Source: an uncultured Anaerolineae bacterium
Lineage (GTDB): Bacteria; Chloroflexota; Anaerolineae; J036; Brachytrichaceae
Length of the DNA: 43,467 nt
Direction: 5' to 3'
NCBI GenBank assembly: GCA_938034415.1
Contig: CALHLE010000035.1
Location: 1 to 43,467 of the forward strand
In this document: piece by piece, positions 1 through 43,467 of the stretch
Position numbering within the stretch: position 1 is the first letter of the stretch
Layout of the letters: each line of letters begins with the position of its first letter
The notes under the pieces: model-generated
What the model was told of the DNA's origin: nothing
Seen by the model: the letters and a program-made list of their open reading frames with translations, nothing else
The model's database searches: none
Translations under genes and position numbers: made by a program

Positions 1-1269
<1,269 letters not shown>

Positions 1270-1348
1270 AGACGCTGAATATCCAACTACGGGGTGAATT
1301 GTATGCGCCGGCACCGCTTTTGCGCAAAGCAGCCGCGCCGACGAGCGC

Positions 1349-2131
1349 TCACACCCGCTGCACGAAGCTGAGCGGCCCGAGCCACCCCAACGCCCAAAGC
1401 GCCAGGAGGATCGCGGCGGCGGCGGCCCACAGCAGCAGCGCCAGGCCAACGTCGGCCCAATCGAGCGTGACGCGCCGCAAGTAGGTGCGCTGCGGGTAGG
1501 CGCCAAAGGCGCGCCCGTCCATGGCCAGCGCAGCGCGCTCGGCGCGGCGGATGGCCGAGGCCAGCAGCGGCACCAGCGCGCGGTGCGCCTGCGCCAACTC
1601 GCCCATCACGCCCGACCGGGCCAGGCCGCGCACGCGGTGGGCAGCGCGAATCTGCGCCAGCTCGTCGCGCAGCAGCGGCGCAAAGCGCAGCGCCGCCAGC
1701 GCCGCATAGCCCGCGCGATACGGCACGCGCGCCTGTTGTACCAGCGCGCGCACGAAGTCGTCCACTTGGGTGGTCAGGCTGAAGATCAGCGAGAGGCTCA
1801 CCAGCGCCAGGACGCGCGCCATGGCGACCAGCCCCAGGCGCAGCGCGCCGGCGTAGATCACCAGGTCGCCGATACGCGCGACCGCCGGCGTGTGCATCAC
1901 CAGCTCGCGCCGGACGATCAGGGGATACAGCGCCAGAAAGCCCAGCGCCACCAGCGCCAGCGGGACGAGCGCGCTCAGGATGCGCTTCGGCGCGACGCCG
2001 CCGACCAGCAGGGTGAGCAGCGCCAGGCCGGTCAGCGCCAGCGGCAAATAGACGTCGCCGGCCAGCGCCGCGGCCGCCATGAGCGGCGTCACGGCGACGA
2101 TCTTGCTCAACGGGTTGCGCCGCTCAAGCAT
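1349..2131 (-). CDS. ykoC: ECF transporter transmembrane component EcfT (YkoC-like)
   Basis: A 260-residue membrane protein of the EcfT/CbiQ family, the scaffold that couples the ATPase to the substrate-binding S component. It has hydrophobic helices near residues 10-60, 85-120 and 225-250. The two arginine-bearing cytoplasmic coupling motifs of the family are visible as AHRVRGLA and AMDGRAFG (roughly residues 165 and 203). The ATG at 2131 lies inside the last codons of the upstream ATPase gene (8-nt overlap), so translation is probably coupled. It is the last gene of a four-gene minus-strand operon. Because the S component is YkoE-like, the likely substrate is a thiamine precursor such as HMP, but that assignment is inferred. 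Confidence 0.88.
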   Translation of the reverse strand: MLERRNPLSKIVAVTPLMAAAALAGDVYLPLALTGLALLTLLVGGVAPKRILSALVPLALVALGFLALYPLIVRRELVMHTPAVARIGDLVIYAGALRLGLVAMARVLALVSLSLIFSLTTQVDDFVRALVQQARVPYRAGYAALAALRFAPLLRDELAQIRAAHRVRGLARSGVMGELAQAHRALVPLLASAIRRAERAALAMDGRAFGAYPQRTYLRRVTLDWADVGLALLLWAAAAAILLALWALGWLGPLSFVQRV

Positions 2132-3818
2132 AGGCAGGGGTTTGGGCCAACTCGGCGAACGCCTCTACGGTCAGCGGAAGCGGGCGCAGCCCCAGGCGCA
2201 GCCCCAACTCGCCGATCGGCGGCAGGGCGAGCTGCGCGCGGCGCAGCACGTCGGCGTCGGCGAAGATGGATTCGGGCGCGCCTTGGGCCAACACGCGCCC
2301 CTGGTGCATCACCACAATGTGCTGGGCGCGCGCTGCCAGCGCCATGTCGTGAGTGATCACACCAACCGTGCGCCCCTCATCGCGCAGCGACGCCAGCAAC
2401 GCCTGAATCGCCTGGGCGTTCTGTTGGTCTTGGCCGAAGGTGGGTTCGTCGAAGAGCAGGATGGGCTGGTCGGTGATGAGCAGCGTGGCCACGCTCAGCC
2501 GGCGCTTCTCGCCATGGCTCAGCGTGAAAGGATTGGCGTTGGCGTGGCGCGCCAGGCCGAAGCGTTCCAACAGTTCGTCCACCCGTCGCTCGCTCTGTCT
2601 GGCGTCCAGCCCGGCGGCGCGCGCGCTCAGGCGCAGCTCGTCGCGCACCGTGGCGGCGACGAACTGATGCTCCGGGTTCTGAAACACCAGGCCCACGGCG
2701 CGCGACCAGTCGCGCGCATTCAGGCGGCGGGCGTCGCGGCCGCGGATGGTCAATGCTCCACCTTGCAGCGGCAGCAGGCCAGCCAACAGGCGCGCCAGCG
2801 TGCTCTTGCCGGCGCCGTTGGAGCCGACTACCGCCCATAGGCTGCCCTCCGGCGCGGCAAAGCTCACCCCGCGCAACGCCTCGCGCGCGCCGTAGCGATA
2901 GCTGAGCGCGCGCGCTTCGATGGCGGCCGGCCCGTTCGTCGCGCGAAAGTCGGGCCGATGGCCGTTGCCTGCGGGGTGAAAGGCCGGGCCGACGTAAGCG
3001 CGCAGCGCTGCCTCGGCCTGCTCCAGCGTCACCGGCAGCGGCCGCAGGCCCAGCCGCGCGCCGAGCAAGGTGACCTGCGGCAGCCACACGCCCAGCGCGC
3101 GCAGGTCGTCGAAGTGCGCGTTGAACACCGCGTCCGGCGCGCCTTCGGCGACGAGTTCACCCCGCGCGCCGAGCACGATCACGCGGTCAACCAGCGGCAT
3201 CAGCTCGTCCAGCCGGTGCTCGATCAGGAGGAGGGTGTGATCGCCGCGCCGCTTAAGCGCGGCAATCGCCGCGAACACTTCGCGCACGCCCTGCGGGTCG
3301 AGATGGGCGGTGGGTTCGTCGAAGACGAGGACGCGCGGGCGCAGGGCCAGCAAGGACGCCAAGGCCACGCGCTGTTTCTGGCCGCCGCTGAGCTGCCAGG
3401 CCGAGGCGCCCTCCCAGCCGGCCATGCCCACCGCCGCCAGCGCTTCGCCCACGCGCCGACGGATCTCGTCCGGCGGAAGGCACAGATTCTCCGGCCCGAA
3501 GGCGACTTCGCTGGCCACATCCCACATCACGCACTGCGCCTCGGGGTCTTGGAAGACGACGCCCACCTGCTGGGCTAACGATGATGGCGGCGTGACGCGC
3601 GTGTCGCAGCCGTTGACCGTCACCCGGCCGGCAAACGTCGCCACGTCCTGGCTGTGCGGGATCAGCCCGTTGAGCGTGAGCGCCAGCGTGCTCTTGCCGC
3701 AGCCGCTGGGGCCGAGCAGCAGCGCGGTCTCGCCGGGGTGAAGCGTCAGCGAAAGGTCGGCGAGCGCCGGCTGTTTGCGCCCGACGTAGCGCACGGTGAG
3801 ATGCTCCAGCGCGATCAT
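2124..3818 (-). CDS. ykoD: ECF transporter ATPase with two fused nucleotide-binding domains (YkoD-like)
   Basis: A 564-residue protein made of two ABC ATPase domains in tandem, equivalent to EcfA1 plus EcfA2 in one chain. Domain 1 has Walker [10 protein letters not shown] (about residue 37), signature LSGGQKQR and Walker B LVFDEPTAHLD. Domain 2 (from about residue 300) has Walker A GSNGAGKST, a variant signature LSHGEKRR and Walker B LLFDEPTFGQD. Each domain ends in a similar RPLPVT/RPLPLT stretch, the mark of a tandem duplication. It energises uptake through EcfT and the YkoE-like S component. The start lies 6 nt after the stop of the 123-residue membrane protein, and the gene overlaps ecfT by 8 nt at its end. 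The fused layout matches YkoD of the B. subtilis ykoFEDC locus. Confidence 0.92.
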   Translation of the reverse strand: MIALEHLTVRYVGRKQPALADLSLTLHPGETALLLGPSGCGKSTLALTLNGLIPHSQDVATFAGRVTVNGCDTRVTPPSSLAQQVGVVFQDPEAQCVMWDVASEVAFGPENLCLPPDEIRRRVGEALAAVGMAGWEGASAWQLSGGQKQRVALASLLALRPRVLVFDEPTAHLDPQGVREVFAAIAALKRRGDHTLLLIEHRLDELMPLVDRVIVLGARGELVAEGAPDAVFNAHFDDLRALGVWLPQVTLLGARLGLRPLPVTLEQAEAALRAYVGPAFHPAGNGHRPDFRATNGPAAIEARALSYRYGAREALRGVSFAAPEGSLWAVVGSNGAGKSTLARLLAGLLPLQGGALTIRGRDARRLNARDWSRAVGLVFQNPEHQFVAATVRDELRLSARAAGLDARQSERRVDELLERFGLARHANANPFTLSHGEKRRLSVATLLITDQPILLFDEPTFGQDQQNAQAIQALLASLRDEGRTVGVITHDMALAARAQHIVVMHQGRVLAQGAPESIFADADVLRRAQLALPPIGELGLRLGLRPLPLTVEAFAELAQTPAYA

Positions 3819-3824
3819 CGCCGC

Positions 3825-4196
3825 TCAGCGCCCAAAGATGATCTGCAGGTCGCGCCAGGCGAGGATGCCGATGATCACCGTCATGCCCACGGCCAGCCCC
3901 AGGTAGCGCCAGCGCCAGTTGGTGCGCCACAGCCGGCGCACGTTCAGCGCGATGGTGGTCAGCGCCACAGCGTCTATCGCCAGCGCGATGGCCGCGGAGA
4001 GCGCGCTGGCCAGGCCGACCAGCGGCAGCAGGAACGGCAGCACGATGTAGCGCAGCGTGCAACGCAGCGCCACGAACGCCAAGGAGCCGCCGAACAGCCG
4101 GTCGCCGGCGCGCACCTGCGCCTCCGGCGGCAATACGGGGCATTCAGCCGACGCGGGCGGGACGGCGGCGGAGGAATCGGGCGCGGCGCGCGTCAT
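3825..4196 (-). CDS. Unknown small membrane protein inside the ECF operon
   Basis: A 123-residue protein that I do not recognise. The start ATG overlaps the stop of the S-component gene as ATGA (4193-4196), which fixes the start better than the longer upstream extension of the same frame, which is out-of-frame translation of the S-component gene. The first 40 residues are Ala/Pro-rich and polar. They are followed by hydrophobic stretches at about 45-65, 65-85 and 100-118, with a basic NVRRLWRTNWRWRY patch before the last one. Two or three membrane helices are likely. Its position between the S component and the ATPase, with overlaps or a 6-nt spacer on both sides, implies an accessory subunit of the transporter. 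B. subtilis YkoF (a soluble thiamine-binding protein) fills the extra-gene slot in ykoFEDC, but this protein looks nothing like it. Confidence 0.75.
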   Translation of the reverse strand: MTRAAPDSSAAVPPASAECPVLPPEAQVRAGDRLFGGSLAFVALRCTLRYIVLPFLLPLVGLASALSAAIALAIDAVALTTIALNVRRLWRTNWRWRYLGLAVGMTVIIGILAWRDLQIIFGR

Positions 4197-4789
4197 TGAA
4201 CCTCCATCCGTTCGCGGCCCAGGGCTGTATTGGCCAGCACGCCGGTGCGCTGCACCGCGTTGGCGAGCGCATAGCCGGCCAGCGTCGCCGCGACGAACGC
4301 GCCCACCGAGAGCGCCGTTGCCAGCGCCACCAACGCCGGCGTGAGCGGCGTGCTGCGCAGGCTGCTGGCCAGCACCGAGCCGAACTCGATCAGGCCGGCC
4401 AGCGCGCCCGTCGCCGCCAGGCGCGGCAGCCCGAAGTGACGGTAGCGCGTCACGATCCAGGTCGCCAACTCGCCAATGGCGCCGGTCAACCCGCCGATGC
4501 CCAGCACCAGCAAGCCGTAGGGAGTAAACGGGATGGCCACCAGGCCGCTCACGACGCACACCAGCAACACCGCGCCCGGCTTGCGCAGCACGTAGGCCGC
4601 AAACGCGGCCGGCAAGAAAAACAGGCCGGTCGCGGCCGAGCGGGCGAAGATGCCCAGGCCGAGCACAGCCGCGTAGAGATACGTGGACGAGACGACGGCG
4701 ATGCCAAACACCACGGCGATCACCATCGCCGTCAGCAACTCGCGCGTGGTCCACAGGGGACGCTTTAGCACACTTGCCCGTTGTTCCAT
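4193..4789 (-). CDS. ykoE: ECF transporter S component, YkoE-like (thiamine/HMP uptake)
   Basis: A 198-residue integral membrane protein with about five or six hydrophobic helices. Matches to the YkoE family as I remember it include an N-terminal AMVIAVVFGIA helix, an FFLPAAFAAYVLRKPGA segment, a GGLTGAIGELATWIVTRYRH segment and a C-terminal helix. It is the substrate-binding subunit. YkoE proteins are assigned to thiamine or hydroxymethylpyrimidine. The start was placed at the ATG at 4789, with GAGAGG 12 nt upstream. A TTG four codons earlier is possible but sits on top of that ribosome binding site. It is the first gene of the operon. No TPP riboswitch is visible in the 130 bases upstream, unlike the thiN-thiB-thiP locus at 7932-11596. 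Confidence 0.82.
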   Translation of the reverse strand: MEQRASVLKRPLWTTRELLTAMVIAVVFGIAVVSSTYLYAAVLGLGIFARSAATGLFFLPAAFAAYVLRKPGAVLLVCVVSGLVAIPFTPYGLLVLGIGGLTGAIGELATWIVTRYRHFGLPRLAATGALAGLIEFGSVLASSLRSTPLTPALVALATALSVGAFVAATLAGYALANAVQRTGVLANTALGRERMEVQ

Positions 4790-4918
4790 AGCGACACCCA
4801 ACCTCTCATCGAATGCTAAGATTTGCTAAGGTTTGCGCTATTTTACACGGGCTTTTTGCCGGTTCAAGCGAGGGAGGCGCGCGCTCATCGGCCTCTCATG
4901 CCGGATGGCGCGCGGCCG

Positions 4919-6745
4919 TCACAGGCTGAGATAGCGCTCGATGCGCTCGCCGATCACGCGCAGGCTGCTCTCCCAGAAGGCGCGGTCGCGCAGGTCAATG
5001 CCGAAGCGCGCAGCGAGGCCGGCCGGGGTCTCCTCGCCGGTGCTCGCCAGCAGCGCCTCGTATTCTGGCGCGAACGCTGGGCCGCGCTGCTTGTAGATGG
5101 CGTATAGCCCCAACCCGAACAGCAGGCCGAAGGCATAGGGGAAGTTGTAGAACGAAAGGCCGGCGAAGTAATAGTGCGGCTTCCACGTCCACATGAACTT
5201 GTGCAAGTAGCGCTCGTCCAACCCGTCGCCGTAGGTCTCCTTCTGGAAGCGCAGCATCAGCTCGCTCAGCTCATCCGCCGATAGCTCCGCCTTCGCGCGG
5301 CGTTGGAAGACCTCCAGCTCGAACAGGTAGCGCGAGGTGATGTCCACGATCACCTGCGTCTTGCCGATCAGGTCGGTTTCGAGGATGGCCAGCGCTTCGT
5401 CGGCCGACTGCGCCTCGGCCAGCGCCGCATCGGTGATGATGGTCTCGCACAAGATGGAGGCGGTCTCGGCCAGCGTCATGGGGGTGATGGATTGCAGCGC
5501 GGTCTTGCCGGCGGCGTAGAGGCATTCGTTGTGAAAGGCGTGGCCCAGCTCGTGGGCGATGGTGAAGACCTGATCGAGCGAGCCGTCGTAGTTGCACAGG
5601 ATGCGCGATTCTTTGACCAGCGGCACGCCCATGCAAAACGCGCCGGCGCGCTTGCCCGGCCGCTGCTCTGCATCTATCCAACACGCATCGAAGGCGCGCC
5701 GCGCCAACTGCTCCAGCCGAGGGCTGAAGCCGGCGAAGTGCGCCAAGATGAACGCGCGGGCTTCGTCCCAGGCATATCGGCGCTCGTTCCGGCCCAGAGG
5801 TGCCATCAGGTCCCACCAGGGCAGCCCGCCGGCGTGGCCCAGCCGCTTCGCCTTGGCGCGCAGATACCGGCGGAACATCGGGAAGGCGTCCCGCATCGCG
5901 CTCATCATCGCGTCCAGCGTCTCACGGTCAATGCGGGCGTGGTCGAGCGCGGCGTGCAGCGGGTCGCGCCGCCCGCGCCGCTTGTCGAGGGTGATCGCGG
6001 CCCCCTTGACGCCGTTCATCGCCGCGGCGAGCGGCTCCTTGACCGTCTCCCAGGCGGCCAGCTCAGCATAATAGGCGCGTTGGCGCACGTCGGGGTCGGG
6101 GTCGTGCTGCATCAGGTTGATCAGCGCCGGCATCGGCAGCTTCTCCGCCTTGCCGTCCCGCGCGAAGTCCACCGTCAATTGCGATGTGATCGTGCCCTGC
6201 AATTTGCTCCAGGCGTTGGCGCCGCTCAGGTTCAGCTCAGCGGCCAGCGACTCCTCGGCCTCGCTCATCAGGTAGCGGCTCTGTTCGGCGGTCTCGCGCA
6301 AGTAGAAGGCGTGCGCCTGCGCCGGCCCAGGCTGCGCGGCGAGGCGCGGCAGGGCGTCGGCAATGGCGCCCACCCAGCCGCTGAAGCGCACATCTATCTG
6401 ACGCAGCCGCACGCCGAGCGGCTCGATCTCGCTCAGCATCCGCCGCGCCGCATGGTTGAACGAGTCGGTAGCGACGTGCGCTTGAAGATAGCCGCCGATG
6501 GTGCGATACAAGGCGATGAGCGGGTTGGCGCGTTCGAGGTAGCCATCCAGCGCGGCGCGGGTTGCATCGTCGTCGGCGCGCGGCGCGTGCCGGGCGATGC
6601 CGTGGTCGGCGAGGTAGCGCTCCAGAGCGTCGAGCTGCGCCGCGCACTGCGCGATGGCGGACCGCAATTCGTCGGATTCGAGGGCGGGGAAGATGTTGGA
6701 GAGGTCCCAGCGGGGCGGCGTGGGAAGACCGAGAGCGTTAGCCAT
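4919..6745 (-). CDS. pepF: Oligoendopeptidase F-type M3 metallopeptidase
   Basis: A 608-residue cytosolic zinc peptidase of the M3B family, which hydrolyses short peptides. The zinc motif HELGHAFH is present at about residue 390, followed by the expected ETASILCE segment that carries the third zinc ligand. A typical N-terminal opening (PRWDLSNIFPAL) and the C-terminal motifs (KPHYYFAGLSFYNFPYAFG) support a full-length enzyme, as does its length near 600. The frame is open further upstream, but the chosen ATG at 6745 is followed directly by the conserved N-terminus. It is preceded at 7 nt by a TATAGT box without a Shine-Dalgarno, so the mRNA may be leaderless. It is divergent from the Nudix gene at 6792, with only 46 bp between the starts. 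Confidence 0.93.
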   Translation of the reverse strand: MANALGLPTPPRWDLSNIFPALESDELRSAIAQCAAQLDALERYLADHGIARHAPRADDDATRAALDGYLERANPLIALYRTIGGYLQAHVATDSFNHAARRMLSEIEPLGVRLRQIDVRFSGWVGAIADALPRLAAQPGPAQAHAFYLRETAEQSRYLMSEAEESLAAELNLSGANAWSKLQGTITSQLTVDFARDGKAEKLPMPALINLMQHDPDPDVRQRAYYAELAAWETVKEPLAAAMNGVKGAAITLDKRRGRRDPLHAALDHARIDRETLDAMMSAMRDAFPMFRRYLRAKAKRLGHAGGLPWWDLMAPLGRNERRYAWDEARAFILAHFAGFSPRLEQLARRAFDACWIDAEQRPGKRAGAFCMGVPLVKESRILCNYDGSLDQVFTIAHELGHAFHNECLYAAGKTALQSITPMTLAETASILCETIITDAALAEAQSADEALAILETDLIGKTQVIVDITSRYLFELEVFQRRAKAELSADELSELMLRFQKETYGDGLDERYLHKFMWTWKPHYYFAGLSFYNFPYAFGLLFGLGLYAIYKQRGPAFAPEYEALLASTGEETPAGLAARFGIDLRDRAFWESSLRVIGERIERYLSL

Positions 6746-6752
6746 GAGCGCA

Positions 6753-6758
6753 ACTATA
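6753..6758 (-). promoter_or_regulatory. -10 box of pepF (probable leaderless start)
   Basis: TATAGT on the minus strand ends 7 nt before the pepF ATG, so a normal start site would fall at the ATG itself. No convincing -35 hexamer or ribosome binding site is visible. On the opposite strand, CATAAT (6775-6780) sits 11 nt before the Nudix ATG and may drive the divergent gene. Confidence 0.5.
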
Positions 6759-6791
6759 TACCGCGACGCCGACGCATAATTAGGGGCGCCG

Positions 6792-7436
6792 ATGAGTCTG
6801 CTGAACCTGGACGCGGTGCGCCGCGCAATGCGGCAGCCGCTGCCCGGATGGGCGGCGCAGTCGCGCATGGCGCCGCCGGGTCGCGCCCCCTTCGCGGCGC
6901 CCGAAGTTGCGCCGCGCCAGGCCGGCGTGCTGCTGCTGCTCTATCCACGCGACGGTGCGCTGCACTTTGTGCTGACGCGGCGCGCGGATCGCCTGGGGAA
7001 TCACGGCGGGCAGATCTCGCTGCCGGGCGGCCGACGCGAACTAGGCGACGCCGACTTCGTGGCCACTGCGCTGCGCGAGGGGCGCGAAGAGTTAGGCATT
7101 GCGCTTGATGGGGCCGAGTTGCTGGGGGCGCTCACGGCCTTGTATGTGCCGCCGAGCAACTTCATCATCCATCCGGCCGTCGCCTACGCGCCGACGCGGC
7201 CAGACTTTCGCCCGAACGCGAACGAGGTGGCCGAGGTGATCGAGGTGCCGTTGTGCGACCTGCTCGATCCGGCGCGACAGGGCGCTGAGCTTCGCCCGCT
7301 GGTCAGCCTGGGCGGGGCGCCGGGGATGACGCCGCATTACCAGTTCGGCGCGCACAAGGTGTGGGGCGCAACGGCGATGGTGCTCAGCGAGTTTGAAGCT
7401 TTGCTGCGCCACAGCCTGGTGGAAGAGGCGACTTGA
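6792..7436 (+). CDS. Nudix hydrolase, CoA pyrophosphatase type
   Basis: A 214-residue Nudix enzyme. The segment FVLTRRADRLGNHGGQISLPGG matches the extra motif (LLTKRS...HxGQxxxPGG) that marks the coenzyme A pyrophosphatase (NudL/YeaB) branch. It is followed by a Nudix box GGRRELGDADFVATALREGREELGI that carries the catalytic REGREELG. The usual hydrophobic residue after RE is replaced by Gly. The expected activity is cleavage of CoA or acyl-CoA to 4'-phosphopantetheine and 3',5'-ADP, though other dinucleotides are possible substrates. It is divergent from pepF and convergent with clpS. It ends 90 bp before the end of clpS on the other strand. Confidence 0.85.
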   Translation: MSLLNLDAVRRAMRQPLPGWAAQSRMAPPGRAPFAAPEVAPRQAGVLLLLYPRDGALHFVLTRRADRLGNHGGQISLPGGRRELGDADFVATALREGREELGIALDGAELLGALTALYVPPSNFIIHPAVAYAPTRPDFRPNANEVAEVIEVPLCDLLDPARQGAELRPLVSLGGAPGMTPHYQFGAHKVWGATAMVLSEFEALLRHSLVEEAT

Positions 7437-7525
7437 GCCGCGCGTCAGGCTTGGCTTGTGGGACAGGATAAGGCGCGGGCCGATTCGAACGCGCCGCCGG
7501 CAGGCGAATGGACGGGCTGCGCCGA

Positions 7526-7855
7526 CTACTCGTCCGGCTCGCAGGTCAGCATGAGCGGGAAGCCCTCCAGCCGCGCGGCGAAGATGGCCTGGCCGACCAG
7601 CCGCTCCGCCTCGCTGCGTGGCCGCACGCACACCAACGCGATCCCCTCTGTGTGCGTGAGCCAGGCGATGTGCTCGGCGATCTCGCGCGAGAGCTTGAAG
7701 ATCGTCTGCAACATGCGCTCCACGAACTCGAACGTCGTCACGTCGTCGTTGTGGATCAGCACGCGCCACGGCGGCTCGACCCAAACCATCTCGTCGGCGA
7801 TGACATCGGTTTCGACTTCGCGCTCGCGGTTGGGCAGTCGAATCGGCTCGTCCAT
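7526..7855 (-). CDS. clpS: ATP-dependent Clp protease adaptor ClpS
   Basis: A 109-residue adaptor that delivers N-degron substrates to ClpAP or ClpCP. The family core [22 protein letters not shown] is visible at about residues 28-50, including the NDD motif that binds the N-terminal residue of the substrate. It is followed by the helix with [18 protein letters not shown] 25-residue acidic/polar N-terminal extension matches the flexible ClpS tail. TATAAT lies 11 nt upstream of the ATG. No Clp ATPase gene is in the window. Confidence 0.92.
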
Positions 7856-7884
7856 GTCAGGTCAAAATTATAAAAACTTCCTCC

Positions 7885-7917
7885 AGGGTGGGCGAAGGCA
7901 CTGCCTTCGCCCACCCT
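7885..7917. repeat. Dispersed palindrome, copy 1 (GGCGAAGG core)
   Basis: A perfect inverted repeat with 16-bp arms around a single base; the arm core is GGGTGGGCGAAGGCA. It sits between the end of thiP and the start of clpS, 14 bp after the thiP stop, so it may act as a transcription barrier. It shares GGCGAAGG...CCTTCGCC with elements at 11671-11703 and 37341-37371. Confidence 0.85.
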
Positions 7918-7931
7918 ATTAATTCCTCTGC

Positions 7932-9662
7932 TCATGCCTTGCGGGCCGATAGGGCCTGCTCGTTGAAGCGCTCGATGGCGATCACGCTGGCCAGCGTGAC
8001 GAGCATCAGCAGCGTGCTCATCGCCAGCGCCTGGCCGTAGTTCAGCGCGCCGGGCTGTCCGAGGAAGCGATAGATCACCATGGGCATGGTGGGATACTCT
8101 GGGCGCGCGATGAGCAGCGAGGCGCCGAACTCGCCCAGAGAGACGGTGAACGCGAAGACCATCGCGGCGACGAACGGCGGCGCCAACAGCGGCAGGTCCA
8201 CGTAGCGCAGCGCCTGCAACGGGCCGGCGCCGAGACCGCGCGCCGCCTCGCGCAGGCGCGGGTCGAGCGCGCGGATGGCCGGCGTCAACGCGCGCGCGAC
8301 GAACGGCAGCGCGATGAGCGTGTGGGCCAGCGGCAACAACGCGACCGACGTGCGCAGTTCGAGCGGCGGCCGATCAAAGGCCACCAGGAAGCCCAACCCC
8401 AGCGTCACCGCGCTGGTGCCTAGTGGCAGCAACAGCAGCGCATCGAGCGACTGCGCCAGGCGCGCCGCGCCGCCGGCCGCCGAGCGGCTGCCCTGCGCGA
8501 TGGCGTAGCTCAGCGGCACACCCAGCAGCATCGCCAGCGTCGCCGCAATGCCGGCGAAGAGCAGGGAGTTGCGGATCGCCGTCTGCGGCGGGACGAAGAA
8601 CAGCGACCCGCGCGGGTTCTCGCTCAGCGCGGCATAGTAGCGCAGCGGGTCGCCTCCTGATAGGTCTAGCGAGCGCCAGGCCAGCGTGGCCAAGGGCAGG
8701 CCCAGGACGAGGACGATGAACGCCAGGCTGCCGGCGACGAGCACGCGCGCCGCCGGACTGTCGGCCGGCCGGCGGATGTCGTCGGCCGGGCGCGCGGCCA
8801 GCGGCGCGCCGGCGCGCGCCTCCAGGCGCGCCGAAGCCCAACCCACCAGCAGCGTGACGGCCATCTGCACGATAGCCAACGACGTAGCCACGTCCAGGCG
8901 CAGCAATTGAGCAGTCTGCCGATAGATCTCCACCTCCAGCGTGGCGAAGCGCGCGCCGCCCAGGATCAGCACCACGCCGAAGCTGGTGAAGGTGAACAGG
9001 AAGGTCAGCGCCGCCGCGGCGCCGACCGACGGCATGGCCATGGGCAACGTGACGTGGCGAAAGGTCTGCCAGCGATTCGCGCCCAGCCCGGCGGCGGCTT
9101 CCTCGATGCTCGGATCGAAGGCGGCAAGGAAACCACCCACCAGCCGGAGCACAACGGCGACGTTGTAGAACACGTGCGCAAGTAGGATCATCGGCAGCGT
9201 GCCCATCAACTGTATGGGCGGCTGCTCGAGGCCGAACGCGGCCTGCAGCGCGGCGTTCAGCGCACCGCGCGGGCCCAGCAGCGCGCTAAACGCCGCCGCG
9301 ACGACCACGGTGGGCATGACGAACGGCGCCATGGCCAGCGCGCGCCACAGGCGCTGGCCGGCGAAGCGATAGCGGGCGAAGGCCAGGGCAATCGGGACGC
9401 CGGCCAGCAGCGTGAGCGCGGTGGACAGCGCCGCCTGTCCCGCGCTGAACCCCAACACGCGCAGGTGCGCCGGGTCGCGCAGCACCGTCAGCGGCGTCGC
9501 GCCCCGGCTGATTTCGCTGGGGGTAAACGACACGCGCGCGATCTCGATCAGCGGCCAGGCGAAGAAGACGGCGAGGAAGAGCAGCGCCGGCGCAGCGGCG
9601 AGGAAGGAGGCGATCGCCGACCGAGGCCGGGCGCGCCAAATCGCCGATCGCCCCTCGCTCAC
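7932..9662 (-). CDS. thiP: Thiamine ABC transporter permease, fused double domain (ThiP-like)
   Basis: A 576-residue permease with two homologous halves of about six helices each, as in ThiP and the iron-type FbpB permeases. The EAA loops are visible as EEAAAGLGANRWQTFRHVTLP (first half) and REAARGLGAGPLQALRYVDLP (second half). The start was set at GTG 9662, which overlaps the thiB stop as GTGA. A longer ATG start at 9695 would overlap thiB by 37 nt. It moves thiamine delivered by ThiB across the membrane. Substrate is inferred from the TPP riboswitch and the thiamine pyrophosphokinase at the head of the operon. No thiQ-type ATPase follows: the next gene is clpS, after a palindrome. Confidence 0.85.
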   Translation of the reverse strand: MSEGRSAIWRARPRSAIASFLAAAPALLFLAVFFAWPLIEIARVSFTPSEISRGATPLTVLRDPAHLRVLGFSAGQAALSTALTLLAGVPIALAFARYRFAGQRLWRALAMAPFVMPTVVVAAAFSALLGPRGALNAALQAAFGLEQPPIQLMGTLPMILLAHVFYNVAVVLRLVGGFLAAFDPSIEEAAAGLGANRWQTFRHVTLPMAMPSVGAAAALTFLFTFTSFGVVLILGGARFATLEVEIYRQTAQLLRLDVATSLAIVQMAVTLLVGWASARLEARAGAPLAARPADDIRRPADSPAARVLVAGSLAFIVLVLGLPLATLAWRSLDLSGGDPLRYYAALSENPRGSLFFVPPQTAIRNSLLFAGIAATLAMLLGVPLSYAIAQGSRSAAGGAARLAQSLDALLLLPLGTSAVTLGLGFLVAFDRPPLELRTSVALLPLAHTLIALPFVARALTPAIRALDPRLREAARGLGAGPLQALRYVDLPLLAPPFVAAMVFAFTVSLGEFGASLLIARPEYPTMPMVIYRFLGQPGALNYGQALAMSTLLMLVTLASVIAIERFNEQALSARKA

Positions 9663-10735
9663 TTGAGGACGATCTGCGTCCAAGCCTCGATCCACTGCTC
9701 GCGGCCCTGATCAATCTGTTCGGGCGTCAGGACGAAGGCTTGCGCCGGCGGCTGGCCGAACTTCACGAACACCTCCGGCCACTTGGCCGCCTGCGCGACC
9801 GGATAGACGAACATCTGCAGCGGGATGTCCTCCTGGAAGCGCTTGCTCAGCATGAAGTCCACCCACTTCTCGGCCAGGTCGCGGTTCTTCGTGCCCTTCA
9901 GGATGCCGACGAACTCGATCTGCTCGAAGGCTGTGCCCTCCAGGTTGCCGGTGGGCGGCTCTTCCAGCTTGCCCTCGCTGAAGAAGACCTCGGCGGCCGG
10001 GCTGGTGGCGTAGGAGACGACGAGCGGGCGCGGCCCCTTGCCGCTGCTGCCGCTGAACTGGGAGTAGTAGGCATCGCTCCAGTCGGGGCTGACATACACA
10101 TCGTTGGCCCGCAGGTCGCGCCAAAACTGCTTCCAGTCGTATGCGCTGCCTTCGGGGAAGGCGGCGATCGTCGCCAGCAGGAAGGCCAGGCCAGGCGACG
10201 ACGTGGCCGGGTTCTGCACCACCAGCTTGCCCTTCCATTGCGGCTCGGTCAGCTCGCGCAGCGAAGCGGGCGGCGCCAATCCCTTCTCTTGCAAGTAGGC
10301 CTTGTCGTAGTTGATGATCACATGGCCGTAATCCACCGGCAGCATCCGATTCTGCGGGTCGAGCTTGAAGCGATCGGGGATGTCGGCCAGCGCCGGGGAG
10401 TTATACGGCTCGACGATGCCGGCGGCCAGCGCGCGGCCGAGGAAGGTGTTGTCCACGCCGTAGATCACATCCGCCAGCGGCGCATCCTTGCTCAGGATGG
10501 CCTTGTTCAACGTCGAACCGGCGTCGCCGGACTTGAGGATGACGACCTTGGCATTGTTGGCCTGCTCGAATTCGGCGATCACGTCTTCGCTTGCGCCGAA
10601 GCTATCGTGGGTCATGATCGTCAGCGTGCGCGGCGCAGCCGTCTGTGGCTGCGCTGTGGGTCGAGGCGGCGGCGCTTGCACGGCGCAGGCTGCCAGCAGC
10701 GTCGCCGTCGTCAGGGAAAAGATTAATCGTTTCAT
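9659..10735 (-). CDS. thiB: Thiamine ABC transporter substrate-binding lipoprotein (ThiB-like)
   Basis: A 358-residue periplasmic-type binding protein. It has a lipoprotein signal peptide with lipobox LLAAC (Cys about 17), then a Pro/Thr-rich linker and a mature domain starting RTLTIMTHDSFGASEDVIAEFEQANN, the usual N-terminal fold of ThiB/iron-type binding proteins. The family-typical GVDNTFLGRALAAGIVEPY and LPVDYGHVIINYDKAYL segments are present. AGGTGA 8 nt upstream, inside the last codons of thiN, serves as ribosome binding site. thiB follows thiN with a 7-bp gap and overlaps thiP by 4 nt. Confidence 0.88.
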   Translation of the reverse strand: MKRLIFSLTTATLLAACAVQAPPPRPTAQPQTAAPRTLTIMTHDSFGASEDVIAEFEQANNAKVVILKSGDAGSTLNKAILSKDAPLADVIYGVDNTFLGRALAAGIVEPYNSPALADIPDRFKLDPQNRMLPVDYGHVIINYDKAYLQEKGLAPPASLRELTEPQWKGKLVVQNPATSSPGLAFLLATIAAFPEGSAYDWKQFWRDLRANDVYVSPDWSDAYYSQFSGSSGKGPRPLVVSYATSPAAEVFFSEGKLEEPPTGNLEGTAFEQIEFVGILKGTKNRDLAEKWVDFMLSKRFQEDIPLQMFVYPVAQAAKWPEVFVKFGQPPAQAFVLTPEQIDQGREQWIEAWTQIVLK

Positions 10736-10742
10736 CTTCTTA

Positions 10743-11444
10743 TCACCTCATAGATTGGTTGATTCGGTCATCGGTTGTTGGGGCGTGATGGATGATCACG
10801 CACAGCAGCATCCCTTGTCGCAGGGAGACGGTCGCTTCCTCGCCGAGCAGGACGTTGCTCACGCCGCGGGCCGGGCCGACGAACAACGACTCATCGCGCA
10901 GTGGATATTCCAGCCCCGTGGTGCGGATGCCGTGAGCGTCGCCGCCGAAGGGCAGCAACGAGACGGTGTCGCCGGCGCTGCCGCGCAGGGTCAGCGTCGC
11001 CGGCCCGTCGCGCGCGTCTATCAGGAAGACGCGCTCACATCCGTGCGCCAGCGACACGTTCGCGCGTTTAAGCGCAGGCATGGCCAGCAGCAACATGTTG
11101 GCCAGCTCGTGGTCCACCCGTCCGCCGCGCGCGCCGAGGACGACGATCTCCGGCCGTTCCTCGTCGCGCAGGGCGCGGGCGGCGAACAGCAGTGCAAGCT
11201 CCAGGTCGGTTTCGTCCTTGCGCGTCGGGTGACGGTGCAATTGCGCGCCGCGCTGCGCCAGCTCGGCGAGCGCGTCCTCGTTGAGCGAATCGAAGTCGCC
11301 GATGACGTGCGCCGGCGTCAGCCCCAAGGCCAGCGCAGCGCGCGCACCGCCGTCGGCGAAGATGAGCGTGGCGCCTTCCTCCAGCCAGCGCGCTACTTCG
11401 TCTTGTCCCGGCGGATCGCCGTTGGCGATGATCACAATGCGCAT
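10743..11444 (-). CDS. thiN: Thiamine pyrophosphokinase
   Basis: A 233-residue enzyme that makes thiamine diphosphate from thiamine and ATP. Family motifs seen are IIANGDPP (N-terminal), LIFADGGARAALALGLTPAHVIGDFDSL with the catalytic acidic residues, HPTRKDETDLELAL, and GARGGRVDHELANMLLL. The start ATG at 11444 is the one that begins directly with the conserved strand MRIVIIANGD. A longer frame upstream runs through the riboswitch and is not coding. The start codon lies 4 nt after the U-run of a terminator hairpin and behind a TPP riboswitch, so expression should fall when TPP is plentiful. It heads the thiN-thiB-thiP operon, linking salvage uptake to activation of thiamine. Confidence 0.92.
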   Translation of the reverse strand: MRIVIIANGDPPGQDEVARWLEEGATLIFADGGARAALALGLTPAHVIGDFDSLNEDALAELAQRGAQLHRHPTRKDETDLELALLFAARALRDEERPEIVVLGARGGRVDHELANMLLLAMPALKRANVSLAHGCERVFLIDARDGPATLTLRGSAGDTVSLLPFGGDAHGIRTTGLEYPLRDESLFVGPARGVSNVLLGEEATVSLRQGMLLCVIIHHAPTTDDRINQSMR

Positions 11445-11448
11445 CGGT

Positions 11449-11484
11449 AAAAAACAAATCCCCACTGGGAACGCCAGTGGGGAT
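11449..11484 (-). terminator. Intrinsic terminator of the TPP riboswitch
   Basis: A perfect 11-bp stem (ATCCCCACTGG with CCAGTGGGGAT, 5-nt loop) is followed on the minus strand by ATTTGTTTTTT. It lies between the riboswitch and the thiN start codon, with 4 nt from U-run to ATG. This is the layout of a transcription-terminating expression platform. The stem also contains the only G-rich candidate for a thiN ribosome binding site, so translational masking is possible too. Confidence 0.85.
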
Positions 11485-11504
11485 GCTGTGATAGCCGATG
11501 ATGC

Positions 11505-11596
11505 TTCGCGTTTCCCTCCGCTGGCATGACCCAGATCAGGTTCAAGGGTCGGCGCCGGATTGGGCGCCCTCTCAGCCCGCGTCCGCGGACTCCCCA
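11505..11596 (-). promoter_or_regulatory. TPP riboswitch (THI element)
   Basis: The minus strand carries the hallmark TPP aptamer elements in order: the 5' strand of P1, GGCTGAGAGGG (P2/J2-3 with the CUGAGA motif), a variable P3 arm, GACCCTTGAACCTGATCTGG (P4-P5 with the pyrophosphate-binding bulge), GTCATGCCAGCG and a closing GGAGGGAA. It precedes thiN, thiB and thiP. By family knowledge, TPP binding switches off downstream expression. Confidence 0.95.
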
Positions 11597-11620
11597 TTCG
11601 CGTAATTGAATTGTACGAGA

Positions 11621-11626
11621 ATTATA
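11621..11626 (-). promoter_or_regulatory. -10 box of the riboswitch transcript
   Basis: A consensus TATAAT on the minus strand, 24 bp upstream of the first riboswitch stem. A start site about 7 nt on gives a short 5' end before P1. No good -35 hexamer is visible at 16-18 bp. Confidence 0.6.
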
Positions 11627-11670
11627 CCGTAACGACCTAGGCTGTGTTTCTCCGAAGGGGCAGGCCAGTC

Positions 11671-11703
11671 GGGATAGGCGAAGGCGACGCCTTCGCCTAT
11701 CCC
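11671..11703. repeat. Dispersed palindrome, copy 2 (GGCGAAGG core)
   Basis: An inverted repeat with arms of at least 14 bp (GGGATAGGCGAAGG with CCTTCGCCTATCCC; the pairing extends to 16 bp around one base). It lies between the riboswitch promoter and the DoxX-like gene. The core matches the copies at 7885 and 37341. Confidence 0.85.
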
Positions 11704-11830
11704 CTGGCGCGATTTCCAGTTGATGCGTCAACCTGGGTGAGGAAGGTCAGGTCAGACCCGCGCGGAATGACCGTGACATTTGAACGCAAACGTGAGACGA
11801 TTTTCCCAACGTCCTCGAGGTGACAAAGAC

Positions 11831-12337
11831 ATGGCAACAGACAAACCGATCACGCTGCTGCGACAGAATTTCGATCAGATTGACCGGCACATCACGCGCT
11901 GGATGGCCCGGCACGGCATCAACTTGCTGCGCATTGGCCTCGGCGTGGTGTTCCTCTGGTTTGGCGCGATCAAGTTGATCCCTGGCCTCAGCCCGGCGCA
12001 AGAGCTGGCCGCGCGCACGATCAGCGCGCTCACTTTTGGGCTGGTGCCGCCGGCGGTGAGCGTGCCGGCGCTGGCCATCTGGGAGTGCTTGATCGGCCTG
12101 GGGATGATCAGCGGCAAGTTTATGCGCGTCACCATCCTGCTTTTGTTGGCGCAGATGCTGGGCACGCTCACCCCGCTGGCGATCTTCCCCGGCGAAACGT
12201 GGACGGCCTTCCCGATTGCGCCGACGCTGGAGGGCCAATACATCATCAAGAACATTGTGCTGGTCAGCGCGGCGCTGGTGATCGGCGCAACGGTGCGCGG
12301 CGGCTATGTGCTGGCCGAGCCAGGCGACTGTCGGTAG
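11831..12337 (+). CDS. DoxX-like small integral membrane protein
   Basis: A 168-residue protein with four hydrophobic helices. The opening GINLLRIGLGVVFLWFGAIKLIPG and the helix ALAIWECLIGLGMISGKFMRV look like the DoxX/DUF417 superfamily, whose members are quinone-associated or otherwise poorly defined membrane proteins. The start was placed at ATG 11831, because GAGGTG lies 8 nt upstream. The frame extends to 11780 without a better signal. It stands alone and converges with the epimerase-like gene 83 bp downstream. Function is unassigned. Confidence 0.7.
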   Translation: MATDKPITLLRQNFDQIDRHITRWMARHGINLLRIGLGVVFLWFGAIKLIPGLSPAQELAARTISALTFGLVPPAVSVPALAIWECLIGLGMISGKFMRVTILLLLAQMLGTLTPLAIFPGETWTAFPIAPTLEGQYIIKNIVLVSAALVIGATVRGGYVLAEPGDCR

Positions 12338-12420
12338 CGCCTTGCGCAGGCCCGCCACGCTATCGAACGCGCGCGAAGCCCGTGCAGCCGACGCGAACGG
12401 CGCGCCGAGGGCAAGCCGCG

Positions 12421-13347
12421 TCACCCGCGCCTAGCAAAGGTCATGCGCAGGCCCTCGCGCAGCCCGATAGGTTGGAAGCCGAACGCCTCGGCGCAGCCTG
12501 CGCCGTCGCGACACGACTGATCGAACTGCGTGGCGAAGATCACCGCGTCGCGCGAAAGCAGCGGCGTGGGCAGGCGTTCGCCGATCCAGCCGGCGAGCAA
12601 GAGCAAGGGCTGCGGAATATGCAACGGTATTTTGCGACGCCCCGCGGAACTGCTTTGCGCCACGGCCAGCAATAGCTCCTTCCAGGTCACCTCGTCCGGC
12701 CCGCACACGTTGACCACGCCGCCGACCGTGGGACATTCGATGGCACGCGCAATCGCCCGCGCCACGTCGTCCACATGCACAGGCGCGCAGCGCGCAGCGC
12801 CGGCGCCGGGGATGGGCGCGAACGGCGCCCACTGCGCGGCGCGCGCCAGCCGAGAGAAGTATTTGTCATCCTCAGCATAGACCACGTTCGCGCGCAGCGC
12901 GACGGACGGGATGCCGCTCTCGAAGATGGCCCGCTCGGCGGCCCGCTTAGCCCGTATGCCGGGATGAGGCGGGTTAGGATTGCCGAGGGCGACGCCGCTG
13001 ATGTAAACCAGGCGGCGCACGCCGGCCTGCCGCGCAGCAGCCACGCAGTGCTCCGTGCCGGCTCGATCCACGGCGTCGAACGTCTCGTTGCGCCTGGGAT
13101 TCTCGACCGGGAAGTTCTGGAACTGATGGGAAAGCACCGCCGCGTCGCATCCCGCAAACGCCGGCACCAGCGAGGCGGGGACGCGCACGTCGCCCTGCAC
13201 ATAGTCAACGGGCAGCCCCCGCAGCAAGGGCACATCTGGCCGGGCGCGGCGCGAAAGGATGCGCACGGTGTGGCCTTGCGCGCACAGCAGTTTGGCCGCG
13301 TGGCGGCCGATCAGTCCGGTGCCGCCGGTGATGAGGATCGTTGCCAT
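12421..13347 (-). CDS. NAD(P)-binding epimerase-like protein (atypical SDR, NDUFA9-like)
   Basis: A 308-residue protein with an N-terminal Rossmann motif TILITGGTGLIGRHAAKLL (GxxGxxG) and the extended or atypical SDR layout: GDVRVPASLVPAFAGCDAAV, then VRRLVYISGVALGN. The catalytic YxxxK is not evident; RAKRAAERAI occupies that region, so it may bind a nucleotide without classical dehydrogenase activity. Family relatives are the NDUFA9/YwnB-like NmrA-type proteins. It is the last gene of a minus-strand run, 12 nt after the metallopeptidase stop. Substrate unknown. Confidence 0.8.
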   Translation of the reverse strand: MATILITGGTGLIGRHAAKLLCAQGHTVRILSRRARPDVPLLRGLPVDYVQGDVRVPASLVPAFAGCDAAVLSHQFQNFPVENPRRNETFDAVDRAGTEHCVAAARQAGVRRLVYISGVALGNPNPPHPGIRAKRAAERAIFESGIPSVALRANVVYAEDDKYFSRLARAAQWAPFAPIPGAGAARCAPVHVDDVARAIARAIECPTVGGVVNVCGPDEVTWKELLLAVAQSSSAGRRKIPLHIPQPLLLLAGWIGERLPTPLLSRDAVIFATQFDQSCRDGAGCAEAFGFQPIGLREGLRMTFARRG

Positions 13348-13359
13348 AGGTATCGGCGT

Positions 13360-14427
13360 TCAAGTGAGATATTGCCCGGTATTCTTGTAGCGGGTGCACA
13401 AGGCGGCGACATAGGTTGTCAGCTCGACTAGCTTCTTCTCCTCCTGCGCCCTCTCGACCCATAGGTTGAGCGCCTTGGCGCGCGTGATCAACTTGTCGAG
13501 CAGGTCAAAGACCACCGTCGAATCTACGCCGACCCAGTAAGCGGTGCGTGAGATTAGTAGTTGCTTGTGCGCCTTGATGAAGGCCTCGGCGCGCATGAAC
13601 CGGCTGAACAACTCGCGACGTGTGCAGCGCTGCGGTTGCTGGCGAAACATCTCTTTCAGGTCGGGGTCCACATAGCCGGTTGCCTTGTGGTAGTAGCGGT
13701 TAGGTTTGGCCTTCATGAATTGGGCCACGGTCAGCTTAACCTCTGTGTAGGGTTCGATCATCCAGCCCTCGTCCACCTCGACCAGCGGCGGACAGGCGCC
13801 TAGCTCCTTGACCACGCGGTCGGCAAAGCGCAGTTTCTTTAACGCCGTCGGGTAATGGCGGTACACCCGCTGCCAATTCGAGCGCGGCGTGAGCCACACG
13901 GTGAACGTCTCGGCGAAGTCCTCGTCCGGGTGCTTTTGCGCGTAGTAGTCGCCGTTGGGGTTGACGTAGCTGCGGCTCCACGGATTGTAGCGATACTCAT
14001 CCTTCTCCGGATAGGTGTTGAAGAAGTGACCGCGCACGTCGAACAACTCGCGGAAGTCCCGGCGCCGGTAGAGCTTGTAGGCATAGCAGAAGGCGTGTCC
14101 ACACTCGTGGCGCAACAGGTCGAAGATGTCGGCGTCGCTATAGCGCCAGCCGCGAAACTCCTCGTTTAAGTCCTTGAGCAGCGGATGAAAGTCGTAAAAG
14201 CCCAGCGAGATGATCGGCTGGCCGGCGATGCAACCATAGCCGGTCGAGATGTAGAAGACCGGCTCGAGCTTGCGGATGCCGGCGCGCCGCAGCTCCTCCT
14301 TTACTACCGGGATAGCCTGAGCGAAGATCGTGCCCTCGAACTTCAAGTCGAGCTGGTGGATCGGCGTGTTGAGCAGCTCCAGCTTAAGCGTATCGGTCTG
14401 AAACAGCAGCTCGCGCGTGCGTCGCAT
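13360..14427 (-). CDS. Putative zinc-binding metallopeptidase
   Basis: A 355-residue protein with a zinc-peptidase motif LLRHECGHAF (HExxH, about residue 113-117) and a downstream acidic DEDFAETFTVWL that could supply the third ligand. A conserved-looking PVFYISTGYGCIAGQPIISLGF precedes it. It resembles the bacterial 'putative zinc-binding metallopeptidase' group of unknown substrate. No signal peptide is visible, so it is probably cytosolic. The start was placed at the second of two adjacent ATGs (14427), 8 nt from GGAAGGGG. The ATG at 14433 is only 2 nt from it. The frame continues upstream into the Lgt-like gene but is not coding there. It is third in the methyltransferase/Lgt/peptidase/epimerase run. 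Confidence 0.78.
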   Translation of the reverse strand: MRRTRELLFQTDTLKLELLNTPIHQLDLKFEGTIFAQAIPVVKEELRRAGIRKLEPVFYISTGYGCIAGQPIISLGFYDFHPLLKDLNEEFRGWRYSDADIFDLLRHECGHAFCYAYKLYRRRDFRELFDVRGHFFNTYPEKDEYRYNPWSRSYVNPNGDYYAQKHPDEDFAETFTVWLTPRSNWQRVYRHYPTALKKLRFADRVVKELGACPPLVEVDEGWMIEPYTEVKLTVAQFMKAKPNRYYHKATGYVDPDLKEMFRQQPQRCTRRELFSRFMRAEAFIKAHKQLLISRTAYWVGVDSTVVFDLLDKLITRAKALNLWVERAQEEKKLVELTTYVAALCTRYKNTGQYLT

Positions 14428-14528
14428 GGCCATATCCCCTTCCGAGATAGCCGTGATTCGGACGGCCGCGAAATAGGGCAAAAGCGCAACCGCATTGTCG
14501 GGATGCAGCGGAAGGAGTGTACACGAAC

Positions 14529-15326
14529 TCAGCAGAACGCAACCGGTGGCTCGCGTGTACGAGTTATGGTTAGCGGCAGAACTGCGACGACAGATGCCAA
14601 CAGCCATAAGTCCAACCACTGGTAGATGCGCAGGCCGGCCAACATCGGCGCCGGGTCGCCGCGCAAGAACTGGATCAGGAAGTCGCCGGCAGCAAAGCAC
14701 AGGATGGCGAAGCCGAAGGCGGGCAAGACCGACGGGCGGCCTCTGCCGTTCGCCCGTAGTCCCGTCCAAATGGCCCAGCTCACGCCCGTTGCGGCCAGCC
14801 AGGACGCCATGAATGCCTGCGTCGGCCAGCGCGGGTTGGCGATTGAATAGGCGTCCGGCCAGTCGGCGCGCAGCAGCCACGCCAACGAGTGCTCCCCATC
14901 CGTCTGCCAAAACACCTCGCGGCCGTAGGCGCAGCCGTTCGGAATGCAACCGATGGACGCGGCGATGCCGACGAGCGAAAGCGCGGGCGGAAGCCACTGC
15001 CGGACAAGCGCCGGAGGCGCGAAGCGCGCAGCGCGCAGCACCAGGAGCAGCCCGATTGCGCCGCCCCAGACCGCCCCATGTTCCGACAAGCCGGCCAACG
15101 AGAACATCTCGTTTGCGCGTTCGCGGAAGTACTCCCAGTGCAACGCAACGTAGCCGGCGCGGCCAAAGGTCACGGTGCAGAGGGTTACAACAAGTATGCC
15201 GACGACGACGCGCCCATCGCGCGTTTGGCGCAAGGCCCAGGCGGAGGCCGCCAAAGTGGCCGCCGCGATGAGCGCGGTGTAGAGGTTGAGCGCAAACGGG
15301 CCAACCGAGATGAACTGCGGAGGCAT
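14529..15326 (-). CDS. Prolipoprotein diacylglyceryl transferase-like membrane protein
   Basis: A 265-residue polytopic protein with about seven hydrophobic helices. Lgt-family features are the N-terminal GPFALNLYTALIAAATL helix, GRAGYVALHWEYF, EHGAVWGGAIGLLL (the His-Gly loop) and a C-terminal FLRGD with basic residues. In place of the classic GRxGNFxNxE signature it has ASIGCIPNGCAYGREV, as in divergent Lgt-like proteins with GCxxxGCxYG. Whether it lipidates prolipoproteins is therefore uncertain; a canonical lgt may exist elsewhere. It lies 12 bp after the methyltransferase stop and about 100 bp before the metallopeptidase. Confidence 0.72.
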   Translation of the reverse strand: MPPQFISVGPFALNLYTALIAAATLAASAWALRQTRDGRVVVGILVVTLCTVTFGRAGYVALHWEYFRERANEMFSLAGLSEHGAVWGGAIGLLLVLRAARFAPPALVRQWLPPALSLVGIAASIGCIPNGCAYGREVFWQTDGEHSLAWLLRADWPDAYSIANPRWPTQAFMASWLAATGVSWAIWTGLRANGRGRPSVLPAFGFAILCFAAGDFLIQFLRGDPAPMLAGLRIYQWLDLWLLASVVAVLPLTITRTREPPVAFC

Positions 15327-15338
15327 ACGCGGTGTGCG

Positions 15339-16049
15339 CTACGTCTTAGCGAAATCCCCGACGATGTGCACGGCGCGCTCGTCGGCGATGAATCGCTCGA
15401 CGAGCGCGCTCAAGCGGAACGCCACCTCGCCAAAGGCGAGATACGTGGGATCGTGAATCGTCTCCAACGCGCAGATGCGGAAGCCGACATCGTCGGCCAA
15501 CGCGCGCAGCGCACGCAGCGTGTTCGCTCGATAGGTCACAGGAAAGGTATCCCCCTGGGCGCGCCCATAGAGCATGTGCACGAGCGGCGCCTGCGCCAGC
15601 TTGGGCACCAGCCGGTTGAGCCAGATGACGTAGTTGGCCGCGTTGGGCGTCAGGAAGACAAAATGGCCGGCCGGCTTAAGCACCCGACTCACCTCGGCGA
15701 ACAAGCGGTCCGGCCGGGTGACATGCTCGATCACCCACGAGCACACCACCAGATCAAACGCTGCTGCCCGAAAGGGGATCGCGTCCACGTCGCTCATAAC
15801 GCGATGCATGGCGCGCACACGGTTGCAGAGCAGCGAGGGCCGATGGCGGTCTACACCGGCCAGCATCTTCACCTGCGCGCCCAGCAGCTCCATCACGCCG
15901 CCTGCGCCGCAGCCCAGGTCAAGCACAACTGCGTCGCCGGTCGCATACCGACGGACGCGCGACTCATAGACCTCTCCACTCGTGCGCCAGCCGGGGCGCA
16001 TAGCGCGGTAGCGTTCACGGTAACGGTTTTGCTTGTCCAGCGAAAGCAC
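15339..16049 (-). CDS. Class I SAM-dependent methyltransferase
   Basis: A 236-residue protein with methyltransferase motif I VVLDLGCGAGGVMELL (about residues 40-56), motif post-I LAGVDRHRPSL, motif II PFRAAAFDLVVCSWVIEHV and motif III RVLKPAGHFVFLTPN. This is the Methyltransf_11 arrangement. The C-terminal part, NAANYVIWLNRLVPK and following, resembles methyltransferases acting on lipids or sugars, but the substrate cannot be read from sequence. The start is a GTG at 16049 with AAGGT directly upstream, which is too close to be an ideal ribosome binding site. It is the first gene of a four-gene minus-strand run. Confidence 0.85.
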   Translation of the reverse strand: MLSLDKQNRYRERYRAMRPGWRTSGEVYESRVRRYATGDAVVLDLGCGAGGVMELLGAQVKMLAGVDRHRPSLLCNRVRAMHRVMSDVDAIPFRAAAFDLVVCSWVIEHVTRPDRLFAEVSRVLKPAGHFVFLTPNAANYVIWLNRLVPKLAQAPLVHMLYGRAQGDTFPVTYRANTLRALRALADDVGFRICALETIHDPTYLAFGEVAFRLSALVERFIADERAVHIVGDFAKT

Positions 16050-16489
16050 ACCTTCAGCCTAACGCATTGTCTGTGCTAAAAGCAATATTTGCGACGAGGT
16101 CGCCCTCTACCTTTCGCGCGCGATGGCCCGGCGCACCGTCCCATATCAACGCCGCAGTCCCCCTCGACCGCCATCCCTGTGCCACTTGCGCTGCCGATCC
16201 CTGCTTCAGGTCGGTCATCCACTGCCAGTCCAATCGCCCCGCTGTCCCATTCACCACCAGGCGCAGATACGCCCATCGGTCGCATCGCTCCGCGCGCCGG
16301 CGAATCTTCATCCCACACGGTAGGGCATTTGTGCGTCTTCCTGCCAATTTATCTGCAAACGAAGGCCTTGCATATTCAACATCCTCGGCCAGAGTTTACG
16401 CCAAGGCTCTTAGGGTAACCGATGGCAAAGGTAAGTGCCCTGGCGGCGCGCCTGGCCGATGTTAGCGTGGCGTTAAGATGAATCGCGCG
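16050..16489. other. Gene-free stretch with repeat copy A
   Basis: About 440 bp without a convincing gene. Short frames on both strands lack ribosome binding sites and family motifs. The only structure I can support is repeat copy A at 16119-16194. Confidence 0.5.
16119..16194. repeat. Intergenic repeat, copy A
   Basis: About 75 bp similar to 17730-17799. The last 33 bp (from CCTCGACCGCCATCCCTG to CTTGCGCTGC) differ at one position only, and the first part aligns with several mismatches and a small gap. Both copies have the same orientation and bracket the scrambled patch between the methyltransferase and the Nudix gene. Confidence 0.75.
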
Positions 16490-16619
16490 CTACACGCCTA
16501 GCAGAAGATTCAGAGGCAGGTATAGGCGATACGGATTGACTGTCACGTTAGCCGGAGGCCGGGTTGGCCAGTGTGCCGGTCGCCGCAGGGGCGACGTAGA
16601 ACGCGCTGGTGGTTGCGCT
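16490..16619 (-). pseudogene. Decayed C-terminus of a secreted surface protein (fragment 2)
   Basis: Starting right after the stop of the coiled-coil gene, the minus strand reads ATTSAFYVAPAATGTLANPASG to a stop. After a frame change it reads ANVTVNPYRLYLPLNLLLGV to a TAG at 16490. GTLANPASG followed by VTVNPYRLYLPL is the kind of ending seen in Chloroflexota secreted proteins with DUF11/CARDB-like domains. The change of frame and the missing middle show decay. No start codon or ribosome binding site belongs to it. Confidence 0.6.
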
Positions 16620-17399
16620 CTATACTTCGAGTTCACCGCCGGGCAAAACGATCTCTCCTTGGCTGCTCAATAGCCCCACGCCGAACTTCTCCGCGGCCTT
16701 GCGCGCGCTCAGGTCTGCCCGCATCCCATAGACATAGACCAGAAACGGCCCTTCGACCCCAGCCCGGCGCAGCGCAGCGCGAAATCCTTCCGATCGCATT
16801 CGGTTAGCCCAGGCTTCCACGGCTTGCCAGCCCAGACGTGTCTTGGCTTCCATCACAGCCCACAGGCGGCGCCCCTGAGGGTCTTCCACGTGATGGGCCA
16901 CATCCACGTCTCCGTTCAGGCGCAGATACAGGGCTTCGGCCAGGATGCGGTAACCTTTCTCTTCCAGCACGACGCGCAGCACAGCAGCGGCTTCTTCTTC
17001 GACGGTCACTCCAATCAAGTTCTGCAGGCGGGTAACCTGCTCGCTTGTGCGCTGCTGGGCGGCGGCCAGCTCTTCCAGGCGCTGCTCGGTGCGCTGCTGG
17101 GCGGCGGACAAGTCGGCCAGCGCCTTCTCGACTTGGCGAAAACGCTCTTCGGTGCTACGGACGAACTGATCCACAGTGGTGGCCAGCTCTTCCAGGCGCT
17201 GCTCGGTGCGCTGCTGGGCGGCAGCCAGCTCCTCCAGGCGCTGCTCGGTGCGCTGCTGGGCAGCAGCCAGCTCCTCCACTGTTTTGGGCAGCCGGAGAAT
17301 ATCGTCCGTCAGCACCAGGCGGCGTATTTCGGCGCGCCAGCCTGGCTGCTGTTCCAGCAACTCAACAAGATCGTGGAAGTCAGAGATGGTGAACGGCAT
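16620..17399 (-). CDS. Coiled-coil protein with PD-(D/E)XK nuclease-like C-terminal domain
   Basis: A 259-residue protein. Residues about 40-130 are a coiled coil built from near-identical 14-residue units LEELAAAQQRTEQR (four good copies, plus degenerate ones around VDQFVRSTEERFRQVEKAL). The C-terminal 120 residues contain GVTVEEEAAAVLR, RLNGDVDVAHHV and LWAVMEAKTRL, an acid followed by ExK, as in the restriction-endonuclease-like fold. This is the layout of the DUF3782-type proteins common in Chloroflexota and Cyanobacteria. Function is unknown; a DNA-acting role is conjecture. The start ATG 17399 has AAGG 5 nt upstream, and TATAAT lies at 17419-17424. It is wedged between two decayed surface-protein ends, suggesting recent insertion. 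Confidence 0.75.
   Translation of the reverse strand: MPFTISDFHDLVELLEQQPGWRAEIRRLVLTDDILRLPKTVEELAAAQQRTEQRLEELAAAQQRTEQRLEELATTVDQFVRSTEERFRQVEKALADLSAAQQRTEQRLEELAAAQQRTSEQVTRLQNLIGVTVEEEAAAVLRVVLEEKGYRILAEALYLRLNGDVDVAHHVEDPQGRRLWAVMEAKTRLGWQAVEAWANRMRSEGFRAALRRAGVEGPFLVYVYGMRADLSARKAAEKFGVGLLSSQGEIVLPGGELEV
17050..17108. repeat. Tandem-repeat block in the coiled-coil gene (copy pair 1)
   Basis: Near-identical 42-bp units encoding the LEELAAAQQRTEQR module. This block is separated from a second one (17182-17278) by the degenerate coil segment. Confidence 0.75.
17182..17278. repeat. Tandem-repeat block in the coiled-coil gene (copy pair 2)
   Basis: Two further 42-bp units plus a partial third, almost identical to each other and to the block at 17050-17108. 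The unit GGCGCTGCTCGGTGCGCTGC recurs. Near identity at the DNA level implies recent expansion or gene conversion. Confidence 0.8.
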
Positions 17400-17463
17400 T
17401 TGCCTTAAACCTATGACGATTATAACGGCAAGGTCGGCGTTCGTTCCGGCGGCAAGGTCGGCG

Positions 17464-17733
17464 CCATCAGCCACAAGACTAGGGATAGGTCAATCAACCA
17501 ACACGGGTTAACCGTTACGCCACCCGCGCAATTGTTGTTGCTCTTGGCGATGGCGCTAAGGGGGCAGCGCCGCATACGCTGCCGCTCCCTGGGCTGGTCA
17601 GCGCGCCGGTTACGTTCGGCATGACACTGAAGGCGACGGCGCCGGCGCCAGTGGTCGCCCCACCCGTCACTGGGTCGCCGCTAGCAGTGCAGGTGAGCGT
17701 GTTACCAGCGATAGTGCAGGCGATTCGCATGCG
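17464..17733 (-). pseudogene. Decayed C-terminus of a secreted surface protein (fragment 1)
   Basis: The minus strand reads CTIAGNTLTCTASGDPVTGG, then AFSVMPNVTGALTSPGSGSVCGAAPL, in one frame. A frameshift then gives SAIAKSNNNCAGGVTVNP and CWLIDLSLVLWLM in another. SGSVC.A and SNNNCAGGVTVNP are the expected order for the end of a DUF11/CARDB-type secreted protein. The original frame meets a stop at 17515. No upstream domains, signal peptide or ribosome binding site remain. Confidence 0.6.
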
Positions 17734-17799
17734 ATGGCTCGGTGCCCTGTTCAATGCCACAATCCTCCTCGACCGCCATCCCTGCGCCACTTGCGCTGC
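17730..17799. repeat. Intergenic repeat, copy B
   Basis: Second copy of the element at 16119-16194, in the same orientation, with 32 of 33 bp identical at its right end. It lies directly upstream of the first surface-protein remnant and 49 bp before the Nudix start. Confidence 0.75.
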
Positions 17800-17833
17800 T
17801 CAGTGACAGACACAGGCGTTGACCGAAATCGCG

Positions 17834-17839
17834 TATCAT
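17834..17839 (+). promoter_or_regulatory. -10-like box of the Nudix gene (probable leaderless start)
   Basis: TATCAT ends 8 nt before the ATG at 17848. There is no ribosome binding site in between and no clear -35. Confidence 0.4.
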
Positions 17840-17847
17840 CGGCTGCC

Positions 17848-18336
17848 ATGACGCAAGCCTCGATGAGCCTCTACGACTGGACCGGCGCGCCGGTGGATCG
17901 GCTGCCCGACCGCATCCAGTGCAGCGCCTCGGCCTTCATCTTGAACGAGCGGGGGCATTTGCTGTTGCAATTGCGCCAGGATAATCGCCACTGGGCGATG
18001 CCGGGCGGGCGACAAGATGTCGGTGAAAGCATCACCCAAACGTGCGTGCGCGAGGTGTGGGAAGAGACCGGCCTGCGCGTGCGGGTCAAGCGGTTGATCG
18101 GCATCTACTCCGACCCGACGCAGTTCCTGGTGGCCCGTTATCCTGGCGGCGAGGTGGTGCAAATTTGCAATATGTGCTTCGAGTGCGAGATCATCGGCGG
18201 ACAACTGACCATCTCTTCCGAGAGCGCAGACATCGGCTTCTATCCGCCGGACGCGCTGCCGGAGCCGGTGTTGCCCGCGCACAAGATTCGGATTCAGGAT
18301 GCGCTGGCGGGCGCTTTACAACCCTTCCTGCGCTGA
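17848..18336 (+). CDS. Nudix hydrolase
   Basis: A 162-residue Nudix-domain protein with a complete Nudix box GGRQDVGESITQTCVREVWEETGL (G-x5-E-x7-REVWEETG). The N-terminal DWTGAPVDRLPDRIQCSASAFILNERGHLLL and the QLRQDNRHWAMPGG strand-loop look like ADP-ribose/NUDIX enzymes of the general MutT group. Substrate cannot be assigned. The start ATG 17848 follows a TATCAT box by 8 nt with no Shine-Dalgarno, so the mRNA is probably leaderless. Longer upstream starts would run into repeat copy B. Confidence 0.85.
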   Translation: MTQASMSLYDWTGAPVDRLPDRIQCSASAFILNERGHLLLQLRQDNRHWAMPGGRQDVGESITQTCVREVWEETGLRVRVKRLIGIYSDPTQFLVARYPGGEVVQICNMCFECEIIGGQLTISSESADIGFYPPDALPEPVLPAHKIRIQDALAGALQPFLR

Positions 18337-18429
18337 GCGCCGCGGTGGGAATCCCGCAAAATTCAGCTTTGCCAGATTGGGGGATTCTCTCTCGGCCTGC
18401 GCCCGCACTTCAATCTCATCCATAAAAAT

Positions 18430-18458
18430 TTGCATTTGATTCCATGCACGTGTATAAT
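18430..18458 (+). promoter_or_regulatory. Sigma70-type promoter of the 53-codon gene
   Basis: TTGCAT, then a 17-bp spacer, then TATAAT, in a locally AT-rich stretch. This is the best -35/-10 pair in the window. It lies 55 bp before the start of the small gene and gives a 5' leader of about 48 nt. Confidence 0.75.
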
Positions 18459-18513
18459 TTAGCCTGTCATCGCGTAATTTGAGCTTGTTCACCATCACAG
18501 GGAGGGTCACACT

Positions 18514-18675
18514 GTGATCAAGCTGACTAAGTTAGAGAAGACAATTCTGGAAGCAATTAAGACGGCGCCGCTAGGGCTGCCCGACTGGCACGCGCTGGCC
18601 AAGGCCGAGCACATTGCGCTCGACTACATCCAGCAGCGCGTCGAATGGATGCGCCGAGCGGGCATTATCCGATAA
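18514..18675 (+). CDS. Small helix-turn-helix-like protein (53 residues)
   Basis: A GTG-initiated frame of 53 codons with GGGAGGG 7 nt upstream, a strong sigma70-type promoter and a strong terminator. It therefore looks like a stand-alone expressed gene. The protein opens MIKLTKLEKTILEAIKTAP, continues with LPDWHALAKAEHIALDYIQQR and ends VEWMRRAGIIR. The pattern (helix, helix, recognition-helix-like segment, then a basic end with GIIR) resembles the first 50 residues of AsnC/MarR-type winged helices, as in 'LSxxTVxRRVKRLEEEGII'. The wing and effector domain are absent. It could be a minimal DNA-binding regulator or an antitoxin-like partner. I do not recognise a named family. Confidence 0.78.
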   Translation: MIKLTKLEKTILEAIKTAPLGLPDWHALAKAEHIALDYIQQRVEWMRRAGIIR

Positions 18676-18703
18676 AGCGCTGTCCGCGCTCGGCCTGAAC
18701 TTG

Positions 18704-18739
18704 CAAGGGGCGGCATCTACCGCCCCTTGTTTGTTTGTC
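18704..18739 (+). terminator. Intrinsic terminator of the 53-codon gene
   Basis: A perfect 10-bp stem CAAGGGGCGG with CCGCCCCTTG around a 6-nt loop, followed by TTTGTTTGT. It begins 29 bp after the stop codon. Confidence 0.88.
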
Positions 18740-18844
18740 GGTAAAGGTCGAGCGCCTAAGATCTCACGCCGGTCGCTATAATCGCCGTCGGCTATCAGTT
18801 GATGCACATAGCGCTTTCAACACCTCGCAACAAAAGGGTTCTCC

Positions 18845-19705
18845 ATGTCTATCCTCGCAGATAAGAACACGCGCCTGATCGTGCAGGGCATCACCGGCCG
18901 AGAGGGCGACTTCCACGCGCGCCAGATGCATGCCTACAGCCCGATCGTGGTCGGCGGCGTCACGCCCGGCAAAGGCGGCATGGTGACGGACTACGGCGTG
19001 CCCGTCTTCGACACTGTTGGCCAAGCCGTGCGCGAAGTGGGCGCTAACGCCAGCGTGATTTACGTGCCGGCGCGCTTCGCGCCCGACGCCATCATGGAAG
19101 CCGCCGACGCCGGCATCAGGCTGATCGTGTGCATTACCGAAGGCATCCCGGTCATTGACATGATCCGCGTGCGCGCTTACCTGGACACGAAGCAGTCGCT
19201 GCTGCTAGGCCCGAACTGCCCCGGCTTGCTCACGCCCGGACAGGCCAAGATCGGCATCATCCCAGGCAACATCGCCACGCCCGGCAACGTGGGTGTGGTG
19301 TCGCGCAGCGGCACACTAACCTATGAGGCGGTAAATGCGCTGACGCAAGCCGGCATGGGCCAGAGCACTATCGTCGGCATCGGCGGCGATCCGGTGCGCG
19401 GCCTGGGCTTCCTCGAAGTGATCCAGATGTTCAACGAGGACCCAGAGACGGAGAAGATCGTGATGATTGGCGAGATCGGCGGCAGCGACGAGGAGACCAC
19501 GGCCGCCTGGATCAAGGATCACGTCAAGAAGCCGATGGCCGGCTTCATCGCCGGACGCTCGGCGCCGCCCGGCAAACGCATGGGCCACGCCGGCGCGATC
19601 ATCGAAGGCGGCATGGGCACGGCAGAGAGCAAGATCGCCGCGATGAGGGCCGCCGGCATTCGTATGGCTGAGCTGCCGACGGATATTCCCGAGCTGCTGC
19701 GCTAG
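18845..19705 (+). CDS. sucD: Succinyl-CoA synthetase (succinate-CoA ligase) alpha subunit
   Basis: A 286-residue TCA-cycle subunit that forms succinyl-CoA/succinate with phosphorylation of ADP or GDP through a phosphohistidine. The family opening [25 protein letters not shown] is complete. [20 protein letters not shown] and [16 protein letters not shown] match the CoA-binding and ligase parts. MGHAGAII contains the catalytic His (about residue 246). The beta subunit gene sucC is not adjacent. A TATAAT at 18777-18782 may be the -10 box. It is followed at 36 bp by the RNase HI gene in the same direction. Confidence 0.96.
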
Positions 19706-19741
19706 AAGGGCGTGCTGCGTCAAGCGTCTGTCTGATGCGCG

Positions 19742-20329
19742 ATGGCCAAGTTCTATGTGGTGTGGCAGGGCCGCGTGCCAGGCGTGTACGACGACTGGGC
19801 GCAGGCGCGAGCGCAAGTGGAAGGCTTTGCCGGCGCGCGTTATCGCGCCTTTCCCAACCGCGCTCAGGCCGAAGCCGCGTTCGCGGCCGGCGGCTTCGCG
19901 CGTGACGCGGCCGCGCTGCCGGCCAAAGCGCGCAGCGGCTACGCCGTGGATGCCGCCTGGAACGCCCGCTCGAAGGTGATGGAGTATCGCTGCGTCGAGA
20001 TCGCCACCGGCCGCGAGGTATTCCGCGAAGGGCCGTTTGAAGACGCGACGAACAACATCGGCGAGTTTCTCGCTGTTGCGCATGCGCTGGCCTGGTTGAA
20101 AGCACGCGGCAGCCAGGCGCCGGTCTACACCGACTCGAACAACGCGATCGCATGGGTCGCCCAGGCACGCTGCCAAACGACGCTAGCGCGCACACCGCGC
20201 AACGCAGCACTATTCGAGCGCATTGCGCAAGCCGAACGCTGGCTGGACGAGCACGAGTATTGCAACGCCGTGCTGAAGTGGCGCACCGAAGAATGGGGCG
20301 AGAACCCGGCGGACTTTGGCAGAAAGTAA
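19742..20329 (+). CDS. Ribonuclease HI with N-terminal viroplasmin (RNA/DNA hybrid-binding) domain
   Basis: A 195-residue protein. Residues 1-50 (KFYVVWQGRVPGVYDDWAQARAQVEGFAGARYRAF) are a caulimovirus viroplasmin/RNase H1 hybrid-binding domain, with the expected G-Y-WxxxxxxVxG pattern. The catalytic RNase H domain follows, with the acidic residues in place: AVDAAWN, NNIGEFLAVAHAL, YTDSNNAI and a final ENPADFGRK. It removes RNA from RNA/DNA hybrids. The YVVWxGRxPGVY form is characteristic of this eukaryote-like RNase HI branch, also common in bacteria. It ends 4 bp before the next gene. Confidence 0.9.
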   Translation: MAKFYVVWQGRVPGVYDDWAQARAQVEGFAGARYRAFPNRAQAEAAFAAGGFARDAAALPAKARSGYAVDAAWNARSKVMEYRCVEIATGREVFREGPFEDATNNIGEFLAVAHALAWLKARGSQAPVYTDSNNAIAWVAQARCQTTLARTPRNAALFERIAQAERWLDEHEYCNAVLKWRTEEWGENPADFGRK

Positions 20330-20333
20330 AAAG

Positions 20334-21590
20334 ATGTTCAACCCTTCCACGATCCGCGGCGAATTCCCCGCGCTGGCGCGCGAACACGCCGGCCGTCCGC
20401 TGGTGTTCTTCGACGCACCCGGCGGCACGCAGGTCACGCGGCGCTGCCTGGACTACATGGTCGAGTACCTCACGCGCCACAACGCCAACACACACGGCGC
20501 GTTCATCACCGCCCAAGAGAGCGACGCGCTCATCGAGGCCGCGCACGAAGCCGCCGCCGACTTGCTCAACGCCGAGCGCAAAGAGGAGATCATTTTCGGC
20601 CAGAACATGACCAGCCTGACTTTTGCGCTGAGCCGCAGCATCGGCCGCGCGCTGCGCGAAGGCGACGAGATCATCCTCACCCGGCTCGACCACGATGCCA
20701 ATTTCTCGCCCTGGCGATTGATGGCCGAAGAGCGCGGCGCGCGCGTGCATGTGGTAGACGTCAATCCTGAAGATTGCACGCTGGTCATGGAGGACTTCGC
20801 ACGCTACCTGAACGCGCGCACGCGGCTGGTGGCCGTGGGCTATGTGAGCAATGCCGTCGGCACGATCAACCCCGTCAAGCAGATCGCCGGCATGGCACGC
20901 GACGTCGGCGCGCTGGTCTTCGTGGACGCTGTCGCTGCTGCGCCGCATCTGCCAATTGACGTGCGCGATCTAGGCGCCGACTTCCTGGCCTGTTCGACCT
21001 ACAAGTTCTGGGGGCCGCACCAGGGCATCCTCTACGGCAAATATGATGTGCTCGACCGGCTGCCGGCTTACAAGGTGCGCCCCGCCGACGACCGGCCGCC
21101 CCACAAGTTCGAGACCGGCACGCAAAGCCACGAGAATCAGGCCGGGTTGCTAGGCGTGATCGAGTATCTGGAATGGCTGGCCGCGCAGGCCGACGCGGCG
21201 CCGGCGTCGAGCGCGAACCTGCGCAGCCCACGCGCCGCTGAGATCCATCGCGCGATGCATGCCGTGCGCGCATACGAGGCCGAGCTGGCCGGATACCTGA
21301 TCGAGCGCGTAACGGCGATCCCCGGCGTGCGCTTCTTCGGCATTCGCGAGCGCGCGCGCATGGATCAGCGCGTGCCCACCATTGCCATCCGCTACAAAGA
21401 TGAGCATCCGCGCGCGACCGCAGAACGCCTGGCCCAATACGGCATCTGTGTGTGGGACGGCAACTACTACGCCATCAACCTCACCGAGCGGCTGGGCGTC
21501 GAAGCCGACGGCGGCATGGTGCGCATCGGCCTCACCCACTACAACACGCGCGAAGAGATTGACCGGCTGCTCGACGTACTTGAAGCGTGA
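20334..21590 (+). CDS. Cysteine desulfurase-like PLP enzyme (class V aminotransferase fold)
   Basis: A 418-residue enzyme of the SufS/NifS/CsdA superfamily. The opening FPALAREHAGRPLVFFDAPGG, the Thr/His-rich NANTHGAF, the cofactor region TRLDHDANFSPW, VFVDAVAAAPHLPIDV and the Schiff-base lysine in CSTYKFWGPHQGIL are visible, followed by ETGTQSHENQAG. The C-terminal half lacks an obvious catalytic Cys-containing RxGHHC loop. It belongs to the 'cysteine desulfurase-like' branch (VRIGLTHYNTREEID end), whose members may act as selenocysteine or other Cys lyases. The start was set at ATG 20334. A TTG at 20316 overlaps rnhA. Confidence 0.85.
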   Translation: MFNPSTIRGEFPALAREHAGRPLVFFDAPGGTQVTRRCLDYMVEYLTRHNANTHGAFITAQESDALIEAAHEAAADLLNAERKEEIIFGQNMTSLTFALSRSIGRALREGDEIILTRLDHDANFSPWRLMAEERGARVHVVDVNPEDCTLVMEDFARYLNARTRLVAVGYVSNAVGTINPVKQIAGMARDVGALVFVDAVAAAPHLPIDVRDLGADFLACSTYKFWGPHQGILYGKYDVLDRLPAYKVRPADDRPPHKFETGTQSHENQAGLLGVIEYLEWLAAQADAAPASSANLRSPRAAEIHRAMHAVRAYEAELAGYLIERVTAIPGVRFFGIRERARMDQRVPTIAIRYKDEHPRATAERLAQYGICVWDGNYYAINLTERLGVEADGGMVRIGLTHYNTREEIDRLLDVLEA

Positions 21591-24406
21591 ACGCGGCTGA
21601 GCAGACAAAGCGACAGAGAGACAAGGAGGCCAGGCGTCATCACTACTTCCTCGCCTTGCTGTATCCCTGCCTCCTCAGCCTGCTCATGCTCGCCGCGACC
21701 TGGAAGCTCACGCTGGGCGACCGCATCATCGCGCGCGGCGACCTGCTGCTCTATTTTTATCCGTTGCGCGACTACGCGGCGCAGGCCGTCCGCGAGTTGC
21801 GCCTGCCGCTGTGGAACCCCTACACCTTCATGGGCGCGCCGTTTCTCGCCAACCCACAGGTCGGCTTCTTTTACCCCTTCAACGTGCTCACGGCCTGGCT
21901 GCCGACCGAGCGCGCGGTTTCGTGGAATATCGCGCTGCACCTGGCCATCGCTGCGCTCGGCGCTTACACGCTGGCCCGTCGCGGATTCGCGCTCGACCGA
22001 TTGGCAGCGTTCGCCGCCGCAGTTGCGTTTGGCCTAGGCGGCTACCTTGGCGCGCAAGTCGAGCACCTGAACCAACTGCAGGCGTTGGCATGGCTGCCGC
22101 TCGGCGCGCTCATCGTCATCGCGTCGGCGCGGCAAAGCGAGCCGGCCGGCATCATGCGGTCGGTGGTTGGATTAGCGGCGGTGGCATCGCTCCAGGTGCT
22201 GGCCGGGCACACGCAATCGCTCTACATCAGCCTGACAGCGATGGGATTGATCGCGCTGTTGCTGACGCTGGTTGCGCTACGGAACGACCGGCCATCCAGC
22301 TTGCGGATGGCACTTCGCGCGGCTGCGCCGCTGTTCGTCACCGTGGCCGGGGCTGCGCTTGCTGCAGCCATGTGCGGCGCGCAACTGCTGCCCACCCTTG
22401 AGCTTTCGCGCGAGTCGGCGCGCGCGGGCGGCTTGCCGTTCAACGAAGCCGGATCGTTCTCTTGGCGGCCATGGGTGGTCGCGCGCGCGCTGATGCCGAC
22501 CTACGGCGACCCGTTGTTCGCGGAGTATGTCGCCTACCTCGGCGCGAGTGGGCTGGCGTTGGCGTTGCTAGGCGGGCTGGAGATGCGGGGGCGGCAATCC
22601 GCACCACAGCCGTCATCCGGCCTCATCCCCCGCGTGCTGGTGATAGCCGGCGTCGTCCTGGCGCTGGGAGTAGCCACACCCGCGTTTGGCGTCTTGTACC
22701 GCCTCATGCCCGGCTTCAACCTATTTCGCGCCCAGGCCCGTTGGCTGATCGTGTTTGCGCTGGGGGCTGCGATGCTCGTCGGTTTCGGCGTGCAGCGCCT
22801 GCAACGCGGCCTGAGCACGGCGCAGGCGCGCAACTGGCTGATTGCCTGGCTGTTGCTCTTGGGACTGTGGGGCGCTGGCTTGCTGGTCGGCGCGCGCTTC
22901 TCGCCGGAGCCGGAGTATCGCGCGCTGCCCGGGCGCAGCGTGATGCTGGGATGGGCTGCGGCAATCGGAACGATGACGATAGCCGTCGTCGGCCATTGGT
23001 GGCCGATGCGCCGCAACCACGCCCCAACCACCAATTCCCGATTGCCGATTGCGTCGCTGTTCATCGTTGCGCTCGTCCTCGAATTGCTGGCCGCCGCGCA
23101 GTTCCAGCCTTACGCGCGCGCGGCAGACCGGCAAGCGCTCACCTCGTTGCGGCCGGCGACGGCGCACTTGCTGGCCGAGTCGGAGCTAGGCGCGATGCGC
23201 ATGGGGCGAATCCTGGCGCTCTCTTCGCTCTTCTTCGACCCCGGCGACAAAGCCGAACAGGAGCTGCTCTTCGGCGCGTCGTTGAACGCGGATGAAACAT
23301 ACGACCGGCTGATTGCGGCTAAGCACAAGGAGATCATGTCGCCCAACCTGTCGTTGTATTACCGGCTGCCTAGCGTGGATGGTTACGACGGCGGCCTGTT
23401 GCCGACGCGGCGCTACGCCGAGTTCGCCCGCCAATTCGCGGCGACGCCCACCGGCGCGGTGGACGGCCGGCTGCGCGAGTTCCTGGCCGGCCCGCCAGCC
23501 AATCAGTGGTTAGAACAGATGGCCGTGCGCTACCTCATCGCCGACAAAACGCAGGACGTGTTCATCGACGGCGTGTATTACGACCTGCTGTTCGGCGCGC
23601 CGCTCACGCCGGCTGCAGTCGAAATCCCGCTGCGCGAATTCTCGTCTACCGCGCTGGGGCTTGTCCTGAGCGCCGAGGATGCGCAAGCCGGCCAGGTCAT
23701 CGCTGCCGCCGAGGTGCGCTTCTCCGATGGCGATGCGCAGGCGTTTGAGATTCGCGCTGCCGAACCGCTCACGCCTTACTTCGGCGCGCGCCTGACGTGG
23801 GCCGGGCGCAAAACGCCGCAATCCGTCGCCTTCCGTGGCCTGGCCAACGCGCGCGCCACGCTGCGCGGCCTCACCAGCATTGACCAGACCGACGGGACGT
23901 TCCTCTCGCAGATGGTGGCCGGCGACCATGCGATGCGCCTGATCCACTCCGGCGACGTGAAGATCTATGAGAACCTGCGGCACGCGCCGCGCGTCGCCGT
24001 GCAAAGCGAGGCCGGCGCGCCGATTGACATCAGACAGATAGGCGGGGAGATCGTCGAGGAGCGGCCGGAGTTCGTGCGCGTTCGATTCTCCGATGCGATG
24101 CCGCAGGATTTGCTGTCCCGCGCGAACACGCGACTGATCCTGCGCGATGCGTGCTTCCCCGGCTGGGTCGCGCGCGTGGATGGCGTCGAGACGCCGATCG
24201 CGTGCGTTGATACGCTCTTCCGCGCCGTTGCACTGCCCGCCGGCGTGCAAGAAGTAACGTTCAGCTACGAGCCGCAGAGCGTCCGCCTGGGTTTCATCGT
24301 CAGCGCTGCCGGCGTGGCGCTGTGGCTGGCGCTGATCGCGCTGGCCGGCCTCATTTCTTCATGCGCGGGTCAAGGGCGTCGCGCAGGCCGTCCCCCAGGA
24401 AGGTAA
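21587..24406 (+). CDS. YfhO-family large integral membrane protein
   Basis: A 939-residue protein starting with a GTG that overlaps the previous stop (GTGA). About twelve hydrophobic helices are visible between residues 20 and 520 and one at the C-terminus, around a large extracytoplasmic domain at roughly 540-890. The first loop (LLLYFYPLRDYAAQAVRELRLPLWNPYTFMGAPFLANPQVGFFYP) has the acidic D and the NP-F-GxPxLxNxQ pattern of YfhO/glycosyltransferase-C type proteins. YfhO-like proteins are linked to lipid-linked glycosylation of cell-wall polymers, but no substrate can be inferred here. The last 56 bp overlap tail-to-tail with the oppC-like gene. Confidence 0.82.
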   Translation: MNAAEQTKRQRDKEARRHHYFLALLYPCLLSLLMLAATWKLTLGDRIIARGDLLLYFYPLRDYAAQAVRELRLPLWNPYTFMGAPFLANPQVGFFYPFNVLTAWLPTERAVSWNIALHLAIAALGAYTLARRGFALDRLAAFAAAVAFGLGGYLGAQVEHLNQLQALAWLPLGALIVIASARQSEPAGIMRSVVGLAAVASLQVLAGHTQSLYISLTAMGLIALLLTLVALRNDRPSSLRMALRAAAPLFVTVAGAALAAAMCGAQLLPTLELSRESARAGGLPFNEAGSFSWRPWVVARALMPTYGDPLFAEYVAYLGASGLALALLGGLEMRGRQSAPQPSSGLIPRVLVIAGVVLALGVATPAFGVLYRLMPGFNLFRAQARWLIVFALGAAMLVGFGVQRLQRGLSTAQARNWLIAWLLLLGLWGAGLLVGARFSPEPEYRALPGRSVMLGWAAAIGTMTIAVVGHWWPMRRNHAPTTNSRLPIASLFIVALVLELLAAAQFQPYARAADRQALTSLRPATAHLLAESELGAMRMGRILALSSLFFDPGDKAEQELLFGASLNADETYDRLIAAKHKEIMSPNLSLYYRLPSVDGYDGGLLPTRRYAEFARQFAATPTGAVDGRLREFLAGPPANQWLEQMAVRYLIADKTQDVFIDGVYYDLLFGAPLTPAAVEIPLREFSSTALGLVLSAEDAQAGQVIAAAEVRFSDGDAQAFEIRAAEPLTPYFGARLTWAGRKTPQSVAFRGLANARATLRGLTSIDQTDGTFLSQMVAGDHAMRLIHSGDVKIYENLRHAPRVAVQSEAGAPIDIRQIGGEIVEERPEFVRVRFSDAMPQDLLSRANTRLILRDACFPGWVARVDGVETPIACVDTLFRAVALPAGVQEVTFSYEPQSVRLGFIVSAAGVALWLALIALAGLISSCAGQGRRAGRPPGR

Positions 24407-25337
24407 ATGAGATTACCAGCACCGAGACGACGGCAGCCACCGAAAGCAGAAAGCCCGGCTGGCTGCCGATGATCGAGTAGGCGTCTAGGAAGAGTCGTCC
24501 CCAACTCGTGATGAAGAAATCATTGGGGTTCAGCGAAGGCCGCAGGCCCAGGCCGATGTAACCCAGGATCGCCTCTGCGATGATGAAGCGCGGAATGGCG
24601 AAGGCGATCCATACCACCAGCACGCCCACGCTATTCGGCAAGATGTGGCGGGTGATAATATGCGCGCGCGACGCCCCCAGGCTCTGCGCTGCCTCCACGA
24701 ACGACAAGCTCTTCAGCGCCAGCGCCGAGCCGCGCATCAGGCGGGCCAATCCTGACCAGGACACAGCCGCCAGCGCCAACAGGAACAAGGGCACGCCATT
24801 GGCCGCCTTGCCCAGCGCTGTATCGCCCAACGTTACCATCACCAGGATCAGCAACAGCTCGGTAGGGATGGCGTAGAAAATGTCGGTGATGCGCATCAGC
24901 AGGTTGTCGGCGCTGCCGCCCAGGTAGCCGGAGGTGAAGCCCAACGTCGCGCCGATCAGCACGACGATCGTCACCGGCAGCACACCGGCGACAACGGATG
25001 TGCGGGTGCCATACAGGATGCGACTGAGCACGTCGCGCCCCTGTTGGTCGGTGCCAAGTGGGAAGGCCGGATCGAACGCCTTGCCCGCCGGAGAATCGGA
25101 TTGCCAGAAGGGCGGTAAGAAAGCCTTGGCTGCGCCGTAGTCTTTGATCGGGTTGTGCGGCGCGAGCGACGACGCGAAGATGGCTGCCAGGAGATAGATC
25201 ACTACGAGCACGCCGCCAACCAGCGCGGCGCGGTTGCGGCGCAGCCGGCGCCAGGCCAGTTCCCATTGGCTCTGCGAGGGTGTCGCCGGCAAAGTGGACG
25301 GTGTGGCGCGCGGGAGCGAGGTAGTCGCCTGGGCCAT
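24351..25337 (-). CDS. oppC: Oligopeptide/dipeptide ABC transporter permease (OppC/DppC-like)
   Basis: A 328-residue permease with the family N-terminal domain (ELAWRRLRRNRAALVGGVLVVIYLLAAIFA, residues about 26-56), a periplasmic loop ending HPLGTDQQGRDVLSR-like FPLGTDQQGRDVLSRILYG, and six helices. The EAA loop reads EAAQSLGASRAHIITRHILPN. It is the second channel half of a peptide importer. The start lies 3 nt after the oppB stop. The 3' end overlaps the YfhO-like gene on the other strand by 56 bp, so convergent transcription is likely. No OppD/OppF ATPase follows. Confidence 0.92.
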   Translation of the reverse strand: MAQATTSLPRATPSTLPATPSQSQWELAWRRLRRNRAALVGGVLVVIYLLAAIFASSLAPHNPIKDYGAAKAFLPPFWQSDSPAGKAFDPAFPLGTDQQGRDVLSRILYGTRTSVVAGVLPVTIVVLIGATLGFTSGYLGGSADNLLMRITDIFYAIPTELLLILVMVTLGDTALGKAANGVPLFLLALAAVSWSGLARLMRGSALALKSLSFVEAAQSLGASRAHIITRHILPNSVGVLVVWIAFAIPRFIIAEAILGYIGLGLRPSLNPNDFFITSWGRLFLDAYSIIGSQPGFLLSVAAVVSVLVISFTFLGDGLRDALDPRMKK

Positions 25338-25340
25338 ACA

Positions 25341-26336
25341 TTACTCCACACGAATGCGCGGATCCACGACGCCGTAGAGGATATCCACGCTCAGGTTGCC
25401 CAGTAAGATAAGCACAACGTAGAACAGCGTCGTGCCCATGATCATCGAGTAGTCGCGGTTGCCGATGGACTGGATGAAATCTCGGCCGACGCCAGGCACG
25501 CCAAAGATGTTCTCGATGACGATCGAGCCGGTGAGCAGGCCAGCCACGGCCGGCCCGAGCGTCGTGATGACCGGGATGAGGGCGTTGCGCAGCATGTGCT
25601 TCCAGATCACCGCCTGCTCCAACAAGCCCTTCGCGCGCGCGGTGCGCACGTAATCCTGGCGCATCACATCGAGCATGGTCGAGCGCATCAGCCGTGCCGT
25701 CTGCGCCATCGTGCCGAAGCCGAATACGATGGCCGGGATGATGAACGGCGTAATGCCGGCCCAGGACTTCTGCACCACCGGCATTAGCTTCAATCCCACA
25801 GCGAAGATGAGGATGGAGAAGAACGCCACAACGAAACTGGGCACGGCGATACCGATGTTCGTGATGAGCGTGAGCGCGTAATCAATCCACGAATTCTGCC
25901 GGAGCGCCGAGAACACACCGGCGGGGATGCCGACGACCAGGGCAAACGCCAGCGCCAACACTGCCAGGCGCAACGTGTGGCCGAACTTGGAATCGAAGAA
26001 GCTTTTCTCAGGCGGCGGCTGAAACAAAATCTGCTGCACCGTCTTGCCGCGCTGGCGATACGACGGGCCAAGGTTGCCGCACACCGCGCCACACACAAAC
26101 TGGCCTTCCTTGTCAACGTCGCCGATCAAATAGCCGATGAACTGACGCCAGGCCGGCTTATCCAGCCCATACTGGCGGGCCAGGAGTTCTTGCGTGCGCG
26201 GGTCCACCTGCTTCGCTTCGGGGTCGCGATCCCATGGGCCGCCCGGCGCGGCTTTCATCAATACGAACGTGATGAGCGCCACGACGAGCAAGACCGGGAT
26301 GAACCAGAGAAAACGTCGCGCTAAAAAAGTCGCCAT
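25341..26336 (-). CDS. oppB: Oligopeptide/dipeptide ABC transporter permease (OppB/DppB-like)
   Basis: A 331-residue permease with the OppB layout: an N-terminal helix FLARRFLWFIPVLLVVALITFVLMKAAPGGPWD, a long periplasmic loop to about residue 115, and five more helices. The EAA-like motif is MRQDYVRTARAKGLLEQAVIWKHMLRN and the end is DYSMIMGTTLFYVVLILLGNLSVDILYGVVDPRIRVE. It pairs with oppC (3-nt gap) and follows oppA, with a 69-bp gap that contains a palindromic repeat. Confidence 0.93.
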   Translation of the reverse strand: MATFLARRFLWFIPVLLVVALITFVLMKAAPGGPWDRDPEAKQVDPRTQELLARQYGLDKPAWRQFIGYLIGDVDKEGQFVCGAVCGNLGPSYRQRGKTVQQILFQPPPEKSFFDSKFGHTLRLAVLALAFALVVGIPAGVFSALRQNSWIDYALTLITNIGIAVPSFVVAFFSILIFAVGLKLMPVVQKSWAGITPFIIPAIVFGFGTMAQTARLMRSTMLDVMRQDYVRTARAKGLLEQAVIWKHMLRNALIPVITTLGPAVAGLLTGSIVIENIFGVPGVGRDFIQSIGNRDYSMIMGTTLFYVVLILLGNLSVDILYGVVDPRIRVE

Positions 26337-26349
26337 CGCTGCGGATAAA

Positions 26350-26386
26350 CAGAAACCAGGTTTCTGGCGGAGAAACCTGGTTTCTG
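26350..26386. repeat. Palindrome with self-complementary arms (AGAAACC type)
   Basis: A perfect 16-bp inverted repeat (CAGAAACCAGGTTTCT, loop GGCGG, AGAAACCTGGTTTCTG). Each arm is itself nearly palindromic, so the unit is also a direct repeat of AGAAACC-GGTTTCT. It lies in the 69-bp gap between oppA and oppB and could trim or attenuate the transcript. Similar short repeats are common in Chloroflexota genomes, from memory. Confidence 0.85.
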
Positions 26387-26405
26387 TCGAACGACGCGCC
26401 CAGCC

Positions 26406-28205
26406 CTAGTTCGGCAGCATGGACGTGTCAATGTCAATCGTCGCGGGCACGGTCGAGCCGGGCCAGTCGGCATCCTGCGAGGTCGTGACGATGCCTTTCA
26501 CCCACGGCTTGACCAGATAAGCGTTGACGTTGTGCCAGAAGAAGGCCACCGGGTTGGCGTCCACCAAACGATCCTGCGCTGTTTGATACAGCTCGGCGCG
26601 CTTGGCCGGATCGAGCTCGACATCGGCTTGTGCGATCAGCTTGTCGAACGCTTCATCCTTGAAGCCGATGCGGTTGGCGAAGGTGGTGCTGCCCTCGAAG
26701 TACACGCTCAGCCAGTTCTGCGGATCGGGATAGTCGGCGCACCAGCCGCCGATGAACATCTGCAGATCGCTCTCACGATCCTTCTGCTTGGCGGTGAAGG
26801 CGGTCGGCTCGACCGGCTTCAGCTCCAGTTTGAGATCGTCGCCGAAGATTTCCTTGAACCGTGCGCCCAGCCATTCATAGCGCACGCGGTTGCGCGGCGT
26901 GTCGCCGAACGTGAGCACGATCGTCGGCAGGTTTGCGACCGAGCCATAGGACGACTCGGCAATGAGTTGCTTTGCTTTCTCGGCGTCATAGGCGAAGCGC
27001 GTCTCGCCTTCCTTGTAGCCAGGGAAGCCCGGCGGGATCCAGGTCAGGGCCGGTGAGCCGAGGCCCTGCAACACGTCCTTGACCCAGCGCTCGCGGTCGA
27101 GCGCATACGAAAAGGCCGCGCGCACTTTCGGATCGGTGAACGGCTCCTTGAAGTTGCGGAATTGCAGCGCGAGGGTGCACGAGCCGGGGTAGATCGTCGC
27201 CTGTTTGCTCAGCTCCGCATCGGCCATCACCGCCTGGTAGTCCTCCGCAGCCAGGCCGATGATGTCGAACTCGTCGTTCTTGTAAGCCTGGAAGGCGACA
27301 TTCGAGTCGGTGATGTATTGATATTCGATGTTCACCTTCGGCACGTCGCCCCAATAATTGGGATTGGGCACGAACACGCCCTTCACGAACGGCTCCAGGC
27401 TCTTAAGGATGAATGGGCCGTTGCCGATGTGGAACTTGGAGCTGTTCCACCAGTTCTCGCCGCCTTCCTCGATGTTTTCCTGCTTGGCCGGATATGTGAC
27501 CCACAGGCTCATCACGGTGTGGAAGTAAGGCGCGGGCTTGGACAGCTTCAGCTTCAGCGTCAGGCAGTCTTCCTGCTCGTAGTCCTTGCATGGCTGGCCG
27601 GACGCATCGAGCGCTTGCACGCTCTGGCGCACTTGTTCCTCGAACTTCTTCTTGTCCTCGTCGGTCTCTGCGCCTTGCCATTCCGGCGCGCCGGCGATCT
27701 CATTGGTGATCGAGGCGTATTCGCCGGCCGTCGCGGGGTTGATGTTGCGAATGATCGAGTACTCGAAGCGCTTGGCGTTGAGCGGGGTGCCGTCGCTGTA
27801 TTTGAGTCCTTTGCGCAGCGTGAAGGTCAGCTCGGTTGCGTCGGCGTTGTACTCCCACTTCTCGGCGGCGCCGGGCACAGTCTCCAGCTTCTCGTTGAGC
27901 TTGGTCAGACCCTCGTAGATCAGCTTCAAATGGGCGATCTCGTTGACGAAAGAGGACTTCTGAGGATCAATGACGTCGGGATAGGTGCCCAGGTTGATGC
28001 GCAACACCTTTGGCTTCTCGGAGGGAATCGGTGTGGCTTCCACCACGACCGTTTTCTCGACCTCGACGACCTTCTCTTTGACAACCTCGACGGTCTCTCG
28101 AATGACCTGAGGTTGCACCGGCGCGGCGGGTTGAGCGCATGCCGCGAGTAACATCGAGGCAGCTATCACGACGCCGCTTATCGCGACAAAGTTTCTGCGA
28201 CTCAT
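26406..28205 (-). CDS. oppA: Oligopeptide ABC transporter substrate-binding lipoprotein
   Basis: A 599-residue SBP family 5 protein. It has a signal peptide with lipobox LLAAC (Cys about 22), then a Val/Glu-rich linker (VIRETVEVVKEKVVEVEKTVVVEATP) typical of Chloroflexota lipoproteins. The mature domain starts VLRINLGTYPDVIDPQKSS and has the family pattern LKLIYEGLTKLNEK, AEKWEYNADATELTFTLRKGLKYSDGTPLNAKRFEYS. Near the C-terminus, the WCADYPDPQNWLSVYFEGST segment is standard. AGGAG lies upstream of the ATG. It is first of the oppABC run, 112 bp after leuD. Peptide binding is by family, not proven. Confidence 0.93.
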   Translation of the reverse strand: MSRRNFVAISGVVIAASMLLAACAQPAAPVQPQVIRETVEVVKEKVVEVEKTVVVEATPIPSEKPKVLRINLGTYPDVIDPQKSSFVNEIAHLKLIYEGLTKLNEKLETVPGAAEKWEYNADATELTFTLRKGLKYSDGTPLNAKRFEYSIIRNINPATAGEYASITNEIAGAPEWQGAETDEDKKKFEEQVRQSVQALDASGQPCKDYEQEDCLTLKLKLSKPAPYFHTVMSLWVTYPAKQENIEEGGENWWNSSKFHIGNGPFILKSLEPFVKGVFVPNPNYWGDVPKVNIEYQYITDSNVAFQAYKNDEFDIIGLAAEDYQAVMADAELSKQATIYPGSCTLALQFRNFKEPFTDPKVRAAFSYALDRERWVKDVLQGLGSPALTWIPPGFPGYKEGETRFAYDAEKAKQLIAESSYGSVANLPTIVLTFGDTPRNRVRYEWLGARFKEIFGDDLKLELKPVEPTAFTAKQKDRESDLQMFIGGWCADYPDPQNWLSVYFEGSTTFANRIGFKDEAFDKLIAQADVELDPAKRAELYQTAQDRLVDANPVAFFWHNVNAYLVKPWVKGIVTTSQDADWPGSTVPATIDIDTSMLPN

Positions 28206-28317
28206 AGTCTCTTTCTCCTACTAGTTGCTTGAGGAATAACTGCGGATTAGGTTCCGCCTGACCTTGCTCGATTTTAATGCCAATTTCATCGCGCGCTAGG
28301 GTTTGCGAACGTCGGCG

Positions 28318-28863
28318 TCACTCCGCAGCAAACTTGATCTCCGGCATCGGCAAGTGCTCGGTGCCCAGTTTGCGGCGCAGCATGGGGATCAGCCCGCCGG
28401 CTTCGATGATCGCCATGACCGACGCGCTCAACGGCGGGAAGGAGAAGGTTTCGGCATCGCTAGGGGCGCTGTCGACCCGAATCAGGCTTTGAGCTAAATC
28501 CACCGTGATGACGTCGCCCTTGCGGATCGCTTCTACGGCCTGGGGGCAAACGATGGGCAGCACGCCGTTGTTGATGCAGTTGCGGAAGAAAATGCGCGCA
28601 AACGACTTGGCGATGATGACCGGCACGCCGCACATCTTCAGGCACACCGCGGCCTGCTCGCGCGATGAGCCGCAGCCGAAGTTCTTGCCGCCGACGATGA
28701 TGTCGCCCGGCTGCACTTGCTTGGCAAAATCGGGGTCGAGGTCTTCCAGCGCATGCGCGGCAAACTGGTTGACGTCGGTCAGGGTGTAGGTGTATTTGCC
28801 CGGGAAGATGACGTCGGTGTTCACGTCATCGCCGTAGACCCAGCAACGTCCGGTGAACTGCAT
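28318..28863 (-). CDS. leuD: 3-isopropylmalate dehydratase small subunit (LeuD-type)
   Basis: A 181-residue swivel-domain subunit of isopropylmalate or homoaconitate dehydratase, which isomerises 2- to 3-isopropylmalate in leucine synthesis. The family signature [16 protein letters not shown] (residues 12-27) and [14 protein letters not shown] (about 58-71) are both intact. So is [21 protein letters not shown]. Length and the DVNTD.I.P start fit the short archaeal/thermophile-type LeuD. HacB of the lysine AAA pathway is an alternative. leuC is not in the window. It is divergent from yajC, with 83 bp between starts. Confidence 0.92.
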
Positions 28864-28933
28864 GACGGGGCGATTATATGCGCTCGGACCTAGAAACTTA
28901 TCTCACCGCCGAAGAACCAGGGGCTCCGCTCGC

Positions 28934-28939
28934 TATAAT
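28934..28939 (+). promoter_or_regulatory. -10 box of yajC (probable leaderless start)
   Basis: A consensus TATAAT ends 7 nt before the yajC ATG, with no ribosome binding site between. A normal transcription start would coincide with the start codon. Confidence 0.6.
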
Positions 28940-28946
28940 CGCTCGC

Positions 28947-29312
28947 ATGGATTTGACCCTGGCGACTGTTGTATTGGCGATCACGATTGCATTTGTGTTC
29001 ATCCTAGTGTGGGTGATTGTCGTCTTGCCTCAAAATCGCGCTCGCAAGAACCAAGAGAGGGTTATCGAAGAGCTGAAGATCGGCGAGCAAATCGTCACGG
29101 TCGGCGGCTTGATCGGCAAGCTCACCTACCTGAACCGCGAGGAGGATTTGGCGCGCATCGAGATTGCGCCCGGCGTGGAAATCCGCATCATTCCCGCTGC
29201 AATCAGCCATCCGCTGGATTACATGCAACGCCTGGCCCGCATGGAGCAGGAAGCCAACAAGCCCAAGCCGCAGCAGTCCAAAGGGAGGTCAGGCGCATCG
29301 GCGAAGAAGTGA
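28947..29312 (+). CDS. yajC: Preprotein translocase accessory subunit YajC
   Basis: A 121-residue protein with one N-terminal membrane helix (TLATVVLAITIAFVFILVWVIVVLP). The YajC hallmark follows: PQNRARKNQERVIEELKIGEQIVTVGGLIGKLTYLN, where RxRK..Q..M..L..GD.VVT..GL.G is the family pattern. A Lys/Gln-rich tail ends the protein. YajC associates with SecDF-YidC. The ATG 28947 starts right at the membrane helix; a longer upstream frame passes through the promoter. The stop overlaps the next gene as GTGA. Confidence 0.93.
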   Translation: MDLTLATVVLAITIAFVFILVWVIVVLPQNRARKNQERVIEELKIGEQIVTVGGLIGKLTYLNREEDLARIEIAPGVEIRIIPAAISHPLDYMQRLARMEQEANKPKPQQSKGRSGASAKK

Positions 29313-30358
29313 ACACCAGGCTGCAGTGGGCTGCCAGCGGCCGCCCGCCCGGACTGCCGCGCTTCTGGCAATTCAAGGCGGCGGCGCGCACCATCCGCGC
29401 CGCGCTTTACAAAACGCGCTGGCCGCTGCTGATGCTGGCTACCGTGCTCGCCGGCGGCTCGCTGCTCTTCTGGCTGACCGGGGCGCATGCGAACCCGCTG
29501 CGGTCGTTGTTCTATGTGCTCAACCTCATCACGCTGCAGGCCGGGCCTGATGACCTCCCCGAACCGCTGCTGCTGCAACTGGCCTCCGGCGCGATCTCGC
29601 TCGGCGGCTTGGTCGCCTTGGCCGGCGGCGCCGCGCGCGCGATTCAACTCATCGGCGATCCAAAGGAGCGACAAGTGGCGGTCGTATCTATGTTCAGCGG
29701 ACACATCATCGTGTGCGGCATCGGCCGCGTCGGCTATCGCGTCATCAGCGAGCTTTTGGATTTCGGGGAGACCGTCGTGGGCATCAACCAGCGCACAGAC
29801 GAAGAGTGGCTCGATCATCTGCAGCGCGTTGGGGTGCCGGTCATCATCGGCGACGCGCGCCGCAAGCAAACGTTGATCGAGGCCGGCGTCGAACGCGCCT
29901 CGGCCATCGTCGCGTGCACCAGCGACGAGCTGACCAACCTCGATATCAGCCTCGACGCGCGCGAATTGAATCCCAACATCAAGGTCGTGCTGCGCATGTT
30001 CGACGCCAAACTGGCCGAGAAAGTGTCTCGGGGGTTCAACATTAAGACCGTGTTCAGCGTCTCGGCGCTAGCTGCCCCGGCCTTTGCCACAGCCGCCACG
30101 CGCACTCGCGTGGATTACTCGTTCAAGCTGGAAGGCCAATTGCTCAACGTCAGCACGGTCACCTTCGAGCCCAGTTCGCCTTTCATCGGCAAGACGCTCG
30201 AAGCGGTCGAGGACGAGCTGAAATGCGCCGTCATCGGCGCGTGGTCCGGTGACGGCATCCAGATGCGCCCCGAGCGCAGCCGCGCGATACGGCCCGGCGA
30301 GCGCTATTACATTGTGGGCGACTTGAAGGCGGTGCGCGCGCTGAACGAAGGGCGCTGA
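29309..30358 (+). CDS. RCK-domain (TrkA-N) membrane protein, potassium-channel-like without an evident filter
   Basis: A 349-residue protein. Two hydrophobic helices ([21 protein letters not shown] and a second around residues 88-112) flank a loop where potassium channels carry TVGYG. Here it reads [19 protein letters not shown], so the selectivity filter is not recognisable. The RCK_N Rossmann domain follows ([43 protein letters not shown]). RCK_C is seen at the end ([34 protein letters not shown]). The likely role is ligand-gated ion flux or sensing. The GTG start 29309 overlaps the yajC stop, implying translational coupling. Confidence 0.83.
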
Positions 30359-30426
30359 GCGAAGGCGCATCCGCGCATGGCAGCTCGCAAATTGCAAATT
30401 GTGAGTGGGTGATTCGGGGGCGGACG

Positions 30427-31146
30427 ATGCGCTTCGATGTGTTTACCCTCTTCCCCGGCATGTTCACCGGGCCGTTTGACGCAAGCATCATCAAGCGCGC
30501 GGTGGATGCCGGCTTGATCGAGATTCACATCCACAACATCCGCGACTATGCCGCCGGCAAGCACAAGATCACCGACGACATGGCCTACGGCGGAGGCGGC
30601 GGCATGGTGATGAAGCCCGAGCCGATCTTCGCAGCAGTCGAAAGCGTCCTGGCGGATGAGTTCGATCCGCAACCTGCGCTTTGCCCCCCGCGTTCGAGAA
30701 CCCCCATCATCCTGATGAGCGCGAGCGGGCGCACCTTCACGCAGGCGCTCGCAAAGGAGCTGGCGCAACATCCGCGCCTGGCCATCATTTGTGGCCATTA
30801 CGAAGGCGTGGATGAGCGCGTGCGCGAGCATCTATGCACCGACGCGATCAGCATCGGCGACTACGTGCTCACCGGCGGCGAGCTGCCGGCGATGGTGGTG
30901 ATTGACGCCGTGGCGCGGCTGGTGCCCGGCGTGTTGCCGCCCGGCGTGCCAGACGAAGAATCGCACGCGTCGGGCCTGCTGGAGTATCCACACTACACGC
31001 GGCCCGCCGAATTTCGCGGCTGGCGTGTGCCCGATGTGCTGCTGAGCGGCAACCACGCCGAGATTGCGAAGTGGCGGCGCGAGCAAGCCGAACGTCGCAC
31101 GCGCGAGCGCGCTCAACAATCACGCGCTCAACAGTCATCGGAATGA
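30427..31146 (+). CDS. trmD: tRNA (guanine37-N1)-methyltransferase TrmD
   Basis: A 239-residue SPOUT methyltransferase that makes m1G37 in tRNAs to prevent frameshifting. The start [16 protein letters not shown] is canonical. The knot region contains the family motifs [57 protein letters not shown] and [22 protein letters not shown] 30427 was chosen because it begins the conserved N-terminus; a GTG at 30409 adds six unlikely residues. It lies 68 bp after the RCK protein stop. Confidence 0.96.
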
Positions 31147-31171
31147 GCGACCCAGATTGCTGCGTCTCTAC

Positions 31172-31177
31172 TACAAT
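31172..31177 (+). promoter_or_regulatory. -10 box of the DUF92 gene (probable leaderless start)
   Basis: TACAAT ends 9 nt before the ATG at 31187, with no Shine-Dalgarno between. It lies 25 bp after the trmD stop. Confidence 0.5.
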
Positions 31178-31186
31178 CCGCCGCGC

Positions 31187-32089
31187 ATGGTCGAATCCAC
31201 TGCTATAGATGCCGTCCTGCTTCGGCTTGTCCTTGGCCTATTCATCAGCGCCGGCATCGGCCTGCTGGCATACCGGCGCCGTTCGCTCACCCGCAGCGGC
31301 GTGCTAGGGGCGATCCTCACCGGCACGCTGACCTTCGGGTTCGGCGGCTGGATTGCCGGCTTGTTGCTGATCGCCTTCTTCGTCTCGTCATCGCTGTTGA
31401 GCCATTTCAAGGAGGACAACGCGCGCAAGCGCCGCGCCGCCGAAATGTTCGACAAAGGCGGCCAGCGTGACCTGGCGCAAGCGCTGGCGAACGGCGGCGC
31501 AGCGGCCGGCCTAGCTGCGCTGAGCTGGCTGACGCGCGAGCAACCGACCACCAGCGGCGCGCTGTATGCGGCCCTAGTCGGCGCGCTGGCTGCGGTGAAC
31601 GCCGACACATGGGCGACCGAACTCGGCGTGTTGAGCCGGTCATCGCCGCGACTGATTACGCAGCCCCACAAACGCGTCGCCCCTGGAACGAGCGGCGGCA
31701 TCACGGCGCTGGGCACCGGCGCAGCGACATCGGGCGCCGCGTTCATCGGCCTATGCTACGTTGTCTTCACCGCGTTATATCGCGCGGTTGCCGGCTCCGC
31801 CGATGCGCCCCATTCAGCGTCTCACTTTCTCGCCGTGATCATCTCAACAACCATCGCCGGTTTAGCCGGCTCGCTGTTCGACAGCCTGCTCGGCGCGACG
31901 GTGCAGGCGATGTATTACAGCGAGAAACGCGGCAAAGAGACCGAGAAACGCTGCGAGCGCGACGGCACACCCAATCGGCCGATTCGCGGCTGGCCCTGGC
32001 TCAACAACGACTGGGTCAACTTCTTCGCGTCGCTGCTCGGCGCAGCCGTAGCGGCAGCGATATGGCCCGCCACGACTGGGGGACGGTGA
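31187..32089 (+). CDS. DUF92 family membrane protein (VTE6/TMEM19-like)
   Basis: A 300-residue polytopic protein with about six helices. Family marks are GVLGAILTGTLTFGFGGWIAGLLLIAFFVSSSLLSHFK, then ANGGAAAGLAALSW, ALAAVNADTWATELGVLS, VAPGTSGGITALGTGAA and GSLFDSLLGATVQAMYY. The conserved acidic NADTWATE and FDSLLGA lie in or near helices. Plant VTE6 of this family acts as phytyl-phosphate kinase; bacterial members are uncharacterised. The ATG 31187 begins just before the first helix. The frame further upstream overlaps trmD and is not coding. Confidence 0.88.
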   Translation: MVESTAIDAVLLRLVLGLFISAGIGLLAYRRRSLTRSGVLGAILTGTLTFGFGGWIAGLLLIAFFVSSSLLSHFKEDNARKRRAAEMFDKGGQRDLAQALANGGAAAGLAALSWLTREQPTTSGALYAALVGALAAVNADTWATELGVLSRSSPRLITQPHKRVAPGTSGGITALGTGAATSGAAFIGLCYVVFTALYRAVAGSADAPHSASHFLAVIISTTIAGLAGSLFDSLLGATVQAMYYSEKRGKETEKRCERDGTPNRPIRGWPWLNNDWVNFFASLLGAAVAAAIWPATTGGR

Positions 32090-32179
32090 TGAACGCCCTC
32101 GGTGGTCCTCAGGGGACGACTTGTAGCCGGCGGATGACGCCGGTCGCAGTCGCCCATCATCGCTCATTCACACTCTAAC

Positions 32180-33643
32180 ATGCGTCCAATGGTTGAAACA
32201 CCGCACTGGGTTCGACACGCCATCTTCTATCAGATCTTCCCCGACCGCTTCGCCAAGAGCGAGCGCGTCGCCAAGCCGAGCAACCTGGAGCCGTGGGAGG
32301 AGAAACCCACGCACTACGGCTTCAAGGGCGGCGACTTGCTCGGCATAGCCGAACATCTCGATTACCTGCAAGACCTGGGCATCAACGCGATCTATCTCTG
32401 TCCGATCTTTCAGTCCACCGCCAATCATCGTTACCACACACACGATTACTACCGCGTGGATCCCATCCTCGGCGGCGACGCGGCGTTTCGGACGCTGCTC
32501 GACGAGGCGCATCGGCGCGACATCCGCGTCATCATCGACGGCGTGTTCAATCACGCCAGTCGTGGCTTTTATCAGTTCAATCACGCCCTGGAGAACGGCG
32601 CCGCCTCGCCCTACCTCGACTGGTTCTACATCCGTGGCTTCCCGCTGCATGCCTACGAGGGCAAGCCGATCAACTACGACGCCTGGTGGGGCATCCCGGC
32701 ACTGCCCAAGTTGAACACGCATACGCCGGCGGTGCGCGAGTTCATCTTCGGCGTGGCTCAGCACTGGATTCGCTTCGGCGCAGACGGCTGGCGGCTGGAT
32801 GTGCCGGCCGAGATAGACGATGACGAGTTCTGGCGCGAGTTCCGCCGGCGCGTCAAAGCCGTCAATCCCGATGCCTACCTCGTCGGGGAAATCTGGCATC
32901 CGGCACAGCGTTGGTTGCAAGGCGACCAATTCGACGCAGTGATGAATTACCTGTTCACGAAGGCATGCATCGGCTTTTTCATCGGCGAGGCGATGGACGT
33001 CAATCTGATTTCCGGCGTGGGCTATGCGCCGGTGCCGGTGATGGACGCGCCAACATTTGGGCGCGCGCTCGAAGAGATGCTGACGCTGTATGACGAGAAC
33101 GTGTGCGCCGTGCAGATGAACCTGCTCGACAGCCACGACACGGCACGGTTCTTGTCCATCGCCGGCGGCGACGTTGCCGCCCTCAAGCTGGCCACGCTGT
33201 GCCAGATGACCTTCCCCGGCGCACCTTCGATCTACTACGGCGACGAGATCGGCATGCTGGGCGGCAAAGACCCCGACTGCCGACGCGCCTTCGTCTGGGA
33301 CGAAGCGACCTGGAACGTCGAACTACGCGACTATTTCAAGCGCTGCATCGCACTGCGCAAGCGCTACCGCGCCCTACGCGATGGCACGTTCAGAGTGCTC
33401 TTTGCTCAAGGTAAAGTGATCGTCTATCTGCGCGCGTGGGGCGACGAGAAGGTCATCATTGCATTAAACTCAGGGGCAGTCGCCGCGATGCTCGATATCG
33501 TTGTGGGCGACTTGTTCCCAGAGGGCGCAACGTTGTGCGGGGAACTAGGCGCCGACATTTGCTATCGGGTGACCGGCGGCGCGCTGCGCGGCGTGTCCGT
33601 CCCCAAGCGCAGTGGCCTCGTCCTCGGGCATTTGACAACATGA
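32180..33643 (+). CDS. GH13 alpha-amylase family glycosidase (neopullulanase/cyclomaltodextrinase-like)
   Basis: A 487-residue glycoside hydrolase with the GH13 catalytic barrel. Region I reads DGVFNHAS; region II GADGWRLDVPAE (nucleophile Asp); region III VGEIWH (acid/base Glu); region IV NLLDSHDTARFL (transition-state Asp). The opening WVRHAIFYQIFPDRF is typical of the GH13_20/neopullulanase group. The CBM34 N-terminal domain is absent, so it is a short form. No signal peptide is visible, suggesting a cytosolic maltodextrin-degrading enzyme. It begins at ATG 32180 without a clear ribosome binding site (a second ATG is three codons on). The stop overlaps a possible 40-codon frame. Confidence 0.93.
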   Translation: MRPMVETPHWVRHAIFYQIFPDRFAKSERVAKPSNLEPWEEKPTHYGFKGGDLLGIAEHLDYLQDLGINAIYLCPIFQSTANHRYHTHDYYRVDPILGGDAAFRTLLDEAHRRDIRVIIDGVFNHASRGFYQFNHALENGAASPYLDWFYIRGFPLHAYEGKPINYDAWWGIPALPKLNTHTPAVREFIFGVAQHWIRFGADGWRLDVPAEIDDDEFWREFRRRVKAVNPDAYLVGEIWHPAQRWLQGDQFDAVMNYLFTKACIGFFIGEAMDVNLISGVGYAPVPVMDAPTFGRALEEMLTLYDENVCAVQMNLLDSHDTARFLSIAGGDVAALKLATLCQMTFPGAPSIYYGDEIGMLGGKDPDCRRAFVWDEATWNVELRDYFKRCIALRKRYRALRDGTFRVLFAQGKVIVYLRAWGDEKVIIALNSGAVAAMLDIVVGDLFPEGATLCGELGADICYRVTGGALRGVSVPKRSGLVLGHLTT

Positions 33644-33762
33644 TGGACGCCGAAGGCTTACAGCCCGAGCGTAGGCGCTGGGCTGCGCCGCATCGAGCGC
33701 TCCTCGCGCGCATGACCTGGGCGCGGGATGATCGGCCGGTCGCGCCTGCCTCACATGTGTAG
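33640..33762 (+). CDS. Possible 40-residue peptide (low support)
   Basis: A 40-codon frame whose ATG overlaps the amylase stop as ATGA and which ends in TAG just before the mgtE ribosome binding site. Sequence is Arg/Ala-rich (MMDAEGLQPERRRWAAPHRA...). No ribosome binding site of its own is evident and no family is recognised. It may simply be an intercistronic open frame. Confidence 0.2.
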   Translation: MMDAEGLQPERRRWAAPHRALLARMTWARDDRPVAPASHV

Positions 33763-33772
33763 GAGACTCGCT

Positions 33773-34884
33773 ATGGCCGAGTTGACCCGCAATACCGTTG
33801 ACCATGCGCTTAGCCAGGTTTCGAGCCGCGCTCGATCGCAGTAACGTCCAAGAAGCCATCGCCGTTCTCGAAAGGCTGAGACAAGACGAGCAAGTCGAGG
33901 TCTTCGACGAGTTAGACGTCGAGGATCAGGCTGAACTTCTGCCCCGCCTCGACCCCGAAACGGCGGCCGAGATCGTCGTCGAGCTAGACGCGGAGGATCA
34001 GGCCGACATCGCCGAGCGCGTGGACGACCAGACGCTCTCGCGCATCCTCGACGAGATGGAGCCGGACGACGCTGCGGACGTCATCGGCGAGTTGCCGGAG
34101 GAGCGCCAGGCGCGCGTGCTGGCCAGCATGGAGGAGGCCGATGATGTGCGGCCGCTGCTCATTCACCCCGACGAAAGCGCCGGCGGCCTGATGACCACCA
34201 GCTTTCTCACGTTGCGCCCCGGCATGACCGCCCAGGAGGCGATTGATGCGCTGCCCCGACGACGCAATGCCCTACTAGTCGTGGATCGCGAGCGCCGGCT
34301 GGTGGGCGTGGTATCGCTCCGGCAGTTGCTCGTCGCTTCCCCCAACCGGCCGATCAGCGACATCATGAACCCTGACGTGTTCGCCGTGCCCGCCGGCACC
34401 GACCAGGAGGAAGTCGCCAACCTCCGTCGTCAGCTTGTTCTAGGGCACTATCGAGGGCGTGGGCATTCTGGCGGCCATGCAAGGCATTGTCGCCGGTTTG
34501 GGCGGCAATGCTGCGATGCAGCGCATTACCATCCTAGTGCGCGGCCTGGCGCTGAGCGAGGTCGAGTTGAAACATACCTTGCCCGTGATCTCGAAAGAGG
34601 CGCTGCTGGGGCTGTTGCAGGGCATCGCGATTGCAATCGTCGTTGGCGTCGGCGTCACGTTTTGGCAGCAGAGCGCTGCGCTGGGTTGGATCGTGGCCCT
34701 GGCGATGATAGGCAACCTGGTGGTGGCCGGCCTGGCCGGCGCAGGCGTGCCGTTCCTGCTCAAGCTGCTGCGCATAGACCCGGCGCTGGCTTCGTCGGTC
34801 ATCGTGACTACCTTCACCGACTGCTGTGGATTCGCTTTTGCGCTGGGCCTGGGCACGCTGCTGATCGCGTATCTGCCGGCGTAG
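33773..34884 (+). pseudogene. mgtE: mgtE magnesium transporter, disrupted
   Basis: AGGAG at 33761-33765 precedes ATG 33773, which reads MAELTRNTVDHALSQV and then stops within 10 codons. An extra T near 33819-33821 shifts the frame. Removing it gives QVRAALDRSNVQEAIAVLERL, the MgtE N-domain, which runs on through the cytosolic domain and first CBS domain (LRPGMTAQEAIDALPRRRNALLVVD, ISDIMNPDVFAVPAGTDQEEVANL). At about 34425 the text jumps to SVVSLF-stop-GTIEGVGILAAMQGIVAGLGGNAAMQ, the first helix of the membrane domain, in another frame with a TAG at 34441. The rest of CBS2 is deleted. The remaining helices run intact to 34884. At least two frame changes, a nonsense codon and a deletion make it non-functional as written, unless it is an assembly error. 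Confidence 0.85.
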
Positions 34885-34895
34885 AACCTTTGCTC

Positions 34896-34901
34896 TAAAA
34901 T
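34896..34901 (+). promoter_or_regulatory. -10-like box of the 137-residue gene (probable leaderless start)
   Basis: TAAAAT ends 7 nt before ATG 34909, inside a GC-rich region and without a ribosome binding site. Confidence 0.4.
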
Positions 34902-34908
34902 CCGGCCC

Positions 34909-35322
34909 ATGACGGTCAAAGAGCGAAGCCAAGACCTGAACATGGTCGTGGAGATTGTGCGCGAGCATCTGTTCGAGCATCTCGACGACAGCGACTTGTG
35001 CAAGGACATGTGCGCCGTGATCGCGATCAACCTGCGGCGCATTCACGAGGACACCGAGAAGAGCGCCAACGCCTGGGACAAGCGCGCCTATCACAGCAAG
35101 GCCGACGCGCTGCGGCGCGAGATGAGCTGGGCGCTGCCAATGGCACAACTGGCAGAGAGCCTGGCCTATAGCGCGCGGCGGTTCACTGCCGAAGACCTAG
35201 ATCGCCTGCTGAACATGCTGCCGGATGAGTATGAGATGCCCAAGCGCCCGCGCTTCCGAAACGTCGAGGTGATGCGGGGCGCAGCCGCAGCGGCGCAGCG
35301 GACGCTCTTGAGGAAGCGCTGA
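34909..35322 (+). CDS. Unknown protein, 137 residues
   Basis: A soluble, mostly helical-looking protein that I do not recognise. It begins MTVKERSQDLNMVVEIVREHLFEHLDDSDLCKDMCAVIAIN and continues with basic and acidic helices (RRIHEDTEKSANAWDKRAYHSKADALRREM, MAQLAESLAYSARRF). The C-terminus is basic with a PKRPRFRNVEVMRG stretch. It has two Cys (DLCKDMC) spaced by three residues, and no membrane segment or signal peptide. Codon usage and composition match its neighbours, so it is likely real. It has no evident partners; mgtE upstream is broken. It ends at the loop side of the terminator that serves the opposite strand. Confidence 0.65.
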   Translation: MTVKERSQDLNMVVEIVREHLFEHLDDSDLCKDMCAVIAINLRRIHEDTEKSANAWDKRAYHSKADALRREMSWALPMAQLAESLAYSARRFTAEDLDRLLNMLPDEYEMPKRPRFRNVEVMRGAAAAAQRTLLRKR

Positions 35323-35354
35323 AAAACAGGTCGGCCCCCTTTCGGGGGCCGACC
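35321..35354 (-). terminator. Strong intrinsic terminator (minus strand)
   Basis: A perfect 11-bp stem GGTCGGCCCCC with GGGGGCCGACC around a TTTC loop. On the minus strand it is followed by TGTTTTT; there is no T-run on the plus side. It therefore terminates the minus-strand small transcript, and may also block convergent read-through from the 137-residue gene. Confidence 0.85.
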
Positions 35355-35369
35355 GCGCGCCGTGGCTTT

Positions 35370-35420
35370 CTAGCGGGTTGCTAGAGGTGATGCCACGGCG
35401 CTTTGTTGCGTACTACTCAT
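35370..35420 (-). CDS. 16-codon small ORF with near-perfect ribosome binding site
   Basis: ATG at 35420 followed by 15 codons and TAG encodes MSSTQQSAVASPLATR. GGAGGT lies at 35430-35435, 9 nt upstream, inside a longer GGAGGTGGT match to anti-Shine-Dalgarno. Codons 7-9 lie in the left arm of a 9-bp hairpin (CGCCGTGGC...GCCACGGCG) whose right arm follows the stop, with a small inner stem CTAGC/GCTAG. A terminator (35321-35354) lies just beyond. The arrangement recalls leader peptides and attenuators, but there is no minus-strand gene downstream for it to regulate. Alternatives are a small secreted or toxin-like peptide, or a regulatory RNA with an incidental ORF. The peptide is hydrophilic, with no membrane helix. 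Confidence 0.55.
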   Translation of the reverse strand: MSSTQQSAVASPLATR

Positions 35421-35454
35421 TGTGACACCACCTCCATCCTAAAAGATAGCGATG

Positions 35455-35697
35455 TTAGGCGTCGCCAGCATGGACGACGCGTGCGCATTGTAACCGAGAT
35501 TCATGAGACGTGAAGCCGGCCTTTTGTGCCGGCCCCTTGCCAGAAAATACATCCAACGCAACCTCCCTGCGCACTCTGCGGCTCCCAGGCGCGCAAACCA
35601 GGAAACGCCGAGTTCTAGCCGGATGCGCTAAATCATCCAAGTGAGCAGCACCTGAATCGGCAGATGCCTCTCTTGCACGGCTTTTTTGACGACGCAT
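35455..35697 (-). CDS. Possible 80-residue protein upstream of the 16-codon ORF (low support)
   Basis: An open frame from ATG 35697 with AAGGT 6 nt upstream. It encodes a basic, low-complexity product (starts MRRQKSRAREASADSGAAH), ending 34 bp before the small ORF. It contains no family motif and the region is poorer in GC than neighbours. It is listed because it would share a transcript with the 16-codon ORF. Alternatively, the region is a non-coding leader whose promoter (TACAAT near 35488-35493 on the minus strand, TTCACG 16 bp further upstream) lies within it. Confidence 0.2.
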   Translation of the reverse strand: MRRQKSRAREASADSGAAHLDDLAHPARTRRFLVCAPGSRRVRREVALDVFSGKGPAQKAGFTSHESRLQCARVVHAGDA

Positions 35698-36014
35698 GGC
35701 GGCACCTTAACACACGCTTCGGGAATCGTTTACAGCAACTTAAATTCAGCATGGCAGTATGAGACCAGGCGCTTCTTCCTTCTCCTCCTCTTCTTGGACG
35801 GTCAACGCGGTGGAACCCCCTTCCACCGCGTTGATGTGTACTCAGCGCCTCACGTGACTCACTTCACACAGTCCTGCGCGATGCTATTTATCAAAAAGTT
35901 AATCTAATGTTTTTCTTTTCTTAAACCCAATGTGGAAGCTCAACCCAGTGCGCACAAAGCTTGCCCTTGCCAGAAGCGCGGTTAGGCAGACAACTTACTT
36001 CCACTACGCACAAT
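35698..36014. other. AT-richer intergenic stretch before pstS
   Basis: About 320 bp with no supported gene. It contains the palindrome at 35802-35834 and a locally AT-rich tract around 35890-35930 (AAGTTAATCTAATG and a TTTTTCTTTTC run). Confidence 0.5.
35802..35834. repeat. Perfect 14-bp palindrome in the pst upstream region
   Basis: TCAACGCGGTGGAA, loop CCCCC, TTCCACCGCGTTGA. It has no T-run after it on either strand, so it is not a simple terminator. The core differs from the GGCGAAGG family. Confidence 0.8.
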
Positions 36015-36047
36015 CTTAAAGTTCGCTTAACCAGCCAAAGTTAGATT
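36015..36047 (+). promoter_or_regulatory. Pho-box-like repeat and promoter of pstSCAB
   Basis: CTTAA at 36015-36019 and 36026-36030, 11 bp apart, on the face where a response regulator of the PhoB/PhoP type would bind (TTAAG-N6-TTAAG on the other strand). A TAGATT box (36042-36047) lies 11 bp further, in -10 position for an activator-dependent promoter. The assignment to phosphate control is inferred from the gene downstream. Confidence 0.4.
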
Positions 36048-36109
36048 ACCGACGGATAACTGTGAGAACAAGCAAGCCAGACAAGTGACGCATTTAAGGA
36101 GACCGAAAT

Positions 36110-37294
36110 ATGAGCCACACGACAAACTTCAGACACCCAAAGATCATCGCGAGCCTCGTTGCCGCATCTATGGTGCTTGCTGCATGCACTGCAGCAGCAC
36201 CGGCTGCTCCAGCGCCCACTGCGGCTGCCCCTGCTGAACCGACCACAGCTGCGCCGGCACCCGCCGCGCCAGCAGCCGAGACAAAAGGCCTTTTCGAGGG
36301 CACAGTGCCTGAGCCTCCGAACAAAGAGGAACTCGCCAAACTCTCCGGCGAAATCTCGATTGATGGCTCCAGCACGGTTTACCCGGTGACTGCGGCTGCC
36401 GTGGAAGAGTTCAACAAGTATGCACCGAACATGCGCATCGCAGTCGGCATCTCCGGCACAGGCGGCGGCTTCAAGAAGTTCTGCAACAATGAAACGGACA
36501 TCTCCAACGCCTCCCGCCCCATCCTGCCCGCCGAGCGCGAAGCTTGCGCTAAGAACAACATCGAGTTCATCGAGCTGCCGGTCGCGTTCGACGGTCTCGC
36601 CGTAGTGGTGAGCAAGGACAACAAATTCGCTACCTGCATTAAGGCCAGCAAGCTCAAGGAGATCTGGCAGCCCGATTCGCAAGGCAAGACGTTCAAGTGG
36701 AGCGATATAGACCCAAGCTGGCCGAATGAGAACATCGTCCTGTTCGGCGCAGGGTCTGACTCGGGCACGTTCGACTACTTCACCGAAGCCATCGTCGGCA
36801 AGAGCAAGTCGAGCCGCGGCGACTACCAGGCCAGCGAAGATGACAACGTGCTGGTGCAAGGCGTGGCAGGCGACCAATACGCCCTCGGCTACTTCGGCTA
36901 CGCCTATGTAGTGGAGAACACCGACAAGATCCGCGCCGTCGCAATTGACTACGACCTCAACCCCAAGACGGGCGAGCCTACGCCTTTCGCCGGCAAGTGT
37001 GTCGAGCCGAACTTCGAGACCATCAAGGACGGCACCTATCAGCCGCTGTCGCGCCCGATCTTCATCTATGTGAAGGCCTCCTCTGTGGATAAGCCGGGCA
37101 TGAAGGAGTTCATTAACTTCTACCTCAGCCCCAGCTTCACACCGCTGATTCAGAGCCGCGAGGTGGGTTACGTCGAACTGGATCGCGCGATCTACGAAGC
37201 CGCCGCGAAGCGCTTCAACGACCGCGTGCTGGGCACGCTCTTCCCCAAAGGTGAAGAAGTAGGCGCGACGTTGGATCGCTATCTGGGTAAGTAG
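36110..37294 (+). CDS. pstS: Phosphate ABC transporter substrate-binding lipoprotein
   Basis: A 394-residue binding protein. It has a signal peptide with lipobox VLAAC (Cys about 26), a long Ala/Pro-rich linker to about residue 60, then the phosphate-binding domain starting LSGEISIDGSSTVYPVTAAAVEEF. The family motifs GISGTGGGFKKFC, ISNASRPI and LFGAGSDSGTFDYFTEAI match the phosphate-coordinating Ser/Asp/Arg residues. AAGGAG is 8 nt before ATG 36110. It is first gene of pstSCAB; a hairpin (37341-37371) separates it from pstC and may cause partial termination, so that the binding protein is made in excess. Confidence 0.95.
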   Translation: MSHTTNFRHPKIIASLVAASMVLAACTAAAPAAPAPTAAAPAEPTTAAPAPAAPAAETKGLFEGTVPEPPNKEELAKLSGEISIDGSSTVYPVTAAAVEEFNKYAPNMRIAVGISGTGGGFKKFCNNETDISNASRPILPAEREACAKNNIEFIELPVAFDGLAVVVSKDNKFATCIKASKLKEIWQPDSQGKTFKWSDIDPSWPNENIVLFGAGSDSGTFDYFTEAIVGKSKSSRGDYQASEDDNVLVQGVAGDQYALGYFGYAYVVENTDKIRAVAIDYDLNPKTGEPTPFAGKCVEPNFETIKDGTYQPLSRPIFIYVKASSVDKPGMKEFINFYLSPSFTPLIQSREVGYVELDRAIYEAAAKRFNDRVLGTLFPKGEEVGATLDRYLGK

Positions 37295-37340
37295 CCGAAA
37301 CGTAGATAGCTGATCAACGGTCCGTTTGGAGAAAGGACAA

Positions 37341-37371
37341 GGGTAGGCGAAGGTGTTACCTTCGCCTACCC
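37341..37371. repeat. Dispersed palindrome, copy 3 (GGCGAAGG core)
   Basis: A perfect 14-bp inverted repeat (GGGTAGGCGAAGGT, loop GTT, ACCTTCGCCTACCC). It sits between pstS and pstC, the classic position for an mRNA-stabilising or attenuating hairpin. It shares its core with copies at 7885 and 11671. Confidence 0.85.
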
Positions 37372-37489
37372 GACTACATCTTACGAGACTGGTCCTCCCG
37401 AGAGGCTCGTAGAATATTGAGAGCATCCTTTTGGGAGGCTGGTGAAATGCAAAACACACTGGCCGCGCAGGCCGTCCTCAGAAAGTGGC

Positions 37490-38422
37490 ATGGCAGTGCT
37501 CTCTGAATCCCGTGACGTTGGGTTTGCGCTGCAGCAAAGGCGCGCGAACGCGCTCGGCGAGCGGTTCATCAGCGTTTTGCTCATAGCTGCGACGGCGCTC
37601 TCCGTCATCACCACATTTGCGATTGTCCTATCGCTCGCCGGCGACACCATCGCTTTCTTCCAGGAAGTATCGGTGATCGAGTATCTGACCGGTACGCTGT
37701 GGACGCCGCTGTTTTCCAACCCCAAATTCGGCATCTGGCCATTGATCACGGCAACCTTCATGACCTCGGCAATCGCCATGCTGGTCGCCGTGCCCCTTGG
37801 GTTGGCCATCGCCGTCTACCTGAGCGAGTTTGCGTCGCCGCGCATGCGCAGCCTGATCAAGCCGCTGCTGGAAGTGCTGGCCGGCATCCCCACCGTGGTA
37901 TATGGTTACTTTGCGCTCACAGCAGTCACGCCCTTTCTGCGAGGATTCATCCCGGAGATTAAATCATTCAACTCGTTGAGCGCCGGTCTGGTCATGGGCG
38001 TGATGATCATTCCCATCGTGGCCTCGCTGACGGAGGATGCGTTTAACGCCGTGCCGCGTGGGCTGCGCGAGGGGGCCTATGGGCTGGGAGCCATGCGCCA
38101 CGAAGTCGCGCTGCGCGTGGTGTTCCCGGCGGCGCTTTCCGGCGTTGCGGCCGCGCTGCTGCTTGCGCTCTCGCGCGCTGTGGGCGAGACGATGATCGTC
38201 GCGTTGGCCGCCGGCCAAAACCCCACCTTCACGCTAGACCCGCTCGTGCCTGTGGCTACCATGACCGCATATATCGTGCAGGTCAGCCTGGGCGACACGC
38301 CCTATGGCTCAATCGGTTATAAGACGATCTTCGCCGTCGGCACGACGCTCTTCATCATCACGTTCACCATCAACTTCATCAGCACGCTCATCGTGCGCCG
38401 GTTCCGCGAGCGTTACGATTAA
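37490..38422 (+). CDS. pstC: Phosphate ABC transporter permease PstC
   Basis: A 310-residue permease of the PstC family with about six helices. Matching segments include GIWPLITATFMTSAIAMLVAVPLGLAIAVYLSEFASPRMR, KPLLEVLAGIPTVVYGYFALTAVTP and the EAA-type loop LREGAYGLGAMRHEVALRVVFP. The start at ATG 37490 was chosen because the protein then begins close to the first helix. A GTG at 37442 is possible, but only 3 nt after GGGAGG. That same GGGAGG is 8 nt from ATG 37447, which opens a 19-codon out-of-frame upstream ORF overlapping the pstC start. CCTCCC at 37394-37399 could mask the GGGAGG. Confidence 0.93.
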   Translation: MAVLSESRDVGFALQQRRANALGERFISVLLIAATALSVITTFAIVLSLAGDTIAFFQEVSVIEYLTGTLWTPLFSNPKFGIWPLITATFMTSAIAMLVAVPLGLAIAVYLSEFASPRMRSLIKPLLEVLAGIPTVVYGYFALTAVTPFLRGFIPEIKSFNSLSAGLVMGVMIIPIVASLTEDAFNAVPRGLREGAYGLGAMRHEVALRVVFPAALSGVAAALLLALSRAVGETMIVALAAGQNPTFTLDPLVPVATMTAYIVQVSLGDTPYGSIGYKTIFAVGTTLFIITFTINFISTLIVRRFRERYD

Positions 38423-38437
38423 TCTTACTGCCCTGCT

Positions 38438-39343
38438 ATGACTACGAGCGAAATTCGCCGCAGTTTTGCCCCGGCCGAGGACATATCGTTCGGCACAATT
38501 CAAGCCTCACGCCGCCTGAAAGGCACGCTCTTCGTCGCGTTCAGCATCCTGGCGCTGGCCGTTGGTGTCGGAATGGTGCTCACGCTCCTGATAGATGTGT
38601 TTTCGCGCGGCCTACCATGGTTGGACTGGCAATTCCTGACGAGCTTCGACTCGCGCTTCCCGGAACGCGCCGGGATCCTGGCGGCAATGGTGGGCACCGC
38701 GCTGACGATCGTGATCACAGTGATCGTCAGCTTACCCATCGGCATCATGTCGGCGATTTACCTTGAGGAATATGCGCAAGACAACTGGTTCACCCGGCTG
38801 GTCGAGATCAACATTGCCAACCTGGCCGCAGTGCCTTCCATCATTTATGGATTGCTCGGCCTGGCAGTGTTCGTGCGCTTCTTTAGTTTGAACCGCAGCA
38901 TCCTCGCCGGCGGCCTCACTTTGGCATTGCTGGTGCTGCCGATCATCATCGTCGTCTCGCGCGAGGCCATCCGCAGCGTGCCCAACGGCATCCGGCAGGC
39001 AGCCTATGGGATCGGTGCTACCAAGTGGCAGACAGTTTGGCATCAGGTTCTGCCAGTAGCGCTGCCGGGCATCTTAACCGGCAACATCCTGGCTGCCTCG
39101 CGCGCCATCGGCGAAACAGCGCCGCTCGTCACGCTGGGCGCGCTCACATTCATCCCCTTCCTACCCAAGGACTTGCTCGACCGATTCACCGTGCTGCCCA
39201 TCATCATCTTCAACTGGTCGTCCAAGCCGCAGAGGGAGTTTCACGACGTCGCCGCTGCAGCCATCATCGTGCTGCTCGCCATCTTGCTGCTCGTCAACAT
39301 CCTTGCCATTGTCCTGCGCCAACGGCTGCGCAAACAGTTCTAA
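38438..39343 (+). CDS. pstA: Phosphate ABC transporter permease PstA
   Basis: A 301-residue partner permease with six helices. Family features are [58 protein letters not shown], the EAA-loop-like [22 protein letters not shown] and a final [23 protein letters not shown]. It starts 15 bp after pstC and forms the channel with it. The next gene, pstB, is 60 bp on. Confidence 0.95.
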
Positions 39344-39403
39344 AACGGCGTTTCGCCCAATCACAAACACAAACTTACCCTTAGCTCAAGCGGATCAGAC
39401 ACT

Positions 39404-40255
39404 ATGCCGGTACTCATAAACGTTACGAAGAAAGAACGAGAGGCTGAGCCGATCTCACAGGAGATAAGCGCCGCCGATCGCGCGAATGTCGTGCTCGAGA
39501 CGCAACAGCTCAGCGTGTTCTACGGCAATTTCAAGGCCATCCACAATGTCAACCTGGCCTTTCAGAAAAACAAGATCACCGCGCTGATCGGCCCATCGGG
39601 TTGCGGCAAGAGCACGCTGCTGCGCGCCTTGAATCGCATGAACGAACTCGTCCCCACGGCGCGCGTGGAGGGCGCCGTGCTCTATCACGGCCACAATCTG
39701 TATGCGCCCAATATAGACCCGGTCGAAGTGCGCCGGCGCATTGGGATGGTCTTCCAAAAGCCCAACCCCTTCCCTAAGAGCATCTACGAGAACATCTCGT
39801 TCGGCCTATACATCAACGGCTGGAAGGGGTCGAAGGCGGAGATGGATGAGATTGTCGAACGCTCGCTGCGCCGGGCTGCGCTGTGGGATGAGGTGAAGGA
39901 CAAGCTCAAACAGCTTGGCACGTCGCTCTCCGGCGGCCAACAGCAGCGCCTGTGCATCGCGCGCGCCATCGCCGTCGAACCCGAGGTGATCTTGATGGAC
40001 GAGCCTTGCTCGGCGCTCGACCCCATTGCGACGCTGAAGATCGAGGAGCTGATGGCCGAGCTGGTGAAGCAGTACACGATCATCATCGTCACTCACAACA
40101 TGCAACAAGCCGCGCGCGTGAGCGATTACACCGCGATGATGATGATGCGCCCTGACCGCTCCGGCGAGGTGATCGAATTCGACACGACCGAGACCATCTT
40201 CACCAAGCCAAAGGACAAGCGCACCGAGGACTACGTCTCCGGACGATTCGGCTAG
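39404..40255 (+). CDS. pstB: Phosphate ABC transporter ATPase PstB
   Basis: A 283-residue ATPase of the PstB family. Walker [10 protein letters not shown] (about residue 64), signature LSGGQQQR, Walker [13 protein letters not shown] and H-loop [16 protein letters not shown] are all present. The PstB-specific [14 protein letters not shown] and [21 protein letters not shown] segments fix the identity. It carries an unusual charged N-terminal extension of about 30 residues ([20 protein letters not shown]...). phoU does not follow; the next gene is on the other strand, 15 bp beyond the stop. Confidence 0.96.
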
Positions 40256-40270
40256 GGGCTTTCCCAACCG

Positions 40271-41494
40271 TCACCCGGCGTCCAGCCGGATGCCGTTTTG
40301 GGCCAGCAAGGCCTCGATGTCCACTACCTGGCCGCTGCGCACCGACGTTTCGGCGGCCACGCCGACCACAACCGACCAGAAGCCTTCCTCCGCCGTCGCC
40401 GCGTTGGTCGGCTGACCTTCGATGCGGTCTACGAAGTTGACGTGCTCAAAGTAGGTGCCGCCGTTGTGGCCGGTCAGCTCGATTAGCGCTGGATAGCTGG
40501 GGACGGCTACGTACGACGGCCCGCCCTCGCCTCGCATCACTTCCAGGCCTGCGTGCGGCCGATGCGGGGGCAGAAAGTCCTCGTTCTCGTAAGCTTTCAG
40601 CCGGCCCGCCGAGCCGCATAGCACGATCTCCTCATACACCATCGGCGCAAACATGCACAGGTTGAAGTTCGCCCGCACGCCGTTCGCGTAGGTCACGATC
40701 ACAAAGGCGTTGTCCAAGATGTCCGACTTCTCGCCGGCATACTCGAAGTCGAGAAAGTTCACCGCCTGGCTGCCAACAGCATATACGCTTACCGGCCTGG
40801 ACTGCGCAAACAGGTTGAACAAGTCAAAGTAGTGACAGCATTTCTCCACCAGCGTGCCGCCGGAATACTTGGAGAACTTGTTCCACTGGTTTACTTTATC
40901 CAAGAACGGCTCGCGGTGTTCCAGGATCGTGATCGTCTTGATCTCGCCGATGCTGCGGCGCACCAATGCCTCGTGGATCGCTTCGACGTAGATCGGCTTG
41001 TAACGGTACTGCAACCCAACCTGAAGCACAGCGCCGTAGCCCTCGGCAATGCGCATGATCTCGTGCGCATCCTGCAGCGTCGTCGCCATCGGCTTCTCCA
41101 GCAGGATGTGCTTGCCGGATTTGACCGCCTCGCGCAAGACGGCGATGTGGGTGTGGTTCGGCGTGGCGATGATCAAGCCATCTACAGCCGGGTCACAGCA
41201 CGCCGCTTGCAAAGAGTCATAGACCACCAACTGCTCCGGCGGCGCAAACTGCGCGTATTCACGCCGCGCGCCCTCAATGCTGCGCGGGTTGGGGTCGTAG
41301 ACGCCATGGATGACGGCGCGGCCTTCCAGCATCGTCACCCGGATGTGCTCCTGGCCATTGACGCCGCAGCCGATCACATTAAAGCGATGGCGTGGCTCGC
41401 CGAGCGCGAGCACGTAGCGGTCGGCATCAGGTAAGTAGCTGAAGCGCGGGTTGATCGCGCGCGCCTTGTTGCGGAACTCTCGGTAGCGGGTCAT
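40271..41494 (-). CDS. Gfo/Idh/MocA family oxidoreductase
   Basis: A 407-residue NAD(P)-dependent oxidoreductase. The Rossmann motif is displaced by a 37-residue N-terminal extension and reads FNVIGCGVNGQEHIRV. The family signature HILLEKPMATTLQDAHEIMRIAE (EKP) follows, then the C-terminal alpha/beta domain with YSGGTLVEKCCHYFDLFNLF. It acts on a sugar, inositol or related substrate; the exact one cannot be read from the sequence. It is transcribed alone, convergent with pstB and divergent from the NHL-repeat gene. Confidence 0.9.
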   Translation of the reverse strand: MTRYREFRNKARAINPRFSYLPDADRYVLALGEPRHRFNVIGCGVNGQEHIRVTMLEGRAVIHGVYDPNPRSIEGARREYAQFAPPEQLVVYDSLQAACCDPAVDGLIIATPNHTHIAVLREAVKSGKHILLEKPMATTLQDAHEIMRIAEGYGAVLQVGLQYRYKPIYVEAIHEALVRRSIGEIKTITILEHREPFLDKVNQWNKFSKYSGGTLVEKCCHYFDLFNLFAQSRPVSVYAVGSQAVNFLDFEYAGEKSDILDNAFVIVTYANGVRANFNLCMFAPMVYEEIVLCGSAGRLKAYENEDFLPPHRPHAGLEVMRGEGGPSYVAVPSYPALIELTGHNGGTYFEHVNFVDRIEGQPTNAATAEEGFWSVVVGVAAETSVRSGQVVDIEALLAQNGIRLDAG

Positions 41495-41869
41495 AGCTAA
41501 TTAGTCCGACGGCGGGGATGAGTTCCCCTGCGCGCCCTGCACGAGTGGAGTGTAGCGGGCGTGGTCAGCGTGTCAAACGTGGCACACGACCGTGACTGTC
41601 ACATGAGCAGGCGGCCCGTGCTCGCATCCGCCCAATCGCCTGCTCCGTCCGATTTTTCGTCTTCGGCGCGCGCGTAAAACCGGCGCGCCCAACGAGCCAG
41701 CCTCCTCAGCGCGGCTGCCGCAATGTTAGGTTTCTACTCTTGACACGAGACGGCCGCGTTCCGAAGATTCTTCGTAAGCGCACATGATTGCGCGGCGACG
41801 GGTAGCCTGCGGGCATTTATGCGGCTACCCTGAGGCTACCGTGCACCCAGGCATAGGAGGCAAAACACA
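41495..41869. other. Divergent intergenic region before the NHL-repeat gene
   Basis: 375 bp with no convincing gene. TTGACA at 41740-41745 is a good -35 candidate toward the NHL gene, but no good -10 follows at 16-18 bp (GAAGAT at 41763). An imperfect GC-rich inverted repeat (GGCGCGC/GCGCGCC) lies near 41669-41690. Confidence 0.45.

Positions 41870-43467
<1,598 letters not shown>

Follow-up and report, generated by a model that had tools for sequence, protein, structure and literature searches.

The operon that we describe here resembles YkoEDC of Bacillus subtilis, which has a homologous substrate component (S), the same kinds of double ATPase (A) and transmembrane component (T), and likewise forms one operon. 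It differs from YkoEDC in lacking a TPP riboswitch at the operon and in carrying a further gene, which we call X, between S and A; its S protein also falls in a clade apart from the riboswitch- or TenA-linked S proteins of the thiamine/HMP type. CbiN and NikN are small accessory proteins of cobalt and nickel ECF importers. X is, like them, a small membrane protein in an ECF operon that may be of a metal type, but it also adjoins FTR1, FecCD and MFS genes and is unlike the two CbiN-like proteins with which we compared it. Heme import by an ECF system has a precedent in LhaSTA of Staphylococcus lugdunensis (PMC7299338). Going by that description, LhaSTA shares with S-X-A-T the substrate class that we propose and a dedicated operon of S, T and A; it differs in that the available part of its description contains no X-like protein, and in that we infer the substrate of S-X-A-T. 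Finally, by analogy with the description of BtuM (PMC6072759), a Cys ligating the metal of a tetrapyrrole may be proposed for X; BtuM differs in being a vitamin B12 protein.

The window (the whole stretch of DNA analysed, 43,467 nucleotides) carries S, X, A and T as a run of four genes on the minus strand, and the following of its features are used below:

1349..2131, minus strand: T, CbiQ-like transmembrane component, YkoC-like (CbiQ NCBIfam model below cut-off)
2124..3818, minus strand: A, double ECF ATPase, YkoD-like (double ABC ATPase, TIGR04520)
3825..4196, minus strand: X, open reading frame of 123 aa plus stop; membrane protein with three predicted helices
4193..4789, minus strand: S component, PF09819, YkoE-type, outside the thiamine-type clade (by Pfam, PDB and tree)
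4814..4830, minus strand: direct repeat CTTAGCA-N3-CTTAGCA, between a promoter-like sequence and S
11496-11606, minus strand: TPP riboswitch, 5' of thiamin pyrophosphokinase, ThiB- and ThiP-like genes

An earlier reading of this DNA, made from the sequence only, had taken the neighbours of X for an ECF importer of the YkoEDC type, and this assignment holds. S belongs to the YkoE family by sequence homology (PF09819, E 5.7e-15; match of the S alignment to B. subtilis YkoE, PDB 5EDL, 4.8e-20), and a PF09819 S, a CbiQ-like T and a double ABC ATPase in one same-strand run make up a group-I ECF importer. The same reading had placed X tightly in the operon. Indeed, the start of X overlaps the end of S at 4193 by 4 nt (ATGA), a GGAGG lies 5' of its ATG, and a gap of 6 nt separates it from the start of A at 3818. 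Six genomes, counting the one of the window, share the ATGA overlap. X is under purifying selection, with dN/dS of 0.14-0.30 against eight S-X-A-T orthologues and of 0.58 and 0.62 against two copies from iron loci. The overlap, the GGAGG and the dN/dS values show, therefore, that X is a real gene.

What kind of protein does it encode? Three helices are predicted (residues 32-59, 64-89 and 95-121), as many as had been expected, in a weak AlphaFold2 model built on an alignment of 37 rows (mean pLDDT 59.5). Seven residues (R45, C46, Y50, P54, P58, W90 and D116) are invariant in 39/39 aligned relatives. The earlier remark that X has no nameable similarity also stands: at most 4 of the 37 aligned members match any one Pfam or NCBIfam family (best E 0.006), and a PDB search with X returned no matching chain (best E 1.2). 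We recognised no description of X, or of an iron-type YkoE importer, in the open-licence papers, as far as their text was available. Hence, X appears, by its sequence, to represent an undescribed family of small Chloroflexota membrane proteins. The suggestion that X could be a second S-type subunit finds no support. An hhalign alignment of X against S gives a probability of 1.1%, there is no PDB match, and the weak model predicts three helices; S components have about six.

The distribution of X separates the family of the window from the rest of the phylum. This family comprises Candidatus Roseilinea and its kin (Chloroflexota; 28 genomes), of which 16 have X and 12 have this S gene. All 12 genomes with S also have X, in the order S-X-A-T in 11 of them, so that in the family X is a conserved part of this operon, as the sequence-only reading supposed. 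Of 400 Chloroflexota genomes sampled, 30 have X and 57 have S. Outside the family, 50 of the 51 genomes with S lack X, and the remaining one (G244) has it on a different contig; absence from related ykoEDC operons, which the reading had named as counting against itself, is thus the rule outside the family and is not seen inside it. We examined 41 X loci, of which 24 are from outside the family and 17, a fragment included, from within it. X lies in an ECF operon at 12 of them, namely the 11 S-X-A-T loci and that of G020, and outside ECF operons at the other 29, one of which is a fragment. Therefore, at the level of the phylum the orthologues are found mainly outside ECF operons, the other outcome that had been named as adverse, while within the family 12 of the 17 X loci are ECF operons. 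X cannot be counted as a subunit dedicated to ECF importers; what survives of its proposed role is that of an accessory in a wider sense. In the X tree, which mostly tracks family taxonomy, the 11 S-X-A-T proteins form one clade (94/92) next to the X proteins of iron loci.

The genes found around X point, in separate lineages, to iron and heme. We used seven types of iron marker (FTR1, imelysin, ABM, DtxR-type, Peripla_BP_2, FecCD and FbpA) and found at least one within 6 kb at 13 of the 41 X loci: at all 6 family loci not beside S, at 1 of the 11 beside S and at 6 of the 24 outside the family. Excluding the five X loci from which marker sequences were taken leaves 8 of 36. None of 20 random regions, taken from four genomes, has a marker. 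Among 19 loci of S without X, a protein-level scan gives one, the thiamine-clade S locus L154, with an FTR1 gene at a distance of about 4 kb. This comparison is rough, since the markers were picked after the neighbourhoods of X had been seen and contig ends cut some stretches. There is no marker within 6 kb at 10 of the 11 S-X-A-T loci, that of the window among them, nor at 18 of the 24 loci outside the family, including all those of g71, f12 and f27.

In the family, the link of the ECF genes themselves with iron or heme is seen in two genomes (G014 and G020); the 10 remaining genomes with S show none within 6 kb. G014 has fbpA-fbpB-fbpC-Y-S-X-A-T on a single strand. Its FbpA matches Fe(3+)-binding proteins of the PDB (5.5e-71), and the nearest NCBIfam models for its Fbp-type proteins are those for 2-aminoethylphosphonate, below cut-off. 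G020 has imelysin-FTR1-X-A-T-ABM and a DtxR-type gene; its S lies 25 kb off on the contig, near DUF4951, two Peripla_BP_2 genes and one FecCD gene. Four family genomes without an S match (G018, G019, G021 and G022) keep X near a marker gene: G022 has imelysin-FTR1-X-ABM, G018 and G019 have MFS-X-ABM, with a DtxR-FeoA gene also in G018, and in G021 X is near an FbpA-like ABC set and a divergent DtxR/MntR-type gene, whose MntR score is better than its DtxR score. The f62 loci read Peripla_BP_2-FecCD-CcmC-like-ABM-FecCD-X-178 aa-DtxR-type, an order that was checked with Pfam in L082 and by similarity in three more, L089 being cut before the DtxR-type gene. A DtxR-type gene is also present at 2 of the 3 g97 loci. 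In two further X loci, considered separately from the 41, X follows a ferrochelatase with one gene in between (L047) or comes behind PucC and a MerR-type gene (L048). The ABM proteins, which resemble heme monooxygenases, are closest to the uncharacterised TT1380, and then to the heme degraders HmoB and HmuQ (HmuQ below cut-off).

Three uncharacterised proteins recur in these neighbourhoods. Y, of 255 aa, occurs in the family at several loci of X or FTR1, with about 63-65% identity, and was not found in the 20 random regions. A small protein recurs in the heme-type loci of f62, with weakly similar ones in iron loci of the family and near the S of G020. The third, of 178 aa, adjoins X at seven loci, four of f62 and three of g97. 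Their positions are:

L028:8941-9708, L022:4842-5621, L018:4521-5339, L232:6384-7163 and L020:14400-14984: Y protein
L082:4290-4718, L021:12587-13015, L232:502-930, L019 about 108-422 and L141 about 7806-8108: small recurrent protein
L082:7878-8414, and also in L088, L089, L094, L096, L099 and L100: 178-aa protein

The regulatory sequences of these loci give a less coherent picture. The direct repeat upstream of S is exact in G000 and G024 and has 1-2 mismatches in G023 and G017; ATGAGAG repeats lie close to it in the window. As the marker of a regulon it failed: with up to 2 mismatches, five genomes contain 20 sites, against 64 in a reversed control, and the numbers per genome are below or near those of the control, so no regulon is indicated. 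In L021, L022, L231 and L232, the stretch from the DtxR-type gene to imelysin contains a palindrome like AGTTGGCAGGCTGCCAACT, which may be an operator; none was found in the corresponding part of L023, so that four of five genomes have it. We also discarded the idea of a shared DtxR-type operator, as this palindrome of the iron loci was not found in the S promoter of the window.

All 16 X-bearing genomes of the family have exactly one intact X. Three of them (G017, G023 and G024) have S-X-A-T plus an FTR1 locus in which X is broken or absent: it is a shortened remnant in L231, is present as fragments in several frames in L022 and was not found in L232. The remnants, which in draft genomes could also reflect sequencing errors, lie in genomes with an intact X in the ECF operon:

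L231:6337-6539: remnant of an iron-locus X
L022:7485-7746: remnant of an iron-locus X

A single intact X, kept either in the ECF operon or in the iron locus, therefore fits one function common to both types of X.

These observations suggest that S-X-A-T is an ECF importer of the iron or heme (tetrapyrrole) type that captured a general accessory of iron and tetrapyrrole handling, a reading to which we give about an even chance of being right. Since the X family is tied to iron and heme genes, the substrate of S-X-A-T is most likely of an iron or heme type and not thiamine. The X family would work with the acquisition or handling of iron and heme or other tetrapyrroles in Chloroflexota and, in the lineage of the window, would have joined S, A and T as the fourth gene of a group-I ECF system. 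In this importer, S would be the membrane substrate binder; its ligand could be a ferric chelate, heme or a tetrapyrrole of another kind. Import would be powered by T together with the double ATPase A. X would sit beside S as a membrane accessory, possibly touching S or T, and could for example receive, hold or pass on the metal or tetrapyrrole by means of its invariant mid-helix Arg-Cys, in which the Cys may have a direct part. It would handle metal or tetrapyrrole for other importers as well. A narrower version makes X a membrane chaperone for heme-type tetrapyrroles, whose metal would be ligated by the invariant Cys, common to ECF, FTR1, FecCD and MFS importers, with the operon of the window being a heme or tetrapyrrole ECF system; we consider this version rather unlikely.

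One alternative is that S-X-A-T is an ordinary YkoE-type importer of thiamine or HMP, in which X is an accessory specific to the lineage and stands where YkoF would be; a thiamine role was implied by the sequence-only reading. The homology of S with B. subtilis YkoE speaks for this account, as does the location of the operon about 3 kb from a thiamine operon in the window. Yet the latter is a separate, riboswitch-controlled import operon, and a tree of 33 S proteins (unrooted, with several rows on long branches and B. subtilis YkoE left out) has a branch with 96/99 support that splits 10 thiamine-type rows, defined by a TPP riboswitch or TenA (TenA Pfam-checked in L150, L151 and L155), from 23 others. 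The latter group includes all 11 X-linked S proteins and the S of G020, together with S proteins adjoining Suc_Fer-like genes. Six of the 10 thiamine-clade loci have a TPP riboswitch, against 0 of 23 operons outside that clade, the 11 X-linked ones included; none is present at the S-X-A-T operon of the window or at ten S-X-A-T loci. G027 has both kinds of S, with a riboswitch only at the thiamine-type one (this second S is a weak match, 6e-8, on a long branch). X also occurs without S. A thiamine role of S-X-A-T is therefore unlikely, judging by the lack of an operon riboswitch, the position of S outside the thiamine clade and the separate thiamine operon in the window, and we would not expect the ordinary-importer account to be correct. 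The operons with the Suc_Fer-like gene (PF06999; Pfam-checked in L143, L144 and L147) are YkoE-type S-A-T operons of f30 (L142-L147), and L142 has a tandem pair of S genes.

Two other accounts place X in a different part of tetrapyrrole or metal biology. It could be a phototrophy-linked tetrapyrrole protein, trafficking bacteriochlorophyll or heme, to which the iron neighbours are secondary. Of the 16 family genomes that have X, 15 also have Photo_RC; in the 400-genome sample, which has 38 genomes with Photo_RC in total, so do 24 of the 30 with X. The PucC gene ahead of X in L048 and the ferrochelatase gene ahead of it in L047 speak for this account as well. However, phototrophy is confounded with taxonomy, which accounts for much of the association. 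The sample has 6 genomes with X only and 14 with Photo_RC only (356 have neither), and the family has exceptions in both directions: G026 (87% complete) has X and no Photo_RC, and G011 has Photo_RC and no X. The X tree mostly mirrors family taxonomy, and we therefore rejected the simple account of a joint transfer of X and phototrophy. We regard a primary link with phototrophy as rather improbable. Less credit still goes to the idea that X is a cobalt or corrinoid accessory acting like CbiN, which we consider very unlikely. Small membrane accessories such as CbiN are known from metal ECF importers, and X is near cbiMNQO-like genes in L096 and L100 (named by eye) and near MeaB in L093. Against this, the profile similarity between X and the CbiN-like proteins of L096 and L100, two sequences named by eye, has a probability of 0.3%, X has no CbiN match in Pfam, and iron and heme genes outnumber the others among the genes linked to X.

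If S-X-A-T is, as we favour, an importer of the iron or heme type, is heme needed by these bacteria as such? The genome of the window has a ferrochelatase, no PF01126 heme oxygenase and no ABM above cut-off, which makes heme doubtful as its source of iron. Ferrochelatase (PF00762) is absent from 5 of the 12 S-bearing genomes of the family (those with S-X-A-T and no match being G012, G023, G025, G026 and G027), from 0 of the 4 with X and no S, and from 8 of the 12 without X. Its absence does not track the importer, because it is also missing from those 8 genomes without X. We therefore set aside the idea that these bacteria have the ECF system because they are heme auxotrophs: the genome of the window has the enzyme, and the enzyme is missing more often where X is lacking than where S is present. 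For a member of the family, Candidatus Roseilinea mizusawaensis, the authors report heme-copper and bd oxidases (PMC8446752).

The work brings to light a previously unnamed small membrane protein of hot-spring bacteria, found in the operon of a vitamin-type importer. YkoE-type operons are readily taken for thiamine importers, and if the clade described here imports heme or iron, this annotation would be wrong for that clade. ECF-based acquisition of iron would then extend well past the Staphylococcus case. If X is a chaperone of the kind considered above, it would be the first accessory common to such importers. In the broader reading that we prefer, X would be a new family linked to the supply of iron and tetrapyrroles in Chloroflexota, many of which are phototrophs.
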